From assembly GCF_000739615.1 (NCBI RefSeq), contig NZ_BATP01000039.1:1-64000 (forward strand): a stretch of DNA of 64,000 nt, written 5' to 3'. A program made the translations under genes and the position numbers. This DNA comes from Haloferula sp. BvORR071. Its GTDB lineage: Bacteria; Verrucomicrobiota; Verrucomicrobiia; Verrucomicrobiales; Akkermansiaceae. Within the stretch, counting starts at the first letter, position 1, and each line of letters begins with the position of its first letter. Below, one piece after another: positions 1 to 64,000 of the stretch. The notes under the pieces were generated by a model. The model was given only the letters and a program-made list of their open reading frames with translations, was not told where the DNA came from and did not search any database.

Positions 1-165
1 CCAATCCGGGCTCTGGAAATGCTCGACGCTGGACGCGCGCTCTTGGCGCTTCTGGAAGTCCACGGTGAGCTGGATGCCGGAGGCCGCGTCGGCAAATTCG
101 TCCGGTTCGGTCATGATCCGATGCAGATGGCGGAAGCCGGGGGGGACTGTGACAGAGCGGGCCAC
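1..165 (-). CDS. 5' end of an unrecognised gene (truncated by window edge)
   Basis: An open frame runs off the left edge on the minus strand. It can begin at GTG 165 or ATG 114. The readable product includes VTVPPGFRHLH and MTEPDEFADAASG, has ordinary coding character and no signal peptide. It is transcribed divergently from the sulfatase at 241, so the roughly 75-125 bp between them should hold both promoters. About 40-55 residues are visible and no domain can be assigned. A regulator would fit the position, but that is only a guess. Confidence 0.45.
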   Translation of the reverse strand, partial: MARSVTVPPGFRHLHRIMTEPDEFADAASGIQLTVDFQKRQERASSVEHFQSPDW

Positions 166-240
166 GGCGGGATTTATGCGCAAAACGGATAGCAGGGGAA
201 GGAGGCGTTTTGGCAGCCTTGTAGTGTCTTTCCCCTCTCT

Positions 241-1677
241 ATGATCCGTAAGTTCCTTCCCCTGCGGCGCTGGCTCGCGCCGCTTTGCGTTCTCGCTTTC
301 TCCGCTCTTGGCTCATCGCTCCATGCCGCGGAGAAGGCCCCGAACATTCTCTACATCGTTGCCGATGACCTCGGCTGGAAGGATGTCGGCTTCCATGGCT
401 CGGCCGACATCAAGACCCCGAATCTCGACAAGCTGGCGGCGGAAGGTGCGCGTCTCGAACGCTTCTACGTGCAACCGATGTGCACCCCCACCCGTGCCGC
501 CCTGATGACCGGCCGCTACCCCTGCCGCTACGGCTTGCAGACGATCGTGATCCCCAGCAAGGGCACCTATGGCTTGGCCACGGATGAAGTGACCCTTCCG
601 GAGGTCCTCAAGGGAGCCGGCTACCGCACCGCCATGATCGGCAAGTGGCACCTGGGGCACGCGGACCGCAAGTACTGGCCCCGCCAGCGCGGTTTCGACT
701 ACCACTACGGCGCGGTGCTCGGGGAGATCGATTACTTCACTCACTCCGCCCACGATGTGCTCGACTGGCAGCGCGACAACCAGCCGGTGAAGGAGGAGGG
801 CTACGTGACCCAACTCTTAGGCGCGGATGCGGTGAAGCTGATCGATGGCCACGATACCACGAAGCCGCTCTTCCTCTACCTCGCCTTCACCGCGCCGCAC
901 GCGCCCTATCAGGCACCGCCGGAATACCTCGAGCGCTACAAGGGCATCGCCGATGAAACCAAGCGCGCCTACGCCGGCCAGATCACTTGCATGGATGACG
1001 AGATCGGCAAGGTGCTCGCCGCGCTGGACAAGAAGGGCATGCGCAAGGACACCCTGATCGTCTTCCACGGCGACAACGGCGGCACCCGCGATGCGGCGAT
1101 GACCGGCGAGAGCAAGGTCAAGACCGTGCCCTGTGACAACGGTCCACTCAAGGCTGGCAAGGGCACGCTTTACGAAGGCGGCACCCGCGTCCCGGCCTTC
1201 GCCAATTGGCCCGGCCATGTGACTGCCGGTGAAACGACGGAAACCATCCACGTGGTGGACATGCTGCCGACCCTCGCGAAGCTCGCGCAGGCCTCCACCG
1301 CCAAGTGCAAGCCGCTCGATGGCATCGATGTCTGGCCCGCGATCTCGGCAGGCAAGCCCTCGGGACGCGAGGAGATGCTCTACAATGTCGAGCCCTTCCG
1401 CGGTGCAATCCGCCAAGGCCCTTGGAAGTTGGTGTGGAAGAACATGTTGCCATCTTCGGTCGAGCTGTTCGATCTCTCGAAGGATCCCAACGAGACGACC
1501 AACCTTGCCACGGAGCAACCCGAGAAGGTGAAGGCCTTGCAAGCGCGTCTGGAGAAGCTCGCCTCGGAATCCGCCAAGCCGCTCTTCATGGAAACCGCGA
1601 TGCAGGCGGTCTTCAGCGGGATCTTCGGGCCTGCGCCGATTCCCACTGAAGATAACGCTGCCACTGCGGAACCCTGA
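241..1677 (+). CDS. Exported type I (formylglycine) sulfatase
   Basis: This 478-residue protein starts with a signal peptide (residues 1-30: twin Arg, hydrophobic core, then LHAAEK). The alkaline-phosphatase-fold sulfatase domain follows at once with NILYIVADDLGW, whose DD pair binds calcium. The sulfatase signature CTPTRAALMTGR has Cys81 as the residue to be converted to formylglycine. GKWHLG near 135 and HGDNGG near 275 are further active-site segments. The Cys-type motif needs an anaerobic or FGE-type maturase, which is not in this window. Family knowledge suggests hydrolysis of sulfate esters on polysaccharides or arylsulfates in the periplasm, with an arylsulfatase-B-like layout. The substrate cannot be read from sequence. 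No Shine-Dalgarno is evident before the ATG. Confidence 0.93.
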   Translation: MIRKFLPLRRWLAPLCVLAFSALGSSLHAAEKAPNILYIVADDLGWKDVGFHGSADIKTPNLDKLAAEGARLERFYVQPMCTPTRAALMTGRYPCRYGLQTIVIPSKGTYGLATDEVTLPEVLKGAGYRTAMIGKWHLGHADRKYWPRQRGFDYHYGAVLGEIDYFTHSAHDVLDWQRDNQPVKEEGYVTQLLGADAVKLIDGHDTTKPLFLYLAFTAPHAPYQAPPEYLERYKGIADETKRAYAGQITCMDDEIGKVLAALDKKGMRKDTLIVFHGDNGGTRDAAMTGESKVKTVPCDNGPLKAGKGTLYEGGTRVPAFANWPGHVTAGETTETIHVVDMLPTLAKLAQASTAKCKPLDGIDVWPAISAGKPSGREEMLYNVEPFRGAIRQGPWKLVWKNMLPSSVELFDLSKDPNETTNLATEQPEKVKALQARLEKLASESAKPLFMETAMQAVFSGIFGPAPIPTEDNAATAEP

Positions 1678-1713
1678 GAAGCTCGGTTCACCCTCATCAT
1701 ATCCGCACCCGCC

Positions 1714-1805
1714 AGAGGGAACGGAGGCAGCTCGAAGTCGCCAGGCCGCGGTCCGGGGGGACGCAGTCAGCCCGGTGTTTCGGCTCCCGCCACTCCGTTC
1801 CCTCT
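1714..1805. repeat. 13-bp perfect inverted repeat enclosing a 66-nt loop
   Basis: The stretch AGAGGGAACGGAG at 1714-1726 is exactly complementary to CTCCGTTCCCTCT at 1793-1805. The pair lies between the sulfatase stop and the SYLF lipoprotein start at 1876. The enclosed 66 nt are GC-rich and can fold further. It could be a structured leader of the lipoprotein gene, a processed 3' end of the sulfatase transcript, or a small repeat unit. There is no T-tract, so it is not a classical terminator. Confidence 0.5.
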
Positions 1806-1875
1806 ATCTATTTCCTTGTCGCGCTGCCCAACGCATGACTCGACTCTCCTGATCTCTCTGACAATAAGCACTCAC

Positions 1876-2454
1876 GTGAAACAGATCCTCTCTTCCCTCA
1901 AGACCGCCGTCGGACTCGCCATCGCCGCCCTGACCCTGAGCCAATGTGCCACCGGCCCGACCAGCAGTGGTTCCAGCGCCTCGCAGATCGCCACGGACTC
2001 GCGCGTCGCCCTGCGGTCTCTCTATCAACAGAACCCGAAGGCCCGCCAGCTCGGCGCCCACGCCAAGGGGATCCTGGTCTTCCCGGCGATAACCAAGGGC
2101 GGCTTCATGCTGGGTGGCATGGGTGGCAACGGCGCCCTGGTCCGTCCCGATGGCAGCATCCACGACTTCTATCAGACCGGCGGCCTGTCCTATGGCCTGC
2201 AAGCCGGGGTCCAGAAATACGGCTACGCCCTCTTCCTGATGGACCGCGAGGCCTTCGTGAATATCAACCGTGCTGAGGGCTGGGAAATTGGCAGCAGTCC
2301 CAGCCTCGTGATCGTGGACAAGGGCAAGGCCAGCTCGCTCTCCACCACCACGATTGACAAAGGCACCTACGCTTTCTTCTTTAATCAGACTGGCCTCATG
2401 GGCGGGCTCGGGCTGCAAGGCTCGAAGATCACCCGTATCCATCCGGCCCGCTAA
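1876..2454 (+). CDS. SYLF/Ysc84-domain lipoprotein
   Basis: The chosen start is GTG 1876, because it gives a clean lipoprotein signal: VKQILSSLKTAVGLAIA, then the lipobox LSQC with the acylated Cys about 24 residues in. A longer frame from TTG 1816 would bury this signal. The mature protein carries the SYLF (Ysc84) lipid-binding domain: GILVFPAITKGGFMLGG, a Gly-rich stretch, SYGLQAGVQ, a SLVIVDKG segment and a Gly-rich C-terminus (GLGLQGSKITRI). Family members bind phosphoinositide-like or acidic lipids; bacterial versions are small envelope lipoproteins of unclear role. The gene sits 23 bp upstream of a beta-barrel protein and is probably co-transcribed with it. Confidence 0.85.
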   Translation: MKQILSSLKTAVGLAIAALTLSQCATGPTSSGSSASQIATDSRVALRSLYQQNPKARQLGAHAKGILVFPAITKGGFMLGGMGGNGALVRPDGSIHDFYQTGGLSYGLQAGVQKYGYALFLMDREAFVNINRAEGWEIGSSPSLVIVDKGKASSLSTTTIDKGTYAFFFNQTGLMGGLGLQGSKITRIHPAR

Positions 2455-2477
2455 GCTGAATCCAAGTTCCTGCACTC

Positions 2478-3224
2478 ATGAAAGCAGCTCTCGCTTCCCT
2501 GTCTCTTCTCACCACACTGGCGTCCGCCCAATCCGGCACGGACTCTTCCGACTGGGAATTCACCCTGGCGCTCTACGCCCCGATGATGGGCTTGGACGGC
2601 AACATCGGCGTTGCTGGTTTGCCCACCGCCAATGTGGACATGTCCTTCAGCGACGTCTTCGATCAACTTGATGCCGGCCTGAGCGGCGCCTTCGAAGCGC
2701 GCAAGGGGCCGTGGTCGATCACGGCGGATGCGATCTGGATGAAGGTCTCCGCCTCAGCGCCAGGAGGCATCGGCCAGTCCTACCTCCGGCTGGGCGAGGA
2801 TCAGGTCACGGCCTCGCTCTCGCTGGGCTTCGAGTTTTATGGTAGCGAGACGAGCAGCCTCGATCTGGTCGGCGGTGTCGCGCTGAGCAGCATCGATGCA
2901 GACCTGGACCTTATCACCCCGAATTTGCCGGTGAAGATCCGCTCGGCCTCCGGTTCGCAGGAGTGGCTGGATCCCTTCATCGGCCTCCGCTATCGCCAGC
3001 AACTCGGCGACTGCTGGACCATCTTCGCCAGCGGCAACTACGGCAGCTTCGATGTCTCTTCGGAGGAATACTGGCAGGCCGTCGCCGGGGTCAGCTACCG
3101 TCTCAACGATTGCACCTCGCTTGCTCTGGCTTACCGCGCGATCTCCGTCGACTATCATCAAAGCGGCTTCGTCTACGATGTGGTGAGCAGCGGCCCGAAT
3201 CTCGGTCTGGTGTTCAATTTCTGA
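2478..3224 (+). CDS. Outer-membrane beta-barrel protein
   Basis: The product is 248 residues with a signal peptide (MKAALASLSLLTTLASAQS). The remainder alternates polar and hydrophobic residues in beta-strand fashion, with many Tyr/Phe/Trp girdle residues, and ends on an aromatic (GLVFNF), the usual C-terminal signature for outer-membrane insertion by Bam. It resembles small 8- to 12-strand barrels of the OMP_b-brl type, with no enzyme motif. It follows the SYLF lipoprotein by 23 bp, suggesting a two-gene envelope operon, and is followed by a strong intrinsic terminator. Its ligand or transport function is unknown. Confidence 0.8.
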   Translation: MKAALASLSLLTTLASAQSGTDSSDWEFTLALYAPMMGLDGNIGVAGLPTANVDMSFSDVFDQLDAGLSGAFEARKGPWSITADAIWMKVSASAPGGIGQSYLRLGEDQVTASLSLGFEFYGSETSSLDLVGGVALSSIDADLDLITPNLPVKIRSASGSQEWLDPFIGLRYRQQLGDCWTIFASGNYGSFDVSSEEYWQAVAGVSYRLNDCTSLALAYRAISVDYHQSGFVYDVVSSGPNLGLVFNF

Positions 3225-3233
3225 AGAACCCGG

Positions 3234-3274
3234 CAAAAGAAACGGCATTTCCCGCAAGGGAAATGCCGTTTTGC
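3234..3274. terminator. Strong bidirectional hairpin terminator with GNRA loop
   Basis: A perfect 14-bp stem (AAACGGCATTTCCC at 3240-3253 with its complement at 3258-3271) is closed by a GCAA tetraloop. The arms extend into A- and T-rich flanks on both sides, so it can end transcription of both the beta-barrel gene (+) and the convergent GH2 gene (-). Confidence 0.9.
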
Positions 3275-3299
3275 ATTGAGGCTATTGTAAGCCGTTGAA

Positions 3300-5573
3300 T
3301 CACTCCGCCGTCAGCGGCGCGTGGATCTTCTTCAGATCCTCCGCAGAGATCTTCTGCACTTTGCGGTCGTAGGTCATCAGACCGTTGATCTCTTCCTCCA
3401 CATCCGTGGTCTGGGTGTAGACCCCGCCGGAGACGCCCTTGGCCTTGAGCTCGGTCAGCACCTGGATCGACTTCTCGTAGCGCTGGCGATATTCCTCGAT
3501 GCTCTTCGGCAGGCCACCGTAGCCCCAATTGCCCTTGCTCTCATCCCAGAGGTGATCCTTCACCGGCCAGCCGTGGCCGCCGAATTCACCGACCACCTTG
3601 ATGAAGTCCTTGTAGCGGGGATCGTTCGTCGGATAGCCCGGATCGGGATAGTGGTGCAGATCCGCGATCGCACCCACCGGCCAGAAGTTGCCGCCGCTCG
3701 CGATGTTCACCAGGCGGGTCGGGTCGCGCTTCACCAGCCATTCGCCCACTTCCATGGTGCGGTGCTGGCCCCACGCTTCGTTGAAGGGCGTCCACACCAC
3801 GATGCTGGGGAAGTTCCCCAAGGTCGTGATCATCGCATCAAGCTCCGCCATCCATTGCAGATGGTCGTCCTCGTTCCACTCCGCATCCTTCGGATTGAGA
3901 TCGAACTTCGTCCACGGCGGGCTCTCGCCACCGCTCACCTGGTCCTGCCAGACCAGCATGCCGATCTGGTCGCAGTGGTAGTAGTAGCGGCGCGGCTCCA
4001 CCTTGATGTGCTTGCGGATCATGTTGAAGCCCGCGTCCTTCAGCCACTTGATCTCGAATGCGATTGCCTCGTCGGACGGCGGTGCCAGCAAGCCATCAGG
4101 CCACCAACCCTGGTCCAGCGGACCCCAGTGGAAGATCGGCTTGTCATTCAGCGTGAAGCGCCAGTTGCCATCCTTGTCCTGCGCACGGCCGACCTTGCGG
4201 ATGCCCGTGTAGCTGGTGACCTCATCGCCACCGGGGATGCTCACCTTGATGTCGTAGAGGAAGGGGCTGTCCGGCGACCACAGCTTGGGATTCGGCACCT
4301 TCATCTTGATCAGGCCGCCCTTCGATTCCGCCACCACCTTGCCGCCATCCAGCACCTCCGCGTGCAGGGAAGTATTTGCGGAGTCCAGGCCGATGAGCTT
4401 CGGCACGATCTTGATCTCGCCGGTCGCGATGTCAGTCGTGATCGCCAGATCCTCGATGCGCTTTTCCGGCACTTCCTCCAGCCACACCGTCTGCCAAATG
4501 CCCGAGTTGCGGGTGTAGAAGATGCCGCCGGGATCGAGCACCTGCTTGCCGCGCAGCTGCGCGCCGCCGGTCGCGTCTTCCACCCGCACCGTGATGGTGT
4601 TGTCGCTGTCCTTCAGCGTGTCCGTGATGTCGTAGCTGAAAGGCAAGTTGCCGCCGGTGTGGGTGCCGAGCTCCTGTTCGTTGCACCAGACCGTGGTCTT
4701 ATAGTCCACCGCCTCGAAGCGGATGAAGGTGCGCTTCCCTTCCTTGGCCTTCGCCTCGATCGGACGGCGATACCACAGCGCCTCATGCGGCTGCAACATG
4801 CGGCTCACGCCGGAGAGCTTCGATTCGATCGGGTAGGGCACCAGGATCTTGCCGGCCCAAGTCTGCGGAGCCTTCACCCGCAGGTTGGTGATCGCATAGT
4901 CCCACTTGCCATTGAGATTGGTCCACTCCTTCCGCTGGAGCTGCGGCCGCGGATACTCGCGCCAGGCATTCTCCGCGGTGACCTTCTCACCCCACGGCGT
5001 GATCAGCGGCGAGCGCACCGCACCATCGCTGCCCACCAGACTGCGCAGGTCCGGCGGGGAATCAAAGTCGACCACATGCGCATCGATGTATTGGCCGCCG
5101 CTTCCCTGATGACAGTGCACCGCGATCAGATTCTCTCCCGTCTTGAGTGCGGAGCGTTCCGCAGCATCCAGCAGGACGAAGAAGTAGGAGGTCGAGTATT
5201 TCTCGAACTTCCGGATCTCCTTGCCGTTCAGATAGACCTCCGCTTCGTCATCGTGGTGGATGAAGAGCGCCGCATTCGTTGGCACCTCCTTCAGCTCGAA
5301 GCCGCGGCGGAGCCAGATGTCGTTGGTCGTCCACTCGGTGTTCACCACCCCGCCCGGGGCGCGCTTCTCGCCTTCCTTGCCGCCGAAGCCACCGGGGCCG
5401 GATTTCCAGGCAGCGTCGTCAAATCCCGGGGCCTCCCAGCCCTTCGCGGGTTTGTCGGTCGTGTATTTCCAGATGGCGGCGGTGGTCTGCTGCGCTCCGG
5501 CCATCGCGGGCAGGAGGGCGGCAGCCGCAGCCACGGCAGGCATCAGCCAGCGGGGTATTCTCAGCGTTCTCAT
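3300..5573 (-). CDS. Exported glycoside hydrolase family 2 (beta-galactosidase/glucuronidase-like)
   Basis: Start ATG 5573 is preferred over longer frames, since it gives a signal peptide (MRTLRIPRWLMPAVAAAAAL...AGA). The 757-residue protein has an extra N-terminal jelly-roll ligand-binding module (about 30-190), a GH2 sugar-binding domain (PRPQLQRKEWTNLNG... about 220-400), an Ig-like domain and a C-terminal TIM barrel. FNMIRKHIKVEPRRYYYHCD is the barrel entry. The catalytic acid/base is in WTPFNEAWGQ (near residue 600) and the nucleophile is probably Glu of VVGEFGG (near 660). GH2 enzymes hydrolyse beta-linked galactose, glucuronate, mannose and similar sugars; which sugar is not decided by these motifs. 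It is divergent from the dehydrogenase at 5839. Confidence 0.92.
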   Translation of the reverse strand: MRTLRIPRWLMPAVAAAAALLPAMAGAQQTTAAIWKYTTDKPAKGWEAPGFDDAAWKSGPGGFGGKEGEKRAPGGVVNTEWTTNDIWLRRGFELKEVPTNAALFIHHDDEAEVYLNGKEIRKFEKYSTSYFFVLLDAAERSALKTGENLIAVHCHQGSGGQYIDAHVVDFDSPPDLRSLVGSDGAVRSPLITPWGEKVTAENAWREYPRPQLQRKEWTNLNGKWDYAITNLRVKAPQTWAGKILVPYPIESKLSGVSRMLQPHEALWYRRPIEAKAKEGKRTFIRFEAVDYKTTVWCNEQELGTHTGGNLPFSYDITDTLKDSDNTITVRVEDATGGAQLRGKQVLDPGGIFYTRNSGIWQTVWLEEVPEKRIEDLAITTDIATGEIKIVPKLIGLDSANTSLHAEVLDGGKVVAESKGGLIKMKVPNPKLWSPDSPFLYDIKVSIPGGDEVTSYTGIRKVGRAQDKDGNWRFTLNDKPIFHWGPLDQGWWPDGLLAPPSDEAIAFEIKWLKDAGFNMIRKHIKVEPRRYYYHCDQIGMLVWQDQVSGGESPPWTKFDLNPKDAEWNEDDHLQWMAELDAMITTLGNFPSIVVWTPFNEAWGQHRTMEVGEWLVKRDPTRLVNIASGGNFWPVGAIADLHHYPDPGYPTNDPRYKDFIKVVGEFGGHGWPVKDHLWDESKGNWGYGGLPKSIEEYRQRYEKSIQVLTELKAKGVSGGVYTQTTDVEEEINGLMTYDRKVQKISAEDLKKIHAPLTAE

Positions 5574-5838
5574 AAAATGGGGATGGCGAAAAGTTGGCCC
5601 GTGATACGCGTTTGATGGGCGAATCTTCCGTCTTCTTTGTGACATTCTGCCGCAGGAGTGCTCCCGGGCCTGCCAGCGGGCTGGGGGATTTGAGATCTGG
5701 AAATCAGCTAAACACGATTGGATCTCCCCTCCCGCAAGTTCTTTCCCAACCCGGGAAATATTTCCGCACTCCACCTTGTCCCCACTATCGGGGATCGCTG
5801 AAAGGGGCAGGCCAAGCCTCCCGTTCCGCCGGTCGATC
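5574..5838. promoter_or_regulatory. Divergent intergenic region, GH2 gene / sugar dehydrogenase
   Basis: This 265-bp non-coding spacer separates two divergent exported sugar-related genes and must carry promoters for both. No clear operator palindrome or -35/-10 pair stands out by eye. Longer reading frames extend into it from both genes, but the signal peptides begin at 5573 and 5839. Confidence 0.5.
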
Positions 5839-8481
5839 ATGACCAAACATCCCGCGCTGTTCCTCCTTCTGCTGCCCTTGCTGGGTTCGGCGCCCGCCGC
5901 TGAAGCCCCACCCGACTATCGCTTCAAGGTGGAGTCCCTGCTCGAGGGAATGCCGCAGCCGATGCAGATGCAATTCGCGCCGGACGGGCGGATCTTCTTC
6001 AACGAGATCGCGGGGAAGGTGAAAGTCTTCGACCCGAAGACCCGCGCGATGAAGGAAGTCGGATCGCTGAAGGTCACCAACGCAATGGAGAACGGTCTGC
6101 TCGGCATGACCCTCGATCCGAAGTTCGCATCCAACCACCGGATCTATCTCCTCCACTCGCCCCCGGATTTCGAGGGCCAGATCCTCAGCCGCTTCGAGGT
6201 GAAGGACGACCAGCTCGACATGGCGAGTCGCAAGGACCTGCTGACCTACGCCGAGCAGCGCAAGGAGTGCTGCCACCACGCCGGCGCCCTGCGCTTCGGT
6301 CCGGACGGCTGCCTCTACATCTCAACTGGCGACAATACCAACCCCTTCGGCTCGGACGGCTTCTCGCCGCTGGATGAACGCGACGGCCGCAGCCCCTGGG
6401 ACTCCCAGAAATCCGCCGCGAATACCAATGACCTGCGCGGCAAGATCCTGCGGATCCTTCCGAAGGACGACGGCAGCTACGAGATCCCCAATGGCAACCT
6501 CTTCCCGAAAGACACGCAGGGCACCCGCCCGGAGATCTACGCCATGGGCTTCCGCAATCCCTGGCGCTTCTCCATCGATGCGGCCACCGGCGTGCTCTAC
6601 GTCGGCGATGTCGGCCCCGATTCCGGCGAGACCCGTGCCGACCGCGGGCCGAACGGCTTCGATACCCTGAACCGCGTCGCCCGGCCGGGGAACTACGGCT
6701 GGCCCTACTCGCGCGGCAAGGAACTCTACCACGAGTTCGACTTCGTTGCGAACAAGGCGGGCGCGGCCTTCGATCCTGCGGCTCCGCTCAACAACAGCCC
6801 GAACAACACCGGCCTCAAGAAGCTGCCGCCGGTCCAGCCGCCCATGATCTGGTATCCCGGCCGGCCGACGAAGGATTTCCCCTTGCTCGGTGGCGGCGGT
6901 CGGACGGCCTGCGGCGGCCCCGTCTTCCATTACAAGCCGGAGTTCGCGAAGAGCGGCGGCTTCCCGGCCTACTATGACCGCAGTATTATTTTCTATGACT
7001 GGCAGCGGCCGGGGATGTTCTGGCTGCGGCTCGATGACAAGGGCGGCCTGAAGGAGATGGAGCCCTTCACGAATGTCATTCGCCTGGCCCAGGGCGCCGA
7101 TGACAAGAGCGGGCGCTTCCAGATCAAGCGCCCGGTGGACATGTGCTTCGGTCCCGATGGTGCGCTCTACGTGATGGACTACGGTGAGACTTGGGGCGCG
7201 AACAAGGACGCGCAGCTGGTGAAGATCTCCTTCCAGTCCGGCAACCTCGATCCGGTGGCGAAGATCAAGGCGGAGAATACCAGCGGCCCCGAGCCGCTCA
7301 CCGTCGCCCTCTCCGCGGAGGAGTCCTATGACCGCGAAGGCCAGCCGCTGCGCTACCAATGGAGCGTGGAGCCGGGTGGTAAAGTGGTGGGCTCCGGAGT
7401 GAAGGCCAGCGTCACCATCCCCCAACCCGGCAACTACAGCATCAAGCTGAAGGTCGCCGATCCGCAGGGAGCTCTCGCGGAGACCACCGTCGCCGCGACC
7501 GTGGGCAACCACTTGCCGGAAGTCCGCTTTCTGGAACCTGTGGAAGGCAGCTTCATCGATCCGGGTCAGGCACTCCGTTACCAGCTCGCGGTTCATGATA
7601 CGGAGGACGGCGATAGTGGCCAGAAGGCCGCCGAAATGGATTACCGCACCTTGGTCAATGCCGCATGGAAGTCCTCTAACAAGGATGCCGGCGTGGAGAC
7701 CGGCCTGGCACTCATGAAGCAGAATGACTGCTTCAACTGCCACTCGGTCGACCAGAAGCTGGTCGGCCCGCCCTTGCTCGATATCGCCAGCCGCTATCGC
7801 GGCAAGACGGATGCCGTGGAGCCCGCCGTGCAGCGCGTGATCAAGGGCTCCTCCGGCGTCTGGGGTGAGGTCGGTATGCTGCCGCACCCGCAGATCAATC
7901 TCGATGAAGCCAATATCATCGTCCGCTGGATCCTCTCGCTGGAGCCCGGCAAGGCCACGCCATCGCTGATGCGCGGCTTGAGCGGTGAACTGAAGGTGCC
8001 GAAGGACACGGCGCTGGAGGGCGGCGTGATTGAGGCCACCTATACCGATACCGGCAAGTCACCCGCGGGACCGCTCGCGACCACCGCCACGCTGCATCTG
8101 CTGCCGCGCCGTCTTCAAGCCGAGTCCGGCAAGGTCGAAGGAGCGAAGATCCTGGGTGGCGAAGGCTCCCAAGCCCAGTTTGTCGGTTCAATCGACCACG
8201 GCCACCGGATCTCCTTCGGCCGGGTGCAACTCGACACCAGCAGCGGCGTGACCTTCCGCGCCTCCAGCGGCAATGTCGGTGGCAGCATCGAACTCCACGA
8301 CGGCTCGGCCAATGGTCCCCTGATCGCGAAGGTGGACGTTCCGAATACCGGAGCCTGGGCAAACTGGCGCGAGTTCAAATCCCCGCTCGCCGTCAAAGGC
8401 TCCGTCGATCTGGTCGTCGTCTTCGTCAACCCCGGCAAGGGCGGCCTGATGAACCTGGACTGGCTGCAATTCGATCCCTGA
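5839..8481 (+). CDS. Exported glucose/sorbosone dehydrogenase-PKD-cytochrome c-carbohydrate-binding fusion
   Basis: Start ATG 5839 gives a signal peptide (MTKHPALFLLLLPLLGSAPAAEA). The 880-residue protein reads as a six-bladed soluble quinoprotein glucose/sorbosone dehydrogenase domain (about 25-475: QFAPDGRIFFNEIAGKVKVF, CCHHAGALRFGPDG, YAMGFRNPWRF, GPDGALYVMDYGE). A PKD/Ig domain follows (about 485-560), then a class I cytochrome c (heme motif CFNCH near 630 with a candidate distal Met in GMLPHP). A CBM6-like beta-sandwich ends it (about 765-880: RLQAESGKVEG ... GLMNLDWLQFDP). It presumably oxidises a polysaccharide-linked or free sugar and passes electrons to its own heme. The real substrate and cofactor are not proven by sequence. 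Confidence 0.9.
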   Translation: MTKHPALFLLLLPLLGSAPAAEAPPDYRFKVESLLEGMPQPMQMQFAPDGRIFFNEIAGKVKVFDPKTRAMKEVGSLKVTNAMENGLLGMTLDPKFASNHRIYLLHSPPDFEGQILSRFEVKDDQLDMASRKDLLTYAEQRKECCHHAGALRFGPDGCLYISTGDNTNPFGSDGFSPLDERDGRSPWDSQKSAANTNDLRGKILRILPKDDGSYEIPNGNLFPKDTQGTRPEIYAMGFRNPWRFSIDAATGVLYVGDVGPDSGETRADRGPNGFDTLNRVARPGNYGWPYSRGKELYHEFDFVANKAGAAFDPAAPLNNSPNNTGLKKLPPVQPPMIWYPGRPTKDFPLLGGGGRTACGGPVFHYKPEFAKSGGFPAYYDRSIIFYDWQRPGMFWLRLDDKGGLKEMEPFTNVIRLAQGADDKSGRFQIKRPVDMCFGPDGALYVMDYGETWGANKDAQLVKISFQSGNLDPVAKIKAENTSGPEPLTVALSAEESYDREGQPLRYQWSVEPGGKVVGSGVKASVTIPQPGNYSIKLKVADPQGALAETTVAATVGNHLPEVRFLEPVEGSFIDPGQALRYQLAVHDTEDGDSGQKAAEMDYRTLVNAAWKSSNKDAGVETGLALMKQNDCFNCHSVDQKLVGPPLLDIASRYRGKTDAVEPAVQRVIKGSSGVWGEVGMLPHPQINLDEANIIVRWILSLEPGKATPSLMRGLSGELKVPKDTALEGGVIEATYTDTGKSPAGPLATTATLHLLPRRLQAESGKVEGAKILGGEGSQAQFVGSIDHGHRISFGRVQLDTSSGVTFRASSGNVGGSIELHDGSANGPLIAKVDVPNTGAWANWREFKSPLAVKGSVDLVVVFVNPGKGGLMNLDWLQFDP

Positions 8482-8660
8482 AGCGACCTGCTCCCTTACC
8501 TGTAGCGGTGTCTATGACCTTCGCACTTCGGCGGCCACAAGCCGCATCGTCAGATCCCCGCCTCACCCTCATCGTAGCTTCCTAAGGAAGGTTCCTGCTA
8601 TCCGGATTTTCAGACAGCCTCGAATGACACTCACCCAAGGCGTTTCCCTCGGGGGTTTTT

Positions 8661-8710
8661 CGTCCCAACGGGACGGCTCATAATAGCCCGGCACGAGGAA
8701 CGAAGCCGGG
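8661..8710. repeat. Degenerate copy of a structured intergenic repeat
   Basis: Two adjacent hairpins are present: CGTCCC-AAC-GGGACG at 8661-8675 and CCCGGC ... GCCGGG at 8687-8710. The same order (TCCC-AAC-GGGA stem, then a CCCGG stem) recurs at 39354-39410. They are probably two members of one dispersed element. This lies in the 900-bp gap after the dehydrogenase gene. Confidence 0.5.
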
Positions 8711-8777
8711 GAAAGGTCCCTCACGGAATCGGCCTTTTCTCCGCGCCATCAGCCGCCTTGCTCCGCAAGTTGCAACT

Positions 8778-9110
8778 TTATCGGGCAATAAGCCACCGCA
8801 GCGCGAGGCCCGCCCCTATTCCCACGCAGCCCACTGCCATCACGGTCGTCACGGGTGCAATCTCGATCATATCCCCGAGGCGTGCGTGCCACAGCCCTTC
8901 ATCGATTCCTATCCGCAGCTCGCTGCCGGGCTGCTTGTCTTCGTCTCGTTCGCTTGCTGCAACGAAGGGGCGGGGGTCGCGTGCTGGCACGAAAGGGCGC
9001 GGGTCCGCCGCTGCCATGGAAGGGCGGGGGGCCTCGCTCGCCGCGTTGGATTCCAGCAAGGGGCTTTTGGGATAGGCAGGTACGTTGGACATAGTCGTAG
9101 TGGATTGCAT
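8778..9110 (-). CDS. Possible small proline-rich protein with C-terminal membrane anchor
   Basis: This is an otherwise long non-coding gap (8482-9382). A minus-strand frame from ATG 9110 gives 110 residues: a Ser/Thr-rich start, a Pro/Arg-rich middle containing two copies of DPRPFV, then an acidic segment (SELRIGIDEGLW). It ends with a clear hydrophobic helix and Arg end (APVTTVMAVGCVGIGAGLALRWLIAR). A membrane helix plus Arg at the extreme C-terminus argues for a real tail-anchored protein. The middle is made by a short DNA tandem repeat. No family is recognised and no clear ribosome site is seen. ATG 9092 is an alternative start. Confidence 0.4.
   Translation of the reverse strand: MQSTTTMSNVPAYPKSPLLESNAASEAPRPSMAAADPRPFVPARDPRPFVAASERDEDKQPGSELRIGIDEGLWHARLGDMIEIAPVTTVMAVGCVGIGAGLALRWLIAR
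8958..9042. repeat. Three degenerate copies of a ~28-bp tandem repeat
   Basis: Three successive units share the core ACGAAGGGGCGGGGGTC (second copy CACGAAAGGGCGCGGGTC, third ATGGAAGGGCGGGGGGCC) at about 28-bp spacing. On the minus strand they encode the repeated DPRPFV of the small protein at 8778-9110. Exact edges are uncertain by a few bases. Confidence 0.5.
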
Positions 9111-9382
9111 TTCTGCTTTCGCAGCACCTGTGCCACCCGCTGGCACCGAGTTCCCAGTGCCCCCATCTGTTCCTGATGGGGACGATGCTCTGCAGGAAGC
9201 AGAGGATCTTCACGAAGGAGCCTATCTCCCACCCCTGCCGTGATCGTCAAAAGAAGGTCCAGCGAAGGGAATCCCCGGCCGCTCGCCCTCGTGACATTCA
9301 CGCACCGACCCACCTGCGGCCTTTACAAGCGAAAGATTTCTGCGACTTCTCGCGAGTTTCGGCGTTAAAACTCAAAAATTGC

Positions 9383-12300
9383 ATGAAATCCAAGCTTTCG
9401 TGTGTCTCCTCCCTAGGCCTTGCCCTCTCCTCTCTCTTGCTCGTGGGGAAGGCAGCCGCCGAGTATTACAACTTCAACACCGAGGCAGGCTCCGACATCC
9501 TCTATCAGGAGGTCCGCTATCCCTATTGGGCCCAGAGCACTTATAACGCCCGCTACTACAACAACGTCCAGGATGAGTCCGGCCACAGCGTCTTCTTCTA
9601 TTCCGGCACGACCTACGATTCCGCCGTGGCCACCGGCTCCTCCACGCCGCGGAACAACGGCTACATCTGGAGCTTCTGGCCGGTCAGCAATCCGGTGAGC
9701 GCGGGGGATGCCGTGGTTCCCGGATGGTGGAATCCGCCCTTCTACGACGTCCCCTCGGTGGGTGAGGGCGCCTCGGGCAAGATCGAGACCACCACCGGCC
9801 TTGCCAACATGAACACCAATGTCTGGTACGCCTCCGCCATGCGGGTCTGGCGGCCGACCGGGAATCCCGCGAATCAAGGCAAGGTCGGCCAATGGTTGCG
9901 TGATGGCGTCACCGGCCAGTGGAACCACATCGCCACAATGAATGTTCCCTTCGCCGCGACCAAGTTCGACGGCACGATGTCGGGCTTCCTGGAGGACTTC
10001 AGCCACGGCAATGCCAACCCGCGCCGCGCGGAGTTCAAGAACATCTACTATCGCAAGGGCAGCTGGAAGCCAGCGACCACTTTCCGCCCTTCGACCCGCC
10101 AGGCCACCGAGAAGGGGACCTCGGGAACGATGGAGGATGGCACCGTGGGTTTCTTCGAGACCTGCAGCGGCACGACCTATACCGGCAACATGGGCCCGGG
10201 TGCGGTGGAGATGACTTACACCCTGAGCACGCCTGCCAATCCGACTTTCGATCCGCTGGTGGTGGACAACGTCACGGCGGAGGGCAGCTCCGGACAGGTC
10301 CACGTGAAGTGGAATCTGCCAGCCACCAGTGCGCCGCAATTTTCCTACAAGGTGGAGGTCTTCCCTTCGCCGGATACTTCGGGCACGCCGGCCTTCACGC
10401 TGGCGAAGATCGATCCGGATGTCCGCGAGTGTGTCGTCACCACACCGGGGCAGGGCAGCACCGTGCGCCTGACCATCACCGATATCTTCGACCGCCAGTC
10501 CACGCCGGCAGTCGTGAGTGCCGCTGCGGCCGTGCTTGCGGATGCTGTCACTCCCGGCGGCACGGTTCCGGGCCTGGGCTACAAGTACTATGAAACTAGT
10601 TTGTCGGCGCTTCCCGATTTCGCTTCGCTGGCGGGCTCCACGCTCAAGATGCAGGGTGCGGTGAATATGCCGGACCTCACCGTGAGGAAGAAGCACACCT
10701 CCTATGCCTGCCAGTTCAGCGGCTACGTGAATGTCCCGGCGGACGGCCTGTGGATGTTCTCCCTCGCTTCCTGTGATGGCAGCAAGCTGCTCATCGATGG
10801 CAGTCCCGTGATCACCAACGATGGCGTGCACTCCGGTGGCTCGGAGGCGGGCGGCACGCTTGGCCTGAAGGCCGGGCTTCACGCCGTGGAGTTGCAGTAT
10901 TTCAAGAATTCCTCCACTTCCGGCGACAACGATCAGCTCAGTCTCTCATGGGAGGGTCCGGGCCTCGCGAAGACCTTGATGAAGGAAGCCTGCTGGGCGC
11001 GGTTGCCGTCCGGAGGCGAGCCTTCGGTCACGCTGACCTCACCATCCCCGGGCGCCATCATTCCAGCCTCCGCTGCGCCCTTGGCGGCGAATGTGAGTGC
11101 GAATGGCCAGACCCTGAACTCCGTGCGCTTCTTCAACAAGGACACGGTCTGGGCGACCAGGACGGGGACCAGTTCACCCTTCAATACTCCCGCCCTCCTC
11201 GGCGGCGGTGCGAATCATCTCAAGGCGCGGCTGGTTTATGGTGCAGGCTCGGCCTTCTCCATCGATTCCCCACCCATTGATGTCACCGCGGTGCAGCCGG
11301 TGCTTTCGCCATGGAATTTCTCGGCCATCGGCCAGCACGCCTTCCAGTCCGCCGCGGGCTACGATGCCGGCACCTGGTCGCTCGTGGGCGATGGCATGAA
11401 CATGGCATGGCAGGAGATCAGCGGCGATGAAACGATCATCGCCCATGTCGCGGGCAAGCCGGTGACCGGCTCCGCAAATGGCTCGCAGTTCGATGCCGTT
11501 GGCTTCGACACCTCGTGGAATGGCGGGATCATGTTCCGCGAGAACCTCTCGCCCAGTCCGGGTTCGGAACTCGGCAGCCGCTTCGTGGCTCTCTACAAGG
11601 AGAACGGCAACTCCACCCGCCTGCAATCGAGCGACGACCAGAATGCCGGTGGCCCGGTCGTGGGTGCAAACCTCGGTAGCAACTACACCTGGTTCAAGCT
11701 GCAGCGCGCCGGAACGCTTTTCACTGCTTCCCTTTCTACCGATGGCCTTACTTGGACGGAGGTCGGCACCCGCACCATGGCTACGCCATTTGCTGCCAAG
11801 ATGTATGTCGGCCTCTTTACCCTAGCACGGCCGAGCACGAATCCGAATCCCCATTGGTGGAAGTTCGACAACGTCAGCCTCGCCAGCATTGGCAGCGGCT
11901 TCCAGATCACCACACAGCCGCAGTCGCGCACGGTGTATGAGGGCTCGACCGTGAACTTCTCCGCCACCGTCGCCAGCGCCAAGCCGCTCAGCTTCCAGTG
12001 GCAGCGCGGCGAGACCGATATCCCCGGTGCGACTTCCGCCACGCTTACCCTCCCGCAGGTCGATGCCGCGGACGCCGGCAGCTATCGCGTGATCATCTCC
12101 GATGGCACCACCACCCTCACCAGTGATCCGGCGACCCTGGCGACGAAGCCCGCCGGCACCGGCTTCCGGCGCGCGGTCGAAGTGCAAGGCCCCTTGGCTT
12201 ACTGGCGCTTGAACGAAACCGCGGGCCCGACCGCCGTCGATTCCGTGGGATCTAACAACGGCACCTTTGTTGGCTCCTTGACCGTGAATCAAGCGGGGCC

Positions 12301-13543
12301 TCGGCCCGCGGCCTTTCCTTCCCTTGAGGCCAACAACACCGCCTACAAGTTCAACGGCAACGGTTCGCGCGTCACGATCCCCGCGCTCAACCTGAACTCG
12401 AATACGGTCACCATCACCGCATGGGTAAAGCGCAGCGGCAATGCGGCCTCCTTCTCCGGCATCGTCTTCAGCCGCGCCGGAAATACCGTTGCCGGCCTGA
12501 CCTTCGGGAATAGCAACGAACTCCGCTATACCTGGAATGACACGGGCGGCAGCTACAACTGGAATTCCGGTCTCATTCCGCCCGATGGCCAGTGGACCTT
12601 CGTGGCCTTGGTGGTCGAGCCGGGCCAGGCGAAGATCTACATGGATCCCGGCACCGGCTTGGTCTCCGCGACCAACGGGATTTCTCACGCCATTGAGGAA
12701 TTCAACGGCCTGACCTGCATCGGCCAGGACACCAGCGGCAGCAGCCGCACCTTCAATGGCTGGATCGATGAGGTCGCTCTCTTCAACCGTTCACTTTCCG
12801 CCGCCGAGATCGCCGCGATCGATAATCCCGATGCCTCGGTCTCCATGTCCGCGACGACTCTGTTGGCGAAGGAATCGGGCCTCCTTCCCGGCCAGTTTAC
12901 CGTGAGCCGCGCCTTGGCCTCCACGGCAGCGCCCTTGACCGTGAGCCTTGCGTCCGCTGGCAGTGCCACCCGCGGCAGCGACTACGCCCTTATCGGTGAC
13001 AGCGTGACCATCCCGGCCGGCGCGAGTTCCGCGACCATCGCGGTGACGCCCTTGGCCGATACCATCGCGGAGGGCCCGGAGACCGTGCAGCTCGGCTTGG
13101 TGAAAGGCGGCAGCTACTACATCGCCTCGCCTCCCGCCACGGTCACGATCGAAGACCTGCCCATGGATGCCTGGCGCTTCGGCAAATTCGCGGCCGAGGC
13201 GAACAACCCGCTGATCTCTGCCGACGACGTCGACTCCGAGGGCGACGGCATGAACAATCTCCTCGAGTACGGGATGAACACCGATCCCGCGCTTTCGGAC
13301 TACCAGCTCGGGCCGCAGCTCTCCTATGCAGACGGCATCCTCGCCCTCACCTATCGCCGCAACCTCGCGGCCACGGACATCACCTACACCGTGGTCCAAA
13401 GCGAAGGTCTCGGTGAATGGGTGCCCGCCACTGTCAGCGAGCAGATCATCTCGGACGACGGCGTGACCCGCGTGATCAAAGCCAGCCTCGCGCCGTCAGC
13501 AGATCCGCTGAAGTTCCTGCGCCTCCGCATCACCCGGCCCTGA
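9383..13543 (+). CDS. Large secreted multidomain protein (DUF3472-like, PA14, Ig, LamG, Calx-beta)
   Basis: Start ATG 9383 gives a signal peptide (MKSKLSCVSSLGLALSSLLLVGKAAAEY). The 1386-residue product appears as an N-terminal DUF3472-like region (about 28-285), a fibronectin-like segment (to ~385), a PA14 sugar-binding domain (about 390-540) and an Ig-like stretch. These are followed by a DUF1349/regalpha-like sandwich (about 640-835), an immunoglobulin domain (840-925: QPQSRTVYEGSTVNFSATV), a LamG/concanavalin fold (925-1150: YWRLNETAG ... GWIDEVALFNRSLS) and a Calx-beta domain (1150-1255). The C-terminal 'EYGMNTDPALSD ... VVQSEGLGEW' module is common in Verrucomicrobiota. It looks like an exported carbohydrate-interacting protein. 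No catalytic residues are recognised. Confidence 0.85.
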   Translation: MKSKLSCVSSLGLALSSLLLVGKAAAEYYNFNTEAGSDILYQEVRYPYWAQSTYNARYYNNVQDESGHSVFFYSGTTYDSAVATGSSTPRNNGYIWSFWPVSNPVSAGDAVVPGWWNPPFYDVPSVGEGASGKIETTTGLANMNTNVWYASAMRVWRPTGNPANQGKVGQWLRDGVTGQWNHIATMNVPFAATKFDGTMSGFLEDFSHGNANPRRAEFKNIYYRKGSWKPATTFRPSTRQATEKGTSGTMEDGTVGFFETCSGTTYTGNMGPGAVEMTYTLSTPANPTFDPLVVDNVTAEGSSGQVHVKWNLPATSAPQFSYKVEVFPSPDTSGTPAFTLAKIDPDVRECVVTTPGQGSTVRLTITDIFDRQSTPAVVSAAAAVLADAVTPGGTVPGLGYKYYETSLSALPDFASLAGSTLKMQGAVNMPDLTVRKKHTSYACQFSGYVNVPADGLWMFSLASCDGSKLLIDGSPVITNDGVHSGGSEAGGTLGLKAGLHAVELQYFKNSSTSGDNDQLSLSWEGPGLAKTLMKEACWARLPSGGEPSVTLTSPSPGAIIPASAAPLAANVSANGQTLNSVRFFNKDTVWATRTGTSSPFNTPALLGGGANHLKARLVYGAGSAFSIDSPPIDVTAVQPVLSPWNFSAIGQHAFQSAAGYDAGTWSLVGDGMNMAWQEISGDETIIAHVAGKPVTGSANGSQFDAVGFDTSWNGGIMFRENLSPSPGSELGSRFVALYKENGNSTRLQSSDDQNAGGPVVGANLGSNYTWFKLQRAGTLFTASLSTDGLTWTEVGTRTMATPFAAKMYVGLFTLARPSTNPNPHWWKFDNVSLASIGSGFQITTQPQSRTVYEGSTVNFSATVASAKPLSFQWQRGETDIPGATSATLTLPQVDAADAGSYRVIISDGTTTLTSDPATLATKPAGTGFRRAVEVQGPLAYWRLNETAGPTAVDSVGSNNGTFVGSLTVNQAGPRPAAFPSLEANNTAYKFNGNGSRVTIPALNLNSNTVTITAWVKRSGNAASFSGIVFSRAGNTVAGLTFGNSNELRYTWNDTGGSYNWNSGLIPPDGQWTFVALVVEPGQAKIYMDPGTGLVSATNGISHAIEEFNGLTCIGQDTSGSSRTFNGWIDEVALFNRSLSAAEIAAIDNPDASVSMSATTLLAKESGLLPGQFTVSRALASTAAPLTVSLASAGSATRGSDYALIGDSVTIPAGASSATIAVTPLADTIAEGPETVQLGLVKGGSYYIASPPATVTIEDLPMDAWRFGKFAAEANNPLISADDVDSEGDGMNNLLEYGMNTDPALSDYQLGPQLSYADGILALTYRRNLAATDITYTVVQSEGLGEWVPATVSEQIISDDGVTRVIKASLAPSADPLKFLRLRITRP

Positions 13544-13556
13544 TTCTCCTGCCTTT

Positions 13557-13590
13557 CATCTGTGTCCATCCGTGTTAATCCGTGGTTCCT
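13557..13590. repeat. Dispersed-repeat-like phrase downstream of the giant gene
   Basis: The stretch contains the internally repetitive wording 'tgtgtccatccgtgt' and 'taatccgtggttcc'. I recall very similar intergenic phrases from many Verrucomicrobiota, Planctomycetota and Acidobacteriota genomes. Only one copy was noticed in this window, so assignment as a dispersed repeat rests on recollection. Confidence 0.3.
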
Positions 13591-13697
13591 CTGCCTTTGA
13601 ACCCAAGCCACTTGCCTCATTGGATCTGGTAGACTTGCTCGTGGGATGCCCCCGCGTTTGACCTCCACCCAGTATTCGGCTTGGGTTCGCACAGCGC

Positions 13698-15044
13698 ATG
13701 AAACCCGCCGTGCTTCTCATTCTCGCCGTTCCGGCACTCGCCAAGGCGGACCCGAAGCTCGACTTCGCGCTGGGCATCCTCGCTGGCCAACGCGGCGACC
13801 GTCTGGCCGCCAATGCCGCGATTGAGAAAGCCCAGGCGGCGGATCCTACCGCCTTTCCCCTCATGACCCGCGTCGCGCAAATGCGCCAGGCCGCTGGGGA
13901 CGTCGCAGCGGCATCCACCTTCTACCGCGACTTCGCGAAGGCCGCGCCGGAACGCCTCGACGCCCAGATCGCCTACGCCGACTTCTTGCGCGATGTCTCC
14001 CCGAATGACGACTTCGCCGGAAAGATCGCTGCCGAGACCTTGGAAAAGGCCGCCCTGCGCTTCCCCCGCAGCCTCGCCATCGAGAAGCGCCTCTTCCGCA
14101 TCTACGAGTCCATGGAGCAGCGCGAGAAATCGCGCGCGATCTTCGAGGAACTGGCCCAGCCCGGGCTCGGCGATGCCGCGACTCTCGCCGCGGTGGACAT
14201 GGCGCGGACCCTCTTTCCGAAGGACAATGCCGCCGGTCGCGCCCGGATGGATGAGCTCTTGAAGCAGGCGGTCCAAGCCTCGCCGGACAACCCGGTGCTG
14301 GCCCGCACCGCCAGCGAGCACTTCCGCAATACCGGCCGCTTGCCGGAGGCGATGGAGATGCTCGCCAAGCATGTCGCGGCCGATCCTTCCTCGCTGGAAC
14401 TCCACACCCGCCTCGGCATCCTCCAACTCGCCGCCGAGCGCCAGGCCGATGGCGAGAAGACCTTGAAGGAGGTCCTTGCCATCGATCCGCGGCAGGCCCT
14501 CGCCCATCAATCCCTCGCCAAGCTCTACCGGAACCAGGGCAGAATCCCGGAGGCCCTTCCCCATGCCGCGGAGACGCTCAAAATCCGCGGTGGCAGTCCC
14601 TCCGAGTTCCTCACCCTCGCCGATGAATTCCTGGCCGCCGACCAGCCGCGCGAGGCCCGTCTGCTGCTGGAGAAAGCGGTCTTCTTCAATCAATCCGATC
14701 CCGATCTCGCGGTGAAGCTCGCTGTGGCCACTCGCCGCGATCCGGAGACCCACTCAAGCGCCTCCCGCCTCTTCCGCGAAGCGGAGACCCTCGCGGGCAC
14801 CGGCGGCGCCGCCAAGGATCCGGTCTTTCTCAGCGAGTTCGCGGAATCGCTTCTGGAAGGCGGCCAAGTGCCCGCCGCCGAAGAACGCCTGCGCGCAGCC
14901 ATCCGCAGCTACAAGGCGGACCAGAAGAAGGAGCAAGCCGCCGCCATGCGCCGCCTCGCTGGGATCTGGGAGCAGGGCAAGAAGAACGCGGATGCGGCAA
15001 GATCGCTGCGGCAGCGGGCGGATGCCTTGGATTCGCCGCAGTAA
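13698..15044 (+). CDS. Exported TPR-repeat protein
   Basis: This 448-residue protein has a short signal peptide (MKPAVLLILAVPALAKA). The rest is helical-repeat sequence: successive ~34-residue TPR-like units with the alternating small/large pattern (LAKHVAADPSSLELHTRLGILQ; LKEVLAIDPRQALAHQSLAK are the clearest). It likely acts as a periplasmic protein-protein scaffold. There is no catalytic domain. It ends on TAA at 15042-15044, and the convergent monooxygenase gene ends at the very next base. No terminator fits between them, so the two 3' ends must overlap on the transcripts. Confidence 0.85.
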   Translation: MKPAVLLILAVPALAKADPKLDFALGILAGQRGDRLAANAAIEKAQAADPTAFPLMTRVAQMRQAAGDVAAASTFYRDFAKAAPERLDAQIAYADFLRDVSPNDDFAGKIAAETLEKAALRFPRSLAIEKRLFRIYESMEQREKSRAIFEELAQPGLGDAATLAAVDMARTLFPKDNAAGRARMDELLKQAVQASPDNPVLARTASEHFRNTGRLPEAMEMLAKHVAADPSSLELHTRLGILQLAAERQADGEKTLKEVLAIDPRQALAHQSLAKLYRNQGRIPEALPHAAETLKIRGGSPSEFLTLADEFLAADQPREARLLLEKAVFFNQSDPDLAVKLAVATRRDPETHSSASRLFREAETLAGTGGAAKDPVFLSEFAESLLEGGQVPAAEERLRAAIRSYKADQKKEQAAAMRRLAGIWEQGKKNADAARSLRQRADALDSPQ

Positions 15045-16532
15045 TCACGGTGCAGGACTGAACCAGCGGCACAGCGCTTCCTCCAGTCCATCGCTCGCAC
15101 CCTTCTCTCCGACCCACGCAAGGCAGGCATCCGGACGGATCAGCATCGAGGGGCCCTTGTCGACGTCGATGCAACGGATCCTCTGCGTGGTGTCGGTAGC
15201 AAGCCGGGAAGCCAGTCTGTTAGGCGTGGCGTCGAGAAGGACTCCCATGCCGTCCTGCATCAGATCGTAGAGTGAGCTCTCGGGAGTGATCGCTCGGTTG
15301 CCCATCAGTCGTCCCACCTCATCCAGCTCCGATCCCAGATCGTAGCGGATGGCGAGGCCACTCGTCATCTCGCCGATGAACCCGTTGACCTCATTGAATT
15401 GCATGAGCTTCGCGAACAGCTCCCGCAGCGCACCCGTTTGTGGATCGGGCCTGAGGATCGCGATCTGGGCCAGGGTATTGGCCAGCACGGCCTCCGCCAC
15501 CGGCCGCCGCTCGGCTGTATAGGTATCGAGGAAGCTTTCAGGCATCTCGCCACGAACCACCGCGGCGAGCTTCCAGCCGAGGTTGGAAGCGTCCACCAGC
15601 CCCAAGCTCAGGCCTTGCCCGCCGAAGGGCGAATGGACATGCGCTGCATCCCCGGCGAGAAGCACCCGGCCCTTGCGATAGGTGTCGACCAGCCGCGTGT
15701 TGTCCCCCCAGCGGCTGCCGCTGCTCAGCGCCTTCACCCGGACCTCCTTGGCACTGACGCGGCGCAGCACGGATTCAACCTCCTCTCGTGTGACCGGGGC
15801 CTCGCGATCCTCAGGCGGGCCACTGAAGTCGATCAGGACCAACCGCCCGGGGATCGGGCCGTAGGAGAACACCCCGCCCGCCGTGCGATTCCAGCCATTG
15901 GGCAAGAGCAGCTCCGGATGATCGATGTCGGCGATCACCTGATAGAAGGTCGTGGTCGGCGGGGTCCCGGGAAAATCGAAACCGGCGCTCTTACGGATGA
16001 AGCTGCGACCGCCATCGCAGCCCACCAGCCACCCGCAGCGGATGCTGCTGCCCGGAGACAGCTCCACCTCAATGCCATCCCCATCTTGCCTGAACCCGCG
16101 GACCTCACAGCCACGGCGCAGCTCGACCCCGAGAGCCCGGGCTCGCTCCGCCAGCATGGCTTCGAGGCCCTGCTGGTCCACGGCCCGGGTGCGCCGTTCC
16201 GGCTCACGCTGTCCATCCTTCCGGATCGGCAGCCCGGCGAAATGGCCGCTAAGCTTCGACCCGCGCCCGCGGCTGTCGGCTACGTTCCGCTCAATGAACT
16301 GCTGGATCACCGCAAAGCTCCGCTCTTCCTCGGCAGCGATGGCCACGGCCATTCCGCGACGCAGCAAGGCTTCGGCGGCGAGGGGGCCGATCGACTTCGC
16401 CTTCATGGCCGTGTTTGGGGCGGCCAGCCGCTCCAGCACGAGGACCTTTGCGCCTCCGAGTGCCAGTTCGATGGCAGTCAGAAGCCCGACCGGCCCCGCA
16501 CCCACCACGACCACATCAAATTGCATTTTCAT
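15045..16532 (-). CDS. FAD-dependent aromatic monooxygenase (class A)
   Basis: Start ATG 16532 (or 16526) gives a 495-residue cytosolic flavoprotein. Class A hydroxylase hallmarks are present: the dinucleotide-binding GxGxxG (VVVGAGPVGLLTAIELA, residues ~6-22), the DG motif (GCDGGRSFIRKSAGF, about 175-190) and the GD motif (LLAGDAAHVHSPFGGQGLSLG, near 285-305). The family (rifampicin, pentachlorophenol and polyketide hydroxylases) inserts one oxygen into aromatic rings using NAD(P)H. The substrate is unknown. It is transcribed divergently from a TetR gene, with a palindromic operator touching its start codon, so a substrate-like inducer is likely to control it. Confidence 0.92.
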   Translation of the reverse strand: MKMQFDVVVVGAGPVGLLTAIELALGGAKVLVLERLAAPNTAMKAKSIGPLAAEALLRRGMAVAIAAEEERSFAVIQQFIERNVADSRGRGSKLSGHFAGLPIRKDGQREPERRTRAVDQQGLEAMLAERARALGVELRRGCEVRGFRQDGDGIEVELSPGSSIRCGWLVGCDGGRSFIRKSAGFDFPGTPPTTTFYQVIADIDHPELLLPNGWNRTAGGVFSYGPIPGRLVLIDFSGPPEDREAPVTREEVESVLRRVSAKEVRVKALSSGSRWGDNTRLVDTYRKGRVLLAGDAAHVHSPFGGQGLSLGLVDASNLGWKLAAVVRGEMPESFLDTYTAERRPVAEAVLANTLAQIAILRPDPQTGALRELFAKLMQFNEVNGFIGEMTSGLAIRYDLGSELDEVGRLMGNRAITPESSLYDLMQDGMGVLLDATPNRLASRLATDTTQRIRCIDVDKGPSMLIRPDACLAWVGEKGASDGLEEALCRWFSPAP

Positions 16533-16611
16533 ATACTCTATCCAAAATTGGACTGAGTATATTTTTGGCGGCTTGCAGCACCGGGTCAACAGAAATATAT
16601 ACTGAGTCCAG
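16531..16611. promoter_or_regulatory. TetR-type operator region between monooxygenase and regulator
   Basis: A 32-bp imperfect palindrome spans 16531-16562 (left half ATATACTCTATCCAAA, right half ATTGGACTGAGTATAT; 13 of 16 positions pair). A further half-site (ATATACTGAGTCCA, 16597-16610) lies just upstream of the TetR start. The palindrome abuts the monooxygenase ATG, so binding would block its transcription. The second site would give autoregulation. Assignment to this TetR is inference from position. Confidence 0.75.
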
Positions 16612-16621
16612 AAATCTGAGC

Positions 16622-17260
16622 ATGCCAGCATCCTCCGACCGCCGCTCCCGCAAGCGCCAAGCCACCCGGCAGGCCATCTCCGACGCCGCCACCCGCCTCT
16701 TCATCGAGCGCGGCTTCGACCAGGTGACGGTGGACGAGATCGCCGCCGCCGCCGACGTCGGGCGGATGACGGTCTTCAACCACTTCGTCCGCAAGGAGGA
16801 CATGTTCTTCGACCGCGACGAAGAGGGTCGTGAGATCCTGCGCGAAGCCTTGCAGCAGCGCGATCCCGGCGTCGCTCCTCTCGAAGCCTACCGCCTGCTC
16901 GCCCATCGCCTGGTGGCGGAGCGAAGTCCGGCGATCGAGTTCTCTTCACGGAGCCGAGCCTTTGTAGAGGCGGTCGAAGCCAGCGAAACCCTCAAGGCCC
17001 GCGCCCGGGCGATCCGCGATGAGTTTGCGCAAGTCGTAGCGCTCGCGCTATCCGCTGGTGCCGGACGGCCCGGCGACGATCCTGAGGCCCAACTGGCCGC
17101 GAGTTTGCTTCTGGCGACTTGGAGCGTGGCCTTCATCCAAGCACACCGGACCTTCCGGCAGGGGCAAGATCCGGAGGCGGCACAAGCGGTCTTCCTCGCG
17201 ATCATCGACAAGGGCAGCCTCGGCCTGAACGCCACCATGGCGGGCTCTCCCTACGTGTGA
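16622..17260 (+). CDS. TetR family transcriptional repressor
   Basis: ATG 16622 begins a 212-residue protein. The N-terminal helix-turn-helix is typical: RRSRKRQATRQAISDAATRLFIERGFDQVTVDEIAAAADV, then GRMTVFNHFVRKEDMFF, the TetR 'T.Y.HF..K..L' recognition helix with Phe in place of Tyr. The C-terminal ligand-binding domain is divergent, as usual. It faces the FAD monooxygenase, and palindromic sites fill the 89-bp intergenic region. The simplest reading is a local repressor of the monooxygenase and of itself. It shares a bidirectional terminator with the convergent sialate esterase gene. Confidence 0.93.
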   Translation: MPASSDRRSRKRQATRQAISDAATRLFIERGFDQVTVDEIAAAADVGRMTVFNHFVRKEDMFFDRDEEGREILREALQQRDPGVAPLEAYRLLAHRLVAERSPAIEFSSRSRAFVEAVEASETLKARARAIRDEFAQVVALALSAGAGRPGDDPEAQLAASLLLATWSVAFIQAHRTFRQGQDPEAAQAVFLAIIDKGSLGLNATMAGSPYV

Positions 17261-17274
17261 GCGCCACAAAAAAT

Positions 17275-17302
17275 GAGTCCGCACAGTTTCCTGTGCGGAC
17301 TC
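17275..17302. terminator. GTCCGC-type hairpin terminator
   Basis: A perfect 12-bp stem GAGTCCGCACAG / CTGTGCGGACTC closes on TTTC. On the minus strand it is followed by a T6 run, making it a classical terminator for the sialate esterase gene. It can also end the TetR transcript. Its GTCCGC core recurs in several other hairpins in the window. Confidence 0.9.
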
Positions 17303-17335
17303 GAAAGCGAGGCGGGAGCTAGTGCGTGGCTTGGC

Positions 17336-19279
17336 TTATTTCTTCCCCTCGGTGATCCCGGGCCAGTTGTCGGTCCGGAAGGGCTCGGCGGGCAGGCCCT
17401 CCTTGTTGAAGAGGGTCGCCACCGGGTTGGAGGCCCAGGCGTAGCGCACTGCCACCGGGGCGCTGACCTGCGGGGAGGACACAACCACCGTGTTCCCATC
17501 GATCTTGGCGTCCGCCCAGACGAACTTTTTGTCCTCACCGGCGATGGCGAAGCTCGCCAGCTCGCCGCTCTTCGCGACCAGACCGCCTCCGATGCTGTCG
17601 AAGCTCAGGCGCATCGCGCTGCCTTCGACCTTGGCTTCCTTGAATTCCGGACCGGCGGCCACGACCTGCTTGCCGTAGGTCTTGGCCAAGGCCTGCAAAG
17701 CCAGACGCTTGCCCACGTCCTGCTTGTTGCGCGGGTGGATGTCGTTGGCCTCGCCGATGTCGATGATCGTGGCGATCCCGCTGTGCGGCACCTTCTTGGC
17801 GGTCAGAGACTGGGCCTCGCGGAGTTCAGCCCACTCGGACTCACCGGGCTCGGGCAGGATCTTGGTGAAGTTCGCCAGTTGGACGATGTAGAAGGGGAAG
17901 TCACCCTGGCCGAAGCGCTTGCGCCAGTCGCCGATCATCGCCGGCAGGAGCGTGCGGTACTGGGCTGCGCGGGAAGCGTTGCTCTCACCCTGATACCAGA
18001 TCGCACCCTTGATGCCAAAGGGCAGCAGCGGGGAGATCATCGAATTGTAGAGGACCGTCGGGATGTTCGGGTTCTGGCCCATGCGCTTCGGAAAGGCGGG
18101 AACCTTCTGGAGATCGGCGCTGGTCTTGTAATGCCAAGCTCCGGCGAGGGAGACCGGGGACTGGCCGTCCATGGTCAGCTTCATCGAATCAGGAGAGCCG
18201 GTGAAACCGCCGTTGCCATTGATGTCGAGCACCCGCACGGCAATCGAGTTGGCCCCGGCCTTCAGCACACCGGCGGGAATCTTGTAGGAGCGACCCTTCA
18301 TGAAGCCGTCGGTCGCGCCGACTTGGCGGCCGTTCACCCACGCGGTGTCCTCATCATCGATCGGGCCGAGGTTGAGGACAGCCTCCTTACCCGCGGCGGC
18401 GGCAGGAATGTCGACGCTGCGGCGGAACCACGCCACACCGTCGAAATTGGCCAGTTCGGCCACATTCGAGCCGCTCCACGCGGCTGGTTGGGTCATTTCC
18501 GGCCAAGAGCTGTCGGCAAACTCCGCAGCGGACCACTTCTTGGCATCTGGGTCATTCTTCGCGTACCATTCCTCTTGGAGGGCAGCCTCGCCGGAGGAGG
18601 ATTTGGACTGCCGTTCAAGGTCTTCCATCGCCTGGTTGAAGTCCTGGAGCGGGGTCAGGGCCTCCTTGCTGGTCCATGCTTCGGCAATGGTGCCGCCCCA
18701 AGACGTGTGGAGCAGGCCGATTGGCACGCCCAGTTCCTTGTGAAGCTCACGGCCGAAGAAGTAGCCCACGGCGGTGAAACTCCCGGCGGTTTTTGGAGAG
18801 CAAACCTGCCAACCGTCACTGGAGAAGCTAGCCTTTGGGTCGGCGGAGGTGACGTGAGGAATGAGGAGATGGCGGATCTGGGGGAAATTGGCCTCGGCGA
18901 TTTCTGTCTGGGCGTTGTTCGAATTGGAGAGCACCCATTCCATGTTCGACTGGCCGGAGCAGATCCAGACGTCACCTACCAAGACATCCTTCAGCGTCAC
19001 GCTTTCCGGGCCTTCCACGCTCAGGGTGTAGGGGCCGCCGGCTGGAAGCGCGGGGAGGGTGGCAAGCCACTTGCCGTCGGCCCCGGCCTTCGCCTCCGCA
19101 GTTTTCCCGGCGATGCTCACTTTCACGGTCGAGCCCGCCTGGGTCCAGCCCCAGACCGCGTCCTGCTGGTCGCGCTGGAGCACCATGTTGTCGGTGAAAA
19201 CCGGGGATAGGAAGGGCTCCGCGGCGGAGGCGATCGAGATGGCAAAAACAGCGGCGGCGGTCGGGTACAGAGGTCTCAT
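17336..19279 (-). CDS. Exported sialate O-acetylesterase (SGNH, SASA family)
   Basis: Start ATG 19279 (GTG 19285 is possible) gives 647 residues with a signal peptide (MRPLYPTAAAVFAISIASAAE). The SASA fold is split around an inserted GH2-like sugar-binding jelly roll (about 250-370: VAWFRRSVDIPAA ... AWVNGRQVG). The catalytic Ser is in WICSGQSNMEW (near residue 110). GAIWYQGESNA (near 425) is the family's second block, and the Asp-x-x-His end is in GEANDIHPRNKQDVG (near 505-520). The family removes O-acetyl esters from sialic acids and other acetylated glycans, fitting the neighbouring exported glycan-degrading enzymes. Confidence 0.92.
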   Translation of the reverse strand: MRPLYPTAAAVFAISIASAAEPFLSPVFTDNMVLQRDQQDAVWGWTQAGSTVKVSIAGKTAEAKAGADGKWLATLPALPAGGPYTLSVEGPESVTLKDVLVGDVWICSGQSNMEWVLSNSNNAQTEIAEANFPQIRHLLIPHVTSADPKASFSSDGWQVCSPKTAGSFTAVGYFFGRELHKELGVPIGLLHTSWGGTIAEAWTSKEALTPLQDFNQAMEDLERQSKSSSGEAALQEEWYAKNDPDAKKWSAAEFADSSWPEMTQPAAWSGSNVAELANFDGVAWFRRSVDIPAAAAGKEAVLNLGPIDDEDTAWVNGRQVGATDGFMKGRSYKIPAGVLKAGANSIAVRVLDINGNGGFTGSPDSMKLTMDGQSPVSLAGAWHYKTSADLQKVPAFPKRMGQNPNIPTVLYNSMISPLLPFGIKGAIWYQGESNASRAAQYRTLLPAMIGDWRKRFGQGDFPFYIVQLANFTKILPEPGESEWAELREAQSLTAKKVPHSGIATIIDIGEANDIHPRNKQDVGKRLALQALAKTYGKQVVAAGPEFKEAKVEGSAMRLSFDSIGGGLVAKSGELASFAIAGEDKKFVWADAKIDGNTVVVSSPQVSAPVAVRYAWASNPVATLFNKEGLPAEPFRTDNWPGITEGKK

Positions 19280-19401
19280 GAGCACGAGCTAAACGCGCCC
19301 GCGGGGAAATTCCTTCACCAAGCGCCGGGCAAAGTGGGACATCAGAGTTCCCCGCTTCTTGATGCTCGTTAGACCTTAAGGGATTGCAAAGCTGAAATCC
19401 G

Positions 19402-19413
19402 GTGTATATACAC
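19402..19413. promoter_or_regulatory. Perfect 12-bp AT-core palindrome upstream of L,D-transpeptidase
   Basis: GTGTATATACAC is fully palindromic and lies 18 bp before the ATG of the L,D-transpeptidase lipoprotein. It could be an operator or a -10-like element. No partner site was seen. Confidence 0.35.
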
Positions 19414-19431
19414 CCGCGCCCCGCCAGCCAC

Positions 19432-20091
19432 ATGAACCAGCCGTCGTCCCTTCTGAGCATTATTGCGGCCTCGCTCGCCCTGCTTCTCGCCAACTGCGCC
19501 AACAAGTCTGTGACCATGGGTCCGGACGGCAAGCCCGTGGATGCGAAAGGCAAGGCGACCAATCCCTTCCCGCCGGGAACCTACGATCATTTCAAAGCCG
19601 AGCCGGACTACCCCAAGACCATGCAGGTCTGGAAGAACGACAAGCTCCTTGCCGAGACCAATGCGGAGAACTCGCACATCGAGATCTCGCTGTCGAAGCA
19701 GCGCGGTTTCTTCATGAAGGGCGATGAGGTCGTGATCGACTACCCGGTTTCCAGCGGCGTGCCTTCGCGGCCGACACCTCCGGGCGACTACAAGATCCTT
19801 GAGAAGCAGATCGACAAGGCCTCCAACAACTATGGCAAGGCCTTCGACGCCGAAGGCAACCAAGTGGATGGCGAAACGCCAGCCGCAGTGCCGGAAGGCG
19901 GCAAGTTCGTCGGCTCGCCGATGCCCTACTGGATGCGCCTGACCTGGGATGGTGTGGGCCACCACATCGGGCCGCTCCCGAAGTCGCGCCGCCCGGCCTC
20001 GCATGCCTGCGTCCGCGGTCCCCGAGCCGTGATCCCGATCGTTTACGACAAGGTGAAGGTCGGCACGCCGGTCTCCGTGAAGGAGGACTGA
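19432..20091 (+). CDS. L,D-transpeptidase (YkuD-type) lipoprotein
   Basis: Start ATG 19432 gives a lipoprotein signal peptide with lipobox LLANC (acylated Cys22) and a 219-residue protein. The YkuD core begins around residue 80 (HIEISLSKQRGFFMKGDEVVIDYPVSSG). The catalytic signature is read at 177-195: HHIG...., then SHACVR, with nucleophile Cys193, His191 and Arg195. The canonical motif is SHGCVR, so Gly is replaced by Ala192 here. Family members make 3-3 peptidoglycan cross-links or attach proteins to peptidoglycan. The lipid anchor places it at a membrane face of the periplasm. Confidence 0.85.
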   Translation: MNQPSSLLSIIAASLALLLANCANKSVTMGPDGKPVDAKGKATNPFPPGTYDHFKAEPDYPKTMQVWKNDKLLAETNAENSHIEISLSKQRGFFMKGDEVVIDYPVSSGVPSRPTPPGDYKILEKQIDKASNNYGKAFDAEGNQVDGETPAAVPEGGKFVGSPMPYWMRLTWDGVGHHIGPLPKSRRPASHACVRGPRAVIPIVYDKVKVGTPVSVKED

Positions 20092-20257
20092 TAGCTGGCG
20101 CTCCGGAAAAATTTCCAGAGCTTCGCGGAACTCGCGTGTCTTGAAGGGCAGCGATGAAATCCCCGCGAAGCTTTGGGTGGTCGCCGTTTATCGGCCAGCA
20201 GGCAAGGATGGCCCAGGCTTCTGCAGCGATGAAGTGATCGTGCAGATTCCGGAGTAA
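20081..20257 (+). pseudogene. Possible C-terminal remnant of a deleted gene
   Basis: A frame without a plausible start is open from 20081 to TAA 20255-20257. Its second half reads like a protein C-terminus (KLWVVAVYRPAGKD, then CSDEVIVQIPE). It overlaps the end of the L,D-transpeptidase gene. The protein-like composition and absence of a start suggest a truncated gene end, but so short a stretch could be chance. Confidence 0.25.
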
Positions 20258-20263
20258 GAAAAA

Positions 20264-20289
20264 GCCCCGGGCGCTGCTGCGACCGGGGC
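20264..20289 (-). terminator. Intrinsic terminator of the cytochrome b562-like gene
   Basis: GCCCCGG at 20264-20270 pairs with CCGGGGC at 20283-20289. On the minus strand the stem is followed by a run of T (five of six), about 35 bp after the stop codon at 20324. Confidence 0.8.
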
Positions 20290-20323
20290 GGGGAATTTTC
20301 GGGAAATCCGTGAGGGGCGGGGC

Positions 20324-20746
20324 TTACTTCTCCTCTTCCATGAAGGCTTCGTGGCCTTCCTTCTTCTGGCCTTTGAGGGTGTCGACCAGCTTGGCGACGG
20401 CGGGCATGTCCTTCGCAAGATAGGCGGATTCCACTTCGCAGAGCGAGACGTAGAGCTTGCCCATCTGGGCTTTGTATTTGGCCAGCGCCTTCTCCTTTTC
20501 TTCCCCGGCCGGCATCTTCTCGAGCATCTCGGGGGTCATTGTGATCCCCTTGAGGACGAATCCCTGGGCTTCGCGTGCGCTGGCAGCGCCCTTTGCGGAG
20601 TCGGTCTCCTTCTTGAAGCTCTTGTAGACGTCGTTCAGCTTCTCCATCTCCTTGGCGAGCGGGGTGTCCTTTTCTTCGGCACCGGCACGCACCGGCCCGA
20701 AGACCGTGGCAACGAGGAGGATTGCGGGGAAAATCAGTTTCTTCAT
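20324..20746 (-). CDS. Cytochrome b562-like periplasmic four-helix protein
   Basis: ATG 20746 (ATG 20758 is possible) gives 140 residues: a signal peptide (MKKLIFPAILLVATVFGPVRAGA), then about 117 residues of charged amphipathic helices. The first mature helix PLAKEMEKLNDVYKSFKKE closely parallels the heme-ligating helix of E. coli cytochrome b562 (LEDNMETLNDNLKVIEK), keeping the axial Met (Met34). The last helix LKGQKKEGHEAFMEE parallels its C-terminal helix with the axial His (His132). Length and four-helix layout also match. Heme b binding is inferred from these two ligands. A role in periplasmic electron transfer is likely but unproven. Confidence 0.7.
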   Translation of the reverse strand: MKKLIFPAILLVATVFGPVRAGAEEKDTPLAKEMEKLNDVYKSFKKETDSAKGAASAREAQGFVLKGITMTPEMLEKMPAGEEKEKALAKYKAQMGKLYVSLCEVESAYLAKDMPAVAKLVDTLKGQKKEGHEAFMEEEK

Positions 20747-20890
20747 ACGCACGCGCATACAGCGTGGAGCGTGCCGAACTGTCAAGGGAGTGAGCCCGCG
20801 CCAGTTCGTCCAAGGTCCACGAGGCCTATGATTCACCGGGAAATCGCCACTTGATGATAAATCCTGCCATCGGGTGGCGCTCTCTCCACG

Positions 20891-21880
20891 ATGAAAGCAA
20901 TCGTCCCCTGCACACTGGCCGCACTCACCGTCGGAATCGCCACTGGTTGGATGCTAAGGGGAGACGGCGGTGCCGCTAAACCAGCTGTTGAGGTTGCCAA
21001 GGAAGCCAAGGCCGAGGATCGGACGGCTGCGCCGGGAGGGTCCGCGATTGCCGGCGATTCATCCGGGTCGGGCGAGAACCAGAAGTCACAGATCCGCGGC
21101 CCGAAGGACAAGCCGAAGGACATTTCTTCCGCGATCGCCGACGAGCACCTGGCGAAGATGATGGAAGGTATTAAGGAGCAGCACACGAAGCGCTCCGAGG
21201 CGCGGATCGCCGCGCTGACCGAGAAGCTGGGCCTGGATGCAGGGCAGCAGGCGAAGCTGCGCGAATACTTCGAGAAGACCAACCCGGCGACCACCATCAC
21301 GAAGGCTGGCGACGGGAAGGGCATCAAAATCGAGAGTAAGTCCACGGATTCCCCGGGCTCGCTGGAGGATGTGATGAAGAACCTGCTCAGCGCGGATCAG
21401 TCGGAGAAGTATGAGGAAATGAAGGAGACCGAGCGCAACCAGAAGATCGAGGCGCGGACCCTGCGCGAGATGGCCTCGCTGACCCAAGCGGTCGAACTCC
21501 GCGATGACCAGCGTCAGGCGGTTTACGATATATTGGAGAAGCAGGCGCGGACTGATGTGGAGGGCGGCGGTGCAGGCTCGCTTGCCATCGGCGGTCTCAT
21601 GGCCGGAGTAGCGCCGGTGATTGAATTCTCGGATCTCGGCGGCGGCGCGGCGATCGGTGGCGCGACGGTGACCTCGAATGTGGATGTCATGGCCATCAAG
21701 GCCGATGGTGGTCCCGAGGGCGGGAATATCGATCACGAGGCCACCATGAAGCAGATGGAGGAGCAGCGTAAGGCGAGCGTGGATAACAAGGTGAACAGCC
21801 TCGCCGGCGTGCTAGATGCCTCACAACTGGCGAAATACCGCCAGAGCCTGGAGCAGGGGCCGATGTTGTTCTCCCGTTGA
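20891..21880 (+). CDS. Membrane-anchored helical protein of unknown function
   Basis: The product is 329 residues. The N-terminus (MKAIVPCTLAALTVGIATGWML) is a signal anchor or uncleaved signal peptide. An Ala/Gly/Pro-rich linker follows, then charged amphipathic helices with repeated pattern: ARIAALTEKLGLDAGQQAKL ... LEDVMKNLLSADQSEKYEEM ... LTQAVELRDDQRQAVYDIL ... LAGVLDASQLAKYRQSLEQ. These 'LT..L.L...Q...' units resemble Spy/CpxP-like or rod-repeat helices that respond to periplasmic stress, but the LTxxQ signature is not exact. No enzyme motif is visible. It stands alone, 10 bp after a short ribosome-site-poor leader. Confidence 0.7.
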   Translation: MKAIVPCTLAALTVGIATGWMLRGDGGAAKPAVEVAKEAKAEDRTAAPGGSAIAGDSSGSGENQKSQIRGPKDKPKDISSAIADEHLAKMMEGIKEQHTKRSEARIAALTEKLGLDAGQQAKLREYFEKTNPATTITKAGDGKGIKIESKSTDSPGSLEDVMKNLLSADQSEKYEEMKETERNQKIEARTLREMASLTQAVELRDDQRQAVYDILEKQARTDVEGGGAGSLAIGGLMAGVAPVIEFSDLGGGAAIGGATVTSNVDVMAIKADGGPEGGNIDHEATMKQMEEQRKASVDNKVNSLAGVLDASQLAKYRQSLEQGPMLFSR

Positions 21881-22000
21881 GTGCTTCTCAGTCGTTGCTC
21901 CACTGCCACTCGGCATCAAGCGGGAGCCGGAGGGCAAGCCGGGGTCTTCATGGAGTAGGACTGACTTGCTTCTTTGGCTGCGGGACGGACACTTCAGCCC

Positions 22001-22228
22001 GTGATTCAGGAGGGCGACGTGGTAACGGCAGAGGTCATGCGCCTCGAATCGTACGGCGCCTACTTCGACCACGAAGGTATCTCAATCCTGGTGCTGGGGC
22101 CGGACGCTTCTCCGGGTGGTGATATTTTGGTGGAGGATCTCTTTAAAGTTGGCCAGCAGGCGAGGGTTCGGGTCGGTCACTTTGTTGAGAGCGATCAGCG
22201 ATTTCGTGGCTACATCCACGCGGAGTAG
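22001..22228 (+). CDS. Small S1-domain RNA-binding protein
   Basis: The frame is open from TTG 21974; GTG 22001 begins exactly at the domain and is preferred (75 residues). The whole product is one S1/OB fold: EGDVVTAEVMRLESYGAYFDHEG, a 'VEDLFKVGQQARVRVGHFVE' centre and a C-terminal RFRGYIHAE strand. S1 domains bind single-stranded RNA and occur in ribosomal protein S1, RNase and IF1-type proteins. The stand-alone form is probably a small RNA chaperone or translation-related factor. It lies 103 bp before mutS on the same strand; no functional link is evident. Confidence 0.65.
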   Translation: MIQEGDVVTAEVMRLESYGAYFDHEGISILVLGPDASPGGDILVEDLFKVGQQARVRVGHFVESDQRFRGYIHAE

Positions 22229-22331
22229 GGATTGGATTCGGAAAGACCGGGCGCGGGTTGCCGCTTTCAGCGCAAAGGAGGCAGGTCTTCCCCTTGCCTC
22301 CGGGCGCGGGGCTCCCCAAACTCCCGGGCAG

Positions 22332-24809
22332 ATGTCCGCACCGACGCTCACCCCGATGATGGCGCAGTATCAATCGATGCGCCGCTCGCTGCCTGACGAC
22401 GTGCTGCTGCTCTACCGGCTGGGCGACTTCTACGAGATGTTTTTTGAGGACGCGAAGACCGCCGCGCCGATCCTCAATGTCGCCCTGACCAAGCGCAACC
22501 TGATCCCGATGTGCGGGGTGCCCTACCACGCCGCGGACAACTACATCGCGCGCCTGGTGAAGGCCGGCAAGCGGGTTGCGATCGCCGAGCAAACCAGCGA
22601 GCCGAAGCCGGGGAAAATCGTGGAGCGTGAGATTGCACGGATCATCTCCGCCGGCTCGATCGTGGAGACCCATCTGCTGGATGACCAGCGGCCGAACTAC
22701 CTCGCCGCGGTGTTCCATCTCGGAAAGGTGAGGGGGCTTGCCTGCGTCGATCATTCCACCGGTGAGTTCACGGTCGCCGAGTTTGCCGACCAAGGCTTGC
22801 TCGATGATGAACTGGCACGCCTGACGCCTTCGGAGCTCCTCATTTCCGATGAGCAGATCGCGCTCTTCGGCGCGCTTGGCGCATCCCAGCCCTACGATGG
22901 CTACGCCTTCCTGCCGGATCCCGCACGGCAGATGCTGTGTGAGCACTTCGGGGTTCACTCGCTGGATGGCTATGGCTGCGGGGATGCCCACGCCGCGGTG
23001 GCTGCGGCCGGTGCGATCCTGCACTATCTGGTTCACCAGCTTCGCCGGCCCTGCGATCACCTGCGCTCGCTGCGGGTGCGTGAGAATGCCCGGCACGTGC
23101 TGATCGATGCCGCCTCGCAGCGCAACCTCGACCTGATCGACTCGCGCTCTGGCAAGAAGCATACCCTTCTCGGCGCGCTCGACCGCACCAAGACCCCGAT
23201 GGGCGCGCGCCTGCTGCGCGACTGGATCCTCCATCCGCTGCGTGATCGCGAGACTCTGGACAAGCGCCACGACTTCATCGCCGCGCTGCTGGCAGAGCCC
23301 TTCATTCTCTCGAAGTGCCGCGAGTCGCTGCAGGGCATCCGTGATATCGAACGCACGGTCGGCCGCCTGTCGCAGAGCGCGGGGAATGCGCGTGACCTGC
23401 AATCGCTTGCCTTCTCGCTGGGCCAAATCCCGGAATTGCTGGATGACTTGGCCTCGCTGTCCGCGCCGCCTTCCTCGCTGCCGCAGCCGCAGACCTTTCC
23501 TGAACTCGTCATTCACCTGAAGAACTCGCTCGTCGATGAACCACCCGCGATCCTCCGCGACGGTGGGATGATCCGCGACGGCCACTCGACCGAACTCGAC
23601 GAGCTGCGTTCACTCTCACGCGATGGCAAGTCGTGGATCGCCAAGCTCCAGGAAGACGAGCGCAAGCGTACCGGCATCGAGTCGCTGAAGGTGAAGTTCA
23701 ACAACGTCTTCGGTTACTTCATCGAGATCACTTCCTCGAAGCTGGCCAAAGTGCCGGACGACTACACGCGCAAGCAGACGATGGCGAACTGCGAGCGCTA
23801 CATCACCCCGGCGCTGAAAGAGATGGAGAACAAGGTGCTGGGCGCGGAGGAGCGCTCCAAGCAACTGGAGATGGAACTCTTCCTGCAACTCCGCGCGGAA
23901 GTCTGCGCGCACCTCGAGCCTTTGCAGCGCACGGCAGCAGCCATCGCTGAGATCGACGTGCTCTGTGGTCTGGCGGAGACGGCGCAGACGCACGGGCATG
24001 TGCGCCCGCTGCTGGACGATTCTCGTTCGCTCTCGATCGTGGACGGCCGCCACCCCGTGCTGGAGCAGACCCTGGTGGAAGAGAAGTTCGTGCCGAACGA
24101 CAGCACTTTCGATCCGGCCGATAGTCTCCTGCAGATTCTCACCGGGCCGAACATGGCTGGTAAGTCCACCTACATCCGCCAAGTCGCCTTGATCACACTG
24201 ATGGCGCAGGTCGGGGCCTTCGTGCCGGCCGAGAGTGCCGCGGTGGGCATGGTCGACCGCATCTTCTGCCGCGTCGGTGCTTCCGATGACCTCTCGCGCG
24301 GTCAATCCACCTTCATGGTGGAGATGAACGAGACCGCTCTCATCCTGAACCACGCCACCGACAAGTCGCTGGTGATCCTCGATGAGATCGGCCGCGGCAC
24401 CGCGACCTTCGACGGTCTCTCCATCGCCTGGGCCGTGGCCGAGCACCTGCACGATATCATCGGTTGCCGCACCCTCTTCGCCACCCACTACCACGAACTC
24501 ACCGACCTCGCGAACACCCGCCCGGCGGTCGCGAACTTCAACGTGGCGGTCCGGGAGTGGAACGACGAGATCATCTTCCTGCGCAAGATCCTGCCGGGTG
24601 CGGCGGACAAGAGTTACGGGATCCAGGTAGCCCGTCTCGCCGGCCTGCCCAAGCCGATCATCGAGCGGGCAAAGGCGATCCTGTCGCACCTTGAGCTGCA
24701 CTCGACCAAGCCGGATGCGAAGAAGCAGGGCCCGAAGGCGAAAAACACCCGCCAGCCCGCGATGCCCGAGCCGAATCCGCCGCAGATGGACTTGTTCGGC
24801 GAAATGTAG
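22332..24809 (+). CDS. mutS: DNA mismatch repair protein MutS
   Basis: ATG 22332 starts an 825-residue MutS (usual 800-870). The mismatch-reading Phe-x-Glu is at residues 33-35 (GDFYEMFFEDA). Connector, lever and clamp regions follow. The ATPase carries Walker A GPNMAGKSTYIRQ (near 607-619), FMVEMNE (signature), Walker B/D-loop LVILDEIGRGTATFDG and the H-loop FATHYHEL. The C-terminus ends in a short Lys/Pro tail (PPQMDLFGEM), the beta-clamp-interaction type. It recognises mispairs and recruits MutL, which is not in the window. Longer upstream frames are not needed. Confidence 0.98.
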   Translation: MSAPTLTPMMAQYQSMRRSLPDDVLLLYRLGDFYEMFFEDAKTAAPILNVALTKRNLIPMCGVPYHAADNYIARLVKAGKRVAIAEQTSEPKPGKIVEREIARIISAGSIVETHLLDDQRPNYLAAVFHLGKVRGLACVDHSTGEFTVAEFADQGLLDDELARLTPSELLISDEQIALFGALGASQPYDGYAFLPDPARQMLCEHFGVHSLDGYGCGDAHAAVAAAGAILHYLVHQLRRPCDHLRSLRVRENARHVLIDAASQRNLDLIDSRSGKKHTLLGALDRTKTPMGARLLRDWILHPLRDRETLDKRHDFIAALLAEPFILSKCRESLQGIRDIERTVGRLSQSAGNARDLQSLAFSLGQIPELLDDLASLSAPPSSLPQPQTFPELVIHLKNSLVDEPPAILRDGGMIRDGHSTELDELRSLSRDGKSWIAKLQEDERKRTGIESLKVKFNNVFGYFIEITSSKLAKVPDDYTRKQTMANCERYITPALKEMENKVLGAEERSKQLEMELFLQLRAEVCAHLEPLQRTAAAIAEIDVLCGLAETAQTHGHVRPLLDDSRSLSIVDGRHPVLEQTLVEEKFVPNDSTFDPADSLLQILTGPNMAGKSTYIRQVALITLMAQVGAFVPAESAAVGMVDRIFCRVGASDDLSRGQSTFMVEMNETALILNHATDKSLVILDEIGRGTATFDGLSIAWAVAEHLHDIIGCRTLFATHYHELTDLANTRPAVANFNVAVREWNDEIIFLRKILPGAADKSYGIQVARLAGLPKPIIERAKAILSHLELHSTKPDAKKQGPKAKNTRQPAMPEPNPPQMDLFGEM

Positions 24810-24952
24810 CTTAGCGCTGAATTGCGATTGCCCAAGAGCGAAGAAGCAATCTCAGGCCACCATGCGCAGCCTGCGCTTTTCATCCGGCTCGTGAACTGTT
24901 AGCGCTTCTCCCGTTCCGCGCGCTCCTCCCCGGGCTAGTCCACAGCGCACCC

Positions 24953-27900
24953 ATGAATGTATCGGTCGTGATTCCCGCGCATGACGCGGCGGAGACGCTT
25001 TCCCACACCCTCGAATCGCTTCTTGCGCAGACGCATCCTCACTGGGAAGCGATTGTGATCGATGATGGTTCCCGCGATGGCACCTTGGGAATCGCCCGGG
25101 AATTCTCGGTCCGCGACGAGCGGATCCGGGTGATCAGCCAGAGCTGTGCCGGAGTGAGCGCAGCACGGAATGCCGGAATCAGTTTGGCACAGGGCGAGTG
25201 GCTGCTGTTCCTCGATTCCGATGACTGGCTGTCGCCCTCTCACCTCAAGCGCTTGACCGGCGTGCTCGCGGCCGATCCCGGCCTCGATGCTGTGCACTGT
25301 GGGTGGAACCGGGTGCTGCCCGACGGAACGCTGGTGGAGAGGGGCGAAGATCCCTCCCTGCAAGGAGATCTGTTTGGGGTGCTAGCGAGGCGCTGTTGTT
25401 TCGCGATCCACGCCTGCCTGATCCGCCGCACGCTGGTGCAAGAGCTGGGTGCTTTTGACGAGTCGATGCCGACTTGCGAGGACTGGGACTTGTGGCAGCG
25501 GGTGGCCCGCACGGGCGCCCGCTTCGGGTGGATTCCAGATGTCCTGGCCTATTACCGGATGCGTCCCGCCTCCCTGACCACCGATGGAAGGCAATTCCTT
25601 ACCGATGGCCTGAAGGTGATCGAGAGGGGACACGGTTCTGATCCGCGGGTGAACAACACCGCGGCGGGGAATCACGCGGGATCTCCCGTGGGGCAACTCT
25701 CCGCCGTGAAATTCATCTTCGCCACCTGGCCGGCCGCCGTGGTGCTCGGCCACGGAAACGATGCGCGGCCTCTGCTGGAAATGCTGGGTGACGCGATCGA
25801 TCCCACGCTTGATCCGGCATTGGTGGCGGCCTGCATTTTCGAAGCGGCGCTGCTGCCCAGGGCTCTGGCTGCATCCGCATGGCCAGAGCTGTGGGCTGAA
25901 CTGGAAGGGAACGTGCTCAGCTATCTCTCCGCCTTGGAAGTAAGGGCGAAGGTTCCTCTGCTCGCGAGCCGGGCGCGCCGGATCTTGGAGCGCATGATCG
26001 TAGAGCAGCCGGGTTCACCCCGTCCCCTCACCATCGGCCTGACCCACGCCTCCGAAATCGAGGTCACCGGCCCGCTGCACGGCCTCACGCCACCTCGAGG
26101 GGTGGAGCGGGTGCGCTGCGACGTGCTCATGGAGGGGGTGCGCATTGGGCGGGTCTGGCTTCCGGTTTGTGATGGAGTGGTGACGCCACAGGTTGTCGCC
26201 GATGCCATCGCCGCCGAATATGCATGGCCGGTTCTCGGGAAGTTCCTTGAGAAGACCGTGTATCAGGATCTCCGCGCCGAAGAGACGGAAGCTGGGATGT
26301 CGATATTCCGCGGCGAGCTTTGTCTCGCGGATGGACTGCCAGCGGGCGCGGCTTGGTCGCTATGCCACGACACCATCGGCTGGACGGTTTTCCTTCAGGA
26401 GCTGTGGGGCTGTCCGGAGCTGCCCGCGGAAGCTTTCTATGAAACCGGGGAAGCCATGGGTCTTGAGGGGATTGCTCCAGCCGGGCGACGGATGATCGAG
26501 GTGAGTCGGGGATTGCGCGACCTCGTGGCCGCTGGCGATGCCGTGGAGCTTGTGCTCACCGCAGGAGGGCAGGTGGTCGGCACTGTGAATACGCCCAGCC
26601 TGCTCTCTGCCACGGAGTTGCGAGCCCACCTGACAATAGCAGGCGGATTTGAACTCTGCCGCGTGGCGGTTCGGGAAGGACTGCTAGGCAGGCCGATGGA
26701 TCAATCGGCATCCCTGCGCGCGAGGCTGGCGGCGAGCTGCGATGATCTTGCCGAGGAGCCTGAAAGAGTAGGTATGACCTTGGGCCGTCAACCGTCCGGA
26801 ATCACGGGCACCAGTGCTTCCCGGCACGCGCGCTTGCCGGTAGAGGCGTTTCAGGAGTTGCTCGAGATGGCGCAGGCAATCGGGCAGCCGGTGCTCAGTC
26901 CAGTAGACTTGGAGGAGGCGCCGCGTGAGATCGTCTACGCGCCGGATCATCTTGCATGGCCCTTGCCGACCTCGCCTCCCCGCCTCTCGGCAAAGGCGTC
27001 CCGCGAGGTCTCCAGTGGTAGCAGCAGCACCGGGCATGACGGGCATCATTTCGAATCCCTTTTCGCTTCAGGAGAGGATCCCTGGGGATACACGAATTCC
27101 TACGAGGAGAAGAAATACGCCGAGACTCTTTCCCTCCTTCCGGATCAGCCGATCGGAGAGGCGCTGGAACTCGCGTGCGCGGAAGGGCATTTCACCGAGC
27201 GACTTGCCGGTCATGTTGACACTCTGGTCGCCGCCGACATTTCCCGGATTGCCCTGACTCGGGCAGCCGAACGCTGCGTCAGCCTTGGGAATGTGCGCTT
27301 CGAGCATTGCGATCTTACCAAGGATCCGATCCTCGGATCCTACGACCTGATTGTCTGCAGCGAGGTCCTCTACTACGTCGGTGGAGTAGAGGATCTGGAA
27401 TCCGTCGCCGCCAAGATTGCGCAGGCGATCCGTCCGGGCGGGCACTTCCTCTCGGCCCATGCGAATCTCATCGCCGATGAACCCGAGCGGACCGGTTTCG
27501 ACTGGGGACTGCCTTTCGGAGCGAAGCGGATCGGGGAAGCTTTCGAGCGGGTGGAGTTTTTGGATCTGGTGAAGGAGCTGCGGACTCCACTTTACCGGGT
27601 GCAGCTTTTCCGGCGCCGAATGGAAGGGGAGGGGACGCCTGTCCGGGAAGCGGAGATCATTGAAGCCGAGCTCTTGCCAGAGCTTCCGGAGTCGGTGGCC
27701 TCCCACGTCAGTTGGGAGGGCCAAGAGTCCCGCCGCACTCCCAATGCCAGCGCGGTGGTGACGGCGCGGTTGCCCGTCCTGATGTATCACCGTGTGGCCC
27801 CGGAAGGCTTCGCCACCACCTCGCGCTGGCGGGTGACTCCGGAGGCATTTGAGGAGCAACTGCGCTACCTGCGCGGGGCGGGCTTCCACAGCGTGAGCTT

Positions 27901-28459
27901 GGAAGAATGGCGGCTGGCTGCGGAGGCGAGACGCCCCCTGCCGGGCCGGGCCATCCTGCTGACCTTCGATGACGGCTATCGGGACTTCGCCACCCATGCG
28001 TGGCCCCTCTTGAAGCGCTACGGTTTCACCGCGATCGTCTTCCTGGTCGCTGGTCGGATCGGCGGGACCAATGAGTGGGACTCGGCCCTCGGGGAACCCT
28101 TGGAGTTGATGGACTGGGATGAGATCCTGGCCTTGCAAGAAGAGGGCGTGGAATTCGGCTCCCACACCTGCACCCACCCGCCCCTTACCGGGCTCACGCC
28201 GGCAGGTGTCGTGCGCGAGTTGGCGAAGTCGCGGACCATTCTGGAGAGCCGTCTGGGGCATCCCGTCACCGCCTTTGCCTATCCGTATGGGGACAACGAT
28301 CCCGTGGTGCAGCATCTGACGGGGGCCTGCGGTTATCGGTTTGGCCTGACCTGCCGCTCGGAATCGGTGCGGTTCCAGGATTCGCTCTTGGCTCTCCCGA
28401 GGATCGAAATACCCGGAGATCTCGATCTGCCGGGCTTCGTGTCGAAGCTCAGGCTGTGA
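24953..28459 (+). CDS. Trifunctional GT2 glycosyltransferase - NodS-type methyltransferase - NodB-type deacetylase
   Basis: This is a single 1168-residue chain. Residues 1 to ~215 are a GT-A family 2 glycosyltransferase: VSVVIPAHDAAETL, VIDDGSRDGT, SAARNAGI and the metal/nucleotide segment FLDSDDWLS. Residues ~220-690 hold beta-rich sequence without a recognised family. Residues ~697-890 match NodS-like SAM methyltransferases, with DPWGYTNSYEEKKYAETLSLLP and EALELACAEGHFTERLA as the SAM loop. Residues ~939-1168 are a carbohydrate esterase 4 (NodB) deacetylase: VLMYHRV, LTFDDGY (metal Asp near 1004) and SHTCTHPPL (His-x3-His near 1070). These are the NodC-, NodS- and NodB-type activities joined in one protein. 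A role in making an N-modified surface glycan or glycolipid is inferred. It overlaps convergent bioA by 11 bp. Confidence 0.9.
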   Translation: MNVSVVIPAHDAAETLSHTLESLLAQTHPHWEAIVIDDGSRDGTLGIAREFSVRDERIRVISQSCAGVSAARNAGISLAQGEWLLFLDSDDWLSPSHLKRLTGVLAADPGLDAVHCGWNRVLPDGTLVERGEDPSLQGDLFGVLARRCCFAIHACLIRRTLVQELGAFDESMPTCEDWDLWQRVARTGARFGWIPDVLAYYRMRPASLTTDGRQFLTDGLKVIERGHGSDPRVNNTAAGNHAGSPVGQLSAVKFIFATWPAAVVLGHGNDARPLLEMLGDAIDPTLDPALVAACIFEAALLPRALAASAWPELWAELEGNVLSYLSALEVRAKVPLLASRARRILERMIVEQPGSPRPLTIGLTHASEIEVTGPLHGLTPPRGVERVRCDVLMEGVRIGRVWLPVCDGVVTPQVVADAIAAEYAWPVLGKFLEKTVYQDLRAEETEAGMSIFRGELCLADGLPAGAAWSLCHDTIGWTVFLQELWGCPELPAEAFYETGEAMGLEGIAPAGRRMIEVSRGLRDLVAAGDAVELVLTAGGQVVGTVNTPSLLSATELRAHLTIAGGFELCRVAVREGLLGRPMDQSASLRARLAASCDDLAEEPERVGMTLGRQPSGITGTSASRHARLPVEAFQELLEMAQAIGQPVLSPVDLEEAPREIVYAPDHLAWPLPTSPPRLSAKASREVSSGSSSTGHDGHHFESLFASGEDPWGYTNSYEEKKYAETLSLLPDQPIGEALELACAEGHFTERLAGHVDTLVAADISRIALTRAAERCVSLGNVRFEHCDLTKDPILGSYDLIVCSEVLYYVGGVEDLESVAAKIAQAIRPGGHFLSAHANLIADEPERTGFDWGLPFGAKRIGEAFERVEFLDLVKELRTPLYRVQLFRRRMEGEGTPVREAEIIEAELLPELPESVASHVSWEGQESRRTPNASAVVTARLPVLMYHRVAPEGFATTSRWRVTPEAFEEQLRYLRGAGFHSVSLEEWRLAAEARRPLPGRAILLTFDDGYRDFATHAWPLLKRYGFTAIVFLVAGRIGGTNEWDSALGEPLELMDWDEILALQEEGVEFGSHTCTHPPLTGLTPAGVVRELAKSRTILESRLGHPVTAFAYPYGDNDPVVQHLTGACGYRFGLTCRSESVRFQDSLLALPRIEIPGDLDLPGFVSKLRL

Positions 28460-29711
28460 CTCGCGCGAGTGCCTCCCCAATCGCGCTGACGGCCATGCGG
28501 ATCTCCTCCTCCGTGGTGCACAGTGGTAGCATCAGCACCACAGTGTCGCGGATCGGTCGCGTCAGCAGGCCATGCTCACGCATCGCCAGGCAGGCCTTGG
28601 TGCCCAGGCCCTCCGCCAACTCGATCCCGGCGACGAAGCCACACTGGCGCACGGCCTTCACCGCGGGATGCTTCAAGTCTCCCAGCAGCTCCGCCAGCAG
28701 CGAGATCTTCGGCTCCAGCTTCTCCAGGGTTCGCTCTGTCTCGAAAACCTCCAGACTCGCCAGTGCCACGGCGCATCCAAGTGGATTCGCCGTGTAACTA
28801 TGCCCGTAGTAGAAGGCGTTCTCCGCGGGTCCTAGAAAGGCATCATATACCTCTCCCGTGGTCAGCGTCGCTGCCATCGGCATGTAGCCGCCGGTGAGTC
28901 CCTTCGCCACACACAAGAAATCGGGGATCACCTCCTCGTGATGGCAGGCGAACATCTTCCCGGTTCTTCCAAAGCCGGTCATCACCTCATCCAGGATCAG
29001 GTGGACCTCATGGGCATCGCACCATGCGCGCAGCTCGCACAGCATGCCCTTTGGCCATGGGCGCATCTCATTCACGCCTTGGATCAGCGGCTCGATCACC
29101 ACTGCGCAACTCTGCCGGATCGCCTCGCTTGGCAGATGTCGCAAGGCCTCTATCCCGGTCACGAAAGTCACCGGCGTGCCGTGCTTGCGGAAGCGCTCAT
29201 GGAAACGCGCGACACCACCCAGTGAGGCCGCGCCCATGGTGTCGCCATGGTAGGCCTGCTCGAAGGCGATGAAGCCGATGCGCTCGGGCTCGCCGGTCTG
29301 CTGGCGATACTGGATCGCCATCTTCATCGCGCACTCGATCGCGGTGGAGCCGTCGTCTGAGAAGAACACCCGCTCCAGCGTGCCACCGGGGAAGAGCCCG
29401 CAGAGCCGCTCCGCCAGCTCGCTGGCCAGCGGGTTCGCGAAGCCCAGATAGGAGGTGTGGGCCACCGCCGCGAGCTGGCGGGTGATCGCCGCGTCCAGCG
29501 CCGGCTGGTGGTGGCCGTGGATGTTCGTCCAGATCGAGGAATTCCCGTCGAGATACTTCCGGCCTTCCGAGTCCCATAGCCAAGCGCCTTCACCGCGGGT
29601 TAAAACCAGCGGATCTCCTTGCTCCCAAATGCCTTGTGGGGTGAAGGGGTGCCAGCAGTGCTTCTTGTCCGCTTCGATCCAGCGTCGCGTGTCCTCGCGC
29701 ATCGCCGCCAT
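28449..29711 (-). CDS. bioA: Adenosylmethionine-8-amino-7-oxononanoate aminotransferase
   Basis: ATG 29711 (MAAMREDTRRWIE) starts a 420-residue class III PLP aminotransferase of the usual BioA length; longer upstream frames add unrelated sequence. Diagnostic BioA features are WHPFTPQ near the N-terminus, NSSIWTNIHGHHQP, FSDDGSTAIECAMKMA, the YHGDTMGAASLGG block, ILDEVMTGFGRTG and the Schiff-base Lys in CVAKGLTGGYMP. It converts KAPA to DAPA in biotin synthesis, using SAM as amino donor. No other bio genes are adjacent. Its 3' end overlaps the convergent trifunctional gene by 11 bp. Confidence 0.95.
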   Translation of the reverse strand: MAAMREDTRRWIEADKKHCWHPFTPQGIWEQGDPLVLTRGEGAWLWDSEGRKYLDGNSSIWTNIHGHHQPALDAAITRQLAAVAHTSYLGFANPLASELAERLCGLFPGGTLERVFFSDDGSTAIECAMKMAIQYRQQTGEPERIGFIAFEQAYHGDTMGAASLGGVARFHERFRKHGTPVTFVTGIEALRHLPSEAIRQSCAVVIEPLIQGVNEMRPWPKGMLCELRAWCDAHEVHLILDEVMTGFGRTGKMFACHHEEVIPDFLCVAKGLTGGYMPMAATLTTGEVYDAFLGPAENAFYYGHSYTANPLGCAVALASLEVFETERTLEKLEPKISLLAELLGDLKHPAVKAVRQCGFVAGIELAEGLGTKACLAMREHGLLTRPIRDTVVLMLPLCTTEEEIRMAVSAIGEALARVTA

Positions 29712-29938
29712 CCTCGGCCACCCGCGCGGTCCTGAAAACGGCGAAATCACCAATCCGAGGGCCCCTACGCGATCAGGGAATACGCGGGGCCGAAAATTCA
29801 TGTCAGCCTGTGCTCGTTCCTCAGGGAACCACACTGACGAAACGATCTCCCTCTCTGCGGGCGGTCGGCACCACTGGGGAAGGCGACCCCCGGTGAACAT
29901 GCCGGCCGCCCGCTGCGTTTTCAGCCGTTTGGCTCAGG

Positions 29939-30787
29939 TCAGGTTTTGAAATCCCGCAGGCGGAAGGCTGTGTAGCCGATCAAGAACAGAGTCGCGTTCA
30001 GCCCGAAGAGGAAGGCATAGGACCCCGCCAGCTTGGCCCAGGAGATATTCATCTCCAGCAGGTAGACCCAGTTGCTCATCCGCCAAGTCACGAAGTACTG
30101 CTCGTAGGGCTTGAAGAAGGGGAACTCCTGCAGGACCAAGTCCACGAAAAGAATGCTCAACGAGACAATCGCCGCCGACGCCGGCTTCATCTTGAAGCAG
30201 GAGAACATGAAGGCGATCGACGAGAGAGTGATCATGCTGATCCCGATCCCGAGCGCAGCTAGTGAGATCCGGCCCATGCCCTCATTCCAAGTGCCGAAGA
30301 CCCCGAAGACCTTCATCTTGTAATTCCAGACGAAGAGCCCTCCATCCCATCCAAGCGCCGCGACGGCCATCGCGTAGCCGGTGATGCCGACGAAGAGAAC
30401 GAAGGTGATCGTGTAGATGGAAACCGCCGCATACTTCAGCAGCAGGATCCGTAACCGCGAGACCGGGCGAGCCAGCACCAGCCGCAGGTTTCCATCTTCC
30501 GACTCCTTCGCGACGATGTCTCCCGCGACCAGCGCGAAGTAGATCGAGCCCAGCAGGAACATGCTGAAGCCCATGATCCAGTAAGTCACCGTCAGCGAAC
30601 TGTAATAGTCATTGAAGCCAAGCCCATTCGTCTCGATCAGCTCGCGCATGCTGCGCTGGCTGCGCGGTAGCTTGAAGACGAAGAGGATGATCGCCTCCAT
30701 TGCCAGGAAGACGACATAGCCCATGTAGGTCCGGCGGCGGCCGAAGAGCTTGCGGAGTTCACCTCCCAGTTGGCTGAGGAAATTCAT
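29939..30787 (-). CDS. ABC-2 type transporter permease
   Basis: A 282-residue membrane protein with six predicted helices: about 22-38, 72-95, 122-145, 175-195, 200-215 and 250-272. The segment GDIVAKESEDGNLRLVLARPVSRLRIL between helices 2 and 3 is characteristic of ABC-2 permeases. Its ATG overlaps the stop of the upstream ATPase gene by 4 bp, so the two are translationally coupled and form one exporter. The substrate is unknown; NatB/drug-type exporters and gliding or pilus-linked exporters share this plan. Confidence 0.88.
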   Translation of the reverse strand: MNFLSQLGGELRKLFGRRRTYMGYVVFLAMEAIILFVFKLPRSQRSMRELIETNGLGFNDYYSSLTVTYWIMGFSMFLLGSIYFALVAGDIVAKESEDGNLRLVLARPVSRLRILLLKYAAVSIYTITFVLFVGITGYAMAVAALGWDGGLFVWNYKMKVFGVFGTWNEGMGRISLAALGIGISMITLSSIAFMFSCFKMKPASAAIVSLSILFVDLVLQEFPFFKPYEQYFVTWRMSNWVYLLEMNISWAKLAGSYAFLFGLNATLFLIGYTAFRLRDFKT

Positions 30788-31704
30788 GCGCTTGGGATGA
30801 AGGGCTGGGCCTGCTCTTTCGAGTGCCGGTCGGTGATTTCGAGATAGAGGTCCTCCAGCGATCTCCGCACCGGCGCGAAGGAGGAGACCCGGATTCCAAC
30901 TCCCACCAGTGCTGCCACCAGGATCGGTGCTTCAAGCTCCGGAGGCAGGGTGATTCGTCCCGGGCCCACGACCTTCACGCCGTTCAGTTCGAAAAGCCTG
31001 CACGCGCCCTCCCACGGCTCCAGGTCCACCTCATAGACGACAGCCTCTCCTTGGAGCGAAGCCAAGTCGCCGCGGTGAACCAAGCGGCCCTTGTACAGGA
31101 TCGTCACCCGGTCGCACATCTGCTCCACCTCGGCGAGCAGGTGGGAGTTGAAGAGCACGGTCATCCCGCGCTCCTTGCGCAGATCCAGGATGAAGTCGCG
31201 GAACCACTTGATACCCTCGGGATCCAAGCCATCGGTCGGCTCATCAAGCAGCAAGACCTGAGGCTCCGGCAGCAGGGCTTGGGCGAGTGCGAGTCGCTGC
31301 CGCATGCCGTGGGAGTAGTGCCCCACCTTGTCGCGGATCCGGTCACTCAGGCCGACCCGCGCGATCACCTCCCGGGCCGCCTTCGCATCGAAGGAGCCGG
31401 AATAACCGGCCAGGATCTTCAGGTTGTCCCAGCCGCTCAGATACTCGTAGAAGGCCGGGCTCTCGAAGATGGCCCCCACCTGCCGCAGCGCTCCCGAGTG
31501 GTCCTTCTGCACCGAGACACCGCCCACCAGCGCCTCGCCCCGGTCCGGCTCGACCATCCCGAGGATGATTCCCAGCGTGGTACTCTTGCCGGCACCATTG
31601 TGCCCGAGAAGCCCGTGGATCTCGCCCTTCTCGACGTGGAAAGAGATATCGTGCAGCGCGGGTTTGCCGCCGAAGGATTTGCAAAGACCGGTGACGCTCA
31701 GCAT
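30784..31704 (-). CDS. ABC transporter ATP-binding protein
   Basis: A 306-residue ATPase. Walker A GHNGAGKSTTLG (~residues 35-46), Q-loop QVGAIFESPAFYE, signature YSHGMRQRLALAQALL, Walker B VLLLDEPTDGLDPEG and H-loop VLFNSHLLAEVEQMCDRV are all intact. The ~90-residue C-terminal extension (DLYLEIT) is typical of ABC-2/DRA-type exporters. It is coupled to the permease gene by a 4-bp overlap and preceded by a pseudopilin-like gene 12 bp upstream. Cytosolic face of the inner membrane. Confidence 0.95.
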   Translation of the reverse strand: MLSVTGLCKSFGGKPALHDISFHVEKGEIHGLLGHNGAGKSTTLGIILGMVEPDRGEALVGGVSVQKDHSGALRQVGAIFESPAFYEYLSGWDNLKILAGYSGSFDAKAAREVIARVGLSDRIRDKVGHYSHGMRQRLALAQALLPEPQVLLLDEPTDGLDPEGIKWFRDFILDLRKERGMTVLFNSHLLAEVEQMCDRVTILYKGRLVHRGDLASLQGEAVVYEVDLEPWEGACRLFELNGVKVVGPGRITLPPELEAPILVAALVGVGIRVSSFAPVRRSLEDLYLEITDRHSKEQAQPFIPSA

Positions 31705-31716
31705 GGCTCGATCGAG

Positions 31717-32247
31717 CTAACGGTTGACGCCGAACTTCACCTTGTTGGAAGCGGAAAGGTCGGCATAGAGGAAATTCGTGCCGGTCTCGCCGGGGTGCCA
31801 GTCTTCCTTGTCGGTCACCAGCGGGATGCGCACGTCCGCGCCGGTCTTGCCGAAGAACTCGAGCTGGAAGCGGTTCCGGCCACTTTGCGTGCTATTCCAG
31901 ATGTAGCTGCTGCCGCTCTTCTCGAAGATCTCGTGATCAGCGGGGCAGTGATAGCTTTCGGGGTCACCGAGATAGGAAGCGAGTTCCGTTTCGAGCACCG
32001 GCGTATCCTCCGCCTTCGACTTCCGGCCCGCGGCCACGTTTGGCATCGTCTGCGCGTGGTCTTGCAGGTAGCTCTCCAGAGCGACTCCGATCTGCCGCAA
32101 GTTCGAGAGGCAGGCCGCGCTGCGCGTGCGCGCCATCACCGAGGTGGTGATCGGAAATGCGATGGCGGCCAGCACCACGATGATCAGCAGCACGACCATG
32201 ATCTCAGTCATGGTGAAGCCGCGGGATTTGACGCCGGGTTTCCTCAT
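31717..32247 (-). CDS. Type II secretion/type IV pilus-like prepilin
   Basis: 176 residues with a classical class III prepilin signal: a basic leader (MRKPGVKSRG) cut before Phe, then FTMTEIMVVLLIIVVLAAIAFP with Glu at mature position 5. The body starts ARTRSAACLSNLRQIGVALESYL, as in DUF1559/GspG-like minor pseudopilins of Planctomycetota and Verrucomicrobiota. It needs a prepilin peptidase, which is not in the window. It overlaps the upstream membrane-protein gene by 4 bp and sits 12 bp before the ABC exporter ATPase, suggesting one operon. Confidence 0.88.
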   Translation of the reverse strand: MRKPGVKSRGFTMTEIMVVLLIIVVLAAIAFPITTSVMARTRSAACLSNLRQIGVALESYLQDHAQTMPNVAAGRKSKAEDTPVLETELASYLGDPESYHCPADHEIFEKSGSSYIWNSTQSGRNRFQLEFFGKTGADVRIPLVTDKEDWHPGETGTNFLYADLSASNKVKFGVNR

Positions 32248-32876
32248 CGCGATCCGGGACCCAGATCCTGCCCCCGCAGATTCTGCATCAGTTCATTCGT
32301 GGATTCCATCAGCGGAGCCAGGTCCAGCTTGGTATCAGCGCTGGCCTTCTCGAAGTAAGCTTTCATCCCTTCGGATTGAACCTTCTCCACCACATCCTTG
32401 CCGAGTTCCTGCAAGCGGGTCATGTCCTCGCCGGTCTTGCCGGTCTCGATGTCCTTCAGTGCCTTCTCGACGAATTGCTTCCGCTTCTCCGGTGGCAGCT
32501 TGTCGATTGCTTCCATGAAGCGGCCCATGGACTCCCGCACCGTCAGGTCGATAAAGAGGATCTTCTCGTCGTGACTCATTCGCTGGGTCATGTGATCCAG
32601 CGAGCGGTCGTCGCGGGCCTTCTCGCGTTCCGCGAAATCAAGCCGGTTCACCAGATCCGCCATTTCGCGGATCTTCTTCTCCCGCTGCTGGCCACGCGCA
32701 GAGTCCGGGGCCGAATTATTCTGCGACCAATCCTCGAATCCCGAGGAGTTGGCCTCGGCCGCGATCTTTTCCGCGGTGATCTGCTTCGAGCCTGCGAAGG
32801 CACGTACGGCGGTGACCGCTCCCCACAGTAGAACGAGGGCAAGCAGGGTCTGGATCAGAACTCTTTTCCGGCGCAT
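32244..32876 (-). CDS. Membrane-anchored helical protein, first gene of the pseudopilin/ABC operon
   Basis: 210 residues. One N-terminal membrane helix (VLIQTLLALVLLWGAVTAVRAF) precedes a soluble, strongly charged, all-helical domain (REKKIREMADLVNRLDFAEREKAR ... MSHDEKILFIDLTVRESM). No known family is recognised. It overlaps the pseudopilin gene by 4 bp, so the four genes 32876-29939 appear co-transcribed. A structural or regulatory role with the pseudopilin is a guess from context. Confidence 0.7.
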   Translation of the reverse strand: MRRKRVLIQTLLALVLLWGAVTAVRAFAGSKQITAEKIAAEANSSGFEDWSQNNSAPDSARGQQREKKIREMADLVNRLDFAEREKARDDRSLDHMTQRMSHDEKILFIDLTVRESMGRFMEAIDKLPPEKRKQFVEKALKDIETGKTGEDMTRLQELGKDVVEKVQSEGMKAYFEKASADTKLDLAPLMESTNELMQNLRGQDLGPGSR

Positions 32877-32976
32877 GGCAGCGTGCCGAAAATAGGCGGG
32901 ATGCTAACACGCGCAAGTGTGCAGGGTGCCTTGGAAAGGGCTTCGCCGATTCTTCGCCGGTCTTTCAAAAAGTAGT

Positions 32977-33034
32977 CCGCCAAATCCGGCGGGCAGTCAG
33001 AAGTGCTTAGTCCGCTCAGGGGGCTGAGCGGATT
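32977..33034 (-). terminator. Tandem GTCCGC-type hairpins after tsaC/sua5
   Basis: Two adjacent hairpins, CCGCC ... GGCGG (32977-32992) and TCCGCTCAG-GGGG-CTGAGCGGA (33011-33032), each framed by AGT/ACT-like flanks. The second touches the stop codon of the threonylcarbamoyl-AMP synthase gene. On the minus strand a T-rich tract lies beyond the pair (the A-run near 32967). Confidence 0.75.
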
Positions 33035-34064
33035 ACTTCGCGGAGGCCCTTCTCAGCCGGTCCATGATCGCCACGCCCAGACCGGTTTCGCTCACCGGCT
33101 CGGCCACGATCGCGTCCAGTCCCTCCTCATCCAGCACCCGCATCACGTGGAAAAGGCGGACTGCTGCCTCCATCAGCTTGCCGCTGCCGGGGCTAAGTTC
33201 CTCGACGGTTTCCCACTCGTGCAGGTCCATGTAGCCGGCCTTCGGATCGCCACGGTAGCTCAGCAGGCCGTATTTCTTGCCCGGCTCCGGGCGGAAGTCC
33301 TCCGGCTTGTCGAACATGAGGAGGGGAGTCCGCGGCGCGTAATGGCTCTCCAGTTGGCCGGGAGCATCCGGGCGCTCGGTGACGGATTTCTTCTCGATCA
33401 CCACCTTGCCGAACTTCTGCAGCTCCTCCTTGGTCACCGGCCCGGCACGTAGCACCCGGATCAGCGGCTTCTGCTCGCCGCCGCGATTCTCGATCGTGAT
33501 GATCGTGCTCTCCAGCCCCTCGCGGCAGGCCCCTCCGTCGATGACGAGGGGGATTCGGCCCTCCAGCTCTTTCAGCACCGCGCTGGCGGAGGTCGGGGAA
33601 ATCCGGCCGAAGCGGTTCGCACTCGGCGCGGCGATCGGGCGGCCCAGCTCCTTGCCGACGTTGCGGAAAATCAGGTTCGCGCTCTGCCGCACGGCGACCG
33701 TCGGCAGCCCGCTGGTCACCAGATCCGGCACCTTGTCGGTTTTCGGCAGCACGATCGTCAGTGGGCCCGGCCAGAAGGCCCCGGCCAAGCTCTTGACCGT
33801 GGCGGCGATGTCTTCCGGCACCACGGCAACTTCCGCCAGTTCCTTGAAGGAAGAAATGTGAACGATCAGCGGGTCGAAGGCCGGACGCTCCTTGGCCGCG
33901 AAAACCTTGGCCACCGCGTCCGCATTGAAGGCATCCGCGCCCAGTCCGTAGACCGTCTCGGTTGGCAGCGCCACGATCTCGCCCTTGGCCAGCAGCGCCG
34001 CGGCTTCACGGACGGCTGCCTTCATATCATCTTCTTGGGCGGATAGGATGCGGGTCTCGGACAC
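33033..34064 (-). CDS. tsaC: L-threonylcarbamoyladenylate synthase (Sua5/YrdC type)
   Basis: 343 residues, the long Sua5 form: the YrdC catalytic domain (about 10-205) plus a C-terminal Sua5 domain (~230-340). YrdC motifs are GEIVALPTETVYGLGADA, the KERP active-site segment (VFAAKERPAFDPLIVH), FWPGPLTIVLPK and PIAAPSANRFGRISPTSA. It makes threonylcarbamoyl-AMP from Thr, bicarbonate and ATP, the first step of tRNA t6A37 formation. The partner tsaB is encoded at 42546; tsaD and tsaE are not in the window. Confidence 0.95.
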   Translation of the reverse strand: MSETRILSAQEDDMKAAVREAAALLAKGEIVALPTETVYGLGADAFNADAVAKVFAAKERPAFDPLIVHISSFKELAEVAVVPEDIAATVKSLAGAFWPGPLTIVLPKTDKVPDLVTSGLPTVAVRQSANLIFRNVGKELGRPIAAPSANRFGRISPTSASAVLKELEGRIPLVIDGGACREGLESTIITIENRGGEQKPLIRVLRAGPVTKEELQKFGKVVIEKKSVTERPDAPGQLESHYAPRTPLLMFDKPEDFRPEPGKKYGLLSYRGDPKAGYMDLHEWETVEELSPGSGKLMEAAVRLFHVMRVLDEEGLDAIVAEPVSETGLGVAIMDRLRRASAK

Positions 34065-34116
34065 GCCCCCAGCCTGTGCCGCCGGGGGAGACTTGGGAAT
34101 GGCATTTTTGGGCGGA

Positions 34117-35298
34117 TCAGCGTCCTTCTCCGGTGCTGGTAGTTTCCGCAGCGCGGATTTTTTCCTTCAAGGCCTCCCTGCTTGCCCGATCTCCGATGAG
34201 CGCGGCCCATTCCCGCGCCGTGGAGAATTCGCCCCGCTCCAGAGAGAGTTGGGCCACCCCGCTCTTGATTCCGTCCCCGGCGGCTGGGGCGAGGTTTTCC
34301 GCATGCCCGGTGATCCAAGCCCTCGCGGCCCTGCTGTCCCGCCCGTACCAGCCGGAAATTGCGGAGGCCAAAACGCTTGGATCCGCAGGATTGCTGGCTC
34401 CCGAGCAGAGGAAGGCCATGGCGCGTTCGGCGTCCGAATTGACCATTTGCCCGGCGACGAAGGACTGGAGATTCGCGACTTGGTCAGCCGTCATCTGACT
34501 ATTTTTCAAACCGGCGAGGAGCTCCCACTTGAGGAAGCCATCGTTGCTGCTGTCCAGGTTCAGAATGTGGACGAAATGGCCGTAATCCAGCGTCCCTTTG
34601 CCCGCGAGAGCGATGCACTTCTTGAGGAGGATCTCCGGGGTTTCGCAGTCTTTGGGGTCCTGTCGTTTCGATCCGGCGATGGCTTCTGAAATCCCGTCGG
34701 AAAATGCCCTCATCTCTTGGGGCGATTGCAGCCTGATCTGATCGAGGTCAAAGCCGGCGGCGTCCCGGGGGCGCGAGCCGATGATCGCCTGCAAAGCTTC
34801 GCCGCGTTCCTTTGGGCTCCTTAGTCCTTCCAGCTTCGCCACCAGCGAAGCCAGCGGTGCCGGATCCTCGCGGAAAAGGGTGGCGAGCTGTCGCTCACGG
34901 ACCATCCCGGGCGCCGCTTCGACCAGCGCCCATGCCTCTGCCAAATGCCCCTGCTTTGCGAGGGTCGAGAGCACCCCCGCGGAAAATTCGGCGCGGCTTT
35001 CGATGCCGGTGATCTCGGTCTTTGCCCGATCCAGCAGTTGGCGCGCGGACTCCGGGGTCAGCGTCGTGCGGGGCAGCTTCCGGAGACTGTCCGCAGAAAG
35101 CGGAACGCCTTCCCAATCGCCGGTTGCCGGGCTGGGGTTTTTCGGAGTGGATCCCGTGAAGCGTTGGGTGCGGTTCTGCCCGGTCGAGGCCCCACCAGGC
35201 AATCGGCTGCCGGGAGAGAAGCAGAGCCAGATACCGATTCCCGCGGCGACCACGGCCGGGATCCCTGTCATCACGGCCAGTTTGGCGGATCGGATCAT
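34117..35298 (-). CDS. Membrane-anchored helical-repeat protein (paralogue A)
   Basis: ATG 35298 (MIRSAKLAVMTGIPAVVAAGIGIWLCF) gives a 393-residue protein with one N-terminal membrane helix and a proline/serine-rich linker. The rest is an alpha-helical repeat body with HEAT/TPR-like periodicity (AWALVEAAPG; AREWAALIGDRASREALKEKI). It is a clear paralogue of the next gene: LTPESARQLLDRAKTEITGI here aligns with LDPELARLILERAKAEIKNI there, and the following ~70 residues also align. The two genes are separated by 20 bp and co-oriented. No catalytic motif or known family. Confidence 0.72.
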   Translation of the reverse strand: MIRSAKLAVMTGIPAVVAAGIGIWLCFSPGSRLPGGASTGQNRTQRFTGSTPKNPSPATGDWEGVPLSADSLRKLPRTTLTPESARQLLDRAKTEITGIESRAEFSAGVLSTLAKQGHLAEAWALVEAAPGMVRERQLATLFREDPAPLASLVAKLEGLRSPKERGEALQAIIGSRPRDAAGFDLDQIRLQSPQEMRAFSDGISEAIAGSKRQDPKDCETPEILLKKCIALAGKGTLDYGHFVHILNLDSSNDGFLKWELLAGLKNSQMTADQVANLQSFVAGQMVNSDAERAMAFLCSGASNPADPSVLASAISGWYGRDSRAARAWITGHAENLAPAAGDGIKSGVAQLSLERGEFSTAREWAALIGDRASREALKEKIRAAETTSTGEGR

Positions 35299-35318
35299 CT
35301 GGGGCTCATTGCTTCGGC

Positions 35319-36479
35319 TTATCGCATGGCCGGTGCATTGGTCTTGGCGAATGCGTCGATCTGGTCGGTGAGCTGCTTCTTGACCTCCGGGTTCAGCACT
35401 TGGTCGACCCAGCGTTGAGCGGTGGTAAAGTCTTTCTTCATGGCGGCAAGCTGCGCCAGACTCACGATGAGTCGCTGGCCCGTCGCGGGATCGACCTTGG
35501 GAAGCTGGGTGCTGACCCATTGGTCCGCATAGGCGGGATCCGCCTGATAGATGGTGTCCAAGCCGGCCATAAGCACCTTTTGGGAATACTTGGTCTCAGG
35601 ATTCGAGCAGATGAGGTTCATCGTGCGGCCGGCATCCGCCTTGATCATGGCAGGCACGATGGCGGCGTGGAGACGGGGGCCGTTCTCGCCGAGTGTGCCC
35701 TTGGCTTGGGCCAGGATTTCCCAGCGGTCGAAAGGGGCCACGCTTTTGTCTTGGGCCAAAATCCGAAGCAGATGATCGGCGCTCAGGGTGCCGTCCTTCA
35801 TCAACTCCAGCGACTTGGCGAAGATGGCCTTGGCGTAGGGAGCGGCACCCATCGCCACGCCGAGCGTGATGGCAACCTGATCCGCCTCCTCCTTCGTGCC
35901 GTTGAGAACCCTCTTGAAATCGAGATTGGCGATCTCCCCCGGCCTCCCCGCCAGGATACCATGAACGGCACGGCTGTGGTCCGAGGGGTCGGAAAGCGTG
36001 GCCAGACGGCCGAGTAGGGAGTCTAGGGGGGCGGGGCTCTGCAGGAAGTAGCAATTCAACTGCAAGTCCCGCGCCAGACCTGGATCCGTATCGATCAGAC
36101 TCCAGGCTTCTTCGGTGTAGCCTTGGGCGCAGAGGTAGCCGATGACGGCTGAGGCGATGCTCGCCCGGTCGGTGATGTTTTTGATCTCGGCCTTGGCGCG
36201 TTCGAGGATCAGGCGGGCAAGTTCGGGATCGAGCTTGGACTTGGTGAGTTGTTCTTGCACATCCGTCACCGAGAGCGGGCGGGTGCTCCAGTCCAGTTCT
36301 TGCTTGGACTCCCTCGAGCCGGTTGCCGCTTCCTTGTCCCGATCGGGCGTGGACTTCGCAGGCACCCCTGCTGCTGGTCCCGGCACTGCCACCGTCCCTG
36401 GTTTCAGCCACCACAGGGCCCCGATCCCAACCGCTGCGGCAAGCGTGAGACCCGAAATGGCGGCGAAACGTGCATTCAT
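35319..36479 (-). CDS. Membrane-anchored helical-repeat protein (paralogue B)
   Basis: 386 residues, with an N-terminal membrane helix (FAAISGLTLAAAVGIGALWWL), a low-complexity linker and a helical body of the same layout as its downstream paralogue. Shared blocks include ARLILERAKAEIKNITDRAS, the 'EAWSLID.DPGL.R..QL' turn and the SPAPLDSLLGRLATLSDP segment. The pair probably arose by tandem duplication and has diverged widely outside these blocks. It may form an oligomeric periplasmic or cytosolic scaffold. No family is recognised. Confidence 0.72.
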   Translation of the reverse strand: MNARFAAISGLTLAAAVGIGALWWLKPGTVAVPGPAAGVPAKSTPDRDKEAATGSRESKQELDWSTRPLSVTDVQEQLTKSKLDPELARLILERAKAEIKNITDRASIASAVIGYLCAQGYTEEAWSLIDTDPGLARDLQLNCYFLQSPAPLDSLLGRLATLSDPSDHSRAVHGILAGRPGEIANLDFKRVLNGTKEEADQVAITLGVAMGAAPYAKAIFAKSLELMKDGTLSADHLLRILAQDKSVAPFDRWEILAQAKGTLGENGPRLHAAIVPAMIKADAGRTMNLICSNPETKYSQKVLMAGLDTIYQADPAYADQWVSTQLPKVDPATGQRLIVSLAQLAAMKKDFTTAQRWVDQVLNPEVKKQLTDQIDAFAKTNAPAMR

Positions 36480-36611
36480 GATTGGGGACTATGGGGGATT
36501 GCTAACGGGAGGGAAGCTCTTAGCCCCGCCTTGAAACAGGCAGTGGGGTCGTATTTACAAAACCTATACTTGGCACTTTGCGGGCCGCGCTCCCCTGTGT
36601 ACGATCCCGCC

Positions 36612-37163
36612 ATGAATTCCGCCGACGGCCTGCCGAAGAACATCGTGCTGATCGGCTTGATGGGCAGCGGCAAGTCCACCGTCGGCCGCAAGCTCCAGAC
36701 CATGCTCGGCTATCCGATGATCGATACCGACCATCTGATCGAGGAGAAGACCGGGATGACGATTGCGGAGATCTTCGCCCAGAAGGGCGAGCAAGCCTTC
36801 CGCGAAATGGAGAGCGCCGTTCTTCAGGAACTATCCGCCCCCGGCACCCCGCGCCGGATCATCGCCACCGGCGGCGGCATCGTCGGCCGCCGCAGCAACC
36901 GCAAGGCCCTCTCCAAGCTCGGCTACGTGGTCTGGCTACAGGCCCCGGTGGACGTCATCCTCCAGCGCACTTCCCGCAACCGCGACCGGCCCCTGCTGCA
37001 GATCGCCGATCCGCGCTCGAAGATCGAGCAGCTCCTGATCGAGCGCAGCCCGCTCTACCACGAGATTGCGGATCTGGAGCTGGAGACGTCCGGCCTCGAG
37101 ACCGAGGAGATCGCCTGCGGCATCCTCGAAAGTGCCCGCTACCATTTCGCGGCGAAGGCCTGA
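36612..37163 (+). CDS. aroK: Shikimate kinase
   Basis: ATG 36612 starts a 183-residue kinase of normal AroK size. Walker A is GLMGSGKSTVGRKL; the shikimate-binding DTD is in MIDTDHLIEE; the GGG loop is RIIATGGGIVGR; the lid Arg segment is RTSRNRDRPLLQ. It phosphorylates shikimate at O3 in the aromatic amino-acid pathway. No other aro genes are adjacent. A perfect 10-bp hairpin follows 4 bp after the stop. Confidence 0.96.
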   Translation: MNSADGLPKNIVLIGLMGSGKSTVGRKLQTMLGYPMIDTDHLIEEKTGMTIAEIFAQKGEQAFREMESAVLQELSAPGTPRRIIATGGGIVGRRSNRKALSKLGYVVWLQAPVDVILQRTSRNRDRPLLQIADPRSKIEQLLIERSPLYHEIADLELETSGLETEEIACGILESARYHFAAKA

Positions 37164-37167
37164 AGTA

Positions 37168-37191
37168 GTCCGCTCAGTCCTCTGAGCGGAC
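37168..37191. terminator. GTCCGC-type hairpin terminator after aroK
   Basis: GTCCGCTCAG pairs perfectly with CTGAGCGGAC around a TCCT loop. It starts 4 bp after the aroK stop. There is no strong T-tract, but the same hairpin design marks other gene ends here (17275, 33011, 39505, 40660). Confidence 0.7.
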
Positions 37192-37257
37192 GAAGCAGTT
37201 CTAGTGGCGAAGCTCCTTGGAAGGCCCCCGGGGGATGTCCTCTTCCTGCCTCGAATC

Positions 37258-38172
37258 TCAATCCACCGTCTCGATCAGCACCGGGAAGTGGTCGGAGGGC
37301 AGCCGAGCCTCGTATCCTTCGAAGGTCACCTCGCTCGGGAAGTTCCCGGACTTGCTCTCCTCCGGATCCGGCGTCTTCGGCACGCGGTAGCTATCCGTCA
37401 GCACCCCGTAGCGCCGCACCGGCACCGCCTTGCCCACGAAGACGTGGTCGATCCGGCTCTCGGTCATCGCGTTGGTGTCGAACTTGTTTGGCGTCCCGTT
37501 CAGCGCATATCGCACCTTCGCGATCTCATAGGAATCGGCGAAGCGCGGTGACTCCTGGAACATCCGGTAAGCCTCGCTGTGTTGGTCGCTGTTGAAATCA
37601 CCCATCAAGTAAACCGGGTCCTGCCCCGCAATCTCCTCGATCTTCTTCAAGATCAGCGCCGCACCTTCCTTGCGCGATTCCTTGCCACGGTGGTCGAGGT
37701 GGGTGCTGAAGACGAAGACCGTCTTCGCGTCCGCCTTGCGCTTCAGCTTCGCCCAGCCGCAGATCCGCGGCAGTTGCGCATCCCAGCCCACGCCCGGCTG
37801 ATCCGGGGTGGGGGAGATCCAGAAGAAGCCGTCGTCCAGCATCTCGAATTTCTCCTTCTTGAAGAAGATCCCGATGTGCTCGCCGGCATGCTTGCCGTCA
37901 TCGCGCCCGTGCATCGAGCAGCCGTAGTCGCCCAGCAGCTTGCAGAGATCGTCCATCTGCTGCGGTTCGCCTTCCTGGGTGCCGAGCAGGTCGAAGTCGT
38001 GGAACTTGATTAGCCCCGCGATGATTGGCGCACGCCGCTCCCAGCTGTTCCCGGCCTTGATGTCGCCATTGTTGTCGTAGCGGATGTTGTAGGTCCCGAT
38101 GATCGTGGCCGAGGCCGGCAGGCCGAGGGTAAGAAGTGCTGCGAGGCTGAGGGCCAGCTTTCTGAAATTCAT
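37258..38172 (-). CDS. Exported endonuclease/exonuclease/phosphatase family protein
   Basis: ATG 38172 gives a signal peptide (MNFRKLALSLAALLTLGLPASA) and 304 residues. The EEP fold motifs are TYNIRYDNNGD (N), GTQEGEPQQMDDL (metal Glu), STHLDHRG (catalytic His), VYLMGDFNSDQ (Asp/Asn) and the terminal SRIDHVFV ... LPSDHFPVLI (Asp-His). Exported members of this subgroup often act as phosphodiesterases on nucleic acids, phospholipids or inositol phosphates. The substrate is undetermined. Its start is 108 bp from divergent queG. Confidence 0.9.
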   Translation of the reverse strand: MNFRKLALSLAALLTLGLPASATIIGTYNIRYDNNGDIKAGNSWERRAPIIAGLIKFHDFDLLGTQEGEPQQMDDLCKLLGDYGCSMHGRDDGKHAGEHIGIFFKKEKFEMLDDGFFWISPTPDQPGVGWDAQLPRICGWAKLKRKADAKTVFVFSTHLDHRGKESRKEGAALILKKIEEIAGQDPVYLMGDFNSDQHSEAYRMFQESPRFADSYEIAKVRYALNGTPNKFDTNAMTESRIDHVFVGKAVPVRRYGVLTDSYRVPKTPDPEESKSGNFPSEVTFEGYEARLPSDHFPVLIETVD

Positions 38173-38280
38173 GGCAGCAGGGAAGGGAAGCCGCCCCCGG
38201 CCTGTCAAACCCGCGTTCCCGCCGCAATTGTAGCCCGGCATTCGCTTGGCGGGACACGTATTGCGAGGCATGCTTCTTAC

Positions 38281-39306
38281 ATGAATCCCGCCGCCGCCAT
38301 CAAAGCCCTCGCTCGCGAGGTCGGCTTCGATGACTGCCGCATCGCCGTGGCGGCGGAGGCGGAGCACGCCGAATCCTTCCGCGAGTGGATCGCCGACGGC
38401 TGCCATGGCGACATGGGCTGGATGGAGCGCACTCCCGAGCGCCGCTGCGATCCCCGTGAGGTGCTCGCCGGTTGCCGTTCCGTAGTCACTCTGGCGCTGA
38501 ACTACTATCCCGGTAGTAATCCGGCAGACGGCTACCGCATCGCCCGCTACGCGTGGAATGACGACTACCACGACATCATCGAGAAAATGCTCAAGCGCAT
38601 GGACGAGGGCATGCAAGCCCTCGGCGGCACCCAGCGCTACTATGTCGATACCGGTCCGGTCCTCGAACGCGACCACGCCAGCGCCGCCGGCCTCGGCTGG
38701 AATGGCAAGTCCACCGTGCAGATCCACAAGGACATCGGCACCTGGTTCTTCCTCGCTGAGCTTCTAACAACGCTGGAACTCCCCGCCGACCCACCCTTCG
38801 GCGATCATTGCGGCAAGTGCACCCGCTGCATCAATGCCTGCCCCACCCAAGCGATCACCGCCCCGCATCGCGTCGATGCCCGGCGCTGCATCTCCTATCT
38901 CACCATCGAGCACAAGGGGGTCATCCCCGAGGAATTCCGCGAAGCTATCGGCGACCGCCTCTACGGCTGCGATGAATGCCTCGAAGTCTGCCCCTGGAAC
39001 CGCTTCGCCAAGCTCTCCCGCGAATCGCGGTTCCATGCCCGTGAAGCCGTCTTCGCCCTGAAGCCCCGCGACTTCCTCGCCCTCAGCGACGACGAATTCC
39101 GCAGCCTCTTCGCCAAGTCTCCAATCAAACGCATCAAGCGTCCGCGCTTCCTGCGCAACGTCTGCGTCGTCCTCGGCAACACCGGCAGCGCCGGAGATCT
39201 GCCCGCCCTAACAAACGCCGCGCAGGATCCGGATCCGCTCATCGCCGAACACGCCGCCTGGGCCATCGCGAAGATCGAAGCACGAGTCCGCCCCATCCCT
39301 GCATAA
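38281..39306 (+). CDS. queG: Epoxyqueuosine reductase
   Basis: 341 residues with the full QueG layout: an N-terminal cobalamin-binding domain (VTLALNYYPG; AAGLGWNGKST), two [4Fe-4S] ferredoxin motifs (CGKCTRCINACPTQA and CDECLEVCPWNRFA) and a C-terminal HEAT-like segment (VVLGNTGSAGDLPALTNA). It reduces epoxyqueuosine to queuosine at wobble position 34 of tRNA, a cytosolic reaction. No other que genes are in the window. A hairpin of the dispersed GCGGACA family follows its stop by 3 bp. Confidence 0.96.
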   Translation: MNPAAAIKALAREVGFDDCRIAVAAEAEHAESFREWIADGCHGDMGWMERTPERRCDPREVLAGCRSVVTLALNYYPGSNPADGYRIARYAWNDDYHDIIEKMLKRMDEGMQALGGTQRYYVDTGPVLERDHASAAGLGWNGKSTVQIHKDIGTWFFLAELLTTLELPADPPFGDHCGKCTRCINACPTQAITAPHRVDARRCISYLTIEHKGVIPEEFREAIGDRLYGCDECLEVCPWNRFAKLSRESRFHAREAVFALKPRDFLALSDDEFRSLFAKSPIKRIKRPRFLRNVCVVLGNTGSAGDLPALTNAAQDPDPLIAEHAAWAIAKIEARVRPIPA

Positions 39307-39309
39307 GGA

Positions 39310-39330
39310 GCGGGACATTCCTGTCCCCGC
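39310..39330. terminator. GCGGGACA-type hairpin after queG
   Basis: GCGGGACA-TTCC-TGTCCCCGC forms an 8-bp stem with one bulged C, 3 bp after the queG stop. It is a variant of the palindromes at 39505 and 40660. Confidence 0.65.
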
Positions 39331-39350
39331 TAGGCTTGTCTCAAATCTCA

Positions 39351-39460
39351 AATGTCCCAACGGGACTGCGTAACAAAGTCCGGGGTTGCCGACGCAGGAG
39401 GCTACCCCGGGTCAAAGTGCGAGAGAATATTCTACCGCAAAGCGGTTGCGGACATAAGCG
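39351..39460. repeat. Structured intergenic repeat with three successive hairpins
   Basis: In order: GTCCC-AAC-GGGAC (39354-39366), CCGGGGTTGCC ... GGCTACCCCGG (about 39380-39410), and CCGCAAAGCGGTTGCGG (about 39435-39451). The first two correspond to the shorter copy at 8661-8710. No coding frame fits. I recall similar 'CCCAACGGGA ... CCCGGG ... GGTTGCGG' elements between genes of other Verrucomicrobiota; this was not checked. Confidence 0.6.
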
Positions 39461-39504
39461 TGCGCGCCGGTCGCCATTGCCGATTCTCCTCAACGCCCTG
39501 AGGA

Positions 39505-39525
39505 GGGCGGACACTCTGTCCGCCC
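39505..39525. terminator. GGGCGGACA-CTC-TGTCCGCCC palindrome
   Basis: A perfect 9-bp stem with a 3-nt loop lies 10 bp beyond the stop of the last GspG-like gene. It has the same core as the palindrome at 40660 and is probably a dispersed terminator-like repeat. Confidence 0.7.
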
Positions 39526-39534
39526 CTATTCTCA

Positions 39535-39867
39535 TCACTCATCCAACGACGACAGGTCATCCTTCGTTCCAAACCTCTGATCCTCTCCAGCCGAGCGAAT
39601 CTCGAACCCCGGCGATTTCTCCGCAATCAGCCGATAGGAGTATCGAGTCATCCAAGGATCCACGGGATACTCCTTGAGCAACTGCTGCCATTTCGCCGGA
39701 TCATGGTGCTTCGGAGGGCAAACGACCAAGTCGCCCAGCCCCTCCGGCTCATCGGGATACCTGCCGCACTCCGCCTTGAATTTTTCGAGCGCCAGCGCGA
39801 TGGCCTTTATATCCGAGCCCGCCTTCAGCAGCTTGTTCCCGGGATTGAACAAGGATGGACTCACCAT
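39535..39867 (-). CDS. GspG-like (T2SSG-domain) protein without prepilin leader, array member 4
   Basis: ATG 39867 gives 110 residues (ATG 39945 would extend into unrelated sequence). The sequence is the soluble C-terminal domain of a major pseudopilin: DIKAIALALEKFKAECGRYPDEPEGLGDLV, a PVDPWMTRYSYRLIAE block and the Ca-site loop GEDQRFGTKDDLSSLDE. The N-terminal membrane helix and the prepilin peptidase site are missing. It overlaps the upstream array gene by 7 bp, so it is probably translated from the same mRNA. Function unknown. Confidence 0.72.
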   Translation of the reverse strand: MVSPSLFNPGNKLLKAGSDIKAIALALEKFKAECGRYPDEPEGLGDLVVCPPKHHDPAKWQQLLKEYPVDPWMTRYSYRLIAEKSPGFEIRSAGEDQRFGTKDDLSSLDE

Positions 39868-40199
39868 CTCAAAGAGGACGAGAAGACATCTGACTCCTCC
39901 TTCCCCTCCCGCTTCACCAAGCGATAGCGATAATCGTTTCCCCATGCATCGATTTGCACCTTCTGGATGATCCGTCGGCGGATCATGGCCTCGAACCCCT
40001 GTTCGGTCGTGGGATAAGATCCTGTGGCTGCCCGGTATTTCTCCGCGGCCTCCAGCAATTCGATGCGATCCTCGTGAAACCGGCGGATCTTTCTGCCCTC
40101 CCAAACGCTACGCACAAGGCTGGCAGCGACCAGGAGGCCGATCACCCCGGCCGAGAGGATCGTAAGCGGCATCGAATACTTGTTGAACGGGCGCTTCAC
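39861..40199 (-). CDS. GspG-like membrane protein, array member 3
   Basis: 112 residues from GTG 40199. One membrane helix (LTILSAGVIGLLVAASLV) precedes a short pseudopilin-like body: LLEAAEKYRAATGSYPTTEQGFEAMI and VQIDAWGNDYRYRLVK match the 'Y....G.YP.TEQG..AL' and 'DPWG..Y.Y' landmarks of T2SSG domains. The Ca-loop 'GTKDD' is absent: the protein ends in a Ser-rich SDVFSSSLRW instead. The leader is not a class III prepilin signal. It follows the stop of member 2 by 3 bp. Confidence 0.68.
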   Translation of the reverse strand: MKRPFNKYSMPLTILSAGVIGLLVAASLVRSVWEGRKIRRFHEDRIELLEAAEKYRAATGSYPTTEQGFEAMIRRRIIQKVQIDAWGNDYRYRLVKREGKEESDVFSSSLRW

Positions 40200-40202
40200 G
40201 GC

Positions 40203-40580
40203 TCAATCGTCCAAAGACGAAATGTCATCCTTCGTCCCCAACACGCCATCCTTACCTGCGGAGCGAATTTCAAATCCTCGTTCGTCTCCCTCCGGCAGCG
40301 CCCGATAGTGATATTCACAGTCCCACGGATCAGGTGGCAGTTTTCTCAGAACCTGGATCCATTTCTTCGGCAACGGCTCCGTGGTCGGTCGCGTGATCAG
40401 TGCAGCAAGTCCCTGCTCGGTGGAAGGGTAGCGATCTGCATTGATCTTGTAGGTCTTGAGCGAAGCGCTGATGGAATCAAATTCCGAAGTCGGCCGGCTG
40501 AGGATGACGATTGGATGACGCCAGAGATAAAACCCTGAGATCACGCAAACGAGGAGGGCAACGCCGCATGTGATCTTCAT
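40203..40580 (-). CDS. GspG-like membrane protein, array member 2
   Basis: ATG 40580 gives 125 residues: one membrane helix (ITCGVALLVCVISGFYLW), then a full T2SSG domain with SISASLKTYKINADRYPSTEQGLAALITRP, a WIQVLRKLPPDPWDCEYHYRALPE block and the calcium loop SAGKDGVLGTKDDISSLDD. The typical Gly-Phe-Thr-x3-Glu prepilin cleavage site is lacking, so it should stay an uncleaved membrane protein. It is nearly the same design as member 1 at 40685, indicating tandem duplication. Confidence 0.75.
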   Translation of the reverse strand: MKITCGVALLVCVISGFYLWRHPIVILSRPTSEFDSISASLKTYKINADRYPSTEQGLAALITRPTTEPLPKKWIQVLRKLPPDPWDCEYHYRALPEGDERGFEIRSAGKDGVLGTKDDISSLDD

Positions 40581-40659
40581 GGCTTCACCGGAATAAGTCC
40601 GCGGGAGCAATCTTTTGTCTCGGCCCCCACGGCTCGCGTCACGTTCGACCCTGTGGAGA

Positions 40660-40677
40660 GCGGACACTCCTGTCCGC
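40660..40677. terminator. GCGGACA-CTCC-TGTCCGC palindrome between array genes
   Basis: A perfect 7-bp stem with a 4-nt loop lies 8 bp beyond the stop of array member 1 and about 80 bp before member 2. It shares its core with 39505 and 39310. Confidence 0.65.
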
Positions 40678-40684
40678 CTATGAC

Positions 40685-41095
40685 TCACCAATCGTCCACT
40701 GACGACAAATCATCCTTCGTTCCAAAGACACCATCCTTCCCCGCCGAGATGATCTCGAAACCTCGCTTGTCATCCTCCGGAAGCGCTTTGTATCGGTAGT
40801 CCCGGCCCCATGGATCAGGCGGGATCTTCACGAAAACCTGAATCCATTTCTTCGGTTGGGGATTCGTCTCGGGCCGGGTGACCAATGCGCTTAAGCCTTG
40901 CTCGGTCGAGGGATACTGACCGGCGTTGATCCTGTAAGTCTGTATGGCAGAGCGCATCGAATTGAAGTCCGACCGAACTCTCATGTGCGGAGGAACGGGG
41001 GTGCTCATCCCGCCCACCAAGGCGTAGATGACCACGAAGAATGCCGCGCCGATGCCTGTTGGAATCAGAACAAAGCGAAGGATGGTGCGACTCAC
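40685..41095 (-). CDS. GspG-like membrane protein, array member 1
   Basis: 136 residues from GTG 41095. A membrane helix (FVLIPTGIGAAFFVVIYALVGG) is followed by a T2SSG body: SMRSAIQTYRINAGQYPSTEQGLSALVTRP, WIQVFVKIPPDPWGRDYRYKALPE and the Ca-loop SAGKDGVFGTKDDLSSVDDW. It is closely related to array member 2 (same block order and wording, about half the residues identical in the C-terminal domain by eye). No canonical prepilin leader. Possibly a minor pseudopilin-derived membrane factor; no secretion ATPase or secretin is nearby. Confidence 0.75.
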   Translation of the reverse strand: MSRTILRFVLIPTGIGAAFFVVIYALVGGMSTPVPPHMRVRSDFNSMRSAIQTYRINAGQYPSTEQGLSALVTRPETNPQPKKWIQVFVKIPPDPWGRDYRYKALPEDDKRGFEIISAGKDGVFGTKDDLSSVDDW

Positions 41096-41213
41096 TACTC
41101 AACAAAACCACGGGTAGGAGGCCTTGTCGGCGATGTGTCTCATTCTTCACTCTGCCAACAGGAGCCACACCTCGCATGAGGCGTCCCTTCAGCAAGCTAC
41201 CCCACACGAAAAA

Positions 41214-41232
41214 CCCGGCACTTCGTGCCGGG
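41214..41232 (-). terminator. Intrinsic terminator of citrate synthase
   Basis: CCCGGCA-CTTCG-TGCCGGG is a 7-bp stem with a UUCG-type loop. On the minus strand the stem is followed by a T5 run, about 55 bp after the citrate synthase stop. Confidence 0.85.
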
Positions 41233-41286
41233 CTCTTATAAGTCGTCCTCTTAGGGCGAAGAGATCTTAAGCTCGTGCGAGCCGGA

Positions 41287-42417
41287 TCACCGCTCCCCAA
41301 TCGGAGCCACCGGCAGCGGACCCTTCGGCCCGACATACAGCGTCAGCGGACGATACAAGCGGCTATCGCGCAACTGCTCCAGCACCTGCGCGGTCCAACC
41401 GGAAGTCCGCGCGATCGCGAAGATCGGCGTGAAGAGATCGGTCGGGATGCCCAGCGAGTAGTACACCGTGGCGGAGTAGAAATCGACGTTCGCGTTGAGG
41501 CCCTTGCGCTCGCGCATGATCTCGGCGATGCGCTCGGACATCTGCAGCCACTTCGGCTCACCGAGTTCGGTGGCAAGCTGCTTGCCCAGGCGCTGGAGGT
41601 GCGGAGCGCGCGGATCGAGCACCTTGTAAACGCGGTGACCGATGCCCATGACCTTCTCCTTCCGGGCCAGCTTGCCCTCGATGTATTCGTCCACCTTCGA
41701 GAGCTCGCCGATTTCCTGGAGCATGTGGATCACGCCCTCGTTCGCGCCGCCGTGCAGCGGACCCTTGAGCGTGCCGACTGCCGAAGTGATCGCGGAGTAA
41801 ACATCCGACAGCGTGGCGACGGTCACCCGGGCGGCGAAGGTGGAGGCATTCATGCCGTGGTCGGCATGGATGGTGTAAGCCACGTCGAGGATCTTGGTCT
41901 CGTTTTCGGTCGGCTCCCGGCCAGTGGCCTGCCAGATGAAGTTTCCCGCCTCGGAGAGATCCTCGCGCGCGGGCAGCAGCTCCAGGCCCTGGCGGAAGCG
42001 GTGGAAGGCGGCGACGATCACCGGAACTTTTGCCACCAGCGAGAGGCCGACTTGCTCGACCTTTTCCAGGTTCGGCTCACCGATGGTCGCGCGCTTGTCG
42101 TAGAGACCGAGCATCGAGACGCCCGTGCGGATCACATCCATCGGGCTGGCGTCCTTTGGAGCGTTTTTCAGGAATTCGATCACCCCGGCCGGCAGCTCGC
42201 GGTCGCCGCGCAGGCGCTTCATCAGTGCGTCCAGCTCGTCCTGTTTCGGCAGCCGGCCCTTGTACAGGAGGAAAACGATCTCCTCGTAGCAGCAGTTGGC
42301 GACGAGATCGTCGATCGAGTAGCCCACATACGTCAGGCGGCCTTCGGCACCCTCCACGTTGCTGAGTGCGGATTCATTGGCGATGACTCCTTCGAGGCCT
42401 TTGGCGTAGTCGGTCAT
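41287..42417 (-). CDS. gltA: Citrate synthase
   Basis: 376 residues, the short form of the family. Catalytic residues are in place: His of HADHGMNASTFAAR, His of GPLHGGANEGVI and Asp of NVDFYSATVYYSLGIP, with oxaloacetate/CoA residues in KVMGIGHRVYKVLDPRAPHL. It condenses oxaloacetate and acetyl-CoA to citrate at the entry of the TCA cycle. A 2-methylcitrate synthase function cannot be excluded from sequence, but there are no prp genes nearby. It is divergent from tsaB (128-bp spacer) and ends in a strong terminator. Confidence 0.96.
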   Translation of the reverse strand: MTDYAKGLEGVIANESALSNVEGAEGRLTYVGYSIDDLVANCCYEEIVFLLYKGRLPKQDELDALMKRLRGDRELPAGVIEFLKNAPKDASPMDVIRTGVSMLGLYDKRATIGEPNLEKVEQVGLSLVAKVPVIVAAFHRFRQGLELLPAREDLSEAGNFIWQATGREPTENETKILDVAYTIHADHGMNASTFAARVTVATLSDVYSAITSAVGTLKGPLHGGANEGVIHMLQEIGELSKVDEYIEGKLARKEKVMGIGHRVYKVLDPRAPHLQRLGKQLATELGEPKWLQMSERIAEIMRERKGLNANVDFYSATVYYSLGIPTDLFTPIFAIARTSGWTAQVLEQLRDSRLYRPLTLYVGPKGPLPVAPIGER

Positions 42418-42545
42418 GGGGTTGGAACGGGACGGGTTACGGGTGCTGAATTTGCACGGAAGAAAGCGGGTCGTGCGGAGGCCTGCAAGGGGAATCCCGC
42501 CCGCCCCGGAAAGCCGTCCATCCGCTCATTTTCAGGGGAATCAGA

Positions 42546-43259
42546 TTGCCCGTAGGGTCGAGTATTTCAGAGCTTCCAGCCGTGCCGGACGCCGCCCGAC
42601 TCTTTATCGAAAGTAGCACACCCCGTGCCTCGCTGGCCCTGCTGCGTGGCAGCGAGGTCGTCTTCGGCGAATCCTTTACCGGTGATCGCAGTCATAATGC
42701 CCTGCTCTTCGAGCCCCTGCAGCGGGCCTTGGCCTGCCTCGCAGCGGGCGAAAAGCTCGCCACAGTCGTGATCGGCACCGGCCCCGGCAGCTACAGTGGC
42801 ACTCGCGTCGGCATCGCGGCAGGGCAGGGGGTGGCCATGGTCCACGCCTGCCCGGCCGTCGGCCTTTGCTCGCTGTTAGCCGTGCCCGAGGCTGCGACCG
42901 GGAAATCCCTCGCCATCGGCGACGCCCGCCGCGGCAGCGCTTGGCGTGCGGTTATCGAAAACGGCCTGTTAGCCGTCGAACCCGAGCTCTGTGCCGCGGC
43001 CGAACTGGAAGAAGAACTCCGCGCGGATCCCAACCTGAAGGCCTTCGCCCTCGAATCCGTCAGCAAGATTGGCCTTTCTCCCGAAACCGAGGCCCGCGTG
43101 CTGCCCGGCCACCCGGACGCCGCCCATCTCGCCCAAGCGTGGTTCCGGCTTTTCGCGGAGGAGAAGGAGCGCCTCGGCACCCTGCCGCCCCAGCCCGTCT
43201 ACCTCCGCCCGCCGCACATCACGGAGGCAAAGGGCGGGCATCCGCTGCTGAGGAAGTAA
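42546..43259 (+). CDS. tsaB: tRNA threonylcarbamoyladenosine biosynthesis protein TsaB
   Basis: 237 residues. ASKHA-fold motifs are LFIESSTPRASLALL, the family marker VIGTGPGSYSGTRVGIAAGQGVA and the helix after it. TsaB is the non-catalytic partner that holds TsaD in the TsaBDE complex, which transfers threonylcarbamoyl to A37 of ANN-decoding tRNAs. The start is uncertain: TTG 42546 has an AGGGGA Shine-Dalgarno-like site 7 bp upstream, and GTG 42582 is an alternative close to the fold's first strand. The upstream enzyme of the pathway is encoded at 33033. Confidence 0.92.
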   Translation: MPVGSSISELPAVPDAARLFIESSTPRASLALLRGSEVVFGESFTGDRSHNALLFEPLQRALACLAAGEKLATVVIGTGPGSYSGTRVGIAAGQGVAMVHACPAVGLCSLLAVPEAATGKSLAIGDARRGSAWRAVIENGLLAVEPELCAAAELEEELRADPNLKAFALESVSKIGLSPETEARVLPGHPDAAHLAQAWFRLFAEEKERLGTLPPQPVYLRPPHITEAKGGHPLLRK

Positions 43260-43326
43260 AAGACCTCCCGTTCCCGCTTGGGACTGCGTGCCGCAGCACT
43301 CCATAGTCTTATCCGCGATTCGCGGC

Positions 43327-44061
43327 CTACTTCCGCCGCCACACGCTCACTAGCGAGCTCGTCCACTGGAACTTCCGTGCCGTCTCCCGGATCAGGAAGG
43401 GCTCATCCACCGCCTTCAGCAGCTCGAAATCCCGCCCCAATTCCTCCCCCAGCCAGTCTAGTGTGCTGCCGACCGGCCAATTCTCCGGCGGGGTGAACTC
43501 TCCTAGCCAGGTGCAGGGCGTCGCCAGCACCAGCTCTCCGCCTGGCCGGACCAATTGCGGCAGCCGCTTCAGGAACATAGCGGGGAGGAAAAGCCGGCAG
43601 ATCAGGTTCGCGGCGTGCACCCGGTCGAAAGCCCCTAGGTCCGCCCGCAAGGACATCGCGTCCCCGGTCTCAAAAGAAACCCGCCCCACCGGCAGCCCCT
43701 GCGGCACGCGGGCCTCCAGCACCGTCCGCAGATTCGCCTCGTCCAGTCGCTCGTAGTTCAGCGGTCCCTTTGCGAGATCCGCCGCAGCCTGGATGAAATT
43801 GTGCGAGTAATCGATCCCCAGCGTCTCCGCGCTGTCCCGCGACAGCTCGTAGGTGGACCGCCCCACCGCACAGCCCACGTCCAGAGTCCGCTCCACCGCT
43901 CCGGGCGAGAAGTGCTTGGTCGTCCGCACCGCGAAATCGAGGGCCTCCCGCATCCCCGCCGGCGCGGTTTCCGGCAGGATTTCAGCCGCCGTCCCATAGT
44001 GGAACAGCAGGTATTCCGCGAGCAGGCGCGCGCTTTCGTAGGGATTGGGATTCGTGCTCAA
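43327..44061 (-). CDS. 4-mercaptohistidine N1-methyltransferase-like (ovothiol, OvoM-type)
   Basis: 244 residues of class I SAM methyltransferase: DVGCAVGRSTYEL (SAM loop), GIDYSHNFI and the GDAMSLRADLGAFDRVHAANLICRL core. The N-terminal block NPYESARLLAEYLLFHYG matches the start of the methyltransferase part of OvoA and stand-alone OvoM proteins, as I remember them. Members methylate the imidazole N1 of 5-thiohistidine to give ovothiol. No OvoA-like sulfoxide synthase is in the window. Its start overlaps the cupin gene by 4 bp, so the pair is coupled. Assignment by recalled family signature. Confidence 0.6.
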   Translation of the reverse strand: MSTNPNPYESARLLAEYLLFHYGTAAEILPETAPAGMREALDFAVRTTKHFSPGAVERTLDVGCAVGRSTYELSRDSAETLGIDYSHNFIQAAADLAKGPLNYERLDEANLRTVLEARVPQGLPVGRVSFETGDAMSLRADLGAFDRVHAANLICRLFLPAMFLKRLPQLVRPGGELVLATPCTWLGEFTPPENWPVGSTLDWLGEELGRDFELLKAVDEPFLIRETARKFQWTSSLVSVWRRK

Positions 44062-44435
44062 TGGATCGCTACTTGTCCGGGTTTCAGCGCCACCTCGTCG
44101 TAGTGGAAGTCGGCATCATCGTGCTTCGGCACCGGAATGTTCAAAATCTTCATTTTCCCCACGGCGCGGTGACGGCAGCCCGGGCGGATCATGATTGCGC
44201 TCAGCGGCTTCACCGGCACCATCTCGCCGTCCAGCTCGATGAAGCCCTCGCCCTCCAGCACCACGTAGATCTCGGTGGTCTTCAGGTGGTAGTGGCTCAG
44301 CGGCTCATCGCTCACCTCCAGATAGTGCGCGGAGGCGGGCGCATCCGGCTGGTCCACGAAGGCCCGTCGGGTCGTCCCGCAACTGCACTGGATCGGCGGC
44401 AAGTCGCCGAGCTCGACGTGTTGGAAGCGCTTCAT
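44058..44435 (-). CDS. Cupin-fold protein
   Basis: ATG 44435 gives 125 residues, a single cupin barrel. Metal-ligand motif 1 is seen in LSHYHLKTTEIYVVLEGEGFIEL (His-x-His-x5-Glu) and motif 2 in MIRPGCRHRAVGKMKIL (His). Function within the family is unpredictable (isomerases, dioxygenases, sensors). Its 3' end overlaps the OvoM-like methyltransferase start by 4 bp, so a linked role in thiol or histidine-derivative metabolism is possible. The upstream M29-like gene ends 74 bp before it. Confidence 0.8.
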   Translation of the reverse strand: MKRFQHVELGDLPPIQCSCGTTRRAFVDQPDAPASAHYLEVSDEPLSHYHLKTTEIYVVLEGEGFIELDGEMVPVKPLSAIMIRPGCRHRAVGKMKILNIPVPKHDDADFHYDEVALKPGQVAIH

Positions 44436-44509
44436 CAGCGGAAATCTGGCAGGGCGCCGGTGAATCTGTCGATTCTCCGTGCTGCCCTGCCTCGAAACTC
44501 CGGCCTTCC

Positions 44510-45709
44510 TCAACCAGCCAGCGCATCCATCAGGTAGCGCGCCGGGCGGAAATTCTCGATCAGGATCTCCCGCTGTGTCCCGCGCTTCATCCGCACCTGC
44601 TTGATGTTGAAATTCGGCGTCTTGTGCGGCGCGAAGAGGATGTCGTCGTGGGTCGAGTTCTCGTGCTTTTTGAACATCTCCGGCACGATGTCCCCGCCGA
44701 GATGGTCATCGCGGCCGGTCGCCAAGTGACAGGTGCCCAGCACCTTCTCATCTTGGATGTCCGCGTAGGAGACCGGCAGCACCTGCGTCCCGAAACCGAG
44801 CTCACCCAGCGTCCCTGTCATCGGGTCGTCCAGCAGGCGCGCGTTGTGGCGGTCGATCGTCGCTTGGTTTCCCTGGATCAGATCGGAGCGCAGGATGCAG
44901 CGGTTCTCCACCGTCAGCAGGCCCAGCGTGCCGTCCTCATACTTCATCGGGAAATGCCCGCGGGCATCCTGTGGCACGAAATACACCTCTCCGGCCGGCA
45001 GGTTCGCGATGTCCGGCTTCTTGCCTTGGCAGAGCCCGTGCGATTTCTGGGCCTCCTGCCCACCCAGGCCGAGCCAAGCGGTCAGGATTCGGCCGTCCTC
45101 CAGCTCGAAATCGATCTCCACTTCGTCCGCCTTGTTCATCGCCAGGCGCAGCTTCTCGGCATCCGCGGATACTTCGTGGTAATCCACCGCCAGCCCGGAG
45201 CCCAGAATGATGTCGTTCAGCCCGTGCAGCGTCGCGCCACGGAAGCCGAATTCCTTCGCCTTGGCCGTCAACGGGGCGGTCGCGGAGAAGGTCGAGATGC
45301 AGAGGATCAGGTCGTAGTGCGGGTAGATGTCCCGATCCAGCGAAAGCTTGGTCCCATTCGTGTCCCAGACCGCGTCTTCCAAGTCGAGGTTCGAGCCGTG
45401 GGTGCACTTGTAGGCGAACATCTCGCCGCCATGCATCCCCAGCTCCTTCATCGCCCCGTTCTTCAGGCCCAAGTAAAAGGCCTCGTGGGCCTTCTTCTGC
45501 ACCGGGAAGCCCTCTTCCTTGAGGAAGTTGAAATCGTCGATCAGCCCCGCGGGTTCGTCGAAGTCCGTCAGAATACAGACCCGACACCCTTGGGTCGGCT
45601 TGAAGACGGTTCCGAGCAGGCGGACTAGATCGAAGGGCGGAAACTCCCGGTTTTCGGGGTGTAGCAGAATCTCCTCGGACAAGTAGTGGGGGAGGCTGGT
45701 GGCGGGCAT
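44510..45709 (-). CDS. Putative M29-like metallo-aminopeptidase family protein
   Basis: ATG 45709 (MPATSLPHYLSEE) gives 399 residues. C-terminal landmarks recall the M29 thermophilic aminopeptidase (AmpS/PepS) fold and the related Fe-dependent NicX dioxygenases: GEVYFVPQDARG, GTLGELGFGTQVLPVSYA, KVLGTCHLATGRDDHLGG and HENSTHDDILFA. These supply the conserved Glu, His and Asp metal ligands. M29 enzymes release N-terminal residues. The N-terminal half here (ILTDFDEPAGLIDDFN) is divergent, so the reaction is uncertain. It may form one operon with the cupin and methyltransferase (74-bp gap). Confidence 0.55.
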   Translation of the reverse strand: MPATSLPHYLSEEILLHPENREFPPFDLVRLLGTVFKPTQGCRVCILTDFDEPAGLIDDFNFLKEEGFPVQKKAHEAFYLGLKNGAMKELGMHGGEMFAYKCTHGSNLDLEDAVWDTNGTKLSLDRDIYPHYDLILCISTFSATAPLTAKAKEFGFRGATLHGLNDIILGSGLAVDYHEVSADAEKLRLAMNKADEVEIDFELEDGRILTAWLGLGGQEAQKSHGLCQGKKPDIANLPAGEVYFVPQDARGHFPMKYEDGTLGLLTVENRCILRSDLIQGNQATIDRHNARLLDDPMTGTLGELGFGTQVLPVSYADIQDEKVLGTCHLATGRDDHLGGDIVPEMFKKHENSTHDDILFAPHKTPNFNIKQVRMKRGTQREILIENFRPARYLMDALAG

Positions 45710-45788
45710 AGTTCCGAAAACTAGGATCACTCTGAAGCTGCGCAAGGGGAGTTTTATGCTGGGGATTGCGACGAATGTGTCATCGCGA

Positions 45789-46250
45789 TCACAATCCCCC
45801 GCCCAGCTCCATTCCCTTGTCCTTCATGTCCTGCAGGACTGAGGACATGTCGTCCAGCGACTCCCACAAGTCCCTGACCACGAACACTGGAGCCCCTGCG
45901 CGCACGGCGATCGCGATGCAGTCGCTCGGCCGCGCGTCCAGCTCCACGATCTTGCGCTCCATGATCTCATTTTCCGCCTCCAGGATCAGGCGCGCGTAGT
46001 AGATCTCCTTGTCTAGGGCCACGATGATTGCCCGGCTGACCTTGGCCCCGAAGGCCTCCAGGGTGAAAAGGTAGAGGTCGTGGGTCAGTGGCCGCGGCGG
46101 CGTCTCCCCGGCCAGCGCAGCATTGATCGAGGCCCCGATCGCCAGATCGATGTAGAAGACGATCGATTTCTTGCCGTCTCCCAGGAACACGGCACAGCCG
46201 GCGGGAGTGGGAAGCAGGGCGATGGGTTCAACGCGGACCAAGTCAGGCAC
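45789..46250 (-). CDS. Bifunctional nuclease family protein (BFN/DUF151)
   Basis: 153 residues from GTG 46250. The DUF151 fold is recognised by the 'VFLGDGKKSIVFYIDLAIGASI' start, LTHDLYLFTLEAFGAKVSRAIIVAL, then DKEIYYARLILEAENEIMERKIVELDARPSDCIAIAVRAGAPVFV, the last being the family signature. Plant and bacterial BFN proteins have reported DNase and RNase activity, with a proposed stress role. It is divergent from the metallophosphatase gene across a 174-bp spacer. Confidence 0.9.
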   Translation of the reverse strand: MPDLVRVEPIALLPTPAGCAVFLGDGKKSIVFYIDLAIGASINAALAGETPPRPLTHDLYLFTLEAFGAKVSRAIIVALDKEIYYARLILEAENEIMERKIVELDARPSDCIAIAVRAGAPVFVVRDLWESLDDMSSVLQDMKDKGMELGGGL

Positions 46251-46424
46251 GTTGCACTTCTCGCCTCATCTTCGGGCATTTCCAAGGTGAAATCCTGTCT
46301 AAACCTTCCGTAAGGAGCGACCGTATATGCGGCCCCGACCGGACCGCCCGGGGTCCCCAGGGGCTCTCTAGCGGATCTTGCCCTGCCGGGCCCTGCCACG
46401 ATATCCTGAAAGCTCCTCGTCACC

Positions 46425-47426
46425 ATGAAGTTCCAAATGAATCGCCGCCGCGCGCTCAAGACCCTGTTCTGCTCCAGTGTCTTCAGCGGGCTGAATGTGA
46501 GCACCCGCGGCTTGGCCCAAGGCGCTCCGGCTGGCGGTTCGCTCGACTTCCTGGCGCTCGGCGACTTCGGCACTGGCGATGTCGCACAGAAGGCGGTCGG
46601 CCGGGCGATGATCCGCTATGCCGCGCAGCTCGGCAAAAAGCCGGATGGCCTGCTGCTGCTAGGCGACAATTTCTACGGCGCGATGCCCGGCGGGGTGAAA
46701 TCCCCGCGCTGGCAGTCCGGTTTCTCGGCGATCTATCCGGGCTCGGAGTTCCCAGGTCCTTGCTGGCCGATCCTCGGCAACCACGATTACCACGACACCG
46801 TCGGCAATGAGCAGGTCCAACTCGGCTACGCCGCCTCGCTGAACCGCGCGACCCGCTGGACCTTCCCGTCCAAGTACTACCGCCTGGATCTTCCCGTGGA
46901 GAATCCGCAGGTCACCCTGCTGATGCTGGATACCAACTGGCAGACCATCAATGCCGCGATCCACAAGGACCGGCCCTGCTGGATGGCGGAGGAGGAGCGC
47001 GTGGCCCAGATGAAGTGGATCGAAGAACAGCTCGCCTCGCCGCGTGCCCCCTTCACCGTCGTTTGCGGGCACCACCCGGTCTATTCCGATGCCGCCCATG
47101 GCGATACCAAGGAGCTGGTGCAGGACCTCGCGCCGCTGCTGGAGAAGCACGGCGTGCACATCTACCTCTGCGGCCACGATCACGACCTCCAGCACATGGA
47201 GTTCGCGAATCACCGCACCTCCTTCGTCCTCTCCGGCGGCGGCGGCGCGCGGATCTATCCGACTCCGGAAACGATCCGTCCGGGCTCGAAGGTTTTCGCG
47301 GTCAATGGCTTCAGCCACCTCTCGTTGAGCGAAGGGGTGATGACCATCCGCCATATCGATGCGAACGGGAACATGCTGCATGCGTTCACCAAGGGCGTGA
47401 ACTACGATTGGAGGATCCTCGGCTAA
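46425..47426 (+). CDS. Exported metallophosphoesterase (purple acid phosphatase-like)
   Basis: 333 residues. The start MKFQMNRRRALKTLFCSSVFSG is a Tat-like signal (RRRALK then hydrophobic). Dinuclear-metal motifs appear in canonical order: LALGDFGTGD, LLLGDNFYGA, PILGNHDYH, VVCGHHPVYSD and LCGHDHDLQHME. Spacing matches tartrate-resistant and plant-type purple acid phosphatases, though small bacterial phosphodiesterases share it. Likely a periplasmic phosphomonoesterase or phosphodiesterase. A short hairpin (GAACGGC-TGC-GCCGTTC) follows the stop by 8 bp. Confidence 0.9.
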   Translation: MKFQMNRRRALKTLFCSSVFSGLNVSTRGLAQGAPAGGSLDFLALGDFGTGDVAQKAVGRAMIRYAAQLGKKPDGLLLLGDNFYGAMPGGVKSPRWQSGFSAIYPGSEFPGPCWPILGNHDYHDTVGNEQVQLGYAASLNRATRWTFPSKYYRLDLPVENPQVTLLMLDTNWQTINAAIHKDRPCWMAEEERVAQMKWIEEQLASPRAPFTVVCGHHPVYSDAAHGDTKELVQDLAPLLEKHGVHIYLCGHDHDLQHMEFANHRTSFVLSGGGGARIYPTPETIRPGSKVFAVNGFSHLSLSEGVMTIRHIDANGNMLHAFTKGVNYDWRILG

Positions 47427-47433
47427 GGTAGCG

Positions 47434-47450
47434 GAACGGCTGCGCCGTTC
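47434..47450 (+). terminator. Short hairpin after phosphatase gene
   Basis: GAACGGC at 47434-47440 pairs with GCCGTTC at 47444-47450. There is no T-tract, so it is at best a weak or processed terminator. Confidence 0.45.
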
Positions 47451-47484
47451 TGGCGGTGCGAATCCACCCCGGATCTCACGTCGC

Positions 47485-47705
47485 CGAAGTGGCGCGGCCT
47501 CTCCAGAGCCGCGACTGGGGAGATGAACCCAAACCATCACCTCTGCATTCCGGAGGGAATCTGCCCATAGCACGGCTCAAAACAGAGTGCTCCCGTGAAG
47601 TCAGCCTGAGAAAAGCTGCCGCCGAGGGCCGACGCATCCCAGCGCCGCATCTGCACTTCTGCGTAAGTCTTCCAACTGCGGCTCAGGAGAGGCCGCGCCA
47701 CTTCG
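47485..47705. repeat. 221-bp MITE-like element with 28-bp terminal inverted repeats
   Basis: The left arm (47485-47512, starting CGAAGTGGCGCGGCCTCTCC) is the reverse complement of the right arm (47678-47705) at 27 of 28 positions. The interior of about 165 bp has no convincing frame. The whole lies in the 328-bp gap between the phosphatase and dinB; nothing else was recognised there. It is either a non-autonomous mobile element or a long imperfect hairpin in RNA. No target duplication is visible. Confidence 0.65.
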
Positions 47706-47754
47706 CAAGCCTTGCGGCAAGACCGCCAAGCCGCGATGCTCCCCGCGACCCGCG

Positions 47755-48792
47755 ATGCGCAAGATCGTCCACATCGACATGGATTGCTTCTACGCCGCGA
47801 TCGAGGAGCGGGAGAATCCATCGCTGAAGGGCAAGCCGGTCGGTGTCGGCGGCAGTTCGCGCCGCGGCGTCCTCACAACCGCGAACTACGAGGCCCGCAA
47901 GTACGGCTGCCGCTCCGCCATGCCGGTCTTCAAGGCCCTCGAACTCTGCCCGCAGCTCATCCTGGTCCGCACCCGCTTCGACCTCTACCGCACCGTGAGC
48001 GCCCAGGTCCGTGCGATCTTCGGCCGCTTCACCGACAAGATCGAGCCGCTCTCTCTCGACGAGGCCTATCTCGACCTCTCGCATCTCAACACTTCCGCCG
48101 CCGCCCTCGCCCGCGAGATCCGCACCCAGATCAAGGAGGAGACCGGCGGCCTCACCGCCTCCGCGGGTATCGCTCCGAACAAGATGATCGCGAAGATCGC
48201 CAGCGACTGGCGGAAGCCGGACGGTCAGTTTGAGGTGAAGCCCGAGGAAGTGGATGCCTTCATGAAGGCCCTCCCGGTGCGCCGCATCTGGGGTGTCGGC
48301 GGTAAGATGGCGGGCAAGCTCGAGAGCATCGGCATCCGCACCTGCGGGGAACTCCAGCAATTCGACAAGATCGAGATGGCCCGCCGCTTCGGCCGCTGGG
48401 GCCTGGAGCTGTGGGAACTTTGCCGCGGTATCGATATCCGCGAGGTGAGGACCGAGCGCATCCGCAAGTCCCTCAGCACCGAAAACACCTTCCGTGAGAA
48501 CCTGCACTCCCTCGCCGATCTCCGGCCGGTGATGCACCCGATGATTGAGGAGGTTGCCGCCGATCTGGTGCGCCACGAAGACCGCCAGATCCGCTCGCTG
48601 GTCCTCAAGATGAAGTTCGCCGATTTCACCCGCACCACAGCCGAGCGCGCCCATACCTGGGTGGACAAGGAGATCTTCGAGGAACTCCTCGCCGAAGCCT
48701 GGCAGCGCAGCGAGGGGAGGGGAGTGCGCTTGTTAGGCGTCGGTGTCCGCTTCCGCGATCCGGAGGATCACCGGCAGATGGAGCTGCTGTGA
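47755..48792 (+). CDS. dinB: DNA polymerase IV (Y-family translesion polymerase)
   Basis: 345 residues, typical DinB. Catalytic-site blocks are HIDMDCFYAAIEERENP (first Asp), YEARKYGCRSAMPVFKA, PLSLDEAYLDLSHL (Asp-Glu) and the 'SAGIAPNKMIAKIASD' segment. The thumb HhH (IWGVGGKMAGKLESIGI) and the little-finger domain (RIRKSLSTENTF) follow. It bypasses DNA lesions with low fidelity. The C-terminus ends in DPEDHRQMELL, resembling a beta-clamp peptide (QxxL-type). No SOS box can be judged by eye. Confidence 0.96.
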   Translation: MRKIVHIDMDCFYAAIEERENPSLKGKPVGVGGSSRRGVLTTANYEARKYGCRSAMPVFKALELCPQLILVRTRFDLYRTVSAQVRAIFGRFTDKIEPLSLDEAYLDLSHLNTSAAALAREIRTQIKEETGGLTASAGIAPNKMIAKIASDWRKPDGQFEVKPEEVDAFMKALPVRRIWGVGGKMAGKLESIGIRTCGELQQFDKIEMARRFGRWGLELWELCRGIDIREVRTERIRKSLSTENTFRENLHSLADLRPVMHPMIEEVAADLVRHEDRQIRSLVLKMKFADFTRTTAERAHTWVDKEIFEELLAEAWQRSEGRGVRLLGVGVRFRDPEDHRQMELL

Positions 48793-48853
48793 GGGAGTGT
48801 CGCTCTTCGAGCGTCATTTCGTGGCAAGCTTCTTTCAGAAGTGAGTCGAGCTT

Positions 48854-49234
48854 TCATGCCCCGCGCTGCAACGCCGCCTCAATCCGATATCCATCCGGAT
48901 CGATCACAAAGGCAGCATAGTAGTCATCCCCATATTCCGGATGAATACCCGTCCCGCCATTGTCCGCCCCACCATGGACCAATGCCGCCGCATGAAACGC
49001 ATCGATCGCCTCGCGCGACAACCCGGCGAAGGCGACATGAAATCCTTCGCCCGGCACATCGACGCTATCCCGCTGCTTGATCGCAAACTTGTCTCCGCCT
49101 CCCGGGTAACCATAGCCAACCGCCTCATCGTCGTCCCAAACGCGGACATACCCCAAGGGCTTCAATGCGGCGTCATAGAAGGCCGCGGAACGCGCCAGAT
49201 CGGCGACGGCGAAGGAGAGGTGGTGGAGCATCAT
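48854..49234 (-). CDS. VOC (glyoxalase/bleomycin-resistance) family protein
   Basis: Start ATG 49234 (MMLHHLSFAVADLARSAAFYDAALKPLGY) gives 126 residues, one VOC module pair. The metal ligands are likely His4/5 at the first strand, His in GFHVAF and a C-terminal Glu (DPDGYRIEAAL). Members are dioxygenases, isomerases or drug-binding proteins, so the role is not predictable. It stands alone and is transcribed towards dinB. Confidence 0.85.
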   Translation of the reverse strand: MMLHHLSFAVADLARSAAFYDAALKPLGYVRVWDDDEAVGYGYPGGGDKFAIKQRDSVDVPGEGFHVAFAGLSREAIDAFHAAALVHGGADNGGTGIHPEYGDDYYAAFVIDPDGYRIEAALQRGA

Positions 49235-49335
49235 GGTGCTGCTATTCAAGACGCAAACTACCGCGAGGCAACGCACATCCGAGACCCCGGACGCGGTCCT
49301 TTACCTCGGGCCGATCTCACGCTATGCTCCTGCCG

Positions 49336-49551
49336 ATGGACCGGATTACCTTCAATCCCGAGCAGTGCGGTGGGCGTCCTTGCATCCGGGGACTGCGTGT
49401 CCGTGTGAAGGATGTTCTCGATCTGCTCGCTTCGGGAGTGCGCGAAGCAGAAATCCTTGAGGACTATCCCTACCTCGAAGCTGCCGACATCCGAGCCTGT
49501 TTGGCCTACGCGGCTGCGGAAGCGGATCATCCGGTTCTTCTTGCGCGTTGA
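49336..49551 (+). CDS. DUF433 antitoxin
   Basis: ATG 49336 gives 71 residues, the standard DUF433 size: DRITFNPEQCGGRPCIRGLRVRVKDVLDLLASG, then EAEILEDYPYLEAADIRACLAYAA. The 'GKPCIRGTRI' type block and 'I..DYP.L...DI' helix are diagnostic of VapB-like DUF433 antitoxins. It is followed, 2 bp after its stop, by a DUF5615 PIN-like toxin, the usual partner. An upstream ATG at 49324 adds four residues. Confidence 0.88.
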   Translation: MDRITFNPEQCGGRPCIRGLRVRVKDVLDLLASGVREAEILEDYPYLEAADIRACLAYAAAEADHPVLLAR

Positions 49552-49553
49552 GT

Positions 49554-49883
49554 ATGCGCTTTCTTGTGGATGCACAACTCCCGCCGGCGCTGGCTCGGAT
49601 GCTTTCCTCCAGGGGTCATATTGCGGAGCATGTGATAGACGTGGCTTTAGCCGAGGCAAACGACTCAGCGATCTGGCAATATGCTTTGGCCAACCAGGCC
49701 ATCCTTGTCACCAAGGACGAGGACTTCGCCCATCGCTTGAGCCAAGGAGGAGAGGCGCCGGTCATCCTCTGGCTGCGGATTGGCAACACCAGCCGTCAGG
49801 CCCTTCTGGAGTGGTTTGTGCCTCTGCTGCCTCAGATTGAAACTTGGCTTCAGGACGGAGAGCGTTTGATCGAGGTTCGCTAA
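49554..49883 (+). CDS. DUF5615 PIN-like toxin
   Basis: ATG 49554 (TTG 49548 is possible) gives 109 residues: MRFLVDAQLPPALARMLSSRGH with the first acidic residue, ANDSAIWQYALANQAILVTKDEDFAHRL with the KDEDF motif, and PVILWLRIGNTS. These are the hallmarks of DUF5615 PIN-like RNases (Mut7-C related). With the DUF433 gene immediately upstream it forms a compact type II toxin-antitoxin pair. Cleavage target unknown. Confidence 0.88.
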   Translation: MRFLVDAQLPPALARMLSSRGHIAEHVIDVALAEANDSAIWQYALANQAILVTKDEDFAHRLSQGGEAPVILWLRIGNTSRQALLEWFVPLLPQIETWLQDGERLIEVR

Positions 49884-49914
49884 TTGAGCGGAGCCGCGGG
49901 TCTTTGTGGAACCC

Positions 49915-50904
49915 TCACCGCGCCACCTGCAGCACCCCGCCTGCGCAATCCAAGCGCGCCCTCATCCTTACCAGCTGCTCTATTCCTAACAATCCCACCA
50001 CTGGTACCGCCTTCCCCATTGCATTCCGGTCAGAACCCTCAAGGAGCTTCATCGGGCTGCTCATCACCTCGATCCTCCCCAGGTTCACCGCTCCGCCCAG
50101 TACCAGTTTCGGGGTCGTGCCCTTCTTCAAATACCCGGTCCATCCGCCGGCCCCGTAAGCTCCGGAGCTGGAATGGCTCAATTCAATCCCGGCGGATTTG
50201 GCAAAGCGCTCACCTACCACCGAAACCTCCGCCAGGGTATCCACGATCATCAAGCCCTCGGTCTTGCCCAAGGTCACCGGCACCGCCCACATGAAGCCGG
50301 AGGCACCGTAGTGGTGCTTCACCAGTCGCACATCGAACCAACCCGGCGGCGTCGGATGCGCTCCTCCTGCAGCCGTGATGGTGAGAGTGCCGGTACCGCA
50401 ATCGACCAGTGCATTGGCATCCGCGAGTTGCTCCAATCCCAGAATTCCCAGATGACGGCCCATGCCGGGCACCGCTTCGCTCGGGATGGCGCGGAAACGG
50501 TGGTTCCCGGAAAGGCTCTGGAACGCTCCCTTGCCCATGCCGGGCACGCTGGCGGAGATCCTGCCTTCCATCACACCGCCTTGAGATCCCGCGATGCCCT
50601 GAATCTTCAGGTCGGACCTGCGGAGCTTCACCCCCATCTCATCCGCCAGCCGGACATTCACGTAGGTGTCGTAGCTGCCGGTATCCAGCAGCATGCACCC
50701 GGAGATCCCTTGGATCTCCACCGGCAGGCCCAGGCACTGATTCCGCCGTTCGAGCCGGATCGTCGTCCGCTCCTGTCCCCGCGAACCGACCCCGGAATTC
50801 CCCGGCAGGGAGCAACCTGGCATCGCGAATCCCGCCATGATCTGAATGGCGAGCAGGACTGGCCACCTTCGAAAAAAGCTTCCGATTTTCATTCGCATCG
50901 ACAT
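49915..50904 (-). CDS. Retropepsin-like aspartyl protease lipoprotein with two half-domains
   Basis: ATG 50904 gives 329 residues with a lipoprotein signal (VLLAIQIMAGFAMPGC, lipobox MPGC). The first half has a full retroviral-type active site (GCMLLDTGSYDTYV: Asp-Thr-Gly), a flap-like glycine region and GILGLEQLADANALVDCGTG. The second half repeats the layout: GLMIVDTLAEVSVVGE, where Asp-Thr-Leu replaces Asp-Thr-Gly, then GLLGIEQLVRMRARLDC. It looks like a fused pepsin-style dimer whose second active-site loop has lost its Gly. It is either a regulated or weak protease, or it uses only the first site. Confidence 0.75.
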   Translation of the reverse strand: MSMRMKIGSFFRRWPVLLAIQIMAGFAMPGCSLPGNSGVGSRGQERTTIRLERRNQCLGLPVEIQGISGCMLLDTGSYDTYVNVRLADEMGVKLRRSDLKIQGIAGSQGGVMEGRISASVPGMGKGAFQSLSGNHRFRAIPSEAVPGMGRHLGILGLEQLADANALVDCGTGTLTITAAGGAHPTPPGWFDVRLVKHHYGASGFMWAVPVTLGKTEGLMIVDTLAEVSVVGERFAKSAGIELSHSSSGAYGAGGWTGYLKKGTTPKLVLGGAVNLGRIEVMSSPMKLLEGSDRNAMGKAVPVVGLLGIEQLVRMRARLDCAGGVLQVAR

Positions 50905-51051
50905 GGGGAGGCCGGCCGGGGTGAGGCGGTCCACTCTGAAACAATTCCTCACGCTGGCGATGATTCGGATAGGAAATTCCGTCCTTGGCCGGATTTGTTG
51001 GTGAAACCGCACGCCAGCAAGTCCGTCTCTAACGGGTCTGCCAAAAAGAAA

Positions 51052-51075
51052 CGCCCCGGGTTCTCACCCGGGGCG
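51052..51075 (-). terminator. Strong terminator of the FG-GAP gene
   Basis: CGCCCCGGG-TTCTCA-CCCGGGGCG is a 9-bp GC-only stem, about 30 bp past the FG-GAP stop. On the minus strand it is followed by TTTCTTTTT. Confidence 0.9.
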
Positions 51076-51106
51076 CTCTGAATCCTTGGTCTGTCAGGTC
51101 GCTGAC

Positions 51107-52714
51107 TCAGCGCTTGAACTTGGTCAGCACCACACCCACCGCTCCAGAGGCGACGATGCGAATGCCTTCCACCGGGGTAAGCAGGCCAGCCTTCACCAAG
51201 TCGTTGGTGAGATGCGCCAGTGAGGAGACATAGGGACCCGGCTTTTTCGGATTGAGCACCGGCAGGCCCGCGGCATAGCGGTCCGCCAGGGTCTTGCCAC
51301 TTGTGTCCACCCGGTTCGGCACCGTGCTGTTCACGCCCAGGATGCTCACCGTGGCATCCATGATCGAGTTCACCACGCTGTCCACGTCGTCCGTAATGCC
51401 GTCGCCATCGGTATCGACCGGGGGCGGCGGGACATCCTCCTTGATGGTGGTCCAGACGTGGCCGATCCCGCGACCGCCGGTTTCCGCATCGATCAGCGAG
51501 CTTTCACCGAAGGCGAAGCCGAAGTCCGGCAGCGCCTTCATGCCGCTGCCCAGGCCGGTGGCGGCCGTGGTCGCGAGTTGCTCGAAGAGGACGCTGCTAT
51601 CCGCGCCGGAGATGATCCGCACGCCACCCGCGTTCGCCACATTCACACTATTCAGCGCCGGCGAGCCGATCAGGTAGTCCTGCACCCCGTCGTCGTCGAA
51701 GTCGAGGGCACCGCCGACGTTGATCGACTGGGACGCCGGCAGACCGCTGACGGACAGATCGAGAATCGTGGTGAGATCCGCGCCGGAGACCAGCAAGGCT
51801 GTTCCGCCGTTCAGGGAACCTACCAGCAGGTCCGAGATTCCGTCGCCATTCGCGTCGCCAGCCGATGCCAGGTTATTGCCCATGCGGCCGCTCGGAGTCG
51901 TGCCGATGAGTTGCGCCACGGGGGTGTAGTCCGAGCTGCGGACCAGCACCACGCGCCCGACGAAAGTTCCGCCGGTGGGTCTGTAGGACGGAGTGCCCGT
52001 CGCCAAGTCGGGCTTGCCGTCTCCATCCACGTCTCCGACTGCGGCGACCGAGGTGCCGAACATGCTGAAGGTGACATTGTCCTGCAAGGTCTGCAGGGTC
52101 GATCCATCCGCTCCGGACTGGATGAAAACAGCGCCACGGAAGCTGCCATTCACATAAGTCGAGGCCCCCACGAAGAGGTCCTCCTTGCCGTCGCCATTCT
52201 GGTCGCCGGCATTCGCAAGCGAGACGCCATACTGCGAGCCCACGGTGCCGAAGCCCGCGGAGATCAATGCGCCGGTGGCACCGGAGAAGACCCGTACCGT
52301 GCCCGCGCTGGCACCAATGCTGCCAGCATATCCCGGGGCGCCGACCGCAAGATCGAGCACGCCGTCGCCGTCAGCATCCAGGGCCGCGAGGGTAGTTCCG
52401 AAGTATTGGGAGGAGGCCGAGAACTCGGGCAGGTAGGTACGCAGGGCGGTGCCATCCTTGCCACTCACGATGAAGGCCGCCCCTGAGGCAGGGAAACCTT
52501 CGGTGGCGTAGCCGGGATCGGAGATGGCAATGTCGGTGACGCCGTCACCGTTGATATCGCCTACCGCGGCGAAGGTCGCGCCAAGCTGCTGGTTCTCGAC
52601 CTCGGGCAGAAGGTCGAATGCCAATTCAGCTCCGTGGACTTGAAGCAGGAGGGTGGAGCTTGCGGCTGCGATGAGGATTGTCCTCAGCCGCAGGGGAGTC
52701 AGGGGTGTGTTCAT
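51107..52714 (-). CDS. Secreted FG-GAP (integrin alpha beta-propeller) protein
   Basis: ATG 52714 gives a signal peptide (TPLRLRTILIAAASSTLLLQVHGAE) and 535 residues. About six FG-GAP blades are seen with the Ca-binding loop DxNxDGxxD (VGDINGDGVTDIAISDP; LDADGDGVLDLAVGAP; AGDQNGDGKEDLFVGA; VGDVDGDGKPDLATGTP; AGDANGDGISDLLVGS; DFDDDGVQDYLIGSP). The C-terminal tail has another DTDGDGITDDVDSV loop and a hydrophobic end. It probably forms a calcium-stabilised propeller that binds surfaces or glycans. An AT-rich 196-bp region upstream (52715-52910) is its likely promoter. Confidence 0.88.
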   Translation of the reverse strand: MNTPLTPLRLRTILIAAASSTLLLQVHGAELAFDLLPEVENQQLGATFAAVGDINGDGVTDIAISDPGYATEGFPASGAAFIVSGKDGTALRTYLPEFSASSQYFGTTLAALDADGDGVLDLAVGAPGYAGSIGASAGTVRVFSGATGALISAGFGTVGSQYGVSLANAGDQNGDGKEDLFVGASTYVNGSFRGAVFIQSGADGSTLQTLQDNVTFSMFGTSVAAVGDVDGDGKPDLATGTPSYRPTGGTFVGRVVLVRSSDYTPVAQLIGTTPSGRMGNNLASAGDANGDGISDLLVGSLNGGTALLVSGADLTTILDLSVSGLPASQSINVGGALDFDDDGVQDYLIGSPALNSVNVANAGGVRIISGADSSVLFEQLATTAATGLGSGMKALPDFGFAFGESSLIDAETGGRGIGHVWTTIKEDVPPPPVDTDGDGITDDVDSVVNSIMDATVSILGVNSTVPNRVDTSGKTLADRYAAGLPVLNPKKPGPYVSSLAHLTNDLVKAGLLTPVEGIRIVASGAVGVVLTKFKR

Positions 52715-52910
52715 GTAGGGTGTGGGTGTGCATGGCGACCCTACAGTCTGAACCCAAAACTCTAACAAAAGTCAATATTCACTCTAACGATTCGCTTTTC
52801 CTAACTATTAATTCTTAATGACTTTTAGTTTCGCGTGTAAGGTTCTCCCCTGACAGGGGTTGTAGGTGGTCCAAGAGCGACAAGACCACGGTCTCCGGGA
52901 GCCGCCTCCG

Positions 52911-53423
52911 CTATGCCCGCGCCCGGAACTTCGCGCACTGCACCAGATACTTCTCTGCCCAGACCTTCACCTTCGCCTGCTCGTCCAGGGAAAGCGTGCG
53001 CACCACTTTGGCCGGCGAGCCGATCACCAGTGAGCCCGGGGGGATGATGGTGCCGCCAGTCACCAGCGAGCCCGCGCCGATGATCGAGCGCTCGCCGATC
53101 ACCGCGCCATCCAAGATGATGGATCCCATGCCCACCAAGGCCTCATCCTTCACCGTGCAAGCATGGAGGATCGCCGAATGACCGACCGTGACCAACTCGC
53201 CCAGATAGGTGCCGAGGTCGTCCGAAACGTGGATCACGGCATTATCCTGCACATTGGAGCGCGGGCCGATCACGATCTCGTTGATGTCGCCGCGGACGGT
53301 CGCGTTGTACCAGATGCTGCCTTCGTCGCCCAGGGTGACGCGGCCGATAACATCGGCGCTAGCCGCGATGAAGGATGTGGGGGCGACAGTCGGAAAGAAG
53401 TCTTCGTAGCGCTCGATGGCCAT
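52911..53423 (-). CDS. Gamma-class carbonic anhydrase / left-handed beta-helix protein
   Basis: 170 residues of hexapeptide repeats (e.g. VIGRVTLGDEGSIWYNATVRGDINEIVIGPRSNVQDN). The three zinc ligands of the gamma-CA family are seen at His65 (NAVIHVSDD), His82 and His87 (VGHSAILHACTV). A C-terminal helix (LDEQAKVKVWAEKYLVQC) follows. Cam-type members hydrate CO2; close YrdA/PaaY-like relatives may be inactive, and the acidic loop of archaeal Cam is absent. Forms trimers in the cytosol. Confidence 0.88.
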   Translation of the reverse strand: MAIERYEDFFPTVAPTSFIAASADVIGRVTLGDEGSIWYNATVRGDINEIVIGPRSNVQDNAVIHVSDDLGTYLGELVTVGHSAILHACTVKDEALVGMGSIILDGAVIGERSIIGAGSLVTGGTIIPPGSLVIGSPAKVVRTLSLDEQAKVKVWAEKYLVQCAKFRARA

Positions 53424-53547
53424 GCGGGAGCATGCAAGCGCGATCCGGGCCTGTCACCCGTGAATCCACCCGCGTGCCATCCAACGGAATTGTCACGTGG
53501 CGTCTTTGCCACGCAAGGAAGGGCGACGCGGCAACGGGATCGCCTAA

Positions 53548-56500
53548 ATGGCGACCGTCGCCATGAAGCTACCTCCTACCCTCATTCTCACTTTTGTCGC
53601 CTTTGCAGGCGTCAGCCACGGGCAACTCCTCCTGACCGAAGTCCAGTCCAACCAAGCTGCCGCCAACTCGGGAGACTTCTGGGAACTCACCAATATGGGC
53701 TCAGCCGCAGTGGATATCAGCGGCTACCGCTGGACCGACTACACCGGCGGGAACAGCTTCTCGAACGCCAATCCGGTGCCCAACGGTACCGTGATCGCCG
53801 CGGGCGAATCGATCATTTTCACCCATGCCTCGGAAGCGAACTTCCGGACCTGGTGGGGTGCCGGACTACCAGCCAGCGTTCGGGTCTTCCCGTCCCCCGG
53901 CGGCAGCCCCGGCCTCGGCGGCGGAGATGGCGTGACCTTCTACAATAGCGCTGGGACCACGGTCTTCGGCTTCACTTACGGCACCGGCGGCTTCGTCCGC
54001 TCCGATGGTAATGCGATCCCGGCAAACAACCTGCACGCCGGTGCCGCGGCCGGAGGCACTGCTACCCAGTCCTTGGTCTGGGATCCCCGCTCCAGCGTCA
54101 GCGCCCCGAAGTACACGAATGCCACTGGCAGCAACTTCGGCAGCTTTGCCTCCGCCACCAATGCCTCGGACATCGGTTCGCCCGGCCGGATCGACAAGGG
54201 GATCGATCTCTCCACTTACGTGCGCGTGGCCCGCTACCCGCTGCCGGAGCCTTTGAGCACCGCGCTGCCGGATGGCACGCCCAATACCAACCTGCTGGCC
54301 CAAGAGGCCTCCGGCGTGGCCTACAACTGGGACAATGACTCGCTCTACATCGTGGGCGACGGCGGCCGCTCGGTGACCCGGGTCAGCAAGACCGGGCAGT
54401 TGCTCGATACCATGACCCTCGCCTTGGGCAGCAGCCCGCAGGGCACGGAGTTCTTCGATACGGAAGGCATCACCTACGTCGGAAACGGCTACTTCGTCTT
54501 CACCGAGGAGCGTGACCGCCAGCTCGTGAAGTTCCACTACGATGCCGGGACCACGCTCACCCGCGCCGGCACCCAGACAGTCAAGCTCGGCACCTTCAAC
54601 GATAACCTGGGAACCGAAGGCGTCTCCTATGACCGCCAGAACGGTGGCTTCATCGCGCTGAAGGAAATGTCGCCGATCGGCATCTTCGCCACGGACGTCG
54701 ACTTCGCCGCCGGCACCGCCACCAATGGCTCGCCGACCACCGAGAATTCGGTCGATCTCTTTGATCCCGCCCTGCTGGGCCTGACCGACGTGGCGGATGT
54801 CTTCACCCTGCCTGACCGCCGCCTGCTGGTGCTGAGCCAGGAAGACGCCCGGATCGTCAATATCAGCCGCAGCGGCAGCATCTCCAGCGTGCTCAATATC
54901 AGCGCCGATCCCGCCGACACCCTTTCCGTCGCTGCCCAGCAGCATGAGGGCGTCACGATGGACAGCAACGGCACCATCTACGTGGTGAACGAGAACGGCG
55001 GCGGCAACATCAACCACCCCGAGCTCTGGGTCTATCAGCCGACCTCCGCCCCGAATGCGGCCCCTACCGCCATCGCGATCACCAATGCCACCACCGCGGT
55101 CCAGGAGAACACTCCGGTCAGCACCGCGGTGAAGGTTGGTGACGTCGTGGTGAGCGACGACGGCTTGGGCACCAATACCCTGACGATCGGCGGGCCGGAT
55201 GCCGCCTTCTTCCAGATCACCGGCTCCAGCCTCTACCTCAAGCCGGGCACGATTCTCGATTTCGAGACCAAGACCAGCTACAGCATCACGATCTCGGTGG
55301 ACGACACCACGCTGGGTGCCACCCCGGATGCTACCACCTCCTACACGCTGGCGGTGATCAATATCGAGCCGGAGGACTCGAGCTACCCGCCTGTCGTGGT
55401 TTCCGAAGTGGCGGCCTGGGCGAGCAGCAACAGCCCCGCGGCCTGCGACTGGATCGAGCTTACGAACACCACGAACGCCGTGGCCGATATCAGCGGCTGG
55501 AAGATCGATGACAATTCCAACTCCTTCGCCGCAGCGGGTCCGATCGTCGGCGTGAGCCAGCTCAAGCCGGGCGAGTCGGTGATCCTCTTCACCGACATCA
55601 CCGCCTCCCAACTGGCCGATAAGACCGCCAGCTTCATCAATACCTGGTTCAACGGCACGGCCCCGGCCGGCCTGCAGATCGGCTTCGTCGACTCCGTGGG
55701 CCTCGGTCTCAGCTCGGGTGGCGATGCGGTGAATCTCTACGATGCCAGCGGCACCCTGCGGAACAACGTCACCTTCGCGGCGTCCTCTCCCGGCCCGGTC
55801 TTTGCGACCTTCGACAACGCCGCCGCCCTCAACGGTACTGCCATCTCGCAGCTCAGCGTCCCGGGCGTCTACGGTGCCTTCGTCGCGGCGAGTGACTCGA
55901 ACGAGATTGGCTCCCCCGGCACGACCGGCGAGATCATCATCTCCGAGGTAGCCTCATGGGCGAGCTCCAACAGCCCCGCTGCTGCCGACTGGTTCGAGCT
56001 CACGAACCTAGGCGCACGGCCGGTGATCCTCAGCGGCTGGAAGGTGGATGATAGCTCTGCTTCCCCACTGGGCGGAGCATTGGGCCTGAATGGTGTTCCG
56101 GAACTGGCCCCGGGTGAATCGGCGGTCTTCCTGGAGGCCACCAGCCCGACCACCGCGCCAGCCACCATCAGCACCTTCAAACGCACCTGGTTCGGCTCAA
56201 ATCCCCCGGCTGGCCTTCAGGTCGGCTACTACTCGGGCCTCAACATCGGCCTCAGCTCGAGCGCCGATCAGGTCAACCTCTACGATCCGACCAACCAACT
56301 GCGCGCCAGCGTTTACTTCAGCGTTGCCGACAACGTCTCGCCTTTCTCAACCTTCGACAACGCGGCGGGTATCGATGCGGCCTTCATCTCGGCCCTGAGC
56401 GTGCCGGGAACGCATGGTGCCTTCATCGCCCAAAACGATGCTGCGGAGATCGGTTCGCCCGGCGGTATCAGCAACTCCAGCCTCACCGGCTTCCCGGCTT

Positions 56501-58365
56501 GGCTGGCGCTCCATGGCTATCCGGCGGCATCCTTCAATGCGGACAGCGATGGCGACGGCCTCAGCAACGGCCAGGAGTATTTCTTCGGCCTGAACCCCAA
56601 TGACTCCAGCGACGGAGCCAATGTCCTGACCCTGATGCAGGGCGGCTCCGGATTGGAGCTCGGCTTCAGCCTGCTGACCGGGGCTACGGATGTGAGCGGC
56701 GTATTGCAGGTCTCCACTGACCTCCAGCACTGGAGCCCGGCGCTTGAAGGCGTCGATTACCTTGCCGCCGCGGGCACGCTGAATGGCACGGAGACCAGTT
56801 ATAGTCTTCCGATTCCGGGCACCCTGCCTCCCGCCCCCGGGACTTCCGCGACCTATCTCACTCCGCATACCACCCCGACACCCGGGGCCAGCCTGGGCAG
56901 CGTACGCTTCATCAACCACGGCTTGGTTGGCGCAGGCCGCCTGAGTGGCGATAGCTTGGACAGCTTCGGTGAAACTCAGGGCGCGGCTTCCGGGCTCTTC
57001 ATCACCGACTGGTCTTGGGATGGTGAAGCGGGTCGCTTCCACGGCACCTTCAACGTGCTGCCGGACCGCGGCTTCAACAGCGGCACGATCTTCTCGAACT
57101 ACGCCGCGCGGGTTCACCGGGTGGACTTCAACTTCACGCCCTACACCGGTGCCGCACCCGTCGCCCAGACCCAGATTACACCGAGCTACATCGATACCAC
57201 CAAGTTCACCTATCTGGATAACGGTGTTGAAAAGTTCACCACCGGCTTCAACCCAGATGGCACCAGCACGCTCTTCGGCCAGACGGTCGGCACGGCCACC
57301 GCGGCGAATGGCCCCGGCGGTGCGCAAACCAAGCTGCTGAGCATTGATGCGGAAGCACTGTACCTCTTCCCGGATGGCTCCGGCTACATCGGGGACGAAT
57401 ACGGCACCTACATCGCCCGCTTCAATCCGGACAAGCAGATCACCGGTCTGACCCAGCTGCCGACGGCGGCGCAGCCCTTCAAGCCCGCAGGCACGCCGAA
57501 CTACGATTCGGTGAATCCGCCGGCCAGCGGCCGCCGCAACAACCAAGGCTTGGAAGGTGTTTCGGTAACTCCGGACGGCAAGCGCCTTCTGGCCCTGATG
57601 CAGAGCGCGCTGGTCCAGGACACCAATGGAGCCCAGCAGCAGACCCGCAACAATACCCGACTCTTTGTCTATGACATCGAGTTCGACCGGGACCATCCCG
57701 TGCTGGTCGGGGAATACGTCGTGAAGCTGCCGCGTTGGGATTCAAACGGCGACGGCCCGGAAGCCGATCGGACCGCGGCCCAGTCGGAGATCGTCGCCCT
57801 GGGCGAAGGAATCTTCCTGATGCTGCCGCGCGATGGCAACGGCCTCGGCACCGGCCTGAACACCGGCAACCCACCCGCGCCCACGGTGCTGAAGTCGGTG
57901 CAACTGGTGAGCCTCCGCTCGGCCACGAACATCCTGGGCCTCTACGACGGGCCGAATGCTGCCATCAGCCCGGCTGGCGTGCTGAACCCTGCCATTGTTC
58001 CCGCGGCTTCCACGGAAGTGATCAACATGCTCGCTCCGGGAGACTTGGCGAAGTTCGGCTTCAATACCAACAACACCACTCCTGACTCCAACACGGTCAA
58101 CGAGAAGATCGAGGGCATGGCCCTGGTGCCGGACCTTTCCACTCCTGCGCCCGATGACTTCTTCCTCTTCGTGGCCAATGACAACGACTTCCAGTCCTCG
58201 AACGTCATGATGCTCGACGGCAGCGGAAATGTGGTCAGCCAAGGCGACGGACGCTCGAATGCCGGCAACGGCCCGATCGTCAACGACGCCCGCTTCCTGG
58301 CCTACCGCGTGACGATCAATACCAGTGGCGCGAAGTTCTTCCGCTTCGATGTGACCCAGCCCTGA
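53548..58365 (+). CDS. Giant secreted lamin-tail / SdiA-regulated / cadherin / phytase-like protein
   Basis: 1605 residues from ATG 53548; ATG 53563 starts the signal peptide itself (MKLPPTLILTFVAFAGVSHG). Domain order: lamin-tail fold (~25-165), SdiA-regulated-type propeller (~230-500: VAYNWDNDSLYIVGDGG), cadherin-like domain (~510-605) and two more lamin-tail domains that are near-duplicates (~616-790, ~795-970). A DxDxDG loop plus 'FFGLNPNDSSD ... QVSTDLQHW' module (~985-1070) follows, then a phytase-esterase-like propeller (~1110-1500: NVLPDRGFNSG, NNQGLEGVSVTPDGKRL). The last domain has been linked to phytase-like esterase activity; here it lacks proof. It is an exported surface or extracellular protein. 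Confidence 0.85.
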   Translation: MATVAMKLPPTLILTFVAFAGVSHGQLLLTEVQSNQAAANSGDFWELTNMGSAAVDISGYRWTDYTGGNSFSNANPVPNGTVIAAGESIIFTHASEANFRTWWGAGLPASVRVFPSPGGSPGLGGGDGVTFYNSAGTTVFGFTYGTGGFVRSDGNAIPANNLHAGAAAGGTATQSLVWDPRSSVSAPKYTNATGSNFGSFASATNASDIGSPGRIDKGIDLSTYVRVARYPLPEPLSTALPDGTPNTNLLAQEASGVAYNWDNDSLYIVGDGGRSVTRVSKTGQLLDTMTLALGSSPQGTEFFDTEGITYVGNGYFVFTEERDRQLVKFHYDAGTTLTRAGTQTVKLGTFNDNLGTEGVSYDRQNGGFIALKEMSPIGIFATDVDFAAGTATNGSPTTENSVDLFDPALLGLTDVADVFTLPDRRLLVLSQEDARIVNISRSGSISSVLNISADPADTLSVAAQQHEGVTMDSNGTIYVVNENGGGNINHPELWVYQPTSAPNAAPTAIAITNATTAVQENTPVSTAVKVGDVVVSDDGLGTNTLTIGGPDAAFFQITGSSLYLKPGTILDFETKTSYSITISVDDTTLGATPDATTSYTLAVINIEPEDSSYPPVVVSEVAAWASSNSPAACDWIELTNTTNAVADISGWKIDDNSNSFAAAGPIVGVSQLKPGESVILFTDITASQLADKTASFINTWFNGTAPAGLQIGFVDSVGLGLSSGGDAVNLYDASGTLRNNVTFAASSPGPVFATFDNAAALNGTAISQLSVPGVYGAFVAASDSNEIGSPGTTGEIIISEVASWASSNSPAAADWFELTNLGARPVILSGWKVDDSSASPLGGALGLNGVPELAPGESAVFLEATSPTTAPATISTFKRTWFGSNPPAGLQVGYYSGLNIGLSSSADQVNLYDPTNQLRASVYFSVADNVSPFSTFDNAAGIDAAFISALSVPGTHGAFIAQNDAAEIGSPGGISNSSLTGFPAWLALHGYPAASFNADSDGDGLSNGQEYFFGLNPNDSSDGANVLTLMQGGSGLELGFSLLTGATDVSGVLQVSTDLQHWSPALEGVDYLAAAGTLNGTETSYSLPIPGTLPPAPGTSATYLTPHTTPTPGASLGSVRFINHGLVGAGRLSGDSLDSFGETQGAASGLFITDWSWDGEAGRFHGTFNVLPDRGFNSGTIFSNYAARVHRVDFNFTPYTGAAPVAQTQITPSYIDTTKFTYLDNGVEKFTTGFNPDGTSTLFGQTVGTATAANGPGGAQTKLLSIDAEALYLFPDGSGYIGDEYGTYIARFNPDKQITGLTQLPTAAQPFKPAGTPNYDSVNPPASGRRNNQGLEGVSVTPDGKRLLALMQSALVQDTNGAQQQTRNNTRLFVYDIEFDRDHPVLVGEYVVKLPRWDSNGDGPEADRTAAQSEIVALGEGIFLMLPRDGNGLGTGLNTGNPPAPTVLKSVQLVSLRSATNILGLYDGPNAAISPAGVLNPAIVPAASTEVINMLAPGDLAKFGFNTNNTTPDSNTVNEKIEGMALVPDLSTPAPDDFFLFVANDNDFQSSNVMMLDGSGNVVSQGDGRSNAGNGPIVNDARFLAYRVTINTSGAKFFRFDVTQP

Positions 58366-58392
58366 GTTTCTCCGCCCTTGGGCTCCATGGCA

Positions 58393-58430
58393 GACGGTCT
58401 CCGCGGGCAACCGCGGGGACCGTTCTTTTT
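58393..58430 (+). terminator. Intrinsic terminator of the giant lamin-tail gene
   Basis: The 13-bp stem ACGGTCTCCGCGG / CCGCGGGGACCGT (one G-T pair) closes on a GCAA loop and is followed by TTCTTTTTT, 28 bp after the stop. Confidence 0.92.
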
Positions 58431-58503
58431 TACGAAATAGTCACGGGCCGTTGCCGGGGCGTCGCTTTGGAATGTGACTCCCGGCCTTTTGCCGGCTCTG
58501 CTC

Positions 58504-59253
58504 ATGAATACCCACCCCCTGCTGCTTGTGGCGCTCTGCTGCGCCCTTCCGTCCGTGGCCCCCGCGGCCTCGGTTATCGTCAACGAAATCAACGCTGGTG
58601 GCGCTTCCATGCCGGGCGATTGGTTTGAGGTCGTCGTGGTTGGCAATGGCACTGCCGGATCCACCGTGGACATGCGCGGCTGGTCCTTCCGGGTCGACAA
58701 CAACGGCACCACCAACACCGGCTTCTTCACCCTTTCAAACGCCAGCTACTGGAGTGCGGTGCAGGCGGGCACGATCCTGACCTTCCACGAGGACAATACC
58801 GCGGCGGGTGGATTGGATACGGGGATCAACATCGTCGACAATTTCGCGACCGCCGGCTGGGCGCACACGAACATCTACGTAGGCGACTCGACCTACGTGA
58901 ATACCTCTGCGGTCGGCTACGACGGGAGCTTCCCGATGGACGAGAAGAACTCCCAGGTCGCGATTTTAGATTCCTTTTCGACGTTGGTCTTCGGTCCGTC
59001 CGGGGAGGGACAGGTCGGCTACGCTGGCAGTGGGGTGAGTGCCACGGAGATCTTCAAGCTGGAGGCTGATCCCTCACCCTTGATCACGCTCACGTCCCAG
59101 TACAACGATGGAAGCACTAGCACCTTCGGCGCGCCGAACGAGTGGAGCGGCGGTGCGTCCCGCCAGAGTTTTGCGGCCTTCGTGGTCCCGGAGCCGTCTG
59201 CCTTTACGCTGGCGGCCTTGGGTCTGACCGGCCTTCTGCGCCGTCGCCGCTGA
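58504..59253 (+). CDS. Lamin-tail-domain protein with PEP-CTERM sorting signal
   Basis: ATG 58504 gives 249 residues: a signal peptide (MNTHPLLLVALCCALPSVAPAAS), a lamin-tail-like domain (VIVNEINAGGASMPGDWFEVVVVG; RGWSFRVDNNG) and a classical PEP-CTERM tail. The tail is VPEPSAF, a hydrophobic helix and the arginine cluster GLLRRRR. PEP-CTERM proteins are sorted by exosortase, which is not in the window. It is flanked by terminators at 58393 and 59281, so it is monocistronic. The lamin-tail fold also links it to the giant protein upstream. Confidence 0.88.
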   Translation: MNTHPLLLVALCCALPSVAPAASVIVNEINAGGASMPGDWFEVVVVGNGTAGSTVDMRGWSFRVDNNGTTNTGFFTLSNASYWSAVQAGTILTFHEDNTAAGGLDTGINIVDNFATAGWAHTNIYVGDSTYVNTSAVGYDGSFPMDEKNSQVAILDSFSTLVFGPSGEGQVGYAGSGVSATEIFKLEADPSPLITLTSQYNDGSTSTFGAPNEWSGGASRQSFAAFVVPEPSAFTLAALGLTGLLRRRR

Positions 59254-59280
59254 GGGCGCCTTCCAAGCCTTTTTCCCGTT

Positions 59281-59315
59281 AAAAGGCCCGGTTCCGCGGT
59301 AGGAACCGGGCTTTT
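59281..59315 (+). terminator. Intrinsic terminator of the PEP-CTERM gene
   Basis: AAAAGGCCCGGTTCC pairs with GGAACCGGGCTTTT around GCGGTA, with one bulged G. It lies 28 bp after the stop, with a T-run in the descending arm. Confidence 0.88.
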
Positions 59316-59461
59316 CAGGCCCGCCTTCGGGCTCGGAAACGATTCTCTGGACAGCCGTCACATTCACGCGGAGAAGTTCGAGGTCGGCAATCACTCGCCT
59401 CCGCAAGGTCGTCCTTGACGAAGGGGCTTGGGGCGTTTGGTTTCCGCCCTCCCGGAGATCC

Positions 59462-60280
59462 ATGCAAAAATGCCTTATCGTCATCGGACTTTTCGTCCTC
59501 GCCATCGGCCTTCGGTCGGCGCGTAAGGCAATGGTCCGCAAGGCGGGCGCGGTGGTTTTCCTGACGGCGAGCTTCTTGTCGCTGTATTACCTGACCGCCT
59601 GCCTGTGGTGGGGGATTGCCGGCGTGGCGGTATGGTTCTTCCTGCCTTGGGTCGAGCTGCTGACCCGGATCCGGCGGATGCGTCTGCCACTGGAGAACCG
59701 GCTGCGGCAGAAAGAAGTGCCGGATCCCTCCTTCTTCCCGAACGCGGTGGAAGCCGCCGCGGCGATGGAAGAAGCTGGCTTCGAGCATGTGGATGACTGC
59801 GGCTGGGAGTGGGGCGGGATGAAGCAGTTCTTCCGCTTGTTCTGGCACCCGGAGGAGCGGGCGGTCAGCGCGGTCTGCCTCTGCGAGCAAGGGGATGTCG
59901 CCTTCGCCTTCATCTCGGTGACCTCCCGCGATGCGGACGGCCGGATCCTGCGGACCACGAATTTCCCGTTCTCGCCGACCCTCAAGTGCCCGGCTAACAT
60001 GCGCTGGAACCATGTCCCCTGTGAGCGGAACTGCTTCCACCACATCCTCAAGGACCACCAGGACTTTCTGCGGCGCCTGAACGTGGAGCCGGACAACCTG
60101 CGGATGCCGGACCCGGATGAGATCGAGGAGTCGATTGAAACGGAGATGAAGACCCAGATCCGGCACAACCTGGAAGCTGGGATCATCCGCGAGACCGGCG
60201 ACGGGCACTTCGAATACTCCTTCCGCGGCCTGCTGTTCCTCTGGGGGCAGTTCGTGAAGGACATGGTGAGGCTGTGCTGA
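59462..60280 (+). CDS. Two-helix membrane protein of unknown function
   Basis: 272 residues. An N-terminal helix (CLIVIGLFVLAIGL), a Lys/Arg loop and a second hydrophobic stretch (AVVFLTASFLSLYYLTACLWWGIAGVAVWFFLPWV, probably two passes) precede a soluble domain of about 200 residues. That domain is rich in Trp/Phe and has four or five Cys (VCLCEQGDVAFAF, KCPANMRWNHVPCERNCFH). The Cys cluster could bind metal or form disulfides. No family is recognised. It starts 208 bp after the PEP-CTERM gene and precedes the histidine kinase on the same strand. Confidence 0.7.
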   Translation: MQKCLIVIGLFVLAIGLRSARKAMVRKAGAVVFLTASFLSLYYLTACLWWGIAGVAVWFFLPWVELLTRIRRMRLPLENRLRQKEVPDPSFFPNAVEAAAAMEEAGFEHVDDCGWEWGGMKQFFRLFWHPEERAVSAVCLCEQGDVAFAFISVTSRDADGRILRTTNFPFSPTLKCPANMRWNHVPCERNCFHHILKDHQDFLRRLNVEPDNLRMPDPDEIEESIETEMKTQIRHNLEAGIIRETGDGHFEYSFRGLLFLWGQFVKDMVRLC

Positions 60281-60401
60281 AGAATTAGAGGCACCGCCTA
60301 GCGCGCCAAGTTTCAAGACCTTTGCAGACTTTGCGACTTGGTGGTTCGTTCCTTTCAAAGGGTCATTTACAGGATGACCGGAAGGTGATCTGATAGAGGC
60401 G

Positions 60402-62600
60402 GTGAAAATCCCTTCGCCAGCGGGTGTTTTGTCAGGCGTGGCTGCGCTTGTGATCTTTGGCGGGACGGTGGTGCTGATGAACGTGCCCTCGGACCGCGGG
60501 GTGAGGATCGGGGTGGGGGCAGCGGTGCTGGTGGCGGGAGGCTATCTGGCAGGTGGGAGAGGCCGGATGGGTGGTAGTGGCGGTGGCAGCAGCGTGACGC
60601 GCTTGGTGGAGATCAACCGCGATTTGGAGAAGCAACTCCGCGAGGGACGGGAGTCGCATCGCAAGCTGGAGCACTACTTCGAGATGCTGATGGCGAACGT
60701 GCCGGCCAATATTTACTTCAAGGACCGCGAGTCGCGCTTCCTGCGGGTGAACCAGAGTATGGCCACTTACGTGGGACGGGGCCATCCGGAAGACCTGGTG
60801 GGCAAAACCGATCACGACCTTTTCGGAAAGGAGCACGCCGACCAGGCCCGGGCGGATGAGATGAAGATCGTGAAGACCGGCATCCCGATCGATGGCCTGA
60901 TCGAGCGGGAGAACTTTCCCAATGGTAAAACCGGTTGGGTGCTGACCAACAAGATGCCCTTCCGCGACCATGAGGGCCACATCATCGGCACCTTCGGGAT
61001 GTCGAGTGACGTGAGCACCCTGGTGCAGGCGCAGCACGATCTGGAGCGTGAACGCAACATGCTGCGCTCGCTGATCGACGGCTTTCCGGACAAGATTTTC
61101 GCCCGCGACCTGGAGCGCCACTATCTGACGGTGAACAAGGCGATGGCGGAGTGGGTGGGCGCGAAATCGCCGGAGGAGATGATCGGCAAGACGCCGGGCG
61201 ACTACTTCCCGGAAATGGTGGTGCGCACCGGCAAGGAGGAGGACCTGCGGATGATCGCGACGGGAGATCCGGTGCTCAACCGCGAATGGCAGCTCGAATT
61301 GCGCAAGGGCGACCTCCACTACTTCGTGACCACCAAGGTGCTGCTCCGCGATGCCGATGGGAAGCCGTGGGGGATCATCGGCATGGACCGCGATGTGACC
61401 GAGCAGCGTCGCGCGCAGGAGAAGGCGATCCAAGCCGAGCAGCGGATGCAGGAGATGATCGACAATAGTCCGGCGGTAATCTCGATGAAGGACCTCAAGG
61501 GCCGCTACCTGATGGTGAACCGCGGCTTCGAGGCTCTCTTTGCGCTGGAGCGCAAGGATGTGCTCGGCTTCACCGATCACCAGCTCATGGGGGACAAGGC
61601 GGCGGCGGACAAGTTCCGCAAGCACGACCTCTTGGTCGCTGAGCGCGGTGAGGCTCTGCAGATGGATGAGGAATTGTACGTGGACAATGAGCCGCGGACC
61701 TATGTCTCGGTGAAGTTCCCGCTGCTTGACTTGCGCGGCGAGCTGAAGGCGATCGGTACGATCTCCACCGACATCACCGACCGCAAGGCGGCCGAGCAAT
61801 CGATGCACCGGCTCAACGACGACTTGATCCATGCCAACGAGGATCTCCGCGCCGCGCAGGAACAACTGATCCAGGCGGAGAAGATGGAGTCGGTGGGGCG
61901 ACTTGCGGCTGGCGTGGCGCACGAGGTGAAGAACCCGCTGGCGATGATCGGCATGGGCATCGAGTTGCTGGCGCGAAGGGTCCCGGCGGACGATGCGCAG
62001 GGCTTGGAGACCATCGAGCGGATGAAGCGGGGCATCGACCGTGCGAAGAAGATCGTGAAGGGCCTCGTGGACTATTCCTCCGCGCGGCAGCTCTCGGTGG
62101 AACCCAAGGACATCACCGAGGTGATCACGGATGCGATTGCCTTGGTGGAGTATCCTCTGCGCCAAGGGCGGGTGAAGCTGATCAAGGACATCGAGCACGA
62201 ACTCCCGCCGGTGAGCGTGGACTCGACCAAGCTGGAGCAGGTGCTGGTCAATCTCATGATCAATGCGATGCACGCGATGCCCGCTGGCGGCACCCTGACA
62301 TTGCGCGCCTACAGTCAGATCCTGAGCGGCGTAAGGCGCGATGAAGGATTACGCACCGCGGGTCACCTGCGGGAGGGTGATCGCATCGTAAAAATCGAGG
62401 TGGACGACACCGGCACCGGCATCGACGAGGCGATCATGTCCAAGCTCTTCGATCCCTTCTTCACCACCAAGCCGACGGGAACGGGGACAGGCCTGGGCTT
62501 GGCGGTATGCCGCAAGATCGTCGAACTGCACAACGGAACCTTGGAGCTGGAGAACTTGCCGGCAGGCGGGGTGCGGGCTTCGATTACTTTGAAGGCTTGA
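60402..62600 (+). CDS. Three-PAS sensor histidine kinase (orphan)
   Basis: 732 residues from GTG 60402, which has an AGAGG-like site just upstream. Two N-terminal membrane helices (about 8-26 and 32-48) are followed by three PAS/PAC units: near 93 (PANIYFKDRESRFLRVN), 221 (DKIFARDLERHYLTVN) and 352 (AVISMKDLKGRYLMVN). A coiled coil and the HisKA dimerisation helix follow (phospho-acceptor His near 506, in LAAGVAHEVKNPLAMIG). The HATPase has the N box INAMHAMPAGG, G1 DTGTGID, F box FDPFFTTK and G2 GTGTGLGL. No response regulator is adjacent, so it is an orphan kinase. The signal is unknown. Confidence 0.93.
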   Translation: MKIPSPAGVLSGVAALVIFGGTVVLMNVPSDRGVRIGVGAAVLVAGGYLAGGRGRMGGSGGGSSVTRLVEINRDLEKQLREGRESHRKLEHYFEMLMANVPANIYFKDRESRFLRVNQSMATYVGRGHPEDLVGKTDHDLFGKEHADQARADEMKIVKTGIPIDGLIERENFPNGKTGWVLTNKMPFRDHEGHIIGTFGMSSDVSTLVQAQHDLERERNMLRSLIDGFPDKIFARDLERHYLTVNKAMAEWVGAKSPEEMIGKTPGDYFPEMVVRTGKEEDLRMIATGDPVLNREWQLELRKGDLHYFVTTKVLLRDADGKPWGIIGMDRDVTEQRRAQEKAIQAEQRMQEMIDNSPAVISMKDLKGRYLMVNRGFEALFALERKDVLGFTDHQLMGDKAAADKFRKHDLLVAERGEALQMDEELYVDNEPRTYVSVKFPLLDLRGELKAIGTISTDITDRKAAEQSMHRLNDDLIHANEDLRAAQEQLIQAEKMESVGRLAAGVAHEVKNPLAMIGMGIELLARRVPADDAQGLETIERMKRGIDRAKKIVKGLVDYSSARQLSVEPKDITEVITDAIALVEYPLRQGRVKLIKDIEHELPPVSVDSTKLEQVLVNLMINAMHAMPAGGTLTLRAYSQILSGVRRDEGLRTAGHLREGDRIVKIEVDDTGTGIDEAIMSKLFDPFFTTKPTGTGTGLGLAVCRKIVELHNGTLELENLPAGGVRASITLKA

Positions 62601-62749
62601 ACAGGTATTGTGATAAGGGCGGACGAAGACACGGTGACGGCAGAAAGATAGCGAAAATGAGCTTTGATTGACTCTAGGATCTGGCGGCGGAGAATTCTTC
62701 CTTTCGGATTTTTTCAGAATGCCATAACTTCTCTTTCGCCGATTGCTAG

Positions 62750-64000
62750 ATGCCCGCCCGTAAAAAACCCGTGGAAGCCAGCGACATGTCGATCCGCTCC
62801 GATTCCGGCGCGAACCCAAGTGATCTTGTAAGATACTCCCGTGCGGGAGATGCCTTTCACTATCGCTGGGCCGCGCGAAGGTGCCTTCGAATGATCGATC
62901 CACGCTGCCCCGTCTCTTCGATTACCATCGAAGCATCGCTTGAACCAGATTTGGCAGGGGAATGCGCGATCGACTTGGCCGAGTACTCCGAGTCTGCTGA
63001 TGGAAAGACGAGCGTGCACTATGTCCAATTGAAGCACAGCACAGTAAGAAAGAGAAAATCGATCGGGCTCAGAGATTTAGGGGAGACCCTCGGTGCTTTT
63101 TCTGCGCGCCTCTTGGAACATCACACCCAGAGCGATTCCTTAGCAGCAATCGACTCGATCGGCTTCAGTTTTGTAACCAATCGAAATCTCGCGCCTAAGC
63201 TTAGCAAGGCACTTCATGCTATTTCGGAAGGTGGAACCATACCCATCGCTCAACGGCGACAACTTGAAGCGGCAACTGGTCTTCAGGGCGATCAACTCCA
63301 GTCATTTATCACTTCCTTAGTCGTCGCTGATGGTGAGGGTGATTATGTCGTGCAGCATCAACAACTGCATGGTGAGTTGGCTGAGTACTTGGCTGGATTC
63401 GTGGAGAGTGAAGACGCGGACAAAATCGTTAATTTGGTTTCCGAACGAGCGCTACCACATCCTGTAAAAGGCAGAAGGAAAGGCGAGATACTTCGGGAGG
63501 ATGTCCTGCAGCGCCTCGGTGTGACGTCTGACCGGGACCTTTTTCCTGCTCCCCGTGAATTCGAGATCCTTCCGCACATCATCCAACGCGAGCAACATGA
63601 CGACTTGGTGAATCATGTCATGAGGTCTACGTCGCCGGTGATCATCCACGCAGCAGGAGGCGTCGGCAAGTCTGTTGTTGCTCGCCAGATTGCAGAAGGT
63701 CTTCCAAAAGGATCGTTGGGATTGGTCTACGACTGCTTTGGATCCGGTAAGTATCGGAATCCCAGCGAGCCTCGCCATCGCGCCTGTGATGCTTTGGTCC
63801 AGATAGCCAACGAACTTGCCGCGTCCGGTTACTGCCGCATGCTCGTGATGCATCCCGGGACGTTGGCAGACGCACTCTTCCGTTCCTTTTTTTCCCGGTT
63901 AAAAGAGGCTGTTCAAGCGCTGAGAGAGATCGAGCCGACAGCGCTACTGGTGATTCTGATTGACGCCGCCGATAACGCCGAAATGGCGGCGCAGGAAAAC
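62750..64000 (+). CDS. 5' part of an Avs-like anti-phage protein: PD-(D/E)xK nuclease + STAND NTPase (truncated by window edge)
   Basis: ATG 62750 opens 417 codons without a stop to the window end. Residues ~27-125 look like a Cap4/DUF4297-type nuclease: GDAFHYRWAARRCLRMID, Glu61 (TIEAS), Asp75 (AIDLAEY) and Gln93-x-Lys95 (VQLKHS) form an E/D/QxK site. After a helical linker, a STAND-type NTPase begins at ~270: P-loop AAGGVGKSVV (302-310) and Walker B LLVILIDAADNAEMAA (399-414), whose 'DAADNA' form I recall from Avs proteins. The C-terminal sensor repeats would lie beyond the edge. Codon use is visibly more AT-rich than neighbours, fitting horizontal acquisition. The 149 bp before it are AT-rich and hold the likely promoter. 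Confidence 0.82.
   Translation, partial: MPARKKPVEASDMSIRSDSGANPSDLVRYSRAGDAFHYRWAARRCLRMIDPRCPVSSITIEASLEPDLAGECAIDLAEYSESADGKTSVHYVQLKHSTVRKRKSIGLRDLGETLGAFSARLLEHHTQSDSLAAIDSIGFSFVTNRNLAPKLSKALHAISEGGTIPIAQRRQLEAATGLQGDQLQSFITSLVVADGEGDYVVQHQQLHGELAEYLAGFVESEDADKIVNLVSERALPHPVKGRRKGEILREDVLQRLGVTSDRDLFPAPREFEILPHIIQREQHDDLVNHVMRSTSPVIIHAAGGVGKSVVARQIAEGLPKGSLGLVYDCFGSGKYRNPSEPRHRACDALVQIANELAASGYCRMLVMHPGTLADALFRSFFSRLKEAVQALREIEPTALLVILIDAADNAEMAAQEN

Follow-up and report, generated by a model that had tools for sequence, protein, structure and literature searches.

The window, a 64,000-nucleotide stretch of DNA from Haloferula sp. BvORR071 (contig NZ_BATP01000039.1), carries a gene that adjoins mutS and encodes three enzyme domains in one open reading frame (ORF) of 1168 residues (Table 1). 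Along this chain Pfam identifies, in order, a GT2 glycosyltransferase (Glycos_transf_2, PF00535, residues 4-131, 4.4e-33), a NodS-like methyltransferase (NodS, PF05401, residues 708-837, 2.3e-20), and a CE4 polysaccharide deacetylase (Polysacc_deac_1, PF01522, residues 995-1130, 5.5e-27), as a sequence-only reading of the same DNA had proposed. Nowhere does the hydrophobicity of the protein reach that of a membrane helix (the highest Kyte-Doolittle mean over 19 residues is 1.79), and the AlphaFold2 model of the protein (32 rows) has a mean pLDDT of 87.2 and a pTM of 0.78.

Table 1. Features of the trifunctional gene and its upstream neighbor in the window.
Feature	Coordinates	Strand	Evidence
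mutS, upstream neighbor	22116..24809	+	Pfam MutS domains; outside the trifunctional function
Trifunctional GT2 / NodS-like methyltransferase / CE4 deacetylase gene (1168 aa)	24953..28459	+	ORF, Pfam, co-linear relatives
GT2 glycosyltransferase domain, residues 1-215	24953..25597	+	PF00535 (4.4e-33); Foldseek WrtF, K4CP
Helical extension of the glycosyltransferase, residues 216-352	25598..26008	+	AlphaFold2; GT2-MID proteins
REP copy 1, beta-beta-beta-alpha, residues 363-447	26039..26293	+	Internal repeat, HMM, models
REP copy 2, residues 511-589	26483..26719	+	Internal repeat, HMM, models
NodS-like SAM methyltransferase domain, residues 695-890	27035..27622	+	PF05401, NCBIfam NodS, PDB 3ofj, tree
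CE4 deacetylase domain nearest PgaB and PplD, residues 935-1168	27755..28456	+	PF01522 (5.5e-27); NCBIfam; PDB; Foldseek

A second genome of the same genus (G007, locus L114) encodes a 1159-residue copy that is co-linear with the window protein at 61% identity. No frameshift or join is therefore needed to account for the fusion, which, being common to two species, is not an artefact. Single co-linear ORFs are also found in Gloeothece, Nostoc, Coleofasciculus, planctomycetes, and many rhizobia, and GC content is 0.602-0.654 in the four domain segments against 0.627 in the window; together these rule out a frameshift or assembly join. In the ORF listing of L114, the ORF upstream of the copy shares, by eye, N-terminal sequence with the window mutS. 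Between that mutS-like ORF and the fusion lies a 218-residue ORF with a weak match to an outer-membrane barrel (23.6 bits, below cut-off).

Catalytic Domains

The glycosyltransferase and the deacetylase had been likened to NodC and NodB, and neither likeness is borne out. The GT2 domain, in which D88 and D90 (D-S-D) are conserved in all 32 aligned sequences, scores 97.3 bits against the NCBIfam model for EpsD and 25.6 bits against that for NodC (TIGR04242, cut-off 550 bits). The CE4 domain scores 104.7 bits with PgaB and 16.5 bits with NodB, under the cut-offs of both the whole-PgaB model (TIGR03938, 321.9 bits) and the NodB model (TIGR04243, 240 bits); for none of the three domains does the best NCBIfam family attain its own cut-off. 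PDB sequence matches of the CE4 domain include the Streptococcus deacetylase 6dq3 (PplD), a 264-residue polysaccharide deacetylase (4wcj), and PgaB (3vus), with all of which it aligns co-linearly, an MYH/WH stretch standing ahead of TFDD. The PgaB subfamily of CE4 enzymes is described in a review as circularly permuted (PMC5855634); the window domain has the His-bearing stretch ahead of TFDD that marks permuted members, and this histidine probably serves as the acid. The catalytic-site residues checked are well conserved in the 32-row alignment (D1006 in 32/32, H1071 and H1075 in 31/32, D1007 and H946 in 30/32). Two loci, L038 (H946, D1007, H1075) and L043 (H946, D1007, H1071), have altered sites, and both retain the methyltransferase.

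Assignment of the methyltransferase to the NodS type, by comparison, has stood. NodS is by far the best NCBIfam family for this domain (84.8 bits, 5.9e-24, against 30.5 bits for the second-best), with a score under the family cut-off (NF041650, 300 bits), and NodS is also its PDB sequence match (3ofj, 3.3e-16). In a tree of 43 methyltransferases, from which 24 of 67 rows had been dropped as near relatives by eye from locus titles, a starred branch (97/91) parts four NodS sequences and 32 rows of fused methyltransferases from seven others, and the 32 fused rows form one side of an unstarred branch (94/65). The tree is small, contains the orthologue L002 twice, and includes a long NodS branch (2.66) and four long-branched sequences among the seven others. 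A topology uniting the window and same-genus methyltransferases with NodS, apart from the remainder, is not rejected (p-AU 0.123), and the tree thus leaves the origin of NodS itself unsettled.

Beyond nod loci, NodS-like methyltransferases are accompanied by an N-deacetylase and a glycosyltransferase in 4/4 annotated loci opened, from Deinococcus, Komagataeibacter, Rubrobacter, and Legionella lytica. These were hand-picked among the matches listed (60 of 218 plasmid records), a fifth opened locus being left aside as it carries no annotation. The deacetylase is of the PIG-L type three times and a polysaccharide deacetylase once. Across these few loci, glycosyltransferase, deacetylase, and NodS-like methyltransferase therefore recur together, and the window protein represents the fused version of this set.

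Middle Region and the REP Domain

The region between the GT2 and methyltransferase domains (residues 215-690), left unassigned by the sequence-only reading, matches no Pfam family above cut-off (best E 0.21) and no PDB sequence up to E 10. No known fourth enzyme, which might have explained the fusion differently, was recognized there. Instead, the middle consists of a helical extension and two copies of a domain of about 75 residues, here called REP. Residues 216-352 are mostly helical in the AlphaFold2 model, and sequence related to this extension also occurs in proteins that have the GT2 domain and middle without methyltransferase or CE4 domain (L040:12690-14426, L073, L107). Conversely, GT2 and CE4 are present and the methyltransferase absent in Scalindua (L042) and a Novosphingobium (L078). 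From these two kinds of variant it follows that the middle travels with the GT2 domain and that the methyltransferase is optional.

The two REP copies match each other (hhalign 94%, E 1e-7). Searched with 29 sequences, REP finds nothing in Pfam better than E 0.034, the seven weak families each arising from one member, and its best PDB sequence match has an E of 0.84. A hidden Markov model built from fused copies and then iterated, which gives no hits in shuffled or reversed ORFs, matches other ORFs at the same loci as the fusion, where REP precedes the GT2 domains of companion glycosyltransferases. In ten such companion proteins Pfam finds glycosyltransferase families alone, mainly GT2, and leaves the REP part unrecognized; REP is present at E < 1e-3 in eight of them, weak in L034:8337-9671 (0.007), and absent from L034:9668-10963. 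The window genome has four REP matches (E 0.001), two in the trifunctional protein and two in the only other carrier found there, a REP-GT2-REP-GT2 protein on contig C64. A model made from fused copies alone also matches this tandem glycosyltransferase at two places (iE 5.1e-8 and 2.6e-6, in a search of six proteins).

REP was detected in 8 of 57 relatives and in 3 of 288 genomes of the phylum, in both cases all of the same genus. The genomes of 13 carrier loci hold 31 REP matches, 17 of them inside the fused (or methyltransferase-less) gene. The other 14 comprise 13 on the contig of that gene (five genomes) and one weak match elsewhere (9.7e-4), a count that favors companion-type copies because the model includes companions from these loci; three of the 13 genomes lack REP. 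REP is the new part of this protein, the fusion itself being ordinary.

Relatives and Their Glycan Loci

The architecture already has a name at NCBI, 'trifunctional glycosyltransferase/class I SAM-dependent methyltransferase/polysaccharide deacetylase' (WP_013334356.1), which also appears on Sulfitobacter and Rhizobium leguminosarum records, so the novelty implied for the fusion fails. The window protein has the three domains of this architecture, in the same order and in one chain, and is homologous over its full length to the named member from a plasmid of Gloeothece verrucosa PCC 7822 (44.5% identity over query residues 1-1168, 100% coverage), the only record in which tblastn against 72,556 plasmid records covered 80% or more of the query. 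The fusion is thus known, and no paper on the protein was found by title in the open-access literature.

All three domains are found in one ORF at 53 loci, comprising six plasmid loci and 47 of the 80 genome-contig loci that score best among 548 relatives, a selection by score and not a random sample. Eight of the 47 have a long middle and 39 a short one, and REP occurs in the short form at one of these 39 (L045) and at plasmid locus L030. The sequence-only reading had the three activities as separate enzymes in rhizobia, which turn out to carry the same fusion too. It is also present on contigs whose titles or classification place them in Cyanobacteriota, Planctomycetota, Bacteroidota, Gemmatimonadota, Acidobacteriota, and further groups. 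A tree of the whole protein, built from 34 rows by a quick method, puts the window pair in a 14-row set that spans seven named phyla (SH-aLRT 99), with Coleofasciculus and Nostoc nearest by path outside the genus. This spread suggests horizontal transfer, changes of phylum label being no proof of it.

Around many relatives of the fusion lie genes for further glycosyltransferases and for an ABC exporter. Within 9 kb of the 53 fused genes, blastp with a few queries finds an MsbA-like exporter at 25 loci and a Wzt-like one at seven, one locus having both. Rhizobium, Sinorhizobium, and Bradyrhizobium loci have the MsbA-like exporter close to the short form. At 22 of the 53, where some contigs are short, no exporter resembling the queries lies within 9 kb, and 17 of these are Mesorhizobium, that is, all 17 Mesorhizobium loci. 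Locus L039 of Coleofasciculus runs from an epimerase through GT2, REP-GT2-REP-GT2, Wzm, and Wzt to the trifunctional gene. The REP-GT2-REP-GT2 gene on C64 of the window genome likewise stands beside GT2, Wzm, and Wzt genes, and the ORF listing of G007 shows the same arrangement. In the same-genus genomes with REP, Wzt_C is found 2.6-2.7 kb from the nearest non-fusion REP match in 8/8, the REP ORF being confirmed as a tandem GT2 in G000, G007, and G001. Six same-genus genomes have this REP/Wzt locus and lack the trifunctional gene, so the locus does not need the fusion. Through the shared REP domain, the orphan gene of the window may be tied to the C64 locus.

Proposed Function and Known Systems

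The explanation that best covers these observations, to which about an even chance is given, is that the trifunctional protein is a cytoplasmic glycan-assembly enzyme, free of membrane segments, that makes an N-methylated amino sugar before export. The GT2 domain with its helical extension would transfer an N-acetylated sugar onto a glycan on the cytoplasmic side, the PgaB-like CE4 domain would strip the acetyl group from the added sugar, and the NodS-like domain would afterwards methylate the freed amine, N-methylation being preferred here to O-methylation. An ABC exporter would then carry out the glycan bearing the N-methylated amino sugar. The two REP domains would tether the enzyme to REP-bearing partner glycosyltransferases or to a shared glycan; in the window genome the partners would most likely be the C64 REP-GT2-REP-GT2 protein and Wzm/Wzt. 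The order of deacetylation and methylation is borrowed by analogy from Nod-factor genetics, where in Rhizobium sp. IRBG74 deacetylation is reported to precede N-methylation by NodS (PMC5080398). A strict order of this kind poorly fits L038 and L043, because both keep the methyltransferase with an altered CE4 domain. Also against the proposed assembly enzyme are the location of the gene and its presumed partners on different contigs, the two methyltransferase-less fusions, the same-genus REP/Wzt loci that do without the fusion, and the carrier genomes that lack REP. The enzyme was earlier taken to be self-contained for an N-modified amino-sugar glycan; such a glycan is probable, and self-containment is doubtful given the glycosyltransferases and ABC exporters beside many relatives, although 22 of the 53 loci show no exporter.

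A more specific and rather unlikely version is that REP is an undescribed docking or glycan-grip domain that marks the members of one assembly line. REP would then link the trifunctional enzyme to tandem REP-glycosyltransferases, so that enzymes encoded far apart, here on C28 and C64, act in one complex, and the fused enzyme would set an N-methylated amino-sugar cap read by the ABC exporter. Where enzymes that cooperate on one glycan are encoded at separate places, REP offers a sequence handle for finding them. If the cytoplasmic pairing of deacetylase and N-methyltransferase holds, the wide phylum spread of the fusion would point to N-methylated amino sugars, a feature of Nod factors, being produced far beyond symbiotic bacteria.

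Among the alternatives, the protein might be a chain-terminating cap synthase that finishes a Wzm/Wzt-exported polysaccharide by attaching one N-methylated amino sugar to its non-reducing end, which would halt chain growth and signal Wzt for export, as WbdD does in E. coli O9a. The cap made by WbdD is a methyl phosphate, which Wzt recognizes. Occurrence of Wzt_C within 12 kb of the fused (or methyltransferase-less) gene in 6/13 carrier genomes, directly adjoining it in L039, speaks for such a role, which is nonetheless unlikely in view of the excess of MsbA-like over Wzt-like exporters (25 vs. 7), the Mesorhizobium loci with neither, and the six same-genus Wzt loci without the fusion. Equally doubtful is an acquired orphan of partial function, whose glycan locus has been lost or replaced and which now modifies another glycan or little at all. 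The patchy spread of full-length matches (2/57 relatives and 2/286 genomes of the class, remaining matches there being to single domains) would agree with this, as would the lack of any other recognized glycan gene beside the gene in the window and L114 listings, where some neighbors were scanned. However, the catalytic-site residues checked are kept, the two species share 61% identity along the protein, and the window genome retains another REP protein. A Nod-factor-like chitooligosaccharide pathway in one chain is very improbable: the affinity of the methyltransferase to NodS favors it, the low NodB and NodC scores and the absence of membrane segments oppose it, and of the Nod reading as a whole the NodS-like part survives while the deacetylase is PgaB/PplD-like and the non-membrane GT2 unlike NodC. 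The idea that separate genes were merged by a frameshift or an assembly error has nothing found in its favor, is already refuted by single co-linear ORFs in independent genomes from the same genus to rhizobia, and has practically no probability.

Compared with known systems, the window methyltransferase is closest to NodS among curated families and has NodS as its nearest group in the tree, whereas NodS itself is an unfused protein and its branch is long. NodC is a membrane-embedded processive synthase, and the window GT2 domain has no membrane-helix-like segment. The window CE4 domain is closest to PgaB and PplD in both sequence and fold, but it is fused to a GT2 domain and a methyltransferase. 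PgaB acts in the periplasm, and the review cited above describes transport through the periplasm (PMC5855634). WbdD, a kinase-methyltransferase reported to control the chain length of O9a (PMC3482155), resembles the window protein in its described role as a multi-activity methyltransferase of an ABC-transporter-dependent polysaccharide pathway, the second activity of WbdD being a kinase. The short form of Rhizobium, Sinorhizobium, Mesorhizobium, and Bradyrhizobium shares GT2, NodS-like methyltransferase, and CE4 in one chain, but its middle is shortened and its length mostly about 950-1020 residues. WP_013334356.1 of Gloeothece verrucosa has the same domain order and two REP copies, but in contrast to the window gene beside mutS it is plasmid-borne, with several glycosyltransferases within 12 kb.

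Neighbours of the fused gene

The final 11 bases of the fused gene in the window are overlapped by a convergent class-III aminotransferase gene. In ORF listings of four loci (L036, L040, L041 and L042), the fused gene or its relative is preceded by an ORF of ~350 residues, with N-termini that are alike; the radical SAM and SPASM assignment comes from a Pfam scan of the L040 ORF alone, those of the other three loci being grouped by N-terminus. Near the fused gene in Mesorhizobium (17 of 17 loci, including L029, L049 and L055), a blastp search with few query proteins, within 9 kb and on some short contigs, found no exporter resembling that of the Rhizobium operon, and no partner glycosyltransferase like that operon's was found near the gene in any of the 17.

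Altered and divided relatives

Alignment shows that the L038 and L043 proteins retain the GT2 and methyltransferase domains despite changes at CE4 metal or acid positions. The pieces in L041 could reflect genuine splitting or metagenome assembly errors.

Coordinates of neighbouring and related features
Feature	Location	Strand	Remark
Class-III aminotransferase gene	window 28449-29900	-	convergent with fused gene
Upstream ORF, ~350 residues	L040:7936-8988		Pfam radical SAM and SPASM
Related ORFs in pieces	L041:9719-12800		GT2-middle, REP, and a third ORF
Fused genes, altered CE4	L038:9989-13459; L043:9974-12724		metal or acid positions changed
Short ORFs (Brocadia)	L036:450-1019; L036:1-498		REP matches, two copies apiece

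REP domains outside the fused gene

A search of the whole L036 contig (Brocadia) returned, beyond the fused gene, five matches to the ~75-residue REP domain across two open frames. The contig's short ORFs L036:450-1019 and L036:1-498, with two REP copies apiece, possibly represent a free-standing REP scaffold.
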